DNA from: an uncultured Candidatus Poseidoniales archaeon
GTDB taxonomy: Archaea > Thermoplasmatota > Poseidoniia > Poseidoniales > Poseidoniaceae
Direction of reading: 5' to 3'
Length of the DNA: 45,896 nucleotides
NCBI GenBank assembly: GCA_905182725.1
Contig: CAJJCQ010000015.1
Span: forward strand, 1 to 45,896
This document shows, one piece after another, positions 1 to 45,896 of this stretch. Both the position numbers and the translations under genes were made by a program. The stretch's first letter is position 1; every line of letters starts with the position of its first letter. The notes below the pieces were generated by a model that was given only the letters and a program-made list of their open reading frames with translations, had not been told where the DNA came from and searched no databases.

Positions 1-1851
1 GCAATTCTTCTCGATGTCATACTTTTGAGCGCCCCGCTTTATGTCAATTGGCTCATCACCAAACGCGGCATAGATGATGACCATCTTTCCGTGAATGCTG
101 ATGCATGGGCAATGCTTGGACTCGTAGGTTTGGCTTGCCTTGACAACTCCGGTGGATTATTGTTAATTTCCATGATTGGATTGGTCACTGTTCGATGCGT
201 TCAACATCGCCACATCTGGCCATTGATGCTTTCCCCGATTGCATTCTTCTTACTCAATGACCATTGGCTGGAATCAGCTGGAATCTCGAGAGTTCTTATC
301 GAAGCAATCGATTCTACAAACTATGACTTTGCCGAATTCGGGTTACTTTCTCTTACTCGACTGGGTGGTATTCTCATCACTTTGCAAATGACGTATGTCC
401 TCATCATGGATAATAAATTCGTCAAACAAAGTGAAAATGGACGCGAGATGTTACCTTGGTATGGTGTATGGGGATGGGCTCTTGTCGGCGTGCTTGCTGC
501 AACTTCAAGCGTTGGTTGGATTCCAGCAATCATGTGTGCGTACCTCATTATCAATTCATGGACATCAGGCAATGTCGAAACGATTCCTGTCCTCCATCTA
601 GGATTGGCAATCAGCCTCCTCATTGGCATGGGCGTTGAAGATACGTTCGATACAGTTCAACTTGCATTCTCTTGGAGTGTACTGCTTACAGCTTGTTCTG
701 CACTCACCTTTGTCATCATGGACAATAAAGATCTACTGTTCAAATATTCATCAACTGAAATTGGAAAAGAGATTTCGCCAGAAAAGAAAGAGGAAATTCT
801 CAATGCTCTTTACATTCTAACCTATGTCTCGTTTATTTTGAGTTTCGATGCATTACTTGGCATTGGAACATTGGTTGGAGCAATACTGCTGACACGAGAT
901 ATTCTCGTAAAGGGCTACTCAAACGCTTTGTTCTTTGTTCCAGCAATACATGCGGTGGCATTAGCAAATCTCATCATCCAACTGGAAGTTGATGCGATTG
1001 ATATCGGCATACCAATTGGGATTTTCCTCATACTTGAAGGACTAAGTATCTCTTGGTTTTCTTTACAGAATGAGCGAATGTACGAACTTGAATTCTTTGA
1101 ATGGGAAGATGATAATGAATTCCTAGATTTCCTTGATCGCTTAGGAATGGCAGGTGTGCTCAGTGCACTTGCTGGAATCTTCTTTGTGTTTGGCCAAATA
1201 GACCAATGGTCTTTGGCTTGGATTCTTACGACTGTTGTTCTGGTTGCGGTTGGAATTCAAGGCTATGCCCCCGAGTATGAGGCTCGATGGAGACGTATCT
1301 TCGGAGGCTATGGTTCAATTCTTTCCTTTGTTGCATTCAGTGTCGAAGTTGAGAGCGATACTATGCAAGCGCTTTCATTTGTTGGCGTCGGGTTAATCGC
1401 ACTTGGATGGGGATTCCTTACCATGCAACGATTAGAAGATGATGATGTCGTCTACGAAATGGAACAAGTTCCTGCACAAAGTCCCGCACCAAACGTTCAG
1501 CAAGCCTCTCTCTTAGAGAAGGGACAGAAAAAGATCAAAGTGGAAGCAGAGGTCGTGGAAGTCGTGGAAGAACTGACCGAAGAAACTCCGGAAGTGGTTG
1601 AAGAAGAATTCAAAGGAATCCCTGAACCCGTTACCAAACAATCTGAAAAAGAACTCGTAGTGCATGAGGAGGAGATTGTTATTCCATTACTAGCCACTGT
1701 TGAAACATCACAAGGATTTGATATCCGCTTCCCTCCTGGGAAATTGGAAGACATTCTCAGATCAATTGACACAACACCACACGAAGGGTACAAACCGGTG
1801 ATTGGTTTCAATTTAAACGGTCAAATTGTGATTGATTGGGTTGCAGCGTAA
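1..1851 (+). CDS. Multi-spanning membrane protein with acidic C-terminal soluble region (5' partial)
   Basis: The reading frame is open to the first base of the window. The TTG at position 25 is an internal leucine codon, since the upstream codons read A-I-L-L-D-V-I, so the true start lies outside. Roughly a dozen hydrophobic segments run from the start to about position 1430. A soluble tail follows: a Glu/Val-rich, probably disordered linker (about 1440-1690), then a compact module of about 45 residues at the C-terminus (about 1700-1848) that looks like a small folded alpha/beta domain. I do not recognise the family. The layout suggests a membrane protein with a cytoplasmic or surface adaptor domain at its end. 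It converges on the minus-strand subtilase with no gap (stop at 1849-1851, next stop from 1852). Confidence 0.75.
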   Translation, partial: AILLDVILLSAPLYVNWLITKRGIDDDHLSVNADAWAMLGLVGLACLDNSGGLLLISMIGLVTVRCVQHRHIWPLMLSPIAFFLLNDHWLESAGISRVLIEAIDSTNYDFAEFGLLSLTRLGGILITLQMTYVLIMDNKFVKQSENGREMLPWYGVWGWALVGVLAATSSVGWIPAIMCAYLIINSWTSGNVETIPVLHLGLAISLLIGMGVEDTFDTVQLAFSWSVLLTACSALTFVIMDNKDLLFKYSSTEIGKEISPEKKEEILNALYILTYVSFILSFDALLGIGTLVGAILLTRDILVKGYSNALFFVPAIHAVALANLIIQLEVDAIDIGIPIGIFLILEGLSISWFSLQNERMYELEFFEWEDDNEFLDFLDRLGMAGVLSALAGIFFVFGQIDQWSLAWILTTVVLVAVGIQGYAPEYEARWRRIFGGYGSILSFVAFSVEVESDTMQALSFVGVGLIALGWGFLTMQRLEDDDVVYEMEQVPAQSPAPNVQQASLLEKGQKKIKVEAEVVEVVEELTEETPEVVEEEFKGIPEPVTKQSEKELVVHEEEIVIPLLATVETSQGFDIRFPPGKLEDILRSIDTTPHEGYKPVIGFNLNGQIVIDWVAA

Positions 1852-3231
1852 TCAAGCAAATCGACGCTCAGCACCTTGAGAACCTGTAACAAACAGTTCA
1901 TCAGGTAGAACTGGAGCTGAGGGGTAAGCATTCCAATATGCTTCACGCATGTCTTGATTCGCATTCATGCATGCTACGACATCACCGGGTCTTTCAGAGA
2001 GGTCTGCAGATTGGTTAAGATGTGCAATCATAGGCTCAATATTTGAAAGATTAACCAAACCCCAACCGGTTTGTGTGCAAGGAGCAACTGGTGAGATCGG
2101 CATTGTTCCCGAAGTGGGGTCCCATCCAACATCCGGATACCATGCAGACCGGTTGAGTGCTTCACGGACATCAGCGTTTGAAACGATGAAAGGGTTACCA
2201 TCTGCATCAGTTCCGTCCACTAACATGCCTTGACGGGATTCAGGAGAGGCTCCAGCGCCATCATCATTGAACTCAAAGCGTAGGGATTCTAAGACAAAAG
2301 AAAGAATTCCTGCTGTACGAGGTGTAGCAAAGGAAGTTCCAGACGTTTCATGGTACCCATCGATATCGTCATGGTTTGGTAGGTTCTGTGTCCAATCTGC
2401 AGAGATATCAGGATATGAACCCGACATTATTTCCTTTTGGTCGTCGCCTTCTTCGGCATATCCTGCGATACCTATGGACCAAGGAGGCCCGGCAGTTGAA
2501 TCTTGAATGGCGGGAGAAGGACTGTTATCTGCAGCCCCAGTATGCATCTTTCCTTGTTCAACAACCGCAACTTCAGTCCCTCGCTCGATTCCAGAGACTG
2601 GTACTGAACCCGGTGCGCCAAATGAGGTCGAAATAACATCGACCAGAGGCTGATTCGCTGCAGCAAGTACCGCTTCAGTGCTGAATCCTTCGACAAAGAA
2701 AATGACTGCTTGCGGGTTGGCATTCAAAACTGAACCGGTGACTGCCGAGCCGTGACCGTCACTTGGGTCATCTAAAATTAATATCTCGCTATCGCCATCA
2801 GGAGAAGTACCAATGATTTTCGTTCCTGGGAAAGAGACGATGTCGCTTGCAACTAAAGTGTCCCAACATGATTCTCTATCGGCATCATACCGTTCTTGCC
2901 AACTTCCCTCGAAGGTCAAATCACATACTTTGTTCACGCCGAGGCCGTCTAAGAGCCAAGAAGGGTATGTTTCATTGGTTCGGAAATGATCGTGGTAAAC
3001 GTTGATTCCTGTATCGACTGGAGCAACAACGGAAAAGGCTCGCCAACCATCATTCTCAATCGTTTCTTGAGGCGCTAAAGAAGGCGATGAATCCCCCGTT
3101 AGTGCAAGGGCAAAAAAGGAGAAAATAAGTAAAAAGGTAAGGACACTCACAGCGATGAGTGTTTTGGGTTCCATCAAAGGTTGAGGCTCGAGAGAGACTT
3201 CTGAGGCCACCAGTACTGTCTCTTCCGCCAT
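1852..3231 (-). CDS. Membrane-anchored subtilisin-like serine protease (S8 family)
   Basis: All three catalytic motifs of peptidase family S8 can be read: Asp73 in APVDTG, His160 in DGHGSAV and Ser300 in GTSFATP, in the canonical order and spacing. One hydrophobic segment (about residues 24-45) lies near the N-terminus, behind a short acidic head with no lipobox. The protease domain is therefore probably displayed outside the cell on an uncleaved anchor or released after signal cleavage. No long propeptide like that of secreted bacterial subtilisins is visible between anchor and Asp73. The ATG at 3231 is preceded by GGAGGG about 6 bases upstream, which supports this start. Its upstream region (3232-3300) is shared divergently with the oligoribonuclease gene. 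Likely role: extracellular protein degradation or surface-protein processing; the substrate is unknown. Confidence 0.88.
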
Positions 3232-3300
3232 GACGAGCCCTCCAATGAGAACTTCATAACCCTACGCCCAATTCAAAAACCCCGACCTGTTGGCGAAATC

Positions 3301-3846
3301 ATGGGTGAAAGCGACGAACGCTTGGTTTGGATTGACCTTGAAATGACTGGACTGGATATTGAAAAAGAATCCATCATTGAAATTGCAACGGTTGTAACCG
3401 ATGGAGAACTCAATATTCTTGCAACTGGACCGAATCTGGCTGTTTCAGTATCGGAAGAACTCTTGGCAGGAATGGATGAATGGAATACGACGCACCATCA
3501 TGAAAGTGGATTGGTTGAACGTGTCCGGACTGAGAGCGTGTCTTGCGAACAAGCAGAGGCAGAAACATTGGCATTTCTCAAGGAATGGGTGCCACAGGGC
3601 GTTGCACCTCTCTGTGGAAACAGCATTTGGAATGATAAGAAATTCATGGAGAAGGAAATGCCACTCCTTGTCGACCATCTACATTACCGGATGATCGATG
3701 TTTCAACAATCAAAGAATTAGCTCGAAGATGGTATCCTGAAGCCGGTCGGTACGAAAAGAAAGGGGCCCACCTTGCACTGGATGATATTCTTGAATCAAT
3801 CGAAGAACTTCGTTATTTTAGAGAGCGGATATTTGCTCAAAAGTGA
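3301..3846 (+). CDS. orn: Oligoribonuclease (DEDDh 3'-5' exoribonuclease)
   Basis: Oligoribonuclease removes nucleotides from very short RNAs, finishing RNA turnover in the cytoplasm. The 181-residue length matches the Orn family. The first exonuclease motif is [10 protein letters not shown] (the D and E metal ligands), the second lies around [11 protein letters not shown], and the third is HLALDDI near the C-terminus (the His and last Asp of DEDDh). The ATG start has no evident Shine-Dalgarno, compatible with a leaderless transcript. It stands alone on the plus strand between divergent subtilase and convergent XdhC-like genes. Orn is typical of Proteobacteria, Actinobacteria and eukaryotes and is not a general archaeal gene, so a transfer is likely. 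Confidence 0.93.
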
Positions 3847-3847
3847 A

Positions 3848-4714
3848 TTAAGTTCGCCAAGTCGGTGCATCAGCATCGGCGCCCTTGAACGAAGCCATAA
3901 TTTGGGCAACAACTGCTACAGCAATTTCTTCAGGGGATTCTGCGCCGATGTTCAAACCAATTGGGCAGACCACTGCATCAAGGATTGATTGTTCTATGCC
4001 TTGTTCACGACATATTTTCTCAAAAGCCTGCCATTTTGAACGACTACCAATCACACCAATCCGAGGACCTTGTTGGCCATCTGGGATGGCTTTTCCATTA
4101 TGGAAGCGGTGGAGGAGTCCTAACAATCGCTCTTGGTCTTCTGACCAGTCATGGCCAAGAAGCAAAATATCTGAAAACCGACGAAGACTCTCGAGCGTTT
4201 CGGCTTGAAGAAATGCGTCGACTGAAACAGAGGAACGTTGTTGTGCATTCGGATACATTCTCTCATTCGAAAATTCTGTTCGAGTGTCCTGAATTGAATG
4301 TTGCCAGCCTAATGCATCTAACGACTTTGCAATTGCTTGACCGCAATGACCACCACCCATCAACAATACATGTGGCATTGGAATCATCACCTCAATTGCA
4401 AGCGTAACTTGACCGCCGCAAAGTGAATCAAGCGGTGTTACTTCATAGCCCTTCGCACCTTTGTTTAACCCGTACCTTACAACTTCTCCAAAAGGTCGGT
4501 GTTGTGTTTGAAGATGCTCTTTGCATCGTTGAAGGACTTTCAGTTCTAATCCTGCACCGCCCACAGTCCCAACCCATTGTTCATCAGAGGACATTGCCAA
4601 ACGGGCACCGACTTTACCCGGTACGCTGCCCGCTGTTTCAACAACACTGGCAAGAACCACGCGTTGACCTGCAGCAAGACGAGAGAGGGACCAAGCCATC
4701 ACCGTCGCTGTCAT
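3848..4714 (-). CDS. XdhC/CoxI-family molybdenum hydroxylase maturation protein
   Basis: XdhC-family proteins bind molybdenum cofactor and help insert its sulfurated form into xanthine dehydrogenase or CO dehydrogenase-type enzymes. Seen here are an N-terminal region with VVETAGSVPGKVGARL, typical of the XdhC/CoxI start, then a Rossmann fold beginning VLLMGGGHCGQAIA, and the family's C-terminal block PIGLNIGAESPEEIAVAVVAQI. The coordinates use the ATG at 4714; an in-frame GTG at 4738, preceded by an AGGG-rich stretch, would add eight residues. It follows the MocA-like gene by 21-45 bases and is probably co-transcribed with it. No molybdenum hydroxylase subunit lies in the window, so the client enzyme must be encoded elsewhere. 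Confidence 0.88.
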   Translation of the reverse strand: MTATVMAWSLSRLAAGQRVVLASVVETAGSVPGKVGARLAMSSDEQWVGTVGGAGLELKVLQRCKEHLQTQHRPFGEVVRYGLNKGAKGYEVTPLDSLCGGQVTLAIEVMIPMPHVLLMGGGHCGQAIAKSLDALGWQHSIQDTRTEFSNERMYPNAQQRSSVSVDAFLQAETLESLRRFSDILLLGHDWSEDQERLLGLLHRFHNGKAIPDGQQGPRIGVIGSRSKWQAFEKICREQGIEQSILDAVVCPIGLNIGAESPEEIAVAVVAQIMASFKGADADAPTWRT

Positions 4715-4759
4715 GTTTACCGGTTGAAGCAGTGACACATACCCTTTTCCCTACAGGTT

Positions 4760-5353
4760 TCAGGCCATGTCGAGCAAGGATAATTCATGTTGTTTGAGTA
4801 AAATTAAATCGTCGGGATGATCGATATTCAGACCAAGATGAGGAGCATCTACAATCACTTCAGCAAAAGATACTAACTCACGTAAAGGTGACTGAGCAGG
4901 CGCTGCGAGGACCGATTGTATCGCATCTGCATCCAAAAGTAAGGGATGACCCCTCCGCCCATTGGACGCAAGTGTCGAACTTCGTTCCTGTAAAAGCAAA
5001 GATTTGACATGTTCAATGGACCATCCAGGTCGGTCAACAGGGGCAATAATGACTTGCCTTGGCATTCGTCCTTTATCTCCAGCGAGCGATAATATTCCAC
5101 ATTGAATACTCCCCGTTCGCCCTTCTTCGGGTGTCTGATTTACAATGACGGTCGAACCGATGGTTGCTTGCATAATTGGAATTGAAAGTTCACTCCGGGT
5201 GACAATCAGGATGGGTGAACACCCTGCTTTGACTAACTTTTGATAGGCAAGGCCCACCAATGTTGTATCCCCTACAGTGACCAATGATTTCGGTTGACCA
5301 AGCCGTTGACTGGCCCCTGCGGCGAGTATAACTGCAGGACAAGCCTTGGCCAT
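4760..5353 (-). CDS. MocA-like molybdenum cofactor nucleotidyltransferase (MobA-like NTP transferase)
   Basis: The N-terminal signature VILAAGASQRLGQPKSL is the NTP-transferase motif of the MobA/MocA/CoxF group, which attaches CMP or GMP to molybdopterin. Further matches are the IVNQTPEEGRTGSIQCG block, the VDRP metal-binding loop and GHPLLL. The size (about 197 residues) fits MocA. The start is placed at the ATG at 5353 because it lies nine residues before VILAAG, as in the family. A longer frame to 5539 would add an unrelated stretch antisense to the neighbouring plus-strand gene. Pairing with the XdhC-like gene directly downstream supports a role in cytosine-type Moco maturation of a hydroxylase. 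Cytidylyl versus guanylyl specificity cannot be settled by eye. Confidence 0.87.
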   Translation of the reverse strand: MAKACPAVILAAGASQRLGQPKSLVTVGDTTLVGLAYQKLVKAGCSPILIVTRSELSIPIMQATIGSTVIVNQTPEEGRTGSIQCGILSLAGDKGRMPRQVIIAPVDRPGWSIEHVKSLLLQERSSTLASNGRRGHPLLLDADAIQSVLAAPAQSPLRELVSFAEVIVDAPHLGLNIDHPDDLILLKQHELSLLDMA

Positions 5354-5441
5354 ATTCCAAATTCGAGGCCCGAGGGTTTTGTTCTTTGCTCTTGATATAG
5401 ACTCGAAATGTTCGATGTGTATGTCGAAAGGAAAATACCGA

Positions 5442-6170
5442 ATGTCTGAACCTGAACTACGTTCACTTGAGATGTTGCAGTCTGTTGCAAACGACACATC
5501 GAATGTTGAAATATTCATGTTGACCAATGAATCGATCAAGGTTCGTGTACAAGGTGAATCTCATCGATGGTACCAAATCGAATCGAATTTTCAAGGAGGA
5601 ATGAACCCTGAACTCTTTGGGGCCATACATCAATGGTCGCTTTCAGTGACTGCCGGACGTTGGCAAAACGATGTCGTCTATGAAAATCGATATTCTGTGA
5701 ATCTGTGCCTCCATCCCCAAAATCAAAATTTACCTATTGGTGATCGAATCGTTTCTTTGGTACTGGCACTTTACAACGACATCAAAACAGCTCTACAAAT
5801 CCCTATGCTGGCACAATTCCTCATATGCACGCGTGAAATGTTGAAGGAAATACTCATCTTTCAAGATACAATGATCGTCACTCAAGCAATGATGGATGAA
5901 GATGATTGGGAATTCCCCGGACCGGAAGACGATGAGGATATAGACATGAATGAGAATGAGGAAATGGATATGTATGGAGCATTTGAAAGAGACGAATTGG
6001 AAGTTTCAACCGATGAGATGCTACACCGGCAGCAAGTTTGGGAAGAAGAGATGCGTGGTCTTGAACAGGCACAGCAAGAACAGGAAGCAGCTACAGAAAA
6101 AAGAGAGACTGAGCAACAAGAGTTAATCAATTTCTGGGAACTCATATCCGATAAATTGGATGACAAGTAA
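5442..6170 (+). CDS. Protein of unknown function with acidic and coiled C-terminus
   Basis: About 242 residues. The N-terminal half (to about residue 145) looks like a globular alpha/beta domain with several aromatic residues. The C-terminal half is strongly acidic (runs of D/E/M such as EDDEDIDMNENEEMDMY), followed by a Glu/Gln-rich segment likely to form a coiled coil. No signal peptide or membrane span. The ATG at 5442 is preferred because AAAGGA sits about 10 bases upstream; an ATG at 5421 is possible, and one at 5346 would overlap the divergent MocA-like gene. It ends flush against the convergent acyl-CoA dehydrogenase stop. I do not recognise the family and propose no function. Confidence 0.7.
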   Translation: MSEPELRSLEMLQSVANDTSNVEIFMLTNESIKVRVQGESHRWYQIESNFQGGMNPELFGAIHQWSLSVTAGRWQNDVVYENRYSVNLCLHPQNQNLPIGDRIVSLVLALYNDIKTALQIPMLAQFLICTREMLKEILIFQDTMIVTQAMMDEDDWEFPGPEDDEDIDMNENEEMDMYGAFERDELEVSTDEMLHRQQVWEEEMRGLEQAQQEQEAATEKRETEQQELINFWELISDKLDDK

Positions 6171-7319
6171 TCAAAGGTCTTTGGTAATTTCACGACCGAT
6201 AATCATTCTTTGAACTTGTGAAGACCCTTCATAAATCTGCATCACTTTTGCTGCTCGCATAAGACGAGCAACTGGGTATTCTTCGGAATATCCGTATCCG
6301 CCATAGACTTGTACGGCATCAGTGGAAACTTCCATAGCAGTATCTGCTGCGAACCGTTTCGCATGAGCGGCCGATTCAGTGTTTGGAAGTCCTGCATCCG
6401 AATCTGCAGCAGACCTCCAAGTCAATAAACGAGAGGCTTCGATTTTTGTTTTCATATCTGCCAGCATGAATTGGATGGCTTGATGACGGTGAAGAGGTTT
6501 ACCAAAAGTCGACCGTTCACCGGAATATTGCAGTGCATGCTCGTAAGCAGCACGGGACAAGCCAGTGGCGTGGGCTGCAATGTTTGGACGGCTCATGTCA
6601 AAAGCCTTCATGGCGTTCATCCAGCCACCAGATTCGGAACCGCCAATCAATTGATCTGCTGGGACGCGAACATCATCGAACTGAATGGAACGAGTATCTG
6701 AACAACGCTGTCCCATGTTAATTTCTTTCTTTCCAAGCGAGAAACCTTCAGCATCTTTCTCAACGATGAAGCCTGACATGCCTTTGTATCCAGCATCGAC
6801 ATCGGTCTTAGCGAGTACGAAGAAGAAATCGGCATATCCTGCGCCTGTAATCCACATTTTAGAACCGTTGATGATGTAGTCGTCACCGTCGCGAATTGCA
6901 CTGGTTTTGCACGCAGCAACATCAGAACCTGCACCAGGCTCAGTTACTGCATAGGACGCTAAAGCCCCGTCTTCTGCCACCATTCGAAGCCATTTCTGCT
7001 TCTGTTCTTCGGTAGCACCGGTAATGATTGGCGCACATGCAAGCGAAGTGGCATACGCAGCAGTTGCAAAACCAGGGTCTCCCCATGCAAGTTCTTCATT
7101 GACAAGGACTTCTTCAACTGAACCTAAGCCTGGACCGCCATAATCTTCCGGAATATGGAGATTAAGCAATCCTATTTCGTGAGCAGCTTGAATGGCTTCT
7201 TTTGGGTAAATCGATTCAGTATCCCAATGCTCAGCATTTGGACGGATTTCATCGACTGCGAATTCGTGCGCAAGTTCTTTCAACATCTCTTGCATTTCGT
7301 CGAGTTGGAAGTTCACCAT
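6171..7319 (-). CDS. Acyl-CoA dehydrogenase
   Basis: FAD-dependent dehydrogenation of acyl-CoA to the 2,3-enoyl-CoA, the first step of beta-oxidation or of branched-chain amino acid breakdown, passing electrons to an electron-transfer flavoprotein. The 382-residue length is standard. Visible signatures: AVTEPGAGSDVAACKT and NGSKMWITGAGYAD (flavin and substrate contacts of the middle beta domain), the ERSTFGKPLHRHQAIQF block, VQVYGGYGYSEEYPVARLMR, and the catalytic base Glu364 in QIYEGSSQVQR, placed as in medium- and short-chain enzymes. Chain-length preference is not deducible. The next minus-strand gene upstream is a cation exchanger 40 bases away, so co-transcription is possible but functionally unlinked. 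Confidence 0.95.
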   Translation of the reverse strand: MVNFQLDEMQEMLKELAHEFAVDEIRPNAEHWDTESIYPKEAIQAAHEIGLLNLHIPEDYGGPGLGSVEEVLVNEELAWGDPGFATAAYATSLACAPIITGATEEQKQKWLRMVAEDGALASYAVTEPGAGSDVAACKTSAIRDGDDYIINGSKMWITGAGYADFFFVLAKTDVDAGYKGMSGFIVEKDAEGFSLGKKEINMGQRCSDTRSIQFDDVRVPADQLIGGSESGGWMNAMKAFDMSRPNIAAHATGLSRAAYEHALQYSGERSTFGKPLHRHQAIQFMLADMKTKIEASRLLTWRSAADSDAGLPNTESAAHAKRFAADTAMEVSTDAVQVYGGYGYSEEYPVARLMRAAKVMQIYEGSSQVQRMIIGREITKDL

Positions 7320-7359
7320 GAAGAAGGCGAAGAAGTCGCCCCTTATGTCTTCATTGTTT

Positions 7360-8490
7360 TCAGAAGGCTATCCAATTACGGTTGTATGCCTCAAGAGTAA
7401 TTATGAACAAGATATACATGAGAATCAATGTGTAGCCTTCCCATTTTTTGATCTCATAAGAAGTTCGCATCAACAATAAAGCAGACATACATCCAACGAT
7501 GGTGAACGGGATAATGATGTAGACAATCAATTCGAATCCATCAGGGCTTATGGCAAGAGGATGGACTAAACCTGCCAAACCAATGGAAAGCAGTGGGTCG
7601 GTAATATTGGACCCAATAAGCGTACCAATCGCAACACCTTGGCTTTTCTTTGCTGCCATCAAAGCAATGGTTAACTCAGGTAAAGAGGTCCCAATTCCTG
7701 AAACAGTTGTTCCGACGATAGCGTGAGGTACATTCAATTTTATCGCAATTAGACTTGCGTATTCGACCAGATGGTGAGCGGCAAATAATGCGAAAGCAAG
7801 ACCTCCGATGACCATGATGGTGTAGGCTGCAGTACTCCAAGTAGAGCCACGAACTTCGACTTCTTCTTGATTTTCGTCTTCTTCCATTTGTATCACTTTG
7901 CGATGCATCAGGAGCCATACGATGTAAATAACATACAAGAGAACAAGGATTCCAGACTCCCAACGTTGTAAGGTCCGTTCTGTAAGCAGGAAAAAGGTGA
8001 GAATCAAAACGGATAACAGCATGATGAGACCATCACGCTTCAACCATGATTCTCGGATTTTGAATCCTTTATTGACCACGACAATTCCCAAGATGAGAGT
8101 GATTTGTACAAAGACCGAACCAAGGATCCCACCGATTGCAAAATCAGCAACTCCGGGAGATGAAGCAACATCAGCGGCTGCCGTCGTCGTCACTAAGATT
8201 TCAGGTAACGAAGTTCCAATCGAGACAATTGTCAACCCGATGACCACTTCAGGCAAACCTCCTCTGCGAGCTAATCCTTTCGCTCCTTCAATGAAAAAGT
8301 CAGCAGAGAAAACCAGCAAACCAAGCGCTAAACAAGCGATAACTAATGTGATGAGAATACTGCTACCCATATCCGTAGAGTCCGATAAAAAACTAACACC
8401 AATGATTCCCAGGAATAACGCTCCAGTGGTAATCATCGTTTGGAAATGAATAAGTTGGGGGATTCCCATTACTTTATCCTCCGACCCCAT
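7360..8490 (-). CDS. CaCA-family sodium/calcium (cation) exchanger
   Basis: A polytopic membrane antiporter of about 376 residues with the two inverted alpha repeats of the Ca2+:cation antiporter superfamily. The first reads GLTIVSIGTSLPEILVTT and the second TTVSGIGTSLPELTIALMAA, each with the GTSLPE ion-binding motif and a following small-residue helix (IGGILGS and IGTLIGSNI). The halves are joined by an acidic cytoplasmic loop (MEEDENQEEVEV). Roughly ten to eleven hydrophobic segments. The start is the ATG at 8490, because GGGAGAC lies just upstream; the TTG at 8502 is part of that ribosome-binding region. Divergent from the aquaporin gene. Likely exchanges Na+ (or H+/K+) for Ca2+ at the cytoplasmic membrane. 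Confidence 0.9.
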   Translation of the reverse strand: MGSEDKVMGIPQLIHFQTMITTGALFLGIIGVSFLSDSTDMGSSILITLVIACLALGLLVFSADFFIEGAKGLARRGGLPEVVIGLTIVSIGTSLPEILVTTTAAADVASSPGVADFAIGGILGSVFVQITLILGIVVVNKGFKIRESWLKRDGLIMLLSVLILTFFLLTERTLQRWESGILVLLYVIYIVWLLMHRKVIQMEEDENQEEVEVRGSTWSTAAYTIMVIGGLAFALFAAHHLVEYASLIAIKLNVPHAIVGTTVSGIGTSLPELTIALMAAKKSQGVAIGTLIGSNITDPLLSIGLAGLVHPLAISPDGFELIVYIIIPFTIVGCMSALLLMRTSYEIKKWEGYTLILMYILFIITLEAYNRNWIAF

Positions 8491-8589
8491 GTTGTCTCCC
8501 AACAGTCTTTACTTCTTCACGCTTGCCTTGCGATTCTTGTAGAGAACAGGTTTGGTAAAGAACATAACATAAAGGCTGAAGCGGTAGAC

Positions 8590-9222
8590 ATGTGGCGAAG
8601 GGGGTTGGCTGAATTTTTCGGCACAGCACTCATGGTTGGCGTTGGCTGTGGCAGTATTGCTTTGGGTGCATCCCATGCTGTTGTTTCACTCTCTTTTGGG
8701 ATTGCAGTTACAGTGGCGATCTTGATTTTTCAGCCAATCAGTGGAGCGCACATTAATCCAGCCGTTTCACTTGCTTTTTTTCGGACTGGACACCTCGAGA
8801 AAAAGGCAGTACTCACCTACCTCATTGCACAATTAAGTGGAGGGAGCGTTGCTGCTTTTTTGCTTCAGGGTGTTGGACCAACCAAAAGGGCCGCTGACGT
8901 TTCAATTTCTATGGGTGGATTGATTGAAGTATTCATTACCTTTTCACTGATGGCAAGCATATATTGGATTGTTCTACGTTCTCAGACTCATGTTTCTATT
9001 GCCTTTTTTGTTGGTTTCGTGGTTGCTTTGCTGGCCTTTATGTTTGGACCTTTAACAGGTGCCTCAATGAACCCTGCTCGGACATTTGGCCCGAATATTT
9101 TTGCCGGAGAGGCTTCTAGCATCTTATTCTATAGTTTTACCACAGTCATTGGTGCATTGATTGCAGCCGAGGTCTTTGTCCGTATGAAGCTTGGAGATGA
9201 CGACGTCGAATCTCAAGACTGA
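8590..9222 (+). CDS. Aquaporin / MIP-family channel
   Basis: A channel for water or small uncharged solutes. Both pore motifs are present: HINPAVSL (first NPA) and GASMNPARTFGPN (second NPA with the selectivity-filter Arg). Six hydrophobic helices fit in 210 residues, on the short side for the family. The segment ahead of the second NPA (FMFGPLTGAS) resembles AqpM/NIP-like bacterial and archaeal channels more than AqpZ, which hints at a wider or glycerol/metalloid-permeable pore; this is inference only. Start at the ATG at 8590, three codons before the first helix; the longer frame to 8440 would overlap the divergent exchanger gene. The stop overlaps the convergent E1 gene by 10 bases. Confidence 0.92.
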   Translation: MWRRGLAEFFGTALMVGVGCGSIALGASHAVVSLSFGIAVTVAILIFQPISGAHINPAVSLAFFRTGHLEKKAVLTYLIAQLSGGSVAAFLLQGVGPTKRAADVSISMGGLIEVFITFSLMASIYWIVLRSQTHVSIAFFVGFVVALLAFMFGPLTGASMNPARTFGPNIFAGEASSILFYSFTTVIGALIAAEVFVRMKLGDDDVESQD

Positions 9223-11816
9223 ACCGTCAAACGTAATACTTTGATGACATGTTCGAGAGAAGGTATGGTGAAATTTTCGAGAGGTGGAGAGAATGGAACT
9301 GGCGTATCCAAAGCACCGATAACAAGAGGGGCTGCTTCAAGTGAATAGAAGCATGATTCCAAGATTCTGCTTTGAATACTGTGCCCCAACCCACCACACC
9401 ATTGCCCTTCTTGAAGAACAACCAAACGACCGGTTCTTTGAACGGAATCAATGCATGTTTGTGCATCGAATGGAAGGAGTGTTCGCAAGTCGACGATTTC
9501 GACTTCAACATCTTCAGAAGCAAGATGTTCTGCAGCTTGTTGAGCAACATGAAGCATCGAACCCCAGGTGACCAACGTCACATCACGGCCACCACGGACG
9601 ACTGCGGCTTTACCGAGTTTGTATCTCTCACCTTTAGCAATGGCTTGCTTAACCGTTTCCGTGTCGACCACTTGATTGATATTTTGACCCCAGCCAGTGA
9701 GTCCACCACGCAGACCATACAAGCCGATGTGTTCCAAGAACAATACGGGATCATTCAGTTCAGCACCTTCCATAAGGAGGTCATAGGCATCTTGGGGGGT
9801 TCCTGCAGCAACAACAACCAACCCGGGGTCATTCGCAAACCAAGATTCAATCATGTTCGCATGGAAGGGGCCAGAGCGTGTACGGCCTCCGAGAGGAATA
9901 CGGATGGTCATTGGACAATCAGCACCCCAGCGCCATCGAAGCATGGCTGCATTGTTGACTAATGCATTGAATCCAAGCGCTGCGAATCCACCAAATTGTA
10001 TCTCGACCATCGGACGCATACCTGAAAGGGCTGCTCCCACACCAGTGTGAACAATCGCTGCTTCACACAAGGGCATATCCAGAAGCTTTTCTGAATGACC
10101 TGCGTTTTTCAAAGCCATATTCATTCCAAAGGCACCAGCAACTTCCATGTCTTCACCAATAAAAATACAATCATCGCCATGACGCGTAGCGATATCTACC
10201 ATTGCTTGTTGAATTGAACGCGCATAGGTCCAGCCACCTTTTTCGGCATATGTGAGTGTCGTTTCACCAGTCCCAAGTGAAGATTCAATGAGTTCGGATT
10301 CTTGATTTTGCGACAAACGAGTAAAACGTTCTTCATGTGATTCAGCATCATTCAACAACGTCACGCCTTTGGTAACTGTTTCTGGCTCAGGCCATGCCAT
10401 TTGTTCAAGTTCTTTTCGAGCAGATTCAACATCGAGCTGTTCTTGGGCTTCCATTTCCAATAAGACTGTTTCTTCGAGACCAAGGTCAAGAAGTAATTGG
10501 CGATGAGTTGGTATCGGGTCTTTTGCTTCCCAATAGGCGAGTAAATCACGATCGACATAACCTGGAGGTGTTCCTGATTCGTTTCCGAGATACAAATCAT
10601 CATGATGATGTGCATGGCCACATCCCCGCATTGTTTCGACATGAATGAGCGTTGGACCGCCACCGTTCAAAGCAAATTCTCGAGCACTGGCTGTACTTGC
10701 ATACCATGCAGCAGGATCTGAACCATCGATGGTCCATGCTGGAAAACCCATTGCATCGGCCTTATCGGCCCAAACCTCAACACCGGATTGCTTGATTGGA
10801 GAGGTGTCTAAAGCAATCTGATTATTTTGAAGAATATAGGTGATTGGAAGGCCTCGTGCTCCAGCCAGATTCATTGCTTCCCAGAACTCTCCAGAAGACG
10901 AAGCACCTTCTCCAATACAAGCCACTTGGAACCGCTCCAGTTTTTGATGCCAGGCAGCAAAAGCAAGACCAGTCATCGTAACACTGGCAATTGGTAGAGG
11001 AGCAGTAGGAGGGAGTACGCCAACATGCCATGCTCCAACGTGCAAGTCTCGACCACCTGCATCATCCCAACCTCCATTTTGGTTTGAACCGACTTTTCCT
11101 AAATTGGCAGCCATGACATCCAATGAGGTATCACCCATTGCTAATCCAAGACCTATGTCCCGAATCATTGGAGCGACAAGGTCGCCGTCGTAGCCTTTTC
11201 CAGGGCGAGCATCACGAGGAGCGTCCGGTTGACGATTGAGAGCCGTAGCCACTGCGACAACGCCTTCCTGCCAAGTTGAACGGAAACCTTTGCCTCCAAA
11301 TGAAGATCCATCTGGAGTTTCAAGTCCCTCTGAAAAAATAGATTTTAATTCACCATCCAACATCCGCGTCCGAGTCATCATGGTTTGCCATTCAATACGT
11401 TGGTCAATGGTGACGGACATGTAATGGGCTAAACGACGGAATACGAGCCTTAAATCGAGTAAAAAGTGTTGAGACCTACGATCCAAAAACATGGTCAGAT
11501 TTCGACGAGGAATCACTTCGATATCGGCATCGTCTTTCATTTTAGCATCGACTTGGGCAACTAAGCCTCGTTGAACTGCGTCAACAAACCGCTGACTAAA
11601 CTTGTGCCATGAAGGGCCCTCAAATTGTTTGGATTCATTTTCAATCAAGACATCCCACACATTCGCCATAAGGAAAAGATGACCGTCATGTCGTTGAGCT
11701 GCAAAACGTAAAATTTCTGTTCGTGCAGCATCTGCATGCAAAGGTTGAGAGAAAACCAATGGCTCCTTTGGAGTCCAATCGGTTCCATGGATAGCCGGTA
11801 AATCTCCTTGGCTCAT
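9213..11816 (-). CDS. 2-oxoacid dehydrogenase E1 component, fused alpha and beta subunits
   Basis: Thiamine-diphosphate enzyme that decarboxylates a 2-oxoacid (pyruvate or branched-chain) and passes the acyl group to a lipoyl E2. The alpha part has the ThDP motif from GEGASSSGEFWEAMN to QNNQ (about residues 301-335) and the HHHDD phosphorylation-loop region. The beta part begins near residue 525 and contains FIGEDMEVAGAFGMN, LLDMPLCEAAIVHTGVGAA and MVEIQFGGFA. At 867 residues this is a true alpha-beta fusion with about 200 extra N-terminal residues that I cannot assign. The ATG at 11816 has only a distant GGGGGAGG upstream. No E2 or E3 gene is in the window. Substrate specificity is open; the beta domain looks closest to branched-chain/acetoin-type E1. 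Confidence 0.92.
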   Translation of the reverse strand: MSQGDLPAIHGTDWTPKEPLVFSQPLHADAARTEILRFAAQRHDGHLFLMANVWDVLIENESKQFEGPSWHKFSQRFVDAVQRGLVAQVDAKMKDDADIEVIPRRNLTMFLDRRSQHFLLDLRLVFRRLAHYMSVTIDQRIEWQTMMTRTRMLDGELKSIFSEGLETPDGSSFGGKGFRSTWQEGVVAVATALNRQPDAPRDARPGKGYDGDLVAPMIRDIGLGLAMGDTSLDVMAANLGKVGSNQNGGWDDAGGRDLHVGAWHVGVLPPTAPLPIASVTMTGLAFAAWHQKLERFQVACIGEGASSSGEFWEAMNLAGARGLPITYILQNNQIALDTSPIKQSGVEVWADKADAMGFPAWTIDGSDPAAWYASTASAREFALNGGGPTLIHVETMRGCGHAHHHDDLYLGNESGTPPGYVDRDLLAYWEAKDPIPTHRQLLLDLGLEETVLLEMEAQEQLDVESARKELEQMAWPEPETVTKGVTLLNDAESHEERFTRLSQNQESELIESSLGTGETTLTYAEKGGWTYARSIQQAMVDIATRHGDDCIFIGEDMEVAGAFGMNMALKNAGHSEKLLDMPLCEAAIVHTGVGAALSGMRPMVEIQFGGFAALGFNALVNNAAMLRWRWGADCPMTIRIPLGGRTRSGPFHANMIESWFANDPGLVVVAAGTPQDAYDLLMEGAELNDPVLFLEHIGLYGLRGGLTGWGQNINQVVDTETVKQAIAKGERYKLGKAAVVRGGRDVTLVTWGSMLHVAQQAAEHLASEDVEVEIVDLRTLLPFDAQTCIDSVQRTGRLVVLQEGQWCGGLGHSIQSRILESCFYSLEAAPLVIGALDTPVPFSPPLENFTIPSLEHVIKVLRLTVQS

Positions 11817-11888
11817 GGTTTAGCCATAGGCCTCCCCCATACAAACGCGACGGCTAAATGGTACGGAGTGTGACACCAAAAAAGGGTT

Positions 11889-12674
11889 TCATTCTTCTTC
11901 AGGAACTGCATCTTGAAGCGCCTTCATCGACACACGTGTCACCACTACCGTCGCAAGTATCGAGGCGAAGATTCCTAGGATGAGCATTGCATTCCCCATT
12001 GGCGTTGAACTCATACCTTCAATCCCTGAGGAATTAAGTGCGAAGCGGCCCAAAGCATGACCATAGTAGGCGTAAGCTAACGAATAGACAAGTCCTGAAC
12101 AATTTGAGATCATGTACACTCGAAGGCTAACCGGCGTTGCAGACATCAAATAATTGAGCCATTCGTCAGGTATCAAAGGGGATAGTCGAACCAAAACTGA
12201 GATTTTCATTGCATCGACTGTGAGGGCTGTTTCGATGTTTTGTAGTCTCTTATCGTTCTTGATTGAACGTTGGATGGTGTCTCGAAAAAGCCAACGGCCG
12301 AGAATAAAGGCGATCAAGCCTCCAAGAAGAGATGCCACAAAATTGGCAGCGGCAGCAATCCAAAACGGAAAAATCGCACCTCCTGCAACTTTGATGAGAG
12401 GAGTTGGTAGCATAATGACGACTGCCAATGAAAGTGCAAGCGTGAACACAATCGGACCCATTGGACCTAAATCTTCAAACCAAAACAGAATATTTACAGC
12501 ATCTCGAAACAACAAAAAACCACACAAAGTGCAGAGAAGAAGTACAAAGACACCAATTAAAGCTCGCCAACGATAGATTTTCGGCTGACTCTTTTTGAGT
12601 TCATCGAGGTCTGACTTTCGATCAACAAGTCTCAATTCATTGGGTCGTGGAATTGAATACTTCGCCATACTCAT
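11889..12674 (-). CDS. VTT-domain (TVP38/TMEM64, DedA-like) membrane protein
   Basis: 261 residues with an N-terminal cytoplasmic segment and about five hydrophobic spans. The central region carries the family features: a conserved P-x-K-x-x-x-G stretch (LPTPLIKVAGGAIFP), then ASLLGGLIAFILGRWLFRD, VRLSPLIPDEWLNYLMSATP, and a C-terminal helix. Members of the DedA/VTT group act as lipid scramblases or flippases or in envelope homeostasis; the exact substrate here is unknown. The start ATG overlaps the stop of the receiver-domain gene in an ATGA, so the two are co-translated. The stop is followed on the transcribed strand by CCCTTTTTT (about 11876-11885), a plausible archaeal T-tract terminator. 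Confidence 0.85.
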   Translation of the reverse strand: MSMAKYSIPRPNELRLVDRKSDLDELKKSQPKIYRWRALIGVFVLLLCTLCGFLLFRDAVNILFWFEDLGPMGPIVFTLALSLAVVIMLPTPLIKVAGGAIFPFWIAAAANFVASLLGGLIAFILGRWLFRDTIQRSIKNDKRLQNIETALTVDAMKISVLVRLSPLIPDEWLNYLMSATPVSLRVYMISNCSGLVYSLAYAYYGHALGRFALNSSGIEGMSSTPMGNAMLILGIFASILATVVVTRVSMKALQDAVPEEE

Positions 12675-13759
12675 TCCTCTTCTTCAGCCTCAGGTAAAGC
12701 CGCCAATACATCGCTCAACATCTGTGCAGCATCTTCGACTTGTGTAAGAAGAGTCAGATCAGAAACAGCACCAGGCCGACCAAGACTCCACATGAGGTCT
12801 GAAACAACTTCTGTTGTTAAACGTGTTAATGCAAGAACCTGTGGATCGATAGGAACCATCGTTTCAAAGCCGTGTAAAGCGATAAGATCAGGTTGTTCAT
12901 CAAGGATGGAGTCCATCATACCTTCGACTTCATCTGCAATCCCTTGCGCTTGTGCTTCAAGAATCCCTCCCATTGATGAAGTGATTCCTAGTTTCATATC
13001 CTGTGCAGCGTTACCGCCAAGAGGTGCCCCTCGCTTAGATTGACTTGGAGAAGAAGGCCCAGAGGGAGTTTGTTCTTGTGGCAAAGCCCCTTCAGCGAGT
13101 TGGTTTGGAGGAATGAGTTCACCATCAGCACTTGCTTGTTCTACTAACTTATTGAGAGCTAAGCGAAGCATTGATGACATGGCAGTGGTGTCCATTTCAG
13201 TGTCAACTTCTAAGCCTTCAGCCCCCATTTGTGAAAGGATTTCATCAATAAAGTTCGTATTGATTTTTTCTGGTCCGACGAGCCCTTTCAACATTGGAAG
13301 GGCCCATGTACTGTCACCCATGGTCATTGAGACATCGAAACTTCCCCCACCACTCTGTCCCGTAGCCACATCTGCTGGAGGTGGAACAAATTGCTTCCGA
13401 GTATGTTTGTGTAGTTGCTCAATTAAGACCTTCATATCAACCGGTTTAGATATGACTTCAGACACACCCGATTGAGCCGCACTCACTCGGTATTCTTGCG
13501 AAACATTTCGTGCAAGAATGACAATGCGGCACTTGAAAGCAAACTCCGGATCACCCATTAGACGCTGGGCTGCATCGATGGCATCACCGTTTTTCCATTC
13601 TCCATCGATCAAAACGACTTCTGGCATAATGACAAGAGCTGTGCCTTCAGCCTGTCGAAGAGTAGCAGCACGTGTAATATCGAACCCTTCACGCTCAAGG
13701 GTATTGGCAAGAAGAGAACGGCGACCTTCATTTTCGTCTGCAACGATGACTTTGGCCAT
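12671..13759 (-). CDS. Receiver-domain (CheY-like) protein with unknown C-terminal region
   Basis: Residues 1-120 form a response-regulator receiver domain: acidic pair Asp8-Glu9, phospho-acceptor Asp52 in VVLIDGEWKNGD, and Lys105 in ISKPVD. The usual switch Thr/Ser after strand 4 appears to be Leu82 (IVILARN), which is atypical. The remaining 240 residues are not a recognisable HTH or enzyme output domain. They include a Met/Leu-rich helical region (about 140-205), a Gly/Ser/Gln-rich linker (about 215-240), and a helical C-terminus ending in an acidic tail. A strong GGGAGGGAG precedes the ATG. No histidine kinase lies nearby. The VTT membrane protein is translationally coupled downstream, suggesting envelope-linked signalling, which is inference. 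Confidence 0.85.
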   Translation of the reverse strand: MAKVIVADENEGRRSLLANTLEREGFDITRAATLRQAEGTALVIMPEVVLIDGEWKNGDAIDAAQRLMGDPEFAFKCRIVILARNVSQEYRVSAAQSGVSEVISKPVDMKVLIEQLHKHTRKQFVPPPADVATGQSGGGSFDVSMTMGDSTWALPMLKGLVGPEKINTNFIDEILSQMGAEGLEVDTEMDTTAMSSMLRLALNKLVEQASADGELIPPNQLAEGALPQEQTPSGPSSPSQSKRGAPLGGNAAQDMKLGITSSMGGILEAQAQGIADEVEGMMDSILDEQPDLIALHGFETMVPIDPQVLALTRLTTEVVSDLMWSLGRPGAVSDLTLLTQVEDAAQMLSDVLAALPEAEEEE

Positions 13760-13862
13760 AAACTCCCTCCCTTCATTTGCAGGGGAGGCGGTAGAGACTT
13801 GAACCTCACCCTTGTCAAAGGATATGAATGCTTAATTCTCAGGTTCGAAAAGTAAAGCCGTA

Positions 13863-15068
13863 TCAATTACGAACAATTTCGTCTGGAGCGACCGATTTCC
13901 AAGCAATGATGCCTCCCTCGAGATTATACAGTGAAGAGCCTTCATAGCCTGCTTTAATCAAAAACATCGCTGCCATTTGCGAACGCATTCCGCTTCGGCA
14001 GAGGACGATTACATCCCTGTCTTTAGGAATTGAATCCGTCATAGAAAGTACTGCTTCATGATTGATTTGTAAATCACTGGAAGCAACATGTGCTCGTTGA
14101 TACTCGCTTTCAGAACGAACATCGAGAATGAAGGGCATCCAGCCGGTGTTTCTGCGTTTGACAAACTCATTCATTGAAATAGAATTGAACATTGTTTTGG
14201 TTGCAGAAGTATCTCCTTCATCAATATAACCCATCCGCGTCAGCCTCATACACCATGCTTCATCGTCAAACATGGCTGTACTCAGTGCTAAATCAGAGAT
14301 AACATCACGTTCAGAGTTATGTGAGAATCGAAGGGTTTCAAAGGTCATCAATTCAGCATCATAGATGAGAAGACGACCGCTGAGGACTTCACCGAGTCCA
14401 AGAAGGATTTTGATGGCTTCATTGGCTTGTAACGAACCAATAACACCGGGTAACACTCCCAGTACGCCACCTTGCTCACATGAAGGAACAGATTGTGGCG
14501 GTGGTGGTTCTGAAAAGAGGTCACGGTAGCAAGGGCCATTCTTGAAATTGAAAACACTTACTTGGCCTTCGAAGCGATATATAGAACCATACACCCAAGG
14601 CGTATTATTCAAAAAGCATGCATCGTCAATGAGGTACCGTGTTGGGAGATTATCCGTTCCATCAATTACAACATCCCAACCTTCACTAAATATTGATTCA
14701 ATACGTTCTGGCGTCAAACGGATTCCAAAAGTGGAGATCTTCAACTCAGGATTTAATTCAAGGAGGCGGTTACGAGCAGATTCTACTTTTGGTTGGCCGA
14801 CAGCGGAAGTCGAATGAATCACTTGACGTTGAAGATTAGAGAGATCGACAGTGTCATCGTCAACAATTCCAATGTGACCGATTCCAGCCGCTGCAAGATA
14901 GAGGAGGACTGGACTTCCAAGCCCTCCTGCCCCGATAACTAACACGCTCGATTGACAAAGCAGTCGTTGCCCTTCAAGCCCAACTTGTGGCAAGGTGATG
15001 TGACGCGCATAACGTTGTACATCAATATCCACAAGCAATCCCAAACTGTCCAAGCAGGGCGCGAACAT
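13863..15068 (-). CDS. MoeB/ThiF/MOCS3-like E1 adenylyltransferase fused to rhodanese domain
   Basis: Activates a ubiquitin-like sulfur carrier (MoaD/ThiS/SAMP type) by C-terminal adenylation, then supplies sulfur through the rhodanese domain. The adenylation domain (about 15-255) has VIGAGGLGSPVLLYLAAAG (ATP loop), VDLSNLQRQ, DGTDNLPTRYLIDD and PSCEQGGVLGVLPG with Cys197, which aligns with the catalytic Cys of MOCS3. The rhodanese domain (about 300-400) has an active-site loop CRSGMRS with Cys357. Odd: the two structural CxxC zinc pairs are not intact. CYRC is here Cys180-x-x-Asp183, and no CxxC follows in the segment after LMTFETL. It lies 15 bases after trxB and is likely in the same transcript. 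Target carrier unknown. Confidence 0.9.
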   Translation of the reverse strand: MFAPCLDSLGLLVDIDVQRYARHITLPQVGLEGQRLLCQSSVLVIGAGGLGSPVLLYLAAAGIGHIGIVDDDTVDLSNLQRQVIHSTSAVGQPKVESARNRLLELNPELKISTFGIRLTPERIESIFSEGWDVVIDGTDNLPTRYLIDDACFLNNTPWVYGSIYRFEGQVSVFNFKNGPCYRDLFSEPPPPQSVPSCEQGGVLGVLPGVIGSLQANEAIKILLGLGEVLSGRLLIYDAELMTFETLRFSHNSERDVISDLALSTAMFDDEAWCMRLTRMGYIDEGDTSATKTMFNSISMNEFVKRRNTGWMPFILDVRSESEYQRAHVASSDLQINHEAVLSMTDSIPKDRDVIVLCRSGMRSQMAAMFLIKAGYEGSSLYNLEGGIIAWKSVAPDEIVRN

Positions 15069-15083
15069 AAACTCATTGAGAGG

Positions 15084-16010
15084 TCAATGTTGATCTTCAA
15101 GCCACTTTTCGACATCCATAGCGGCTTGACAGCCCATGCCGGCAGCAGTAATTGCTTGTTTGTAACGGGTATCAACGACATCTCCAGCAGCAAAAACACC
15201 TTCAACAGAAGTCATCGTGTGCTTTTTGTGAAGAATATAGCCTTCTTCATCGACCTCGACTTGCCCTTCAAGGAATCCTGTAATTGGTTTGTGACCGATA
15301 GCGATAAAAGCGCCCGTAACATTGATATTTTCGGTTGTTCCATCTCTTGGATCTTCAAGTACAGCGCCAGTCAAACCTTTTTCGTCTGAAAGCCATTCCT
15401 TCACTTGGCGGAAGGTTTTGATTTCAATTTTCTCATGCTTAGCTGCCCGCTCATACATGATGGTTGAGGCACGGAAAGTATCTCGACGGTGAACAAGTGT
15501 TACTTTGGAAGCAAACCGTGTGAGGAAAGTTGCTTCTTCACAAGCAGAATCACCACCACCAATGACCATCACTTCTTCATTCTTGAAAAACGCACCATCA
15601 CAGGTTGCACAGGTCGAAATCCCTCTCCCTTTCTGTGCTTCTTCACCTGGAGCATTCAACCAAATTGATTCTGCACCAGTGGAAACAATAATCGCTTGGG
15701 TAAGGAACGTCTCACCTTCGACAACCACTTTGTAAGGTTGTTCAGACAGGTCGACGGATTCAACATTTTGGTCACGAACTTCGAGTCCAAACCGTTCGGC
15801 TTGTTCTCTTAATTCCATCATCATCTCAGGACCTCCAATGCCCTTTGGATATCCAGGGAAGTTCTCTACGTCCGAAGTAAGCATTAACTGACCTCCAGAC
15901 ATATAGCCTGCAAACATAAGTGGTTCAAGCATTGCTCGGGCTGCATACAGTCCAGCGGTGTATCCTGCAGGCCCCGAACCGATGATGATGACATTGTGAA
16001 CTTTTGACAT
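15084..16010 (-). CDS. trxB: Thioredoxin reductase (FAD, NAD(P)H-dependent)
   Basis: Low-molecular-weight thioredoxin reductase; transfers electrons from NAD(P)H via FAD to thioredoxin-like proteins. The FAD-binding motif is GSGPAGYTAGLYAARA near the N-terminus, the redox pair is Cys134-Cys137 in STCATCDGAFF, and the NAD(P) Rossmann motif is GGGDSACEEATFL. The C-terminal FAD motif ends GVFAAGDVVDTRYKQAITAAG. Length 308 is typical. Downstream of strand 2 of the NAD domain, HRRDTFRAS keeps the HRR basic residues associated with NADPH preference. AGGAGAT is found 9 bases before the ATG. It sits between a small membrane protein and the E1-rhodanese gene, a redox/sulfur context. Confidence 0.95.
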   Translation of the reverse strand: MSKVHNVIIIGSGPAGYTAGLYAARAMLEPLMFAGYMSGGQLMLTSDVENFPGYPKGIGGPEMMMELREQAERFGLEVRDQNVESVDLSEQPYKVVVEGETFLTQAIIVSTGAESIWLNAPGEEAQKGRGISTCATCDGAFFKNEEVMVIGGGDSACEEATFLTRFASKVTLVHRRDTFRASTIMYERAAKHEKIEIKTFRQVKEWLSDEKGLTGAVLEDPRDGTTENINVTGAFIAIGHKPITGFLEGQVEVDEEGYILHKKHTMTSVEGVFAAGDVVDTRYKQAITAAGMGCQAAMDVEKWLEDQH

Positions 16011-16078
16011 GATATGTATCTCCTACAACCTTGTTACGGGGATTCATCACTTGAACATTGACATCGAAACATTAGAAA

Positions 16079-16327
16079 TCATTCGACGGATTCTGAGGTA
16101 TCAATCGAATTATTCCGACCTTTAATTTGTTTAAACAGCCAACGAGAAAAGACCATGGAAAGCAGAAGGAAGCCGATTGAAACGGGTAAAGGTGCTTCGG
16201 CGGAAGTGGAAAGGAAATAGGTGACTGCAAGAATTCCAACACCATAGAACGCCCTGAAAATTGAGAAAACAATGAACGATCGGAACAAGGGGTTTGCACG
16301 TAATTGCTGAAACCTTGATACTTGCAT
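16079..16327 (-). CDS. Small two-helix membrane protein of unknown function
   Basis: 82 residues with two hydrophobic helices (about 17-39 and 48-66) joined by a short Pro/Ala loop, a basic patch after the second helix (RWLFKQIKGRN) and an acidic end. A GAGGT about 8 bases before the ATG and tight placement (21 bases after ribH, 68 before trxB) argue that it is a real gene rather than a chance frame. It weakly resembles DUF4229-type small membrane proteins, a resemblance I cannot confirm. Overlapping frames at 16072-16431 and 16131-16352 lack such support. Confidence 0.65.
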   Translation of the reverse strand: MQVSRFQQLRANPLFRSFIVFSIFRAFYGVGILAVTYFLSTSAEAPLPVSIGFLLLSMVFSRWLFKQIKGRNNSIDTSESVE

Positions 16328-16348
16328 GTTGAAACCTCAATGAGTGAT

Positions 16349-16747
16349 TCATTGAAGCATTGATGCGACTGCAGCAACAGCAGCTCGAGCATGCGCTTCG
16401 AGTCGTGGTTCAATGTGTTCTGGTTCTGCACCTGGCCCGATAATCCCTAGCCCAATTGGCTTTTCATGAACGAGTTGTAATTCTATGATGGTCTTGATGA
16501 CGGCTTGACCCATTGCCAAACCATGTTGAGTCTGTCCTTTTTCAATGATGCCAAGACATGCAGCGCCATCGATCTCATCATCAGATAACTGACGGTCAAG
16601 GGCAAGAGGAACTTCCATTGCACCAGGCACCCACGTCACATCAACAATCTCGAGACCGTGCTGTAGGGCTTCATCACGAGCCCATGTAAGCATGCGTTCG
16701 ATTTCAGCACGATGGAATGAACCACAGACGAGGGCGATATTTGGCAT
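16349..16747 (-). CDS. ribH: 6,7-dimethyl-8-ribityllumazine synthase (archaeal type)
   Basis: Condenses 3,4-dihydroxy-2-butanone 4-phosphate with the ribitylaminopyrimidine to make lumazine, the penultimate riboflavin step. Family marks are SFHRAEIERML near the N-terminus, VPGAMEVPLAL (substrate loop), GIIEKGQTQHG with the catalytic-loop His, and GLGIIGPGAEPEHIEPRLE, which is the archaeal form of the C-terminal block. At 132 residues it is slightly short. The ATG at 16747 is chosen because AAGGAG lies 9 bases upstream inside the end of ribE; the frame upstream to 16777 is just read-through. It starts 4 bases after the ribE stop, so it is translated from the same transcript. Confidence 0.92.
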   Translation of the reverse strand: MPNIALVCGSFHRAEIERMLTWARDEALQHGLEIVDVTWVPGAMEVPLALDRQLSDDEIDGAACLGIIEKGQTQHGLAMGQAVIKTIIELQLVHEKPIGLGIIGPGAEPEHIEPRLEAHARAAVAAVASMLQ

Positions 16748-16751
16748 TTGA

Positions 16752-17357
16752 TTAACTCCTTTTTTCTTCAAGAACACGTTCTACTGTTGCTACAATGGTT
16801 TGTGTTGTGGAATCGATTTCAAGATTGACTGCATCGCCAACTTCTTTGTCGACAAGTGTGGTCAAGCGGAGTGTTTCAGGGATAATGTGTAATGAAAATG
16901 CACCTTCGTCAACTTTTCCGATGGTTAACGAAATGCCATCAACCGCTATGTACCCTTTTTCCATCACGTATTTCCTGGTATTCTCAGGAACAAGTACAGT
17001 ATAGTCAACACCTTCACCGTGTTCTTTTTTGGAATGCAGAATACCTGTCGCCATAATGTGGCCTGAAAGTAAATGACCACCGATCTCATCTCCAAATTTC
17101 AAAGAGCGTTCGACGTTCACATGCTGACCGACGCTCAGATGGCCAAGAGTGGTTCGAGTGAGTGTTTCTGAAATGACATCGAACTCAACAATTGAATCTT
17201 GAATGGTCACTGCAGTAAGACACACGCCATCAATCGAGACACTTGCGCCTGTTTCCAAGAGATGTGTGCTCGGCAATTCGAGTTGTAAAGTATGAATACT
17301 CTGTTTTTCTACAATACCAAGTACTGTCCCAGTCCCTTGAATAATGCCGGTGAACAT
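16752..17357 (-). CDS. ribE: Riboflavin synthase alpha chain (bacterial type)
   Basis: Dismutates two lumazines into riboflavin and the pyrimidine precursor. The N-terminus MFTGIIQGTGTV is diagnostic, and the protein has the two tandem lumazine-binding barrel repeats of about 95 residues each: first repeat with SIDGVCLTAV and FDVISETLTRTTLG, second with VAVDGISLTIG-like AVDGISLTIG and HIIPETLRLTTL. About 201 residues, normal length. The start ATG at 17357 overlaps the ribL stop by one base (TGATG), so translation is coupled; the TTG three bases earlier is not needed. Archaea generally use an unrelated lumazine-synthase-like riboflavin synthase, so a bacterial-type enzyme here points to acquisition. 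Confidence 0.95.
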   Translation of the reverse strand: MFTGIIQGTGTVLGIVEKQSIHTLQLELPSTHLLETGASVSIDGVCLTAVTIQDSIVEFDVISETLTRTTLGHLSVGQHVNVERSLKFGDEIGGHLLSGHIMATGILHSKKEHGEGVDYTVLVPENTRKYVMEKGYIAVDGISLTIGKVDEGAFSLHIIPETLRLTTLVDKEVGDAVNLEIDSTTQTIVATVERVLEEKRS

Positions 17358-17809
17358 CAAGCATCCTCCTCCGTATCCGATTGGGTAGAAAGTTGAAGAA
17401 TTCGAGCGATAATCTTTCGCGTACCGTCCAAATCATCGGATAATCCTTCAACACGAGTCACCTGAATATGGCCAAATCCGAGTTGGTCTAATTTTGAACG
17501 GATTCTGTCTTCAGCGTGTTCTTGGTCATATCCCAAAGCAATGATATCGGGCTTAACATGAGGCAAGATGTCAAAAATTGGCACATCAGGTGGATTTCCA
17601 ATAATGGCTTCATCAACCGGTTTCAATCCTTCAACCATTCTGCGACGAAGTTCTTGACCGGTGACCGGTTCATGCTTGCGCATGCGTACTGTATCATCGT
17701 GGGCAACGACGACGGTGAGATGATCTCCAAGCGATTTTGCCTGTTCCATGTAGTGCAAATGACCTGCATGAAGTAAGTCAAAAACTCCGACCGCCATGAC
17801 CCGCTTCAT
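17357..17809 (-). CDS. ribL: RibL-type FAD synthase / glycerol-3-phosphate cytidylyltransferase-like nucleotidyltransferase
   Basis: Archaeal RibL transfers AMP (or CMP) from a nucleotide to FMN to form FAD. The nucleotidyltransferase signature GVFDLLHAGHLHY contains the HxGH motif at the N-terminus. The second conserved region is LGYDQEHAEDRIRSKLDQLG, and the Arg/Thr/Ser region RVEGLSDDLDGTRKII replaces the usual ISTT(R)I. 150 residues, as in RibL. The start is the ATG at 17809 because AGGTGAG lies immediately upstream and GVFDLLHAGH then falls at residue 8; the in-frame ATG at 17872 would add 21 unrelated residues. Its place between ribB and ribE makes the flavin role far more likely than lipid head-group synthesis. 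Confidence 0.9.
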   Translation of the reverse strand: MKRVMAVGVFDLLHAGHLHYMEQAKSLGDHLTVVVAHDDTVRMRKHEPVTGQELRRRMVEGLKPVDEAIIGNPPDVPIFDILPHVKPDIIALGYDQEHAEDRIRSKLDQLGFGHIQVTRVEGLSDDLDGTRKIIARILQLSTQSDTEEDA

Positions 17810-17875
17810 CTGCTCACCTGTTGTTGTGAAAGTATAGTCCCTCAAGGTTTTACCGGCATGCCGATGTTCCAATCA

Positions 17876-18583
17876 TCATGAATTCAAGGCTTCAATTAAC
17901 TGGGCGCCTTCAATGAAGGGAATGCCTCGTTCTTGCGCCCAAAGACGCGCATCAGCGACTGAAAGAGCGTCATCACCATCACTTTGCAACATCTCTGCTC
18001 CAATCACAACAGGTGTTAGACCTGCAAGGCGTGAAAGTCCAACAGCCAATTCAGTATGGCCTTGTCTTCGTGAAAGTCCGCCCTCTGTTTCACGACAGAT
18101 GGGGATATGGCCGGGAGTTCGGAATTCCTTACCCAAAGCAGATTGTGCCTCCTTTCCAGAAATTCCTGCATCGGTCAACTCAGCGGATAATTCCGCAAAT
18201 CGACGAGTCGTAAGGGCTCGGTCATGGTCGGTGATGCCGGTATAGGTATCTCGATGATTCATCGACAAGGTGAAAGCGGAACGTGAGTCATATTGTAGAT
18301 CATTGGTAACGAGGTGCGTGAGTACTGGGAATTGTTCGGTAAGAGACTTTTGCGTATGGAGGTCTTGGAGAAACGGTAAAGAAAATAATTCACCGATTTC
18401 ATGACCAATTGCGAGAAACAAAAGGCCCCCACAATCCATCCGTAATTGACGCATTGTTGCAGGGACTGCATTTTGTGCAGGAAACAATAAATCAGTTTCT
18501 CCTTCCCTTTTTTCAGAATCAAATAAACACACAGGCATTCCGTTCTGGAAAGCGGTCACTGCGGCTTCGACTTGTTCGTCCAT
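17876..18583 (-). CDS. ribB: 3,4-dihydroxy-2-butanone 4-phosphate synthase
   Basis: Converts ribulose 5-phosphate to the four-carbon precursor of riboflavin plus formate. The acidic metal loop is DSEKREGETDLLF, in the archaeal form. Further matches are NHRDTYTGITDHDRALT, FRTPGHIPI and GGLSRRQGHTELAVGLSRLAGL. About 235 residues and stand-alone, with no GTP cyclohydrolase II fusion. The start ATG at 18583 has GGAGGGTGG just upstream, whereas the frame up to 18658 adds an implausible Cys/Ser-rich leader. First gene of a ribB-ribL-ribE-ribH run. I saw no FMN riboswitch in the 147-base intergenic region ahead of it. Confidence 0.94.
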   Translation of the reverse strand: MDEQVEAAVTAFQNGMPVCLFDSEKREGETDLLFPAQNAVPATMRQLRMDCGGLLFLAIGHEIGELFSLPFLQDLHTQKSLTEQFPVLTHLVTNDLQYDSRSAFTLSMNHRDTYTGITDHDRALTTRRFAELSAELTDAGISGKEAQSALGKEFRTPGHIPICRETEGGLSRRQGHTELAVGLSRLAGLTPVVIGAEMLQSDGDDALSVADARLWAQERGIPFIEGAQLIEALNS

Positions 18584-18730
18584 GAACCACCCTCCGCGGC
18601 AGGAGTTCATCAATGGTCGTATGCAATTGATTAACGATGAGAGGGCTAAAAAAGACAATTACAGCGGACAGCCAACGGAAAGGGGTTATCATAGGAAGAC
18701 CCTTGGGTCGTTCCTGCGGAGTTGTGAATT
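18584..18730. promoter_or_regulatory. Divergent intergenic region between ribB and the endonuclease IV-like gene
   Basis: 147 bases between two divergent genes, which must hold both promoters. On the minus side only the ribB Shine-Dalgarno (GGAGGGTGG next to the ATG) is clear. On the plus side a weak A/T-rich element TTATCATAG (18686-18694) stands about 40 bases before the ATG and could be a TATA box for a short-leader transcript. No FMN riboswitch motif, no palindrome of note. Confidence 0.4.
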
Positions 18731-19894
18731 ATGCCAATTAAACTCGGACCTGCAGGCGTTCCTTTGTCTTGTAAAGGACGTACTATCGTTGAAGGAATGG
18801 ACGATATTATCTCTCTTGGATTAGAAACAATGGAAGTCCAAACCGTTCGTATGGTCGCTCCGCAACACTTCGAACAGTATTGGCAAGCCGGTGTTCTTGC
18901 AAATAAAACCGAATTCGAAATGAATATTCACGGACCTTACTATTCAGAACTTCTTGGTAACCGAGTTGAACGTGGACGTTCAATGACCAAAATCGAAACA
19001 ACTCTACAGGCTGCTCGAACCATCAATGCACGACACATCACCCTTCACGCCGGTCACTATGGAGGCATGAGCCCCGGGAGTGCTGCAAATGAACAGGTCG
19101 CCAATGTCTTCGCTGGTATCGTCGATCGTGTCCATGAAATTTGGCATGATGATGAAGATGAATTCCCAGTATTCCCTTGGATTAAAGATGGAACACCGTC
19201 AAAAATTGGCGTTGAAACATCAGGTCGCCAGGAATTGTGGGGCAGCTTAGAAGAAGTTTTGGAAGTTGTCAATCACGTTGAAGGAACAATCCCTGTGCTC
19301 AATATCGCCCATATTCACGCTCGTGGCCATGGTAAAATGCGAACTTCGGAAGACTATGGAGAATTGTTTGACGAAGTTCGTGAAACAATTGGAACAAAAG
19401 AATTCTACTGTCACTTCTCTGGCGTAGAACATCGCTCCGGTAACGCCATGCATTACACGCAAATCAAGAAGTCTGATTTGAACTTCGAGCCACTTGCTGA
19501 GTTCATTGTTGAAGACGGTGGATGGCTTGACATCACACTCATTTCTGACTCTCCACTGTTAGAACACGATGCTATGTACATGCTACAAAGCATCGAAAAA
19601 TCACGCCACCGACAACTCGAACGCAAAGCACGTGAGGACCGTCGTCGGGCACTTGCTGCTCAAACCGGAACGACGCCAGCAGCATTGGCTGCTCGCGAGG
19701 AAGAAAGTGCTAAACTCGCTGAAGAAGAAAACGAGGACGCTGAACAACAGCCAGTTGAAGAAGAAAAACCAGTTGAAGCGGAAGTACCTGCAAAGAAAGC
19801 ACCTGCAAAGAAAGGTGCTGCAAAGAAGGCGGCGAAGAAAGAAGATGACAATGTATTCGACCTTGATACAGATGATGACGACGATTTATTTTGA
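18731..19894 (+). CDS. Endonuclease IV / xylose isomerase-like TIM-barrel protein with Lys/Ala-rich acidic tail
   Basis: The first ~290 residues match the AP endonuclease family 2 (Nfo) barrel: NIHGPYYSEL (His69 region in E. coli numbering), TLHAGHYGGMSPGS (His109 region), IGVETSGRQELWGS (Glu145 region), IAHIHARGHG (His182 region), YCHFSGVE (His216 region) and HYTQIKKSDLNF. Nfo cuts DNA at abasic sites using three zinc ions. Two ligand positions look altered: the Asp before the His182-type residue is Asn (LNIAH), and the final Glu is Asp (LISDSP). After the barrel comes an unusual ~95-residue tail: an Arg/Ala/Glu helix, then repeated AKK/APAKK motifs resembling histone H1-type basic tails, ending in DTDDDDDLF. 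No Shine-Dalgarno is visible. Repair function is likely but not certain. Confidence 0.82.
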   Translation: MPIKLGPAGVPLSCKGRTIVEGMDDIISLGLETMEVQTVRMVAPQHFEQYWQAGVLANKTEFEMNIHGPYYSELLGNRVERGRSMTKIETTLQAARTINARHITLHAGHYGGMSPGSAANEQVANVFAGIVDRVHEIWHDDEDEFPVFPWIKDGTPSKIGVETSGRQELWGSLEEVLEVVNHVEGTIPVLNIAHIHARGHGKMRTSEDYGELFDEVRETIGTKEFYCHFSGVEHRSGNAMHYTQIKKSDLNFEPLAEFIVEDGGWLDITLISDSPLLEHDAMYMLQSIEKSRHRQLERKAREDRRRALAAQTGTTPAALAAREEESAKLAEEENEDAEQQPVEEEKPVEAEVPAKKAPAKKGAAKKAAKKEDDNVFDLDTDDDDDLF

Positions 19895-19992
19895 AGTCTG
19901 CAAAATCTCATTCCCATCGGAAACCGCACCCTTGCACCTCGAATGAGTGGCAATTAACATAAGTAAAGTGAGCGGCGTTCCGCTTGTTCTCT

Positions 19993-20991
19993 ATGGCACA
20001 CATTGCGATTTTAGGTTTAGGAAATTGGGGAACTGCAATTGCTCGCATGTGGTTAGCAGATAACCACCATGTCAAAGGATGGACTGTGGAACAGGAAGTC
20101 TACGAATCCATCACCATGAATTCTGTCAACACAAAATATCTCCCTGACCATCCGGTTGAAGGGCTTGAAGCGACCATGCATCTCGAAGAAGCATTGGAAG
20201 GTGTTGAAATTGTTGTTTTAGCCGTACCTTCATCCGTCATCTTAGGAGTGGTCGACCAGATCATTCCTCACCTTCGTCCTGGCCATGTTATCCTAGATTT
20301 AGCCAAAGGCTTAGCCGATGGAAACAAATTAATTTCAGAAGCCATTCAACAAAAATTATCAGATGCTGGCAAAAGTAATCCTCTTGCTGTAGTTACGGGA
20401 CCAACAATTGCTCCTGAAGCTGCAAGTGGCGTGATGACAACGGCTCTTGTGGCAAGCGAAGATGTCTCAGTAGCACAACACCTAGCAACAACGTTGACCA
20501 CGCAAACCTTCATTTTGCATCCTGCAGCAGATCCTGCCGGAGCAGAATTGTGGGGGGCGTTCAAGAATGTCGTCGCTCTTGCATGCGGACTGGTCGACGG
20601 TTTGAAACAAATTGGGACTCTTGGTGGAGACAATCTCAAAGCCGCTATTTTCATGGCTGGGTTCAAAGAAGGTTGTATTCTACTTCCACAACTTGGAGCA
20701 AAAGCAGAAGTTGCTTTCGGCCCAGCAGGGCTTGGCGACTTGTATGTTACAGCAACCTCCCCTCATGGACGAAACCGTTCAATGGGTGAAAAACTGGGCA
20801 CTGGACTCACGATTGAACAAGCCCTTGAAGAAATGCACATGGTTGCAGAAGGTGTCCGAGCAGCTCGAATGTTTGGCGAAAGAGCAGAAGATTTAGGAAT
20901 CGAAATTCCATTCACAAAGGCGCTTAATACTCTACTCGACGGTTTCATTGATGCTGAAGAGTGTTGCAGAAGAATGGTTGCACTCCACTGA
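19993..20991 (+). CDS. gpsA: NAD(P)-dependent glycerol-3-phosphate dehydrogenase (bacterial type)
   Basis: Interconverts dihydroxyacetone phosphate and sn-glycerol-3-phosphate, the bacterial/eukaryal lipid backbone enantiomer. The N-terminal Rossmann motif is ILGLGNWGTAIARMW. The central blocks are VLDLAKGL, VTGPTIAPEAASG (usual GPSxAxE) and GAFKNVVALACGLVDGL with the catalytic Lys. The C-terminal domain has FGPAGLGDLYVTATSPHGRN. 332 residues from the ATG at 19993; the TTG at 19984 is disfavoured. Archaeal membranes normally use sn-glycerol-1-phosphate made by an unrelated enzyme, so GpsA in this archaeal context is notable. A catabolic or redox-shuttle use cannot be excluded. Confidence 0.95.
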   Translation: MAHIAILGLGNWGTAIARMWLADNHHVKGWTVEQEVYESITMNSVNTKYLPDHPVEGLEATMHLEEALEGVEIVVLAVPSSVILGVVDQIIPHLRPGHVILDLAKGLADGNKLISEAIQQKLSDAGKSNPLAVVTGPTIAPEAASGVMTTALVASEDVSVAQHLATTLTTQTFILHPAADPAGAELWGAFKNVVALACGLVDGLKQIGTLGGDNLKAAIFMAGFKEGCILLPQLGAKAEVAFGPAGLGDLYVTATSPHGRNRSMGEKLGTGLTIEQALEEMHMVAEGVRAARMFGERAEDLGIEIPFTKALNTLLDGFIDAEECCRRMVALH

Positions 20992-21055
20992 ACCCTTCTG
21001 ATTTCAACCTCAAATCAATCGGTGCTGTTTTGAGGGGAATCGCTCTGCGGTATTC

Positions 21056-21271
21056 ATGGCGGAAGAATTAACTGAACTGGAAGCGCGTATCTTTGAATGG
21101 ATTCGTCAGTCAGATTTCGAGAACGTCGCTTGGTCAACTCCTAAAGCAGCCAAGTCTTTCAAAGTCAAAGAAGATGAAGTCTATCAAGCAGTTGCGGCAT
21201 TAACTCGCAAAGTTCCAAACCGGATTCAAGTGTTTTACAAACAAGGTTCACTTCACATTGCTGCCGAGTGA
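21056..21271 (+). CDS. Small winged-helix-like protein
   Basis: 71 residues without Cys or signal. The sequence reads as helix (ELEARIFEWIRQ), helix (STPKAAKSFKV), recognition-type helix (KEDEVYQAVAALTRKV) and beta hairpin (IQVFYKQGSLHIAA), the order of a compact winged helix-turn-helix. It could bind DNA or RNA or serve as a small adaptor; this is a shape judgement, not a family match. No Shine-Dalgarno is near the ATG (GAGGGG is about 20 bases upstream), so leaderless translation is likely. It follows gpsA by 64 bases and converges on phnE. Confidence 0.72.
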   Translation: MAEELTELEARIFEWIRQSDFENVAWSTPKAAKSFKVKEDEVYQAVAALTRKVPNRIQVFYKQGSLHIAAE

Positions 21272-21289
21272 ACCTTGACAAAGAGAGTT

Positions 21290-22153
21290 TCACTCTTCTT
21301 TAGGTGTAAGAATAAAATTCAACCAGGTCGGACGTCGTACATCTCCTTCATCGTTCACAAACGAACGAACCATCATTGAGAGTAAATCGATGATAACAAC
21401 GACGACAAAGATCAAAATGAGGAGCGCAAAGACTTTCTCATACTGGAGAAATTTGAGATATGTACTGATGTAATATCCAATCCCTCCAGCGCCGACAATT
21501 CCAATTACAGTTCCATGCCGAACATTGTATTCAAACATGAACATCAGTTGACTCAAGAGATGATTACTGTTTTCTGGAATGACCACATTAAGCAGAATAC
21601 TACTTCGTGAAAGGCCCATTGCTCGACTTGCTTCCAAAGAATCACTCGCCATTCCTTCAAAGGTTTCATATTGTAATTTACCAAGATACCCAACCGTGTA
21701 GAAGGTCATTGCCAAGACTCCTGAAAGAGGTCCAAAGCCGATTACAATAACAAATAAAATTGCCCAGATAAGACTTGGAAGACTTCGAGTCGCTGAGAGT
21801 AAAATTCGTACTGGGATAGCGACATAAAGGGGCACAAGATTACGTGCGGCAAGAGATGAAAAGAACAAAGCACCTATGAAACCAAGAATGGTAGCAACAA
21901 AAGCAATTTTGATGGTTTCCATCATACCAAGATAACCAACTGAACAGAAAAATTCGATATCCGATTCACATACTGGATACGAGCGAGCTTCAAGAACACT
22001 CCAATTTGGAGGCCACATACTTTCTGAAAAGAAGACAGAGAGATTTTCAAATCCACCCCCAAGTCGGCCCCAGTCCCCTTCAATTAAACCGTTCAACGTA
22101 TGCCAAGCCAAAAACAGCAAAATGAATATAATTCCGAAAAGGCGATATTTCAT
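21290..22153 (-). CDS. phnE: Phosphonate/phosphate-type ABC transporter permease (PhnE family)
   Basis: Integral membrane permease of an importer; the 287 residues include about six hydrophobic helices. The first is an N-terminal anchor followed by an extracytoplasmic loop with Cys residues (PVCESDIEFFCS). The EAA loop that docks with the ATPase is EASRAMGLSRSSILLNVVIPE (residues about 180-200). The GIVGAGGIGYYIS segment is typical of PhnE-like and other importer permeases. The start codon overlaps the phnC stop (ATGA), so ATPase and permease are co-translated. Substrate class is inferred from the binding protein: phosphonate, phosphite or phosphate. Confidence 0.9.
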   Translation of the reverse strand: MKYRLFGIIFILLFLAWHTLNGLIEGDWGRLGGGFENLSVFFSESMWPPNWSVLEARSYPVCESDIEFFCSVGYLGMMETIKIAFVATILGFIGALFFSSLAARNLVPLYVAIPVRILLSATRSLPSLIWAILFVIVIGFGPLSGVLAMTFYTVGYLGKLQYETFEGMASDSLEASRAMGLSRSSILLNVVIPENSNHLLSQLMFMFEYNVRHGTVIGIVGAGGIGYYISTYLKFLQYEKVFALLILIFVVVVIIDLLSMMVRSFVNDEGDVRRPTWLNFILTPKEE

Positions 22154-22833
22154 TCCTCTTCACCCCCAAGTGTACGAATATTCCACTCTTCGAGTGAGAA
22201 GTCTTCAAGTGTGTCGCCTTTAATATTCCAAATACGAGTAGCGAATAATTGAGCGTTATCATCATGGTGTTCAACCATAATGACTGCCGTTCCATTCTCG
22301 ACCAATGTTTGTACTGCTTTGAATACAATTTCAACATTTGAATGATCAAGTTCACCTAGGAATTCATCTGCCAGCATCAATTGTGGCCTCTGAGCCAACG
22401 TTCTAGCAGTGGCGACACGGCGTTGTTGTCCACCGGATAATCGCCGAACTGGTTCATTTGACTTTTCAGCAATCCCGAGCATACGTAATGCATCCATTGT
22501 TCTCTGTGAACGTTCCTTCCACATGTTGAGTGAGAACTTAATTCGTGTTCGGGCACCGAGTGAAACATTGTGCGCAACAGTTGCATGACGTACCAATCCC
22601 AAGCGCTGAGGAATATAACCGAGCCCACCTCGCTTCTCGACCTTCAAGTCAAAAGAACCTGAAAGAGGTCGAACAAGCCCTGAAATCGTACGAATCAACG
22701 TTGTTTTCCCTATCCCAGATGGACCGAGAATCGCTATAATTTCACCGGGGAAAACTTCCACATTGATATTGGAGATCAACGGTTCATCATAGCCTACACT
22801 CAAGTTCTTGAGGGTAAGTACCGAGTCTTCCAT
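22150..22833 (-). CDS. phnC: Phosphonate/phosphate-type ABC transporter ATPase (PhnC family)
   Basis: Nucleotide-binding subunit energising the PhnE permease. Walker A GPSGIGKTT, Q-loop GYIPQRLGL, signature LSGGQQRRVATARTLAQ, Walker B LMLADEF followed by D-loop ELDHSN, and H-loop VEHHDD. 227 residues, a minimal importer ATPase. GAGGGGAAT stands just before the ATG at 22833. It is the first gene after the intercistronic hairpin that separates it from phnD (175-base gap). Confidence 0.92.
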   Translation of the reverse strand: MEDSVLTLKNLSVGYDEPLISNINVEVFPGEIIAILGPSGIGKTTLIRTISGLVRPLSGSFDLKVEKRGGLGYIPQRLGLVRHATVAHNVSLGARTRIKFSLNMWKERSQRTMDALRMLGIAEKSNEPVRRLSGGQQRRVATARTLAQRPQLMLADEFLGELDHSNVEIVFKAVQTLVENGTAVIMVEHHDDNAQLFATRIWNIKGDTLEDFSLEEWNIRTLGGEEE

Positions 22834-22925
22834 AGATTCCCCTCATGCTGTCCTGCTGCCTTTACTTTTTGAAACGGTTGGGTGGAAATGGAAAACAATT
22901 AACTCTCATTCATTTATATCTCTAC

Positions 22926-22975
22926 AAAAAGTCAGTGGAATGGCCCCGAAAGGGTGAGGACAAGGGCCATTTCAC
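22926..22975 (-). terminator. Hairpin plus T-run between phnD and phnC (attenuator/stabiliser candidate)
   Basis: On the transcribed (minus) strand GTGAAATGGCCC pairs with GGGCCATTCCAC across a 17-base loop. The plus-strand arms are 22935-22946 and 22964-22975, giving 12 pairs with one G.U. CTGACTTTTTG follows (T-run at 22926-22930). The form is like an intrinsic terminator placed between the binding-protein gene and the ATPase gene. In ABC operons such elements often allow more binding protein than membrane components to be made. Confidence 0.55.
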
Positions 22976-23007
22976 CGACAATGTATTTTCAAAGGTGTCT
23001 TCAGTCA

Positions 23008-25122
23008 TCATTCTGCAATTTCGAACTTTGAGTCAAAGTAAGCTGAGATCCCTGGAATCGCGCTGATGAGACTGCTGTAACTTCCAAGATGATCTTGGGT
23101 ATTCGCCTCTACTAATCCGGGTGTGTTGAGAACATTCTGAAGGATTTGATCTCCGCAGTGGTTTTGTGGAGAGGTGCTGTCCACTATGTGCGAAACCGTA
23201 TTGTAGCATCCAGTAAATGTTTGTCCTTGCATAGTGTAATTTTCCAAATACATTTCGTCATTCAAAGAGAGCAATGCGTTGAGAATTGCTGTACGTGTTT
23301 GAACATCAAGTTGAGCAGGATTATACATCACTGGGTGGGAAGGAGCTGCACCATACGAAGGAAGCAAGATGTAATCCGATTCAGGCAAACACCAAGCGAG
23401 GTTGTCGGTAGCGTTGTCGTTACCACAGTATGAAGCAACGGTTGAATCCTTAGCAAAGGCGACTTCACCAACGCCTTCAGTAAGACACTTGACTGCTCCG
23501 GAGTAGGAGTAGTAAGGAGTTCCCGAATCAGGAATACTTGCATTTTCGTTAAAGAAAGCATGAATCGTGTCTCGAAGAGATTCAATATCATCCTGAGGTC
23601 CAACGACTGGAGCATAGCCTTGGGAAATCAAGTGACCCATTGGCAGTAACATTCCAGCGGATTTGAGCCAACCAGTGTGACAGGAAGTCTTTCCTGCCAT
23701 CAATGCAAATGGATCGGTTGCTGAATCATTATCAAGATAAGCCTCGGCAATATCTGAACCATTCAGAACGACTGCATGTGCATTGTAATAGGTACGTCCA
23801 TCGGATTTCTGGTCTGCAGCCATCGAGGCAAGACCGTATTCTTTCCAACCAACCCAAGCGGCTCCTCCATCCATAAAGGCGATGTCGACGTTACCAAAGC
23901 GAAGTGCTTCGATAATGGCACCTTCAGATGCAACAGGATACAAAGTCACAGTTACACCGGTTTGTTCAGCGATGTAATCAGCGAGGATTTGCGGGTTTAC
24001 ATCAGCATTGGTGTAGTCATCTTTCAGTTCAAAAGCAATTCGGATGTTCGAAACTGTCGGAGCTACGGTCTCATTAATCGAGAATTTTGTGCTGTAATAG
24101 GCTGAGATTCCAGGGACATCTTCAATCAGATTCCCGTATGAGCCAAGGTGATCAAGTGCATTGGTAGCAGAGATTGCAGGTGTGTTGAGAACGTCAGAAA
24201 GAATTGCAGCCCCTTCTGTTGAATCTTTCATAGCAACCAAAGCATTTTGCACTTTCGTAATTGTGTCAGAAGTCATAAATTCTGGATTATACATCACGGG
24301 GTGTGATGGAGCATTTCCATATGAAGGAAGCAAGATGTAATCCGATTCAGGCAAACACCAATCGAGGTTGTCGGTAACGTTGTCGTTACCACAGTATGAA
24401 GCAACGGTTGAATCCTTAGCAAAGGCTACATCGCCAACACCTTCAGTAAGGCACTTGACTGCTCCAGAGTAGGAATAGTAAGGAGTTCCTGAATCGGGAA
24501 TACTTGAGTCTTCGCTGAAAAAGTTGGTAATCGTGTTACGAAGTGATTCAACATCGCTGGAGTCGCCAATAACATTTGCGTATCCATTTCCAATAAGGAA
24601 GCCCATTGGGAGTAACATTCCTGCGGATTTCAGCCATCCTGTGTGGCACGAAGTCTTACCTGCAAGTAGAGAGAATGGATCGGTTGTTGGATCATCGTCG
24701 AGGTATGCAGCAGCCATATCAGAGTCTTTCAAGACAACTGCATGAGCGCTGTAATAGGTTCTGCCATCGGATTTCTGGTCCGCAGCAAGTGCCTCAAGAC
24801 CGTATTGTTGCCAACCGACCCAAGCAGCACCGCCATCCATGAAAGCCATGTCTGCGTTACCGAAACGAAGCGCTTCAAGAGCTGCGCCTTCGGAGTCAAT
24901 TGGGTAAAGTGTAACATCCATGTTGAGTTCTTCGCTCAAGTAGGAGGCTAATCGTTGAGGATTCTCATCGACATTCGTGTAATCGTCTTTCACACTGTAT
25001 GCGATGACAAAATCTTCTAAATCAGGAGTTTCTTTTTCATCTTCACTTCCGATACAACCTGCAAGAGAGGCAGTGGCGATTAAAAATACGAGCAATGTTG
25101 TTTTTAGCGTTCTTGTGCTCAT
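23008..25122 (-). CDS. phnD: Tandem-duplicated PhnD-like substrate-binding lipoprotein
   Basis: Solute-binding protein of a phosphonate/phosphite/phosphate-type ABC importer. The N-terminus from the ATG at 25122 is a lipoprotein signal with lipobox SLAGC, so the protein is membrane-tethered outside the cell. It then contains two full PhnD-like domains with a period of 322 residues. Each has FVIAYSVKDDYTN- or IRIAFELKDDYTN-type strand 1, an AFMDGGAAWVGW block, ADQKSDGRTYY, AGKTSCHTGWLKSAGMLLPMG, and GTPYYSYSGAVKCLTEG. Typical PhnD has one domain of about 300 residues. Conserved cysteines in both copies suggest disulfides. A longer frame to 25212 would run through the operator palindromes and is rejected. 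Confidence 0.93.
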   Translation of the reverse strand: MSTRTLKTTLLVFLIATASLAGCIGSEDEKETPDLEDFVIAYSVKDDYTNVDENPQRLASYLSEELNMDVTLYPIDSEGAALEALRFGNADMAFMDGGAAWVGWQQYGLEALAADQKSDGRTYYSAHAVVLKDSDMAAAYLDDDPTTDPFSLLAGKTSCHTGWLKSAGMLLPMGFLIGNGYANVIGDSSDVESLRNTITNFFSEDSSIPDSGTPYYSYSGAVKCLTEGVGDVAFAKDSTVASYCGNDNVTDNLDWCLPESDYILLPSYGNAPSHPVMYNPEFMTSDTITKVQNALVAMKDSTEGAAILSDVLNTPAISATNALDHLGSYGNLIEDVPGISAYYSTKFSINETVAPTVSNIRIAFELKDDYTNADVNPQILADYIAEQTGVTVTLYPVASEGAIIEALRFGNVDIAFMDGGAAWVGWKEYGLASMAADQKSDGRTYYNAHAVVLNGSDIAEAYLDNDSATDPFALMAGKTSCHTGWLKSAGMLLPMGHLISQGYAPVVGPQDDIESLRDTIHAFFNENASIPDSGTPYYSYSGAVKCLTEGVGEVAFAKDSTVASYCGNDNATDNLAWCLPESDYILLPSYGAAPSHPVMYNPAQLDVQTRTAILNALLSLNDEMYLENYTMQGQTFTGCYNTVSHIVDSTSPQNHCGDQILQNVLNTPGLVEANTQDHLGSYSSLISAIPGISAYFDSKFEIAE
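23060..25000 (-). repeat. Direct internal duplication within phnD (period 966 bp)
   Basis: The two domain copies align with an offset of 966 bases. Stretches such as 23356-23460 against 24322-24426 are almost identical at the DNA level, including third codon positions, while flanking parts have diverged more. This suggests a fairly recent duplication or continuing gene conversion within the gene. Confidence 0.85.
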
Positions 25123-25137
25123 GATCTGACCTACTGG

Positions 25138-25153
25138 TTTAGGGCGCCCTAAA
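25138..25153. promoter_or_regulatory. Operator-like perfect palindrome (proximal copy) upstream of phnD
   Basis: TTTAGGGCGCCCTAAA is a perfect 16-bp palindrome ending 16 bases before the phnD ATG. It would overlap the expected transcription start if the TATA-like element at 25162-25166 is used. The half-site TTTAGG/CCTAAA resembles DtxR/MntR-family operators; no regulator gene is in the window. Confidence 0.8.
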
Positions 25154-25159
25154 TCCTGC

Positions 25160-25168
25160 GGTATATGA
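25160..25168 (-). promoter_or_regulatory. TATA-like element between the twin operators
   Basis: On the minus strand TTCATATACC lies exactly between the two palindromes. A start site about 26 bases downstream would fall near 25138, at the edge of the proximal palindrome. An alternative A/T element, TTTTAAAA, occurs at 25192-25199. Confidence 0.5.
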
Positions 25169-25170
25169 AG

Positions 25171-25186
25171 TTTAGGGCACCCTAAA
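25171..25186. promoter_or_regulatory. Operator-like palindrome (distal copy) upstream of phnD
   Basis: TTTAGGGCACCCTAAA is the second copy of the 16-bp site; only the central two bases break its symmetry. Centre-to-centre distance from the proximal copy is 33 bp, about three helical turns. Two dimers could therefore bind the same face of the DNA around the TATA-like element. Confidence 0.8.
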
Positions 25187-25231
25187 TCTCCTTTTAAAAT
25201 GGCCTCTGCCAAACACTAAAAGGGACACTGC

Positions 25232-26125
25232 TCAAGCAGAAAGCCAATCAAACACCAACGACTCTGCAAAGCGATCGTTCGAGAGTCCCGGGTGGCCGAT
25301 AGGGCGAACGATGACCAAAACATCGAGTTCACCGCCCCAATTACTCGCGCCTAAACAAAGGATTTCACCTACTTTCACTCCATCTTCGTTTGCACCAATC
25401 GAGAGACTTCGCAATTCATACATACGGACACTGACAACTTGATCGACAGAGGCTTCTGTTGAAGAGTAACGATGCGTACTTTCTACCAACATCGGTTCCA
25501 ATTTCATTTCATCAACATCAAGACGGAAAGCCGACAATTCTTGGTCCAGTAGTTCAACTGCTTGATTCAATCGACCTTGCTCCATATCAAGCAGTGATGC
25601 AAGCATGAAGGCTGAAGATTCTGCACCCAGCGGCCCGTATTGGTAAGGTAATCGAAGTGAGAGCGACTGAACAATCTCGACATCGATGCCTCCCGATTCA
25701 GGTAACATCAGCCAGGTGTATTGCTCTCCTGCTGGATAAAAAGGTGCATTTGGGTTCTCTGTAAACAAGGGTTCGCCCCATTCAGAAGGTGAAGTTGGAG
25801 AAGATGTTGGTGTAAAACCACCTGCAACAACCATGAGTACCAAACAAACGCTCACCAAAATACGTGGCCGCTTGAATTCAGTCCAAGCCAATCGGCCGGC
25901 TGGACTAAGCGCAGAAAGAAGAAGCATCACTGGTCCAATGAGAAGTATACCTCCAGGGACAAACCACATCAGTACAAGTGTGGCTACAAGTGCTTCAAAC
26001 CCCATCGGGCCGAATCCACTTCTCCAATCAAAGAGAGCGTCTTCTTCCAATTTACGACCTTCAAAAAAAATCACAAACACGATTGCTAAAATGAGTAAAA
26101 GGGTCGGAACAAAATACCCAATCAT
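25232..26125 (-). CDS. Membrane protein of unknown function with extracytoplasmic domain
   Basis: About 297 residues. Three to four hydrophobic helices occupy the first ~115 residues (one at the N-terminus, a pair around 45-75, and one at about 90-108). A Pro/Ser/Thr linker (FTPTSSPTSPSEWG) and a ~180-residue soluble domain follow. The soluble part has a helical repeat-like middle (SSAFMLASLLDMEQGRLNQAVELLDQ) that resembles one TPR-type pair, but I do not recognise the family. The ATG at 26125 is preferred over the TTG at 26131. Divergent from the ABC-2 exporter operon, so its promoter shares the region with the palindromic operator at 26171-26204. Confidence 0.7.
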   Translation of the reverse strand: MIGYFVPTLLLILAIVFVIFFEGRKLEEDALFDWRSGFGPMGFEALVATLVLMWFVPGGILLIGPVMLLLSALSPAGRLAWTEFKRPRILVSVCLVLMVVAGGFTPTSSPTSPSEWGEPLFTENPNAPFYPAGEQYTWLMLPESGGIDVEIVQSLSLRLPYQYGPLGAESSAFMLASLLDMEQGRLNQAVELLDQELSAFRLDVDEMKLEPMLVESTHRYSSTEASVDQVVSVRMYELRSLSIGANEDGVKVGEILCLGASNWGGELDVLVIVRPIGHPGLSNDRFAESLVFDWLSA

Positions 26126-26170
26126 CTTCAACCCGTCTTTGGAAGAGAGGTGTTCATCAAGAGTCTTGGG

Positions 26171-26189
26171 GTTTGAACCATGTTCAAAC
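26171..26189. promoter_or_regulatory. Operator-like inverted repeat upstream of ABC-2 exporter
   Basis: GTTTGAAC-CAT-GTTCAAAC is a perfect 8-bp inverted repeat with a 3-bp spacer in the 99-base divergent intergenic region, ending 35 bases before the ATPase ATG. It has the form of a dimeric repressor site (TetR/MarR-like geometry). No regulator gene is adjacent. Confidence 0.7.
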
Positions 26190-26193
26190 GGTA

Positions 26194-26204
26194 GTTTGTC
26201 AAAC
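26194..26204. promoter_or_regulatory. Second, shorter palindrome next to the exporter operator
   Basis: GTTTG-T-CAAAC is an 11-bp palindrome sharing the GTTTG/CAAAC half-site with the neighbouring 19-bp repeat, centre 19 bp away (about two turns). It probably belongs to the same regulatory unit. Confidence 0.55.
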
Positions 26205-26224
26205 CCTGACGGTGTGGCCGAAGT

Positions 26225-27250
26225 ATGGAGGAGGTTGTATTACGGCTCAAGGATGCAACATATCGACACTCTTTGTACGCACCATTGGCGTTCAAGCCTT
26301 GGCGTAAAATCAGTGGCCAAGGTATTTTTTCAGCAAACCTTTCTCTTCACAAAGGTACGATTTTGGGCCTCGTCGGCCCAAATGGTGCTGGAAAAACAAC
26401 GCTGTTACGCATGATGGCAGGTATTCTCCCACTTCAAGAAGGGTCCATCTATGAATCCGAAAAGAACTCAAGCGCTGTACTTTCAGATGTGAACTTGAGA
26501 AATATGGTTGGGCATATGCCAGAACAAGTACGCTGGCAAGGAAGGAAAACCGTACGTGATGCATTGTTAGAGATCGGCGAGATGCGTCAAGTCAATGAAT
26601 CACGGATTGATGGACTCTTGAAACTGGTGGGATTGCGAAGTCGAATCGATGCCCCCTTGAATGAATTAAGTCAAGGTATGCGCCAACGACTCACTCTTGC
26701 CGCTGCATTACTCGGTTCGCCAAATATACTCTTACTTGACGAGCCATTGAATGGATTAGATCCGGTTGCAGCTGCTGCATTTATCGTCTTACTTGGGAAA
26801 TTAACAGACAAAGGTGTCTCCATTGTGATTTCATCGCATCAAGTCGAAGGGTTGGTTGGAATCATTGGTCGCTTAGCACTTATGCACCGAGGACAAATCC
26901 TTGCTGAAGGCACCATGCTAGAAGTTGCTGAACAACTTAATCTCGAGAAAAAGACTGAGGTTTCAGGTGAAGGTAAGGCACCTGATTTCTCGAAATATGT
27001 ATCGACTGCAGAACTCATTGAAGTTGAACAATCCTCCGGGGAATGGCGAGCAGTGCTCAATAAAAGTGAACCCGGACTGTTAAAGAATTTAGTCGCTGAT
27101 GGAATCGAAATCACCTCATGGACCATCCGACAACCAAATGTGATTGAGATGCTATGTGCGGCCACAGGCCAATCGATTGAGGATGTAGGACTCGAAGTAT
27201 CTTCGACTGCTGTCATGCCACTGCGAAATTTCCGAGGTGAAGAAGAATGA
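26225..27250 (+). CDS. ABC-2 type transporter ATPase
   Basis: Nucleotide-binding subunit of an exporter-type ABC system. Walker A GPNGAGKTT, Q-loop region GHMPEQVRW, signature LSQGMRQRLTLAAALLG, Walker B ILLLDEPLNGLD, and H-loop ISSHQ. After the ~230-residue ATPase core comes a ~100-residue C-terminal domain of the kind seen in NosF/CcmA-like exporter ATPases. The ATG at 26225 overlaps no other gene and follows the two palindromes. The stop overlaps the permease start in an ATGA. The cargo is unknown. Confidence 0.92.
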   Translation: MEEVVLRLKDATYRHSLYAPLAFKPWRKISGQGIFSANLSLHKGTILGLVGPNGAGKTTLLRMMAGILPLQEGSIYESEKNSSAVLSDVNLRNMVGHMPEQVRWQGRKTVRDALLEIGEMRQVNESRIDGLLKLVGLRSRIDAPLNELSQGMRQRLTLAAALLGSPNILLLDEPLNGLDPVAAAAFIVLLGKLTDKGVSIVISSHQVEGLVGIIGRLALMHRGQILAEGTMLEVAEQLNLEKKTEVSGEGKAPDFSKYVSTAELIEVEQSSGEWRAVLNKSEPGLLKNLVADGIEITSWTIRQPNVIEMLCAATGQSIEDVGLEVSSTAVMPLRNFRGEEE

Positions 27251-28077
27251 GTGATTTCTCTCGAATCATGGTGTTTGCAAAACGCCTCATGCGAGAACGT
27301 TTATTCTCTACACGGATGTACATCATGCTACCAATCTTGTTGCTGTTTATTCCTGGGATGGCTTGGGGTTTTTCTGACCCAAATATTGTCCTACCGGGTG
27401 GCCATCAACCTGAAAGTCCAATGGAGGTGTTGTTCTATGCGAGTTTAGGCGTCGTGTTTGGAGCAACAATGTGTGCAGTTTTACTTTCATACGATTCAGT
27501 GAGTCGTGAACGAGCCAGTGGTGTGTTAGAACTACGCCTCTCTCAACCAATGCCTCGTGCTCATCAAGCTCTTGCAATGATTCTCGGCTCATGGAGGGCC
27601 ATCTTGGTTCCGACATGGATTCTACTGGTTCTTTCTGTACTCATCGTTCGATATCGTATGGGTGATTGGCCTTCTCTGGGTGACTGTTTGGTATATTTTA
27701 TCTCGACGGCATTGATTCTACTTTGGTATGTTTTGTTCACTCTTTTAGCCTCATCATACACACGTGATCAAGGAACTGCAATCTCTTTTGGAGTTGGCCT
27801 TTGGTTCCTTTTCACATTCCTTTGGGCTCTGGTCACAACCATGGTAGCCTATGCTTCAGGTGTATCCATCGGCCAAGAAAACGATGCTGCGTGGGTCGTT
27901 TTAGAAGGTGGATTAGATTTACTCTCACCCAACGGCGTGTACCATCATTTGCTTGAAACCCGCTTATCGCAAATCGACAGAGGCATTGCAGTATGGCAAA
28001 CCTGGGCTATGGCTTTGGCTTGGACACTTGTTCCATCTTGGCTCTTTATTCGAAGAATGGAAAAAATTCTCCCGTGA
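27247..28077 (+). CDS. ABC-2 type transporter permease (NosY-like)
   Basis: 276 residues with about six hydrophobic helices and the ABC-2 layout: an amphipathic start (MVFAKRLMRERLFSTRMY), an extracytoplasmic loop after helix 1, and the central cytoplasmic segment DSVSRERASGVLELRLSQPMPR, which is characteristic of NosY/ABC2_membrane_2 permeases. The C-terminus ends in a short basic tail (FIRRMEK). Coupled to the ATPase by a 4-base overlap. No nos genes are nearby, so copper/nitrous oxide assembly is not implied; likely exports a lipid, drug-like compound or protein. Confidence 0.9.
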   Translation: MSDFSRIMVFAKRLMRERLFSTRMYIMLPILLLFIPGMAWGFSDPNIVLPGGHQPESPMEVLFYASLGVVFGATMCAVLLSYDSVSRERASGVLELRLSQPMPRAHQALAMILGSWRAILVPTWILLVLSVLIVRYRMGDWPSLGDCLVYFISTALILLWYVLFTLLASSYTRDQGTAISFGVGLWFLFTFLWALVTTMVAYASGVSIGQENDAAWVVLEGGLDLLSPNGVYHHLLETRLSQIDRGIAVWQTWAMALAWTLVPSWLFIRRMEKILP

Positions 28078-28144
28078 TAAAAATCACTCATCTCCACTAC
28101 TTTTCGTCGAAAGCCTCTTTGAGGCTGGATGATGACGGTTAGGT

Positions 28145-30166
28145 ATGGCAGGACACACCCGGTATAGATTCACACACCTCCTCTCGCGCAGTTCAACAGC
28201 AATTGGTTTGATTTTCTTAATGATTCTCATGGGATGTTCACCACTTTTCACAGCACAAGTCACCTTGGACTCAAGTGAGCAATTACCTGCGGATGGACGA
28301 CAATCTCTTGCTATCGAAGAGGAATGTGAAGGTTTGAAATTTGAAGACCTTTTTAATTATGATTTTGCTAATTTTATCATCAACGTTGGTGACGATTGGG
28401 CTGTTGCTGAAATGGATGCTGACGCATTTGTCAACGGTAGCAAATCTGCAATCGTTCGAGCGAACCTCGATGGATTATTCGAAGGGCTTTCCGGCGGAGA
28501 CAATGGATACATCAGTACTGATGAACGTGACGCAGTACGTGCAATTGGCCCGAAATGTATCGGCGTCATGGACACTCGCGTAGGAATACGTGAAGGTATC
28601 CCTCATCGCGGCACTCCAGACTGGAACAACATGTCTTTTGTCGAAGATGGAATTGGATTAGAGGAAGTTGACCTTGTCCCAGCAAACCATCCTGAACAAC
28701 GCTCTTGCCAGAATCTTGGTTCAGCAAATGGATGTAAAGAAGTACCTGTGGAGGTGACTGATGACTTACAGATCCAGTTATTCTTGGCGGATGCAGAATC
28801 AAATAACGTTCGCTTCGACCAACTTCCGAACAGTGGTGATTCTAATTTCACTTTAGCATTGAATATTACCAACATGTCCTATGCTCATCTTGAACTCAAT
28901 TTCCCTCTTAAGCAAGGATTGCGAATGATAAATTATTCAATTCAAGATACGATCACGAATAATGACGGGTCAGTGAACGTTTCTGAAAACATGGCATTGA
29001 GTGGCCCTGAAGCAATATATCTTCCTGACGGTCGTCTGCGAGTGAACCAAGTCGTTACCTATGCAACCTCTGAATCTTCAATTCTTCGACAATTGTTTAT
29101 CGATTTCACGACGATGGCTCCAGAAACAAATGATGCACCTGAATGGAGTTCGAATGCTCCAGAAGATGGAACTGTCATCCCGGTACTTGGGTTGACTTCA
29201 GGTAATGATGTCCTAGCCGTTGCTGGTGAAAGAACAGAGATGTGGGCAACCGACGATAGTGGGTGGGGATTGGAATGCAGTTTCGCTGAAACCGGATGGA
29301 GTGCTTCACTCGATGGTGAAGGAGATCTGATGGTCTCTACAGTAAATACTCAAGCACAGTCTTCGGATGCGGAGTGCTACGTTGTCGACCCGTTTGGCTC
29401 AATGTCCATCGATTCACGAAACTGGACTTTTGGCGAGGTATTCACTTCAAGTGGTCTTCTCTCTGAAACTGGTGACAGTATCGAATTTACCATCACACCA
29501 ACTGGTTTAGTCAACGAATTAGAAATTTCTGCACACGCTCATCAAATGAATACCATGGGCCAAATGCGTAGTGTTACGCTTGCTTCAGATGCTTCAACGA
29601 TTTCGTTACCTCTTGATGGATTATCTCCTGGTGCAATCATGGTCATGGGTCAAGCTGAAAGTTCAACCATGTTGGCCCTTGATTTTATGCTCGACTTTGA
29701 CCTTGAAAAAGCAAGTCTGCCACCGCTGGTCACAGTCAAGAAGAATCTTGATGGCGAAAATGCAACGTGGGACGCAAGTGGTCTCACCTTTACTTTGCAA
29801 GGTGATGTGTTAGACCCCGATGGTGAAGATGTGTCACTCTCACTTCGCCTATGCGGCTATACAACAAACGATTTCTTGCGCGCTGGAAGTGCTTGGGAGA
29901 TCGATGTCAATATCGTTTCATGCTCCTCTCAAAACCCTCCTGTAACCGCTTATGACATCGTCTTAACAGCAACTGATGAGTCGGGAACCATGACGACACT
30001 GTCGGTATATGTTCCAGACCCATATGCGAACAATGACGGTGATAATAATGGTGATGACAGTACGATTACGGTTGAAGAAGAAGGACTCCCTGCCATCTCT
30101 ATGATGGCAACGTTGAGCATTGTTTTACTCGGTGCTGCCTTCGCAGGAAGAGCTCGAAAAGAGTGA
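28145..30166 (+). CDS. Large secreted/cell-surface protein with C-terminal membrane anchor
   Basis: 673 residues. The N-terminus has a basic region and hydrophobic core ending LMILMGCSP, a signal peptide with a possible lipobox. The body is Asp/Ser/Thr-rich, with beta-rich segments and several Cys. It includes an acidic Gly loop near residues 115-130 (GGDNGYISTDERDAV) that resembles a calcium-binding loop, and a later APEWSSNAPEDGTVIPV cadherin/PKD-like region. The C-terminus is DDST then GLPAISMMATLSIVLLGAAFAGRARKE: a hydrophobic helix followed by a basic stop-transfer, as in archaeal surface proteins anchored or sorted at the C-terminus. It follows the exporter genes by 68 bases and may be co-transcribed. 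Function unknown. Confidence 0.82.
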   Translation: MAGHTRYRFTHLLSRSSTAIGLIFLMILMGCSPLFTAQVTLDSSEQLPADGRQSLAIEEECEGLKFEDLFNYDFANFIINVGDDWAVAEMDADAFVNGSKSAIVRANLDGLFEGLSGGDNGYISTDERDAVRAIGPKCIGVMDTRVGIREGIPHRGTPDWNNMSFVEDGIGLEEVDLVPANHPEQRSCQNLGSANGCKEVPVEVTDDLQIQLFLADAESNNVRFDQLPNSGDSNFTLALNITNMSYAHLELNFPLKQGLRMINYSIQDTITNNDGSVNVSENMALSGPEAIYLPDGRLRVNQVVTYATSESSILRQLFIDFTTMAPETNDAPEWSSNAPEDGTVIPVLGLTSGNDVLAVAGERTEMWATDDSGWGLECSFAETGWSASLDGEGDLMVSTVNTQAQSSDAECYVVDPFGSMSIDSRNWTFGEVFTSSGLLSETGDSIEFTITPTGLVNELEISAHAHQMNTMGQMRSVTLASDASTISLPLDGLSPGAIMVMGQAESSTMLALDFMLDFDLEKASLPPLVTVKKNLDGENATWDASGLTFTLQGDVLDPDGEDVSLSLRLCGYTTNDFLRAGSAWEIDVNIVSCSSQNPPVTAYDIVLTATDESGTMTTLSVYVPDPYANNDGDNNGDDSTITVEEEGLPAISMMATLSIVLLGAAFAGRARKE

Positions 30167-30222
30167 TGTCTCCAACCGGCACCCTCAAAAGAGGGGGTTC
30201 GGCCCATTAAGCAGGTGAAGGT

Positions 30223-31773
30223 ATGTTCGCGGGTGTAATTGAGTCAAAAAGTCATGAAGGAGGATTTCTAGTTTCGTTTACTGGATCTTCTCCCGCCCTA
30301 GAGTCCATCATCATCAATGCTGAAACTGGCATTTACATCGGTAAAGTCGATGCAGTACTTGGAAATACTAATTCTCCACTCGCTCACGTCGCACATGTTG
30401 ACCGAAAACTCGATCTCGACTCACTGGTCGGTATCAATGTAGGAATTCGTGCCAAAAAACAACGTGAAGAACGTCGAGAGCGTGATTCGGACCGTGGCCA
30501 AAGAGGCAATGACCGAGGATACCAAAGTCAAGACCGTCAAGGTGGACGCTTTGAGCGAAACGACCGTGGGCAAGACAATAACCGCAACGGCGGAGATTGG
30601 GATTGTCCAAAATGTCAGAATAACAATTTCGCTTTCCGAACTGAATGCAATCGCTGTGGAGAAGCTCGTGGCGCTGGTGGCGCTGGTGGAGGACGCAGTC
30701 CTCGACAAGATGACCGTAGAGATGGAAACCAAGGATACCAGAGCAGAGACCGTCAAGGTGGACGCTTTGAGCGAAACGACCGTGGGCAAGACAACAACCG
30801 TAACGGCGGAGATTGGGATTGTCCAAAATGTCAGAATAACAATTTCGCTTTCCGAACTGAATGCAATCGCTGTGGAGATGCTCGTGGCGCTGGTGGAGGA
30901 CGTGGTCCTCGACAAGACGACCGAAGAGGTGGAAACCAAGGCTATCAAAGTAGAGACCGCCAAGGTGGACGCTTTGAGCAAAACGACCGTGGACAAAACA
31001 ACCGCAACGGCGGAGATTGGGATTGTCCGAAATGTCGAAATAATAATTTCGCATTCCGAACTGAATGTAACTCATGTGGACTTCCGCGAAGCGGTGGAAA
31101 TGACCGAAATGGTGGAAACGACCGACGTGGCGGCAATGACCGATACGGAGGTAATGACCGACGTGGCGGCAATGATCGTGGTCGAGAAACGAAAGTCTAC
31201 ACCGATAACGATTGGGATTGTCCAAAATGTCAAAACTCAAACTTCGCATTCCGTCAAGAATGTAATCGCTGCCAAGCACCTCGCTCTGGCGCCGGTGGCG
31301 GTGGCGGCGGTGGAAGACCACCACAACGCGATGACCGAAGAGCACCTCGACGCGATGATGGTGGAAGACCTCCTCGACGCGATAACGGTGGACGACCACC
31401 ACAACGCGATGACCGAAGAGCACCTCGACGCGATGATGGTGGAAGACCTCCTCGACGCGATGACGGTGGACGACCTCCACAACGCGATGACCGTTCTCGA
31501 GCTCCTCGAAGTGATGATGGTGGACGGCCTCCACAACGAGATGATGGTGCAAGACCTCCTCGTCACGAAGGTGGACGACAGCCTCGTCGAGATGGCCGAG
31601 ACCGAAGAAGTGACGGTGGCGGCTATCAAAGCGGAGACTCATACGGTCAAGGTAGAGCACCTGAACGCAAGTCAAGAGAACCTCGAAACTTTAGAAAATC
31701 ACAAGGCAATGGACCTGGGCATGCACATAACCGCCCACCAAAGCCTCTCATCAACCCTGACCGAGATGATTGA
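30223..31773 (+). CDS. Gar1-like domain fused to four RanBP2-type zinc fingers and Arg/Gly/Asp-rich tail
   Basis: Residues 1-~85 match the Gar1/Naf RNA-binding fold of H/ACA pseudouridylation RNPs: FAGVIES, GGFLVSF, YIGKVDAVLGNTNSPLAHV, and VGINVGI followed by KK and an RE-rich segment. Four RanBP2-type fingers follow in Arg/Gly/Asn-rich linkers, pattern W-x-C-x2-C-x3-N-x6-C-x2-C. Their cysteines are 128/131/142/145, 200/203/214/217, 268/271/282/285 and 333/336/347/350. Each finger keeps DWDCPKC and a FAF(R)xECNxC-type core, close to FUS and ZRANB2 fingers that bind single-stranded RNA. Residues ~355-500 are a repetitive PPRRDDGGR/PPQRDDRR low-complexity tail. GGTGAAGG sits 3 bases before the ATG. 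Predicted RNA-binding RNP component; the zinc fingers on a Gar1 are unusual. Confidence 0.88.
   Translation: MFAGVIESKSHEGGFLVSFTGSSPALESIIINAETGIYIGKVDAVLGNTNSPLAHVAHVDRKLDLDSLVGINVGIRAKKQREERRERDSDRGQRGNDRGYQSQDRQGGRFERNDRGQDNNRNGGDWDCPKCQNNNFAFRTECNRCGEARGAGGAGGGRSPRQDDRRDGNQGYQSRDRQGGRFERNDRGQDNNRNGGDWDCPKCQNNNFAFRTECNRCGDARGAGGGRGPRQDDRRGGNQGYQSRDRQGGRFEQNDRGQNNRNGGDWDCPKCRNNNFAFRTECNSCGLPRSGGNDRNGGNDRRGGNDRYGGNDRRGGNDRGRETKVYTDNDWDCPKCQNSNFAFRQECNRCQAPRSGAGGGGGGGRPPQRDDRRAPRRDDGGRPPRRDNGGRPPQRDDRRAPRRDDGGRPPRRDDGGRPPQRDDRSRAPRSDDGGRPPQRDDGARPPRHEGGRQPRRDGRDRRSDGGGYQSGDSYGQGRAPERKSREPRNFRKSQGNGPGHAHNRPPKPLINPDRDD
30516..31240 (+). repeat. Tandem DNA repeats encoding the zinc-finger/linker units
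   Basis: Four in-frame units of linker plus RanBP2 finger with successive spacings of 216, 204 and 195 bases (finger starts at 30595, 30811, 31015 and 31210). Units 1 and 2 are nearly identical in DNA, units 3 and 4 more diverged, indicating stepwise expansion. The repeats also generate long spurious frames on both strands. Confidence 0.9.
31321..31554 (+). repeat. 78-bp minisatellite encoding the Arg/Asp/Gly/Pro tail
   Basis: A 78-base (26-codon) unit beginning CCACAACGCGATGACC starts at 31321, 31399 and 31477. The first two copies are almost identical and the third is diverged. Because the unit length is a multiple of three, copy-number changes would keep the frame, as in expanding low-complexity protein tails. 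Confidence 0.88.
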
Positions 31774-31787
31774 AAGGGGATGAAGCG

Positions 31788-32822
31788 ATGGGTGCTGAAC
31801 ATCACTATCTCAACGCCGTAGAAGCCTATGACGAAGGTGATGTGGAAACTGCATATGAAGAAGCCTTCAAAGCAGTTGAGATCGATCCCGAACATGTTGA
31901 CGCTTGGCAATTGTGTGCTGAAACGGCACTTCCACAAAAAGGAGAAAAACCTTCTTTACTTCAAGCAGCAAAATCATTAGCGGCAGTTCGAAAGATCATT
32001 GCACTTGACCCAAACCGCACCTCAATGTGGATGCTTGGTGGTCGACTACTCACAGATGAATTGGGATTGCTTAGCGAAGGTTTGCAATGGTGGCAAGACC
32101 TACGTCATCAACTTCCCAAAGAGGTGACACCCTTGGTAGAACAAGCAGCATTACTCGCTGACATGGGCCATTACCTTGAAGCAAAGTATCGCCTTGATAC
32201 AATCATCGAGGATAAGTTAGACGGTGGACCAACACAAATTGCTAAAATTCATCAATTACGGAGCCAAGTAATTGCTGCAGCCAACCTCCAAACTTCTGAA
32301 CATTTCAAACCCTGGGAAAAGCATCACAACGGCTGGGGCGCAATTGAACTTAAGATGGGCAAGGGCCCGGTATCGGAAAGTTTCCTTTTCCTCATAACAA
32401 CAGTACCTGTCTTGATGATTGTCGTCTATTTCTCTAACCAAATTGCTGGTAGGGGTTGGGGAGCGTTTTGTCTGACAAGTTTGGTAATCTTTGGCACAGT
32501 TCTGTTTGGAATGCGGACTGCAAAGCGTATGTTCCACAGTATCAATCGGCCAGCGTTTAACTTGCTTCGCGCAATGAATTTCGAGGCAAACACCGGCTAT
32601 TCGATTATTCATTCCGATATTCGAACTTCTCCTCTTTACATGTTCATCATGCAAAGAAAACCAAAAGCATGGCAAGAGCGGATGTTGAAAATCATCGATT
32701 CCGATACTGCTCTACCAATGAACTGGAAACCAAATTTCCCCGATTTCGAATCTCACTTGGATGAAGTGGGATATATTGACGAAGAAGGTGAAGAGAGTTT
32801 CGAAGCCTTTGAAGAAGAATGA
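31788..32822 (+). CDS. TPR-containing membrane protein of unknown function
   Basis: About 344 residues. The N-terminal ~170 residues are helical repeats of TPR type (HYLNAVEAYDEGDVETAYEEAFKAVEIDPEHVDAW is the clearest pair, followed by AVRKIIALDPNRTSMWMLGGRLL and LLADMGHYLEAKYRLDTII). Two hydrophobic helices (about 203-223 and 230-248) and a ~100-residue C-terminal cytoplasmic region with an acidic end come next. Start at the ATG at 31788 with GGGGATGA just upstream; the TTG at 31770 overlaps the preceding stop. It begins 14 bases after the Gar1-zinc finger gene, so they are probably co-transcribed. Function unknown; TPRs suggest protein docking at the membrane. Confidence 0.8.
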   Translation: MGAEHHYLNAVEAYDEGDVETAYEEAFKAVEIDPEHVDAWQLCAETALPQKGEKPSLLQAAKSLAAVRKIIALDPNRTSMWMLGGRLLTDELGLLSEGLQWWQDLRHQLPKEVTPLVEQAALLADMGHYLEAKYRLDTIIEDKLDGGPTQIAKIHQLRSQVIAAANLQTSEHFKPWEKHHNGWGAIELKMGKGPVSESFLFLITTVPVLMIVVYFSNQIAGRGWGAFCLTSLVIFGTVLFGMRTAKRMFHSINRPAFNLLRAMNFEANTGYSIIHSDIRTSPLYMFIMQRKPKAWQERMLKIIDSDTALPMNWKPNFPDFESHLDEVGYIDEEGEESFEAFEEE

Positions 32823-32824
32823 TT

Positions 32825-34042
32825 TCAGGAATCATTCACAGTGGTCGGTTCTGGAAGAATAGACATGATCTCTTCGCGTGACTGGTCGAGAAACAATTCA
32901 AAATCTTCGAGGTAAGAGTCGCGGGTGGAATTGAAGTTCCTCTCAAAGGAGGCATCGAAGCCAAATTCATCGAGATCTCCATAAAACCCTTCGAGAAAAG
33001 CCGATTCACCTTCATTGTGAATGAGGAAAGCAATGAACCAAGCGCCGACATCATAGACATTTACATCAGATTGGTAGGTCAAATTATCAAGTCGGATATC
33101 TTGAGCTTTGTAACCATCAAGTGAATGATTAAGTTTCCTCTCCATGACTTCACGAAGGTAATTATCGTGAACGCCGGGTTGTTGAGCATACAAGGATTGA
33201 CCCATGAATTCTGCACCACCTTCGGAAAACCAGGGCGTATTTTTACCACCCATTTTGTCATCTCGAAGACAAACATCACGTGAATCATCAGTGCATTTAT
33301 CTTGAATATGTGCATGTTGGTAAATATGGAAATATTCATGCAGCATCACAGGTTTGTAATCTTCTTCATCTGGCCCAGGATACTTTGCTGACATGATGAG
33401 CATGCTGAAATCATATTCAGTATGGGCCTTCATGAAGGTCCCCACTGCTGCGCCGCCTTCTTCAATATATTGAGTGAAAATTTGATAATTGGCATTGGCG
33501 CAATCCCATTCTTCTTTCCAGTTATCATCCAATGCTTTGTGTCGTTCACAGTATTCATCTTCAAGTTCTTCAGCAGCAGAAAGGTTTTCACCAATAATGT
33601 AGATTTCAATTGGCCCGTAATTACCCCAAGCAATGCTGCCAATTTCGTACCATTCCAGCGTCAAGTTAACCGTTTCTTGAGAAACATCAGAGGCGGCAAA
33701 GACTTCAGGGGTAGCGCAGGTTTGTTGCCCCCATTGAACCACTGTCGTCGAACCATCTAGACATTCCACTACACGACCATCCAATTGTTCATCGGACTGG
33801 TTGCCTGCATCATTATCCGAACCATTATCCGCATCATTATCAGAATCGACAATGGAATCGTTTTCTGAGGCATTATCACTCGGGTCATCTAATTCATCAT
33901 CGGAATCGTTTTCTGAGCCATCCTGGGAAGGATTTTCTGAATCGCTCTCTGAATCGTTTGAAGCGTCGAGATCACCAATACAACCTGATAAGCAGCTGAG
34001 TAAAAGAAGCAAAGCAAAAGCGAGGGCATTCAATCTGTTCAT
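32825..34042 (-). CDS. Lipoprotein zinc metallopeptidase (gluzincin-like, HEYFH)
   Basis: 405 residues. Lipoprotein signal with lipobox LSGC (Cys21), then a ~70-residue Asp/Ser/Asn/Glu-rich spacer that would hold the enzyme off the membrane. The catalytic domain contains HEYFH (His235, Glu236, His239) and, about 35 residues later, PWFSEGGAEFMG, whose Glu274 is the likely third zinc ligand, as in gluzincins. Cysteine pairs suggest disulfides outside the cell. GAGGGC just before the ATG at 34042 supports the start. Converges on the TPR gene. Likely a cell-surface peptidase; its exact MEROPS family is not assignable by eye. Confidence 0.82.
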   Translation of the reverse strand: MNRLNALAFALLLLLSCLSGCIGDLDASNDSESDSENPSQDGSENDSDDELDDPSDNASENDSIVDSDNDADNGSDNDAGNQSDEQLDGRVVECLDGSTTVVQWGQQTCATPEVFAASDVSQETVNLTLEWYEIGSIAWGNYGPIEIYIIGENLSAAEELEDEYCERHKALDDNWKEEWDCANANYQIFTQYIEEGGAAVGTFMKAHTEYDFSMLIMSAKYPGPDEEDYKPVMLHEYFHIYQHAHIQDKCTDDSRDVCLRDDKMGGKNTPWFSEGGAEFMGQSLYAQQPGVHDNYLREVMERKLNHSLDGYKAQDIRLDNLTYQSDVNVYDVGAWFIAFLIHNEGESAFLEGFYGDLDEFGFDASFERNFNSTRDSYLEDFELFLDQSREEIMSILPEPTTVNDS

Positions 34043-34138
34043 AGCCCTCGGTCATGGCTCCTGTCCAAAGGTATACCGTTGCAAAACGAGGTATGGCTCA
34101 CACTCTTACTGCTTTTCTCAAAACCGGTGACTTGTGGG

Positions 34139-37100
34139 TCACTGTTGACTTTGAGCATACTGTAACGCATATTGTTGCGCATAGGTTGCTGCGGTTTCCG
34201 CATCGTAGCCCTGTGAAACAAATTGCTGGTAGTATTGCTGGTAAACCGCATTATCCATCGCTGGTGCTGCGGCGGCTGCAACCGGTGCTGCTGCCGCTGG
34301 GGCTGCTGCTGCTGCCTGTGCGGCATACTGTTGGGCATAAGCACGAGCAGTTTCTTCTGGGTAGCCTTGAGCAATTAATTGCTGAACGTATTGTTCTGTT
34401 TGATCCATAACGCCACCGAATCCGGAGGCATCAACTGAGAAGTCTTTGGTATCGTCTTCAGAACCCTTCCGGATAAACAGAAGCGTAAAGAGAACAACGA
34501 CAACCAAAACGAATCCAATCAGAGCAGGAACAAGCAAGCCGTCAATTACGCCTTCTGCGGAGTCATCTCCAGTTGTACTTTGAGGGGCTTTCCATTCACC
34601 ATTTTCAAAGGTCCATTCTCCAGACCATGCACAGTTTCCATCTTCGTCGAGAATCCATTCTCCACCTGCTGCTTCTGCATCGAGATTGGCTTCAACACCC
34701 TGACATGCAGGCAATGAAATATCAATTTGCTTGTAGACAGCATTCCGTTGGTTGAATTCATCTCCTTCGTAGACCTTGATGTAAATCGTCTGAATAAGAG
34801 ATTTATTCGAATAGATGCCATCAAGGGAAAGGGTAAGTGAGAAGGTATCTGAATCACCTAGGTTGACTGCCTTTCGGTAAACATCATCATTTGTTGCCTT
34901 GAACTTATCAGGTCCAGAAGCATTCAATGTGTCAGAGGAAAAAGCAATTTCAACTGTTACGTCGCCTTCTCCACCTTCGTTTCCAGCCAAGATCGTACCG
35001 ATGAGGGTAATGGTCTCGTCTTCAATGCGACATGGTGCTTGAGGGCAATCCTGGTTGACGGAAAGTGAATAGTCGAACACTGGAACTTCGTCGCCGAAAT
35101 CAGCAGGTACAATCTCGAAATACATTTTATGCGTTTCAGAATATTTATCTGCACCATCATAAACAACGAGTTCGATTCGAATCTGCGTGCTTGGAGCAGT
35201 TGGGTCATCACCCTTGACTGTTGCATTACTGAAGGTGTAAGCAAACAATCCATCGCTTGCAGCTGTTTGGCTAAAGGAATGACCTGTAATATCGAAGTCA
35301 TCGTCACCGTACGGAGCATCGAACAGAACTCTCCATTCATAGCGTTCAATTCCACTGCCGTCAAGTGAGTCCTCGTCAGAGGAGTTACTTGCATCAAAGT
35401 AGATGGTAACTGCGCCACTGTCATCAAGAATAATTCGGTTCACGTCCCATTCCTTTCCGAGGATTGTGTTCGTTCCGATGAACTCAACTTGTTCTGCATA
35501 TCCTTCACGCATGTCGATTTCTGCATCGGCAGTTGGTTGGAATGAATCCGCAAACACATCGTTGGTTTCAACGGTTACAGTAATCACTCGGGAATGGCCT
35601 GCTGCATCGTGAAGAATGAGGGTAATATCCCATTGTTCGCCTTGAGCGCACCCTGTTGCTGAAGCAAGGTCAACCTTACAGAATGTCGCCATTGGAGTTG
35701 TGTCGCTGATGTGGTCGGTTCCAGTTGCCATAGTTGCACCAGTCCAAGAGGTTGGACCATCGATGATCCAATCGGTCTCTAGGGCTTCAGACGTTTCGGT
35801 AATGTGGGAGAACGTCAATTCAGCATTACTCTTCATATAAAGTTCGGAATATCCGCCGGTACTTGGGTCATTATCTGGTACGATACCATTGATTGCCAAG
35901 TCGAGGCCGTTACCGAGAACACCGAAACCAGTTGGGTAAGGTGTAACTTGGTAGCTGAGCATGTTTCCAAGAAGGGGTAAGGTTGTACTGTCTGCACGTT
36001 CAGAGTGCGTTGAAACGTCCATGGTTGAAACAATTATTCCACCAGATTGGTAACTGCACACACCAAGAATTGTATTCTTCTGGTCTGCAAGTGTTCCATC
36101 CTGTCGAATAATCCGTTGGAGAGTACCATCTTTCTTCGATTCACTGTCTCCACCACAAACGGATGGAATTGTTTGCACGCTTTGTTTACTGGTATCCATA
36201 ACAGCAAGAGCAACTGTGGAAGACGCATCAAATCCTTGGAAGGCTGCCAAATCTACATTTTCCATCAATGGATGATAGGGGTCTGCGAAATTGGTATTCG
36301 AATAGGTGATGGCATCATCAACAGTGTTCTTTTGTTTGATGAACAAGTCCAATGGTAGTCTACGGGACGTTTCCTCACCATACACTTGGGTTCCTTGAGG
36401 TCCGAGGTGGGCTTGAATAGTACCACCAGCAAACATGAAACCTTCCAAAGTGATCTTGTTCGCAGCAGTTCCCAATTGCTCATAGTATCCTTTGCCACCC
36501 GCATCGCCATCTTTCGCAGCAAGATCCGTTTGCCAAGGTAAAACAATCTTGTCGTAATGAGTAAACCAACCACTCAAAAGGTATGTCTCCCAATCTTTAA
36601 TTTCGAATTCAGTATAGGTCATTCCGAGAATGTTGAGGTCTTCTTTGATCGTTGAAGTTCGGGTTGAGCTATCAGAAAGAATAGCAACGTCGATGTTCTC
36701 TGCAAAGGTTGCATGGAAATATCGAACGTTGCCAGATGGGTTCCCGTTAACAAGTTCAGCATCGAAACTGATGTTGTATTCATGCCCATCCATCCAGCCA
36801 TTCCATGGTGTGAAAGTCACTTCATGACGAGCATTCTCGTTCAAATTTACTGCTGGCCCTGCTGTTGTAGCGTGGACTGTTTGACTGTCGGTCATGTCAT
36901 AGATGTTCATGTTAAAGACATAATCACCAGCAAGAACTCCATTTACTGCATCAAATTCCCAATTGTGGTTCAAAGCACTGTCAATTGGCATTAAACATTC
37001 CAAAGTTTGGTCACTCATGCACTTGAGTTTGTCTGGTTGTAAAAGTGTGATATCGACAGATTCAACATTGAAGATCACAGTCTCTCTGTTATTCGAGACT

Positions 37101-40100
37101 GACAATTCGTTATCATTGAACCAAGTTTTACCAACGGTTGTGTTGTCAAAGATTGTTTCAACATCAATTTTATAGACGCCTGCGAAGAACTCGTGGCTCG
37201 CTACAAAGTCGGTTGAACTTTGGTCAGCATCGACATTGGTACGGGAAATAGTGTAGGAATTATCTTCAATGAAGGTGAATTCCTTAAGAGTAATATTGTT
37301 GAATGCAACACCCTTGAAACCATCATTGATACCGTTTCGTCCATCATCATCTGATTGGAATTCGAAGTTGATATCGACCGTTGAGCCTGCGAGTGAACCG
37401 CATTCATAATCCCAGTCCCCAGGGTCTGTAGAAGAAGTGTTAAGCGTATACAAGTGAGTCAAATCAATACTTGTCGTTTTAACAAGTTTATCGCTGTTGA
37501 AGAACACATTGTAGTTGCCACCTGTACCGTCTTTTGAAGCATCGTCACCGATGTAACTGATTTCTGTGAAGTCAATTGGTTCAGAAGCATTGACGATGTT
37601 ATCACCGTTTTCATCTTCTTGGCAAGTGCCGTCTTCATTGTAATCATTCCATTGGCCCATAACAACGCTGCTGTAAGTTGCACCATCACGTAGGATATCC
37701 AGAGTCATTGCAACATAGTCATTGACATCGACAATGCTGGAACCATCTGAATCGATTCCATAGAACGTATCTGCATAGTATTCGAAGTTAAGTGAAACGA
37801 AGTCACCATTCATAGAAGTCAAATTTACACTAGGAATTGTAAGTGTTTCATTGGCCCAAGCCTCACCGTATCCATTAGCACCCGTATCGCAAGGGTGACC
37901 AAACCAATAAGCATAGTTGTTGAAAATCTTTTCTGGACAAGTCGTTTCACCATAGATTGCACCTTGAGGGTTCTGGCTTTCTTCATGTCGGTATCCATTT
38001 GCGTCAGTTTCGAAGGATTCTTGGCACACGTCTGTTGAACTACCAATACCACAATAGATGTCGGAAGGATTGGCAGAGTAAACAGTTGCTTTGATGTCAA
38101 AGTCTACCTCTGTATTACCCCAGTTATTGGTAGCAACTTCAATGTCAAAGGCACCTTCAGCGTACAATCCACCTGGATTGAAGTATTCGAGGCCTTCAAC
38201 CATAGGATCGTAGAGGTTAAATGGCGTTATATAGCCAATGATTTCATCATTTTGAGATTGTTCGTCCCATGAATTGCCAGTGAGTGTTGCGGAAATACGG
38301 TAGGTTGTATCATTCAACAAATCAGCTGTAATAGAAGAAGTGTATTCTTGTCCAGGGCCAAGGTTGTTGAGTGGTACATTGGCTTGCTGGACCTGTGGGT
38401 TTGCCTCGAAAGCAGTTGTCTGCTTCCAAATACTCAGATTGTCAACTGCATATCCATCACGGCCACTCCATAGGCTTTCGTTATCATCAGAAATCGAACC
38501 TTCAAATCCAGTTCGAAGACGGAATCGGATATCGACGGTCTCACCAGCCCAAGGGCTGAGGTCGAAGGCACCAACGCCTTCTTCTGTGAAGTTATTCCAA
38601 CCATAATAGGTTCCGAATGAATAGACTCCGTAGTAATAAATTCCTTCTGGAGCGCCACCGATAGATTGTTTGTACATTCTGTCCATGTCAAATCCGCCCC
38701 ACATTGATTCACCAGATGCACATGCACCAGCGAGTTGAGCTGTTTGAGGGCAAGACAGGGTAGACCATCCTGTTTCAACACTGCCGATTTCAATCATTGC
38801 AATGTCATCCCAGACATCTCCAGCGAGGTATTGTCCGTTCGCATCCAAACTTCCCAACACACCGTGTCCGAGGTGCTGGAACAGTTCGAGACTCATGAAA
38901 GCACGATCTGAGCCGGTCAAATCGACGTCTTCGAGAACCATTGCATCGTCCCAGTTCCGTCCATATCCAGTCCAAGTGTCTCCACTGGAGTTGGTATCAG
39001 AGTAACCTGCCCACATGAAATCAGTTGGGTTGAGGTAATTCGCTGAAACGTTTGGATCATTGTTTCCATCGGTTGCACCCGTGGAATGGTTGGTTTCTTC
39101 GTGCCAGTATGTTGATTGATCAACGTATTCTTCGTAGGACCACGTACATCCGCTACAGGATGCCTTGTTCTCTGGGGCATCCCAATCCATTTCGTAAACG
39201 GAGGTGTTGGATGAGTTCGCTTGGTCGACAACCTTCAACTCGACGTTGAGGGTCGCTTGTTGACCGTTGAGAATATCCATTCCAGTGTTGGTAACGGTGA
39301 CGTTGATGTCACGAGTTCCTTCGCCGACAACTCCGTAGAATTTGTCAACAGGAGAAATTTCAATTGAAGAGACTGACAAATCTTTGCTGTCCATTTCAAT
39401 GACAGAAATGGTATCGTATTGTCCTTCCCAGCCGAAATTGTCTCTCCAGCCAGAGAATCGCCAATTTGCATGTCCGACCACTAAGTCCTCAGCAGAATTG
39501 CTTGAACCTGCAAGTTGGCCAACATCAACAACATTCGGTCGACGACCTGCAGAATATGACAATGGGCTCAAATGGCCGCCATTACCGTCTGAAAGAGTTA
39601 CCTGGACCGTTGTTGGGAAATTCAAAAAGAATGAGGAAGTTGAACCACCAGCAGAATCGGTCGTGTTTTGCTGATAAGCAATTGTCGGGTTAATGAAATC
39701 AGGTTCTTGGTCACCGTTCAAATCGGTAACTGCAACCTGCCACGAAATGTAAGGGCCGAAGTATGCAAGTGTAGGTGTAGACCAAGTTCCAACAGCAGAA
39801 GAGGTTACATACGTAACATTCTCCAAATTAGCATCGTTGAGTACCATGACGTCAATAACGCCATCGTCATCCATGTCGCCGATATCGAAATTTTCGGATG
39901 TAGGAGTGTTCATGTTAATGACATTCGAGTTCGGAGGAGGGTTGGTTGCACTGAACGTGTAGGTTGCAGGATAGGTGTTGGTTAAACAACTGAATTCGAT
40001 GATGGTCATGTTATCATCATCACCGGGGTTGGTCACTTGACCTGTGCTGTAATCGAGTCCTTGTCCACGTTGTAGCCAAATATCATCGTCAGTACAAGTT

Positions 40101-40846
40101 CCGGAAAGACCCCCAGTTTCTGTTTCGCCCCAGTCTCCAACTTCCAGATTCCGGTAGGTGTTTTGCTGAGAGGACCCCAGTGTGGTGATCATTCCTTGTG
40201 TGTTGCTCGTGATTGGTCCACGGTAGGTAACAACACGCTGTGTTGTAATATCCGCCATTAGATCGAGAACAAATACGTCATCATTACCATCTTGATTTGC
40301 ATCGCCCACAGCTAAGTCCCAAGCGTAGAAGTGGGTGAAACGAGCACCTATGCTCCAAGATTTTTCATTGCATCCACCGTTTTCAATGATGGTGACGTTA
40401 CCCGGTTCACCAGCAGGTGCACCGTTATCATCGGTCTTGAACGGGTTGTTTCGTTGGTAGATGACGATATCCGTGGCTGAGTCGCCGGTGAACTCGCCAA
40501 CTTCGATGAATTGAACATTGGAAAATTCATCCCATTCAGCATTACGGCTGGTGTTCTTTGAAACCCAAACGTCTTGGCGTTCACTAAAATCACCGTTACC
40601 ATCGTTCCAGAGGATACTGATGGTGTGTGTTCCGTCTGTCGCCATAGCCAAATCATTGAAGCCATCACAGTTGAAATCGCCAATAGCCACATCATGCGGG
40701 TCACGGTTAGTTGTGTACGAACGAGCCATGGATGCACTTGCAGTAGAAGCGATTGCAACAGTGGTCGAAAGTAACATCAGCATGACAAGGAACATGCTTA
40801 GGGCGCGGCTCTTGAGGTGGTGGTTCTTGGGAATCATCAACATCAC
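34139..40846 (-). CDS. Giant multidomain surface protein with C-terminal anchor and repeated cytoplasmic tail
   Basis: 2235 residues. A signal peptide (hydrophobic core about 16-40) leads to FG-GAP/VCBS-type repeats (DVAIGDFNCDGFNDLAM and ITVTDLNGDQEPDF-like units, calcium-binding DxDxDG loops), as in integrin-like propellers. Then come CARDB-like beta domains (SVSSIEISP, INVTVTNTGMDI), jelly-roll/MAM-like segments with WSGRDGYAVDNLSIW, a central alpha/beta domain (DVAILSDSSTRTS to LEGFMFAGGTIQAH) resembling glutamine-amidotransferase-like folds, and PKD/cadherin-like modules. A membrane helix lies at about 2103-2124 (LIGFVLVVVVLFTLLF). The ~110-residue tail carries two copies of a QGYxxETAxxYAQQYA motif separated by an Ala/Pro stretch. 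GGAGATGA precedes the ATG. Probably adhesion or surface-layer function. Confidence 0.85.
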   Translation of the reverse strand: MMLMIPKNHHLKSRALSMFLVMLMLLSTTVAIASTASASMARSYTTNRDPHDVAIGDFNCDGFNDLAMATDGTHTISILWNDGNGDFSERQDVWVSKNTSRNAEWDEFSNVQFIEVGEFTGDSATDIVIYQRNNPFKTDDNGAPAGEPGNVTIIENGGCNEKSWSIGARFTHFYAWDLAVGDANQDGNDDVFVLDLMADITTQRVVTYRGPITSNTQGMITTLGSSQQNTYRNLEVGDWGETETGGLSGTCTDDDIWLQRGQGLDYSTGQVTNPGDDDNMTIIEFSCLTNTYPATYTFSATNPPPNSNVINMNTPTSENFDIGDMDDDGVIDVMVLNDANLENVTYVTSSAVGTWSTPTLAYFGPYISWQVAVTDLNGDQEPDFINPTIAYQQNTTDSAGGSTSSFFLNFPTTVQVTLSDGNGGHLSPLSYSAGRRPNVVDVGQLAGSSNSAEDLVVGHANWRFSGWRDNFGWEGQYDTISVIEMDSKDLSVSSIEISPVDKFYGVVGEGTRDINVTVTNTGMDILNGQQATLNVELKVVDQANSSNTSVYEMDWDAPENKASCSGCTWSYEEYVDQSTYWHEETNHSTGATDGNNDPNVSANYLNPTDFMWAGYSDTNSSGDTWTGYGRNWDDAMVLEDVDLTGSDRAFMSLELFQHLGHGVLGSLDANGQYLAGDVWDDIAMIEIGSVETGWSTLSCPQTAQLAGACASGESMWGGFDMDRMYKQSIGGAPEGIYYYGVYSFGTYYGWNNFTEEGVGAFDLSPWAGETVDIRFRLRTGFEGSISDDNESLWSGRDGYAVDNLSIWKQTTAFEANPQVQQANVPLNNLGPGQEYTSSITADLLNDTTYRISATLTGNSWDEQSQNDEIIGYITPFNLYDPMVEGLEYFNPGGLYAEGAFDIEVATNNWGNTEVDFDIKATVYSANPSDIYCGIGSSTDVCQESFETDANGYRHEESQNPQGAIYGETTCPEKIFNNYAYWFGHPCDTGANGYGEAWANETLTIPSVNLTSMNGDFVSLNFEYYADTFYGIDSDGSSIVDVNDYVAMTLDILRDGATYSSVVMGQWNDYNEDGTCQEDENGDNIVNASEPIDFTEISYIGDDASKDGTGGNYNVFFNSDKLVKTTSIDLTHLYTLNTSSTDPGDWDYECGSLAGSTVDINFEFQSDDDGRNGINDGFKGVAFNNITLKEFTFIEDNSYTISRTNVDADQSSTDFVASHEFFAGVYKIDVETIFDNTTVGKTWFNDNELSVSNNRETVIFNVESVDITLLQPDKLKCMSDQTLECLMPIDSALNHNWEFDAVNGVLAGDYVFNMNIYDMTDSQTVHATTAGPAVNLNENARHEVTFTPWNGWMDGHEYNISFDAELVNGNPSGNVRYFHATFAENIDVAILSDSSTRTSTIKEDLNILGMTYTEFEIKDWETYLLSGWFTHYDKIVLPWQTDLAAKDGDAGGKGYYEQLGTAANKITLEGFMFAGGTIQAHLGPQGTQVYGEETSRRLPLDLFIKQKNTVDDAITYSNTNFADPYHPLMENVDLAAFQGFDASSTVALAVMDTSKQSVQTIPSVCGGDSESKKDGTLQRIIRQDGTLADQKNTILGVCSYQSGGIIVSTMDVSTHSERADSTTLPLLGNMLSYQVTPYPTGFGVLGNGLDLAINGIVPDNDPSTGGYSELYMKSNAELTFSHITETSEALETDWIIDGPTSWTGATMATGTDHISDTTPMATFCKVDLASATGCAQGEQWDITLILHDAAGHSRVITVTVETNDVFADSFQPTADAEIDMREGYAEQVEFIGTNTILGKEWDVNRIILDDSGAVTIYFDASNSSDEDSLDGSGIERYEWRVLFDAPYGDDDFDITGHSFSQTAASDGLFAYTFSNATVKGDDPTAPSTQIRIELVVYDGADKYSETHKMYFEIVPADFGDEVPVFDYSLSVNQDCPQAPCRIEDETITLIGTILAGNEGGEGDVTVEIAFSSDTLNASGPDKFKATNDDVYRKAVNLGDSDTFSLTLSLDGIYSNKSLIQTIYIKVYEGDEFNQRNAVYKQIDISLPACQGVEANLDAEAAGGEWILDEDGNCAWSGEWTFENGEWKAPQSTTGDDSAEGVIDGLLVPALIGFVLVVVVLFTLLFIRKGSEDDTKDFSVDASGFGGVMDQTEQYVQQLIAQGYPEETARAYAQQYAAQAAAAAPAAAAPVAAAAAPAMDNAVYQQYYQQFVSQGYDAETAATYAQQYALQYAQSQQ

Positions 40847-40940
40847 TAGTCATCTCCAAACTCTGTTGCACTTTAATTCCTTTGCTTTCTAGTTCTTATG
40901 GCAATAGTCAAAAGGGCCTTGCAGTATTGCGAAAAAGGGC

Positions 40941-40981
40941 TAAAATAAAGAAAAGAACCGTTTTGGAATTCCTTTCGGAAT
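40941..40981 (-). terminator. Hairpin and T-rich terminator downstream of the 40996 gene
   Basis: On the minus strand, 15 bases after the stop, ATTCC-GAAA-GGAAT forms a tetraloop hairpin (40968-40981). It is followed by a T-rich run TTCTTTTCTTTATTTTA (40941-40957). T-rich tracts terminate archaeal transcription. This would separate the upstream gene from the giant surface-protein gene, whose own promoter must lie in 40847-40940. Confidence 0.5.
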
Positions 40982-40995
40982 GAAACTCAATGTTT

Positions 40996-41676
40996 TCAAA
41001 ACTTACCAGCTAACCAACGAGGAGAAGGGCCCCATCCAGTTGCATCTCCACCGTGTACTTTGACAAGTTTTCCAGCAGAGAAAAGTGATTCAAGCCAAAC
41101 CTCGAGTTTGGTCCCTTCCCTGCCACCAAGTCGCTTACTCGCAATTTCTTCGATGTCTTCTGTTTTGAGTGCAGTGATCCCATATTCACGAACGACAAGA
41201 TGGAGTAATTCTCGAAGCCATGCTTCCGCCATTGGATCGATACTCATCGCACCTTGAACAGGTTGAGGTGGGTCCATCTCTTCCAATGTAGCCATTAATT
41301 CAATCGGATCCGGGCGGATTGGTGCTTTGAGACCGAGTAAATCGAGTTCCTCAGCGAGATTCAACTTGCCGATAGGGCGTCGAACAACAGGAATGCGCGA
41401 TGGGTCAGGAGTTGGACCCATGTCTGCTGGTTTTTTATTCATAGGAGCATCGTTGTTTGAGTCCCGCTCCTCTTCGGCTGGCATTTCAATACCGGAAGTA
41501 TTGGTTGCCTGAACTCCGATTGCGATTGGCATAGTCCATCCTACGCCTTCTAATCCGAGTTCTTCAACTCGTTGCTGCACCCATTGAGATTCGCCCTCAA
41601 GCAGAACTTGAACATCGTGTTCATCTGAACGGAAACGATAACGCACTGGTCCCCGTAGTTCAGCCATTAGTCTCAT
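40996..41676 (-). CDS. Protein of unknown function with helical C-terminal domain
   Basis: About 227 residues, no signal or membrane span. An N-terminal ~60-residue domain (ELRGPVRYRFRSDEHDVQVLLEGE, WVQQRVEELGL) appears alpha/beta. A Pro/Asn/Asp-rich linker (about 70-120) and a C-terminal domain follow; the latter has AWLRELLHLVVREYGITALKTEDIEEIASKRLGG (residues ~150-185) and a strand-rich end, a winged-helix-like pattern. The start is uncertain. ATGs at 41676 and 41667 both lie after the end of acnA; the longest frame to 41769 would overlap acnA by 47 bases. Possibly co-transcribed with acnA. Family not recognised. Confidence 0.68.
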   Translation of the reverse strand: MRLMAELRGPVRYRFRSDEHDVQVLLEGESQWVQQRVEELGLEGVGWTMPIAIGVQATNTSGIEMPAEEERDSNNDAPMNKKPADMGPTPDPSRIPVVRRPIGKLNLAEELDLLGLKAPIRPDPIELMATLEEMDPPQPVQGAMSIDPMAEAWLRELLHLVVREYGITALKTEDIEEIASKRLGGREGTKLEVWLESLFSAGKLVKVHGGDATGWGPSPRWLAGKF

Positions 41677-41722
41677 TCCATTTTGCAAAAGGTAATCAAG
41701 TTGACGCCGGCTGCATTTCAAT

Positions 41723-44392
41723 CTAATCTTGTTTCGCAAGTTGTCGAAGAACCGTATGTAAAATACCACCGTTTCGATAATATTCTACCTCGACGGGTGT
41801 ATCGAGACGAACTTGGGCTTGGAAAGTAGAGGTCGTACCGCTCGGATGAGTGGCTGTAACAGTGAGCATTTGCAATGGTTTGACATCATCAGCGACAGGA
41901 ATGGAATAGGATTCAGTACCATCGAGACTGAGCGTTTCATGCGATTCACCTTCTACAAAAGTGAGGGGGAGGACACCCATTCCAACAAGGTTTGAGCGAT
42001 GAATTCGTTCAAACGAAGTAGCAATTACTGCTTCAACACCAAGAAGATACGTACCTTTGGCAGCCCAATCCCGTGAAGAACCTGTGCCGTACTGACTTCC
42101 AGCAAGAACAACCTTTGAACCAGAATATGACTGTGCAGCATCATAGACAGAAACAACTTCACCTGTGTTGAAATCAATCGCATATCCGCCTTCAGTCCCA
42201 GGAGCCATTTGATTACGGATGCGAACATTCGCAAATGTCCCTCGCATCATAATTTCATGGTTCCCTCGACGGCTGCCAAATGAATTGAAATCTCCTTTTC
42301 CAACACCATGTTCCAACAACCAGTTCCCAGCAGGTCCGTCCGCAGGGAAGGCACCAGCAGGTGAGATGTGATCTGTAGTAATCGAATCACCTAACTTCAG
42401 CAAAACTCGTGCCTCGTCAATGCTGGTTATCGGTTGTGGTTCAGGAGAAAGGCCGGAGAAAAAGGTCGGCAATCGAATGTAGGTCGAATCGGATTGCCAA
42501 GGATAGAGAGGGCTTGGTTCAGAAGGAATACTGTCCCATCGTGGCTCGCTCATTGCATCCGCATACCGTTGACGGAACATATCTGGTGTAATCACACTCA
42601 GTGCTTCTGCCAATTGCTCATCACTTGGCCACACATCACTCAGCATTACTGGTGAACCGTCCGTTGAAAAACCGAGTGGCTCAGTTGCTAAATCAACTTC
42701 CAAAGATCCTGCCAGCGCATAAGCGACCACCAGCGGTGGACTTGCAAGATAGGACGCCTTAACTTTACCATGGACTCTACCTTCGAAATTTCGGTTTCCG
42801 GAAATAACTGAGCCTGCGATAAGGCCTGCTTCATCAATTGCTGCTTCAATCTCTTCAGGAAGAGGTCCAGAGTTGCCAATACAAGTGGTACAACCGTAGC
42901 CAACAACGTGGAACCCGAGAGCGTTCAAGTCCTCTTGGAGACCTGATGCTTCGTAATATTCAGTAACGACTCGACTGCCAGGTGCAAGTGAAGTTTTGAC
43001 CCATGGTTTGACTTCAAGACCGTGGGCTCGAGCATTGCGTGCAAGAAGACCCGCAGCCAGCATGACACCAGGGTTTGAGGTGTTGGTACACGAGGTGATG
43101 GCTGCGATGACAACATCGCCATGATTGAGGTCATAGGTCTGTCCATTGCGTTCAACGATCGCTCCGTTCGAAAGTTGTTCTGTGGAAAGACCGTGTCCAT
43201 GATGGCCGAGTTCGGTGGTAAGTGATTCCTTGAAATGATGCTTCATGTTTGTGAGATCGACACGGTCCTGTGGCCGTTTGGGGCCTGCGAGTGCTGGCTG
43301 AACTGTTGTAAGGTCAAGTTCCAAAGTATCGGTATACGATTTTTCTGCATCGCCTGGTGAAAACCACAAACCTTGAGCCCGAGCATAGGCTTCGACTCCG
43401 GCGATCGCATCATCTTCTCGACCACTTAAACGAAGATATTCAAGTGTGCGTTCATCGACAGGGAAAAAGCCACACGTAGCACCGTATTCTGGCGCCATGT
43501 TGGCGATGGTTGCTCGGTCGGCCAAGGTGAGAACAGACATCCCCGGTCCAAAGAATTCTACGAACTTTCCAACAACGCCGTGATTGCGAAGGATTTCTAC
43601 GATTCGTAAGGTCATGTCAGTTGCTGTCACTCCGGGATTAAGAGCACCAGTGAGGCGCATTCCAACCACATCAGGAGCAAGCATGTAGATGGGTTGGCCA
43701 AGCATAACTGCTTCAGCCTCAATTCCACCAACACCCCAGCCAAGAACACCAAGACCGTTAATCATGGTCGTGTGAGAATCGGTTCCAACCAGTGTGTCTG
43801 CAAGCCAAATCCCATCTTCTTGACGGGCAACACTTGCAAGATATTCTAAATTCACTTGGTGAACAATACCGCGTGAAGGTGGGACTGCTTGGAAATTATC
43901 CAAGGATTGTTGGCCCCATTTGAGGAAAGTATAACGTTCCATGTTTCGATGGTATTCAATGTCGAGATTGAGTTGTAAAGCATCACTGTGCCCTCCATCA
44001 ACATCGACTTGAACCGAATGGTCAATGACCAAGTCGACTGGAACTTGTGGATTGACCTTTTCAGGATCGCCGCCCATTTCGACCATAGCATCACGAAGGG
44101 CAGCTAAATCGACAACTGCAGGGACTCCAGTAAAATCTTGGAGAATCACTCGTGAAGGGCGGAACGGTATTTCGCCACGTTCACCGTTTGGCGTCCATCC
44201 AGCAATGTTCAGAATGTCTTCATCCCGAACAAGAAAACCATCATTACCTCGAAGGGCACCTTCAAGCAATATCCGGATCGAATAGGGGAGAGAGGACGTG
44301 TCGATTCCATTTTCATCAAGCCCATCAAGGGCAAAATACTCTCCGCCAACCGAGAGACTGCGACGAGCATTGTAAGGGTCGAGGGGCGTCAT
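41723..44392 (-). CDS. acnA: Aconitate hydratase A
   Basis: Isomerises citrate and isocitrate in the TCA cycle with a [4Fe-4S] cluster. 889 residues, the normal AcnA/IRP-type length. The cluster cysteines are visible: Cys435 in SCTNTSNPG, and Cys501 and Cys504 in GYGCTTCIGNSGPL. Other family blocks are LQDFTGVPAVVDLAA, VPVDLVIDHSVQVD, GTDSHTTMINGLGVLGWGVGG and, in the swivel domain, GSRRGNHEIMMRGTFAN and AGSQYGTGSSRDWAAKG. Start at the ATG at 44392. It is downstream of the cyclophilin gene by 79 bases and near a divergent 2-oxoacid:ferredoxin oxidoreductase, a TCA-cycle neighbourhood. Confidence 0.97.
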   Translation of the reverse strand: MTPLDPYNARRSLSVGGEYFALDGLDENGIDTSSLPYSIRILLEGALRGNDGFLVRDEDILNIAGWTPNGERGEIPFRPSRVILQDFTGVPAVVDLAALRDAMVEMGGDPEKVNPQVPVDLVIDHSVQVDVDGGHSDALQLNLDIEYHRNMERYTFLKWGQQSLDNFQAVPPSRGIVHQVNLEYLASVARQEDGIWLADTLVGTDSHTTMINGLGVLGWGVGGIEAEAVMLGQPIYMLAPDVVGMRLTGALNPGVTATDMTLRIVEILRNHGVVGKFVEFFGPGMSVLTLADRATIANMAPEYGATCGFFPVDERTLEYLRLSGREDDAIAGVEAYARAQGLWFSPGDAEKSYTDTLELDLTTVQPALAGPKRPQDRVDLTNMKHHFKESLTTELGHHGHGLSTEQLSNGAIVERNGQTYDLNHGDVVIAAITSCTNTSNPGVMLAAGLLARNARAHGLEVKPWVKTSLAPGSRVVTEYYEASGLQEDLNALGFHVVGYGCTTCIGNSGPLPEEIEAAIDEAGLIAGSVISGNRNFEGRVHGKVKASYLASPPLVVAYALAGSLEVDLATEPLGFSTDGSPVMLSDVWPSDEQLAEALSVITPDMFRQRYADAMSEPRWDSIPSEPSPLYPWQSDSTYIRLPTFFSGLSPEPQPITSIDEARVLLKLGDSITTDHISPAGAFPADGPAGNWLLEHGVGKGDFNSFGSRRGNHEIMMRGTFANVRIRNQMAPGTEGGYAIDFNTGEVVSVYDAAQSYSGSKVVLAGSQYGTGSSRDWAAKGTYLLGVEAVIATSFERIHRSNLVGMGVLPLTFVEGESHETLSLDGTESYSIPVADDVKPLQMLTVTATHPSGTTSTFQAQVRLDTPVEVEYYRNGGILHTVLRQLAKQD

Positions 44393-44471
44393 GATTCAAG
44401 CCATACGGCTCTCGTCTATGAACAAAACCCTTCATCGGGTTAGAATGACGTGCAGGTGGAAAACCGTTGGC

Positions 44472-45560
44472 TCACCAAAATTGGTACCAAGGTTCGCCGC
44501 CGTCATTACCGAAGGTAGCGCTCTCCAAAGTCACCGGATATTCCGGCGTGCTTCCTTGAGCTCCAGCAGTGCTAACAACATCGATTTTATCGACCACATC
44601 TTGGCCTTCGATGACCTTGCCAAATACGGTGTGAACACCATCAAGGTGGCTCGGAGTAGAACCTGGTGAGACGATAAAGAATTGAGAACCACCCGTATTG
44701 GCTGAACTTGTTTTGGCCATTGAAAGAGCATAGGGTTCGTGAACCATTCCATTGTCCGCTTCATCAGGAAGGGTCCAAGAGGTTTCAGCACAATCACTCG
44801 AAGAGGATGCTATTTGGCCGTCACAATAGCCCGACCAAACAACTGCATGCCCACCCGTGCCATCGGAATTAGTGAAATCGCCACCTTGTAGCATGAAACC
44901 TTGAATGATTCGATGATAAATGGTTTCATCATAGTAACCTTCACTGACTAATGCTTTGAAGTTTTCAACATGCATTGGTGCTGCATGAGCATACAATTCG
45001 ATGGTGATCGTACCAGATTCTTTAACGCCGTTCGCATTGGTCCAACTCATTTCAAAAGTCACTTCATCGCCGTATGTTTTCGGTTGAGAAAGAATTGACA
45101 AGCCTGCCAAGATAAGGATAACGCTGGCAATAAAGGCAAAAGCACCTGCAACGGTTGGTGTGCCATCGTTGACCAATCTCGGAATGATACTCTCGCTGAT
45201 TCCCTTGTCTTGCATTTCATTGAGAACTTCATTATATGAAGTGTTGGACTTTTTGTCCTTTGGATTCATGCTGACTGAATCTCGAAGCAGGGAAGCAGCC
45301 TTTCGGTAATCTGACTTCGAATTACTTCGTTGAGCGATTTTGTGCGTTGCCTCTCCAGCAAGGCGTAGGGTCGTTGGATGTGAACCACTTGAGTCGACCT
45401 CTCTCAATGCAAGAAGAGCCCCTTCAGACTTTCCTTTCGAGATCATTTTCTCAGCCTTGGTCCAAGCACTCTTTCGATTTTCTTCAGAATCAAAGGGATT
45501 GGCCTTCTGAACTTTATCGACTCCAGATTCAACCTTGTCTACAGTGTCCGCCATAGACAT
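44472..45560 (-). CDS. Membrane-tethered cyclophilin-type peptidyl-prolyl isomerase
   Basis: Speeds cis-trans isomerisation of X-Pro bonds. The N-terminal ~130 residues are helical and Lys/Ser-rich with a TPR-like pair (AEKMISKGKSEGALLALREVD). One membrane helix follows (AGAFAFIASVILILAGLSIL), then the cyclophilin domain: ITIELYAHAAPMHVENF, YHRIIQGFMLQGGDF (catalytic Arg), GGSQFFIVSP and LDGVHTVFGKVIEGQDVV. An insertion with two Cys (SGYCDGQIASSSSDCAETSW) may form a disulfide. With the helix as anchor, the catalytic domain would face outside, suiting folding of secreted surface proteins. Start uncertain: ATG at 45560 or 45554; the TTG at 45602 extends the frame without support. Confidence 0.9.
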   Translation of the reverse strand: MSMADTVDKVESGVDKVQKANPFDSEENRKSAWTKAEKMISKGKSEGALLALREVDSSGSHPTTLRLAGEATHKIAQRSNSKSDYRKAASLLRDSVSMNPKDKKSNTSYNEVLNEMQDKGISESIIPRLVNDGTPTVAGAFAFIASVILILAGLSILSQPKTYGDEVTFEMSWTNANGVKESGTITIELYAHAAPMHVENFKALVSEGYYDETIYHRIIQGFMLQGGDFTNSDGTGGHAVVWSGYCDGQIASSSSDCAETSWTLPDEADNGMVHEPYALSMAKTSSANTGGSQFFIVSPGSTPSHLDGVHTVFGKVIEGQDVVDKIDVVSTAGAQGSTPEYPVTLESATFGNDGGEPWYQFW

Positions 45561-45602
45561 TCCAAAAGGGATGAGGTTTTGAGCATCACGGCCAAAAGGC
45601 AA

Positions 45603-45744
45603 GGAATCGTTAATTGAAAAGAATGCGGAAATGAGGCGATTTTGCGGACTTGCCCATCAACATGTTCAAGGGGTGTATGCTAAACCCAGCGATAAGAGAG
45701 CCAAGTGCAGAATCACGGGGGGCTCACTTTCAGGGGAAAAAACA
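45603..45744. promoter_or_regulatory. Divergent intergenic region between cyclophilin and oxidoreductase genes
   Basis: About 140 bases that must contain both promoters. The only clear element is CAGGGG about 9 bases before the ATG at 45745, a ribosome-binding site for the plus-strand gene. No convincing TATA box or palindrome was seen. Confidence 0.35.
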
Positions 45745-45896
45745 ATGGAAACCATTGCCAACGACTTCACCATCAACATCGCAACTGCCAACGGAACTGG
45801 TTCGCAATCAGCCAACCTTATTCTTCTTCAATCACTGTTTGAAATGGGAGTCCCAGTCAGTGGGAAAAATATGTTCCCGTCGAACATTTCGGGCCT
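45745..45896 (+). CDS. korA: 2-oxoacid (2-oxoglutarate):ferredoxin oxidoreductase alpha subunit (3' partial)
   Basis: An open frame runs off the right edge. The first 50 residues read FTINIATANGTGSQSANLIL, then LQSLFEMGVPVSGKNMFPSN-I-S-G-L. This is the start of the gamma-like domain of KorA-type alpha subunits, which carry the NGTGSxSAN and GKNxFPSNI motifs. The enzyme oxidatively decarboxylates 2-oxoglutarate (or another 2-oxoacid) to its acyl-CoA, reducing ferredoxin. CAGGGG lies about 9 bases before the ATG. Aconitase is encoded 1.4 kb away on the other strand. The rest of the gene and the beta subunit are outside the window. Confidence 0.85.
   Translation, partial: METIANDFTINIATANGTGSQSANLILLQSLFEMGVPVSGKNMFPSNISG

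Follow-up and report, generated by a model that had tools for sequence, protein, structure and literature searches.

Gar1, a component of the H/ACA RNP, touches the thumb loop of Cbf5 at its root, makes catalysis faster and aids product release, and does not contact the substrate RNA (PMC4551948). Archaeal Gar1 is described in a review as lacking the Gly/Arg-rich (GAR) flanks of the eukaryotic type, and in yeast a Gar1 without these flanks suffices (PMC7991803). The RG/RGG repeats of the C. elegans GAR1 homologue are reported to contribute to sub-nucleolar phase separation (PMC9633708). Concerning zinc fingers of the RanBP2 type, GGU recognition in ZRANB2 is achieved by residues D4, N14, R20, and N24, and FUS and EWS, which carry an aromatic Trp19, still bind GGU (PMC6384913). 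Here, we analyzed an archaeal locus in which a Gar1 domain appears to be fused to fingers of this kind.

The window, i.e. the whole stretch of DNA that was analyzed (45,896 nucleotides), comes from a Poseidoniaceae (Marine Group II) genome of 1.66 Mb that is 80.6% complete. The features of the fusion gene and of the genes mentioned below are collected in Table 1.

Table 1 Coordinates of the fusion gene, its parts, and other genes of the window.
Feature	Position	Strand	Basis or remark
Gar1-RanBP2-finger fusion ORF	30223..31773	+	516 aa, ATG start; ORF list
Gar1 domain, residues 1-84	30223..30474	+	hhalign, AlphaFold, Foldseek
Linker rich in R/D/G, residues 85-123	30475..30591	+	composition
RanBP2/FUS-type zinc finger 1, residues 124-148, GDWDCPKCQNNNFAFRTECNRCGEA	30592..30666	+	Pfam PF00641
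RanBP2 zinc finger 2, residues 196-220	30808..30882	+	Pfam PF00641
RanBP2 zinc finger 3, residues 264-288	31012..31086	+	Pfam PF00641
RanBP2 zinc finger 4, residues 329-353	31207..31281	+	Pfam PF00641; top-scoring finger, 40.3 bits
216-bp tandem repeat, 2.7 copies, linker + finger	30512..31067	+	Tandem Repeats Finder
Repetitive Arg/Gly/Asp/Pro-rich C-terminal tail	31282..31686	+	composition, tandem repeats
Conserved C-terminal motif NFRKSQGNGPGHAHNRPPKPL	31687..31770	+	HAHN in 47/53 full-length Poseidoniaceae proteins
-1 neighbor	28145..30166		673 aa
+1 neighbor	31770..32822		350 aa
Multi-lobed substrate-binding protein (suggested)	23008..25212	-	734 aa

The first-pass annotation had described a protein with a Gar1-like N-terminus, four perfect fingers, and an RGD/RGG-like tail. 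The N-terminal stretch, YIGKVDAVLGNTNSPL, is indeed present in the open reading frame, as are four exact W-x-C-x2-C-x3-N-x6-C-x2-C fingers, with their Trp at residues 126, 198, 266, and 331. The profile Pfam PF00641 (Zn_ribbon_RanBP) matched four stretches with 107.9 bits against a cut-off of 27 (E 1.4e-31), while no RRM was found among the Pfam matches of the protein up to E 1. Fingers 1 to 3 are near-identical because of the 216-bp tandem repeat, and Tandem Repeats Finder also detected a 78-bp tandem repeat within the gene. The wording for the tail was only partly apt. Residues 86-516 contain 20% Arg, 18% Gly, and 13% Asp, with 13 RG and 3 RGG, and "RGG-like" is a fair description of the linkers; a literal RGD was not seen, and the final 160 residues form an RPPRRDDGG-type repeat without any RG dipeptide. 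From its composition, the C-terminal tail at 31282..31686 was judged to be disordered. The family consensus of the C-terminal motif is approximately FRKxxGKxxGHAHNRPPxPL.

Taken singly, the N-terminus of the window's protein resembles Gar1 weakly, with scores under the curated cut-offs: E 0.011 and 16 bits against Pfam Gar1 (PF04410; cut-off 29.3), and E 0.0015, also below the cut-off, against NCBIfam Gar1. We treated this sub-threshold score as a sign of divergence rather than as disproof of Gar1 membership. At the family level, the earlier assignment to Gar1 became clear. An alignment of 22 Poseidoniales N-domains served as query for family-level profile searches; its members matched six NCBIfam models, all of them Gar1 (up to 18 of the 22 members for one model, best E 2.6e-6), and Pfam Gar1 matched 20 of the 22. 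Against PDB profiles, the best four matches of the alignment were all Pyrococcus Gar1, at weak E values of 0.06-0.23, and hhalign aligned the Poseidoniales N-domain with bare Thermoplasmatota Gar1 over columns 1-80, i.e. the whole domain (E 6.5e-12, probability 97.5). In a 243-genome sample of the phylum, the alignment and PF04410 converged on the same loci outside the Poseidoniales, e.g. G248:C5:154318, G170:C185:6830, G218:C21:14100, and loci in G233 and G242.

The AlphaFold2 model of the N-domain, based on 36 Poseidoniaceae sequences, has a pLDDT of 88.5. When it was compared with the PDB by Foldseek, the top 13 matches were all Gar1 chains, taken from H/ACA RNPs of Pyrococcus, yeast, human, and insect, with an rmsd of about 2 Å and a TM (target) of up to 0.84; the best single E value was 1.4e-3, none being below 0.001. 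The predicted fold is thus the beta-barrel of Gar1. A Naf1 identity was rejected, since Foldseek placed Gar1 above Naf1. Together, the profile alignments and the predicted fold argue firmly for homology of the N-terminal domain to Gar1. The canonical Gar1 motif FGPVxxPY is replaced by LGNTNSPL in the Poseidoniales protein, so the docking on Cbf5 could have changed. For the Gar1 domain and the last finger, dN was 0.06-0.38 against dS > 1 among the estimable pairs, with dS near saturation.

The N-domain of the fusion was detected in 89 of 100 Poseidoniales genomes, covering both families, and in 17 of the 19 high-quality ones; no copy was detected in one genome that is 92% complete (G047). There is normally one copy per genome. 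One Poseidoniaceae genome (G202) has two, at C37:5954-6205 and C38:28086-28337, reflecting either a duplication or a strain mixture. The first-pass annotation had raised the objections that the fusion might be an assembly or lineage-specific oddity, and that a separate canonical gar1 might exist elsewhere. The same layout recurs in independent genomes, which disposes of the first, and its spread over the whole order shows that the fusion is not an oddity of one lineage. Recent gene transfer and an assembly chimera were likewise rejected on the strength of the order-wide presence and the conserved synteny, and a search of viral contigs with the Gar1 profile, addressing a viral origin, gave no match. 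As to a separate gene, PF04410 matched nothing else in the window's own genome, which is 80.6% complete. Among the 100 Poseidoniales genomes, including one assembled in a single contig (G056), no sequence scored above the PF04410 cut-off, the top Gar1-like match was nearly always the fusion, and no canonical gar1 beside tfb was found. The fusion is thus the only Gar1 candidate detected across the Poseidoniales. The expected partners are encoded as well: Cbf5 in the own genome (G000:C10:42425-43360) scored 316 bits against a cut-off of 238 and aligned over its full length with a solved Cbf5 (E 9e-72), Cbf5 was also found in the 12 relatives tested, and Nop10 was found in the own genome (G000:C16:13958-14092), the only one checked for it.

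In the sister lineage of the same class, Marine Group III, Gar1 is bare (74-79 aa), and the gene lies directly before or overlaps tfb, the TFIIB gene. In contrast, the Poseidoniales gene is not adjacent to tfb and is surrounded by a cluster of genes for membrane and secreted proteins. In both families, a large protein is encoded at -1 (108 loci) and a TPR protein at +1 (77 loci). Within the window, the -1 protein has a terminal hydrophobic segment and no clear family, and the +1 protein shows weak TPR matches, also without a clear family. Another product of the window, of 734 residues, matches Pfam Phosphonate-bd (2.4e-43) and Transferrin (2.8e-40), which suggests a multi-lobed substrate-binding protein.

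In the 243-genome phylum sample, 46 genomes have RanBP2 fingers that score above the Pfam cut-off, and 45 of these genomes are Poseidoniales. All 51 ungapped full-length Poseidoniaceae proteins carry between 1 and 4 fingers; two further proteins (L103 and L165) are fingerless in appearance only, their contigs being N-gapped. The second family has 0-3 fingers, and genera g4 and g8 are fingerless while retaining a basic R/G tail; whatever the role of Gar1 is, it therefore does not require the fingers. The residues of the fingers are conserved and the linkers are variable. Four positions stand out among 149 distinct standard fingers: the equivalent of ZRANB2 D4, which precedes the Trp, is Asp in 149; that of N14, at the start of NxN, is Asn in 148; that of R20 is Arg in 149; and that of N24, which follows the third Cys, is Asn in 148. 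An aromatic residue, Phe or Tyr, occupies position 17 in all 149, and position 19 is mostly Phe. Sequence matches of the fingers in the PDB include ZNF265/ZRANB2 and FUS, and also the Nup358 array. By their contact residues, the fingers fit the single-stranded-RNA-binding group of ZRANB2, FUS, and EWS, as judged from sequence. A distinct subtype in the second family (L062, L066, L068, L069, and L071, from genera g6, g10, and g11) has CNRxxC spacing (C-x4-C) and a Lys where the standard fingers have the RNA-contacting Arg.

In the tree of the Gar1 domain, the Poseidoniales form one clade (support 100/99), and the fingerless genera are nested inside the finger-bearing second family (95/97); the tree is based on 85 columns, leaves many forks unresolved, and contains two long branches, g9 and g12, whose placement is unsure. 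Given the nested position of the fingerless genera, ancestral gain followed by later loss is the simplest history, and the Poseidoniales ancestor probably already had the fingers, with two genera losing them afterwards. The first-pass annotation had allowed for either an independent or an ancestral, eukaryote-shared origin of the architecture. The latter is not supported: the arrangement seems to have arisen independently of that in eukaryotes, because Gar1 is bare or basic-tailed in Marine Group III and in the rest of the sampled phylum. Two Gar1 proteins of another Thermoplasmatota genus, g39 (L251 and L252), have an Arg/Lys/Gly-rich tail of about 60 residues without fingers, indicating that archaeal Gar1 acquired basic tails on more than one occasion. 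The long frames of L250, L253, and L254 were rejected as Gar1 tails, since their length stems mainly from the open stretch preceding the Gar1 match; a short basic tail is also present in L253.

On balance, we consider it probable that the protein is a genuine H/ACA Gar1 to which the lineage has added a multivalent tail that would bind GGU-type single-stranded RNA and tether the RNP to pre-rRNA. As other archaeal Gar1 proteins do, its N-terminal barrel would attach to Cbf5 and control the thumb loop. Short single-stranded GG(U/G) sites, whether in pre-rRNA, guide RNA, or tRNA, would be recognized by the one to four FUS/EWS-type fingers, which are spaced by flexible linkers rich in Arg and Gly. 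This contact would raise the local affinity and hold the enzyme on nascent rRNA. Ribosome-assembly factors might also be concentrated in this way and condensates favored. Direct RNA contact would thus be an addition to the usual task of Gar1, which the Poseidoniales protein presumably keeps. A bolder version, which we hold only tentatively and regard as rather unlikely, is that the order evolved its own "eukaryote-style" H/ACA RNP, in which the sole Gar1, with its Arg/Gly-rich tail and FUS-like GGU-binding fingers, would gather pre-rRNA and the modification machinery in a nucleolus-like condensate.

That the protein serves instead as a general chaperone for RNA or as a scaffold of condensates is, in our opinion, unlikely; its Gar1-like barrel would then be a relic or moonlighting domain, and its fingers and RG-rich tail would mainly coat single-stranded RNA (mRNA or pre-rRNA), with no need for an H/ACA role. 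The finger and tail portion makes up most of the protein (about 430 of 516 residues), the Gar1 signature is degenerate, and the gene is away from tfb, as this reading would have it. However, the protein is the sole Gar1 candidate detected in genomes that encode Cbf5, and the Gar1 domain is kept more strictly than the fingers, g4 and g8 having retained the former and lost the latter.

The RanBP2 fingers of Npl4, ZRANB1, and Nup358 make protein-protein contacts, and in Npl4-type ubiquitin binders the second Cys is followed by a Thr-Phe pair. That the Poseidoniales fingers similarly contact proteins rather than RNA, and recruit other factors to the H/ACA RNP, seems quite improbable to us: the presence of the Nup358 array among the PDB matches is in its favor, but the fingers have x-Asn where the ubiquitin binders have Thr-Phe, and the four GGU-contacting residues of ZRANB2, FUS, and EWS (Asp, Asn, Arg, and Asn) hardly vary in them. 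The division of RanBP2 fingers into RNA- and protein-binding groups (PMC6384913, PMC6509490) is what gives this alternative its basis. Finally, a chance expansion, in which tandem DNA duplication multiplied functionless Arg/Gly repeats and fingers, would agree with the 216-bp and 78-bp repeats and with the range of finger numbers in the Poseidoniaceae, but is very hard to reconcile with the conservation of finger residues relative to the variable linkers and with at least one finger in every ungapped full-length protein of that family.

Among 5.39 million openly available papers, none was found that describes RanBP2 or any other zinc fingers on an archaeal Gar1, or Gar1 itself in the Poseidoniales, most subscription journals being outside the scope of this search. 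Both the Gar1 and the finger parts are already known; their combination and its order-wide fixation appear to be new. An entire order of abundant ocean archaea departs from the rule of a GAR-less archaeal Gar1 and adds FUS-type fingers to it. The curated Gar1 profiles miss the Poseidoniales protein, and at standard cut-offs these genomes seem to lack Gar1, an apparent gap that the fusion fills. The order also offers an apparently independent natural replicate for the role of multivalent RNA-binding tails in rRNA-modifying RNPs, and an opening to ask whether archaea make nucleolus-like condensates.

Compared with known systems, the protein resembles archaeal Gar1 (PF04410; Pyrococcus 2ey4 and 2hvy; the bare Marine Group III form) in its fold, its full-length alignment, its usual single copy, and its accompaniment by Cbf5 and, in the own genome, Nop10; it differs in the finger-containing tail of up to about 430 residues, the changed FGPVxxPY motif, and the absence of a tfb neighbor. 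In the g39 proteins, the Gar1 core likewise runs into a basic tail that looks disordered; this tail is shorter and has no fingers. With FUS, EWS, TAF15, and ZRANB2, the protein shares the C4 finger with its NxNFAxR..CNxC core, the Asp before the Trp, and RG-rich flanks, and with FUS and EWS also the aromatic residue at finger position 19. Unlike the FET proteins (FUS, EWS, and TAF15), it has no RRM, is fused to Gar1, and contains up to four fingers, which have CX2C spacing rather than the CX4C of FUS. Yeast and human GAR1 similarly combine a Gar1 core with Arg/Gly-rich low-complexity sequence, whereas the Poseidoniales extension is C-terminal only, has few RGG and many Asp and Pro, and bears zinc fingers, of which we know none in eukaryotic GAR1. 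Since the sister lineages have a bare Gar1, the likeness to eukaryotic GAR1 points to convergence.
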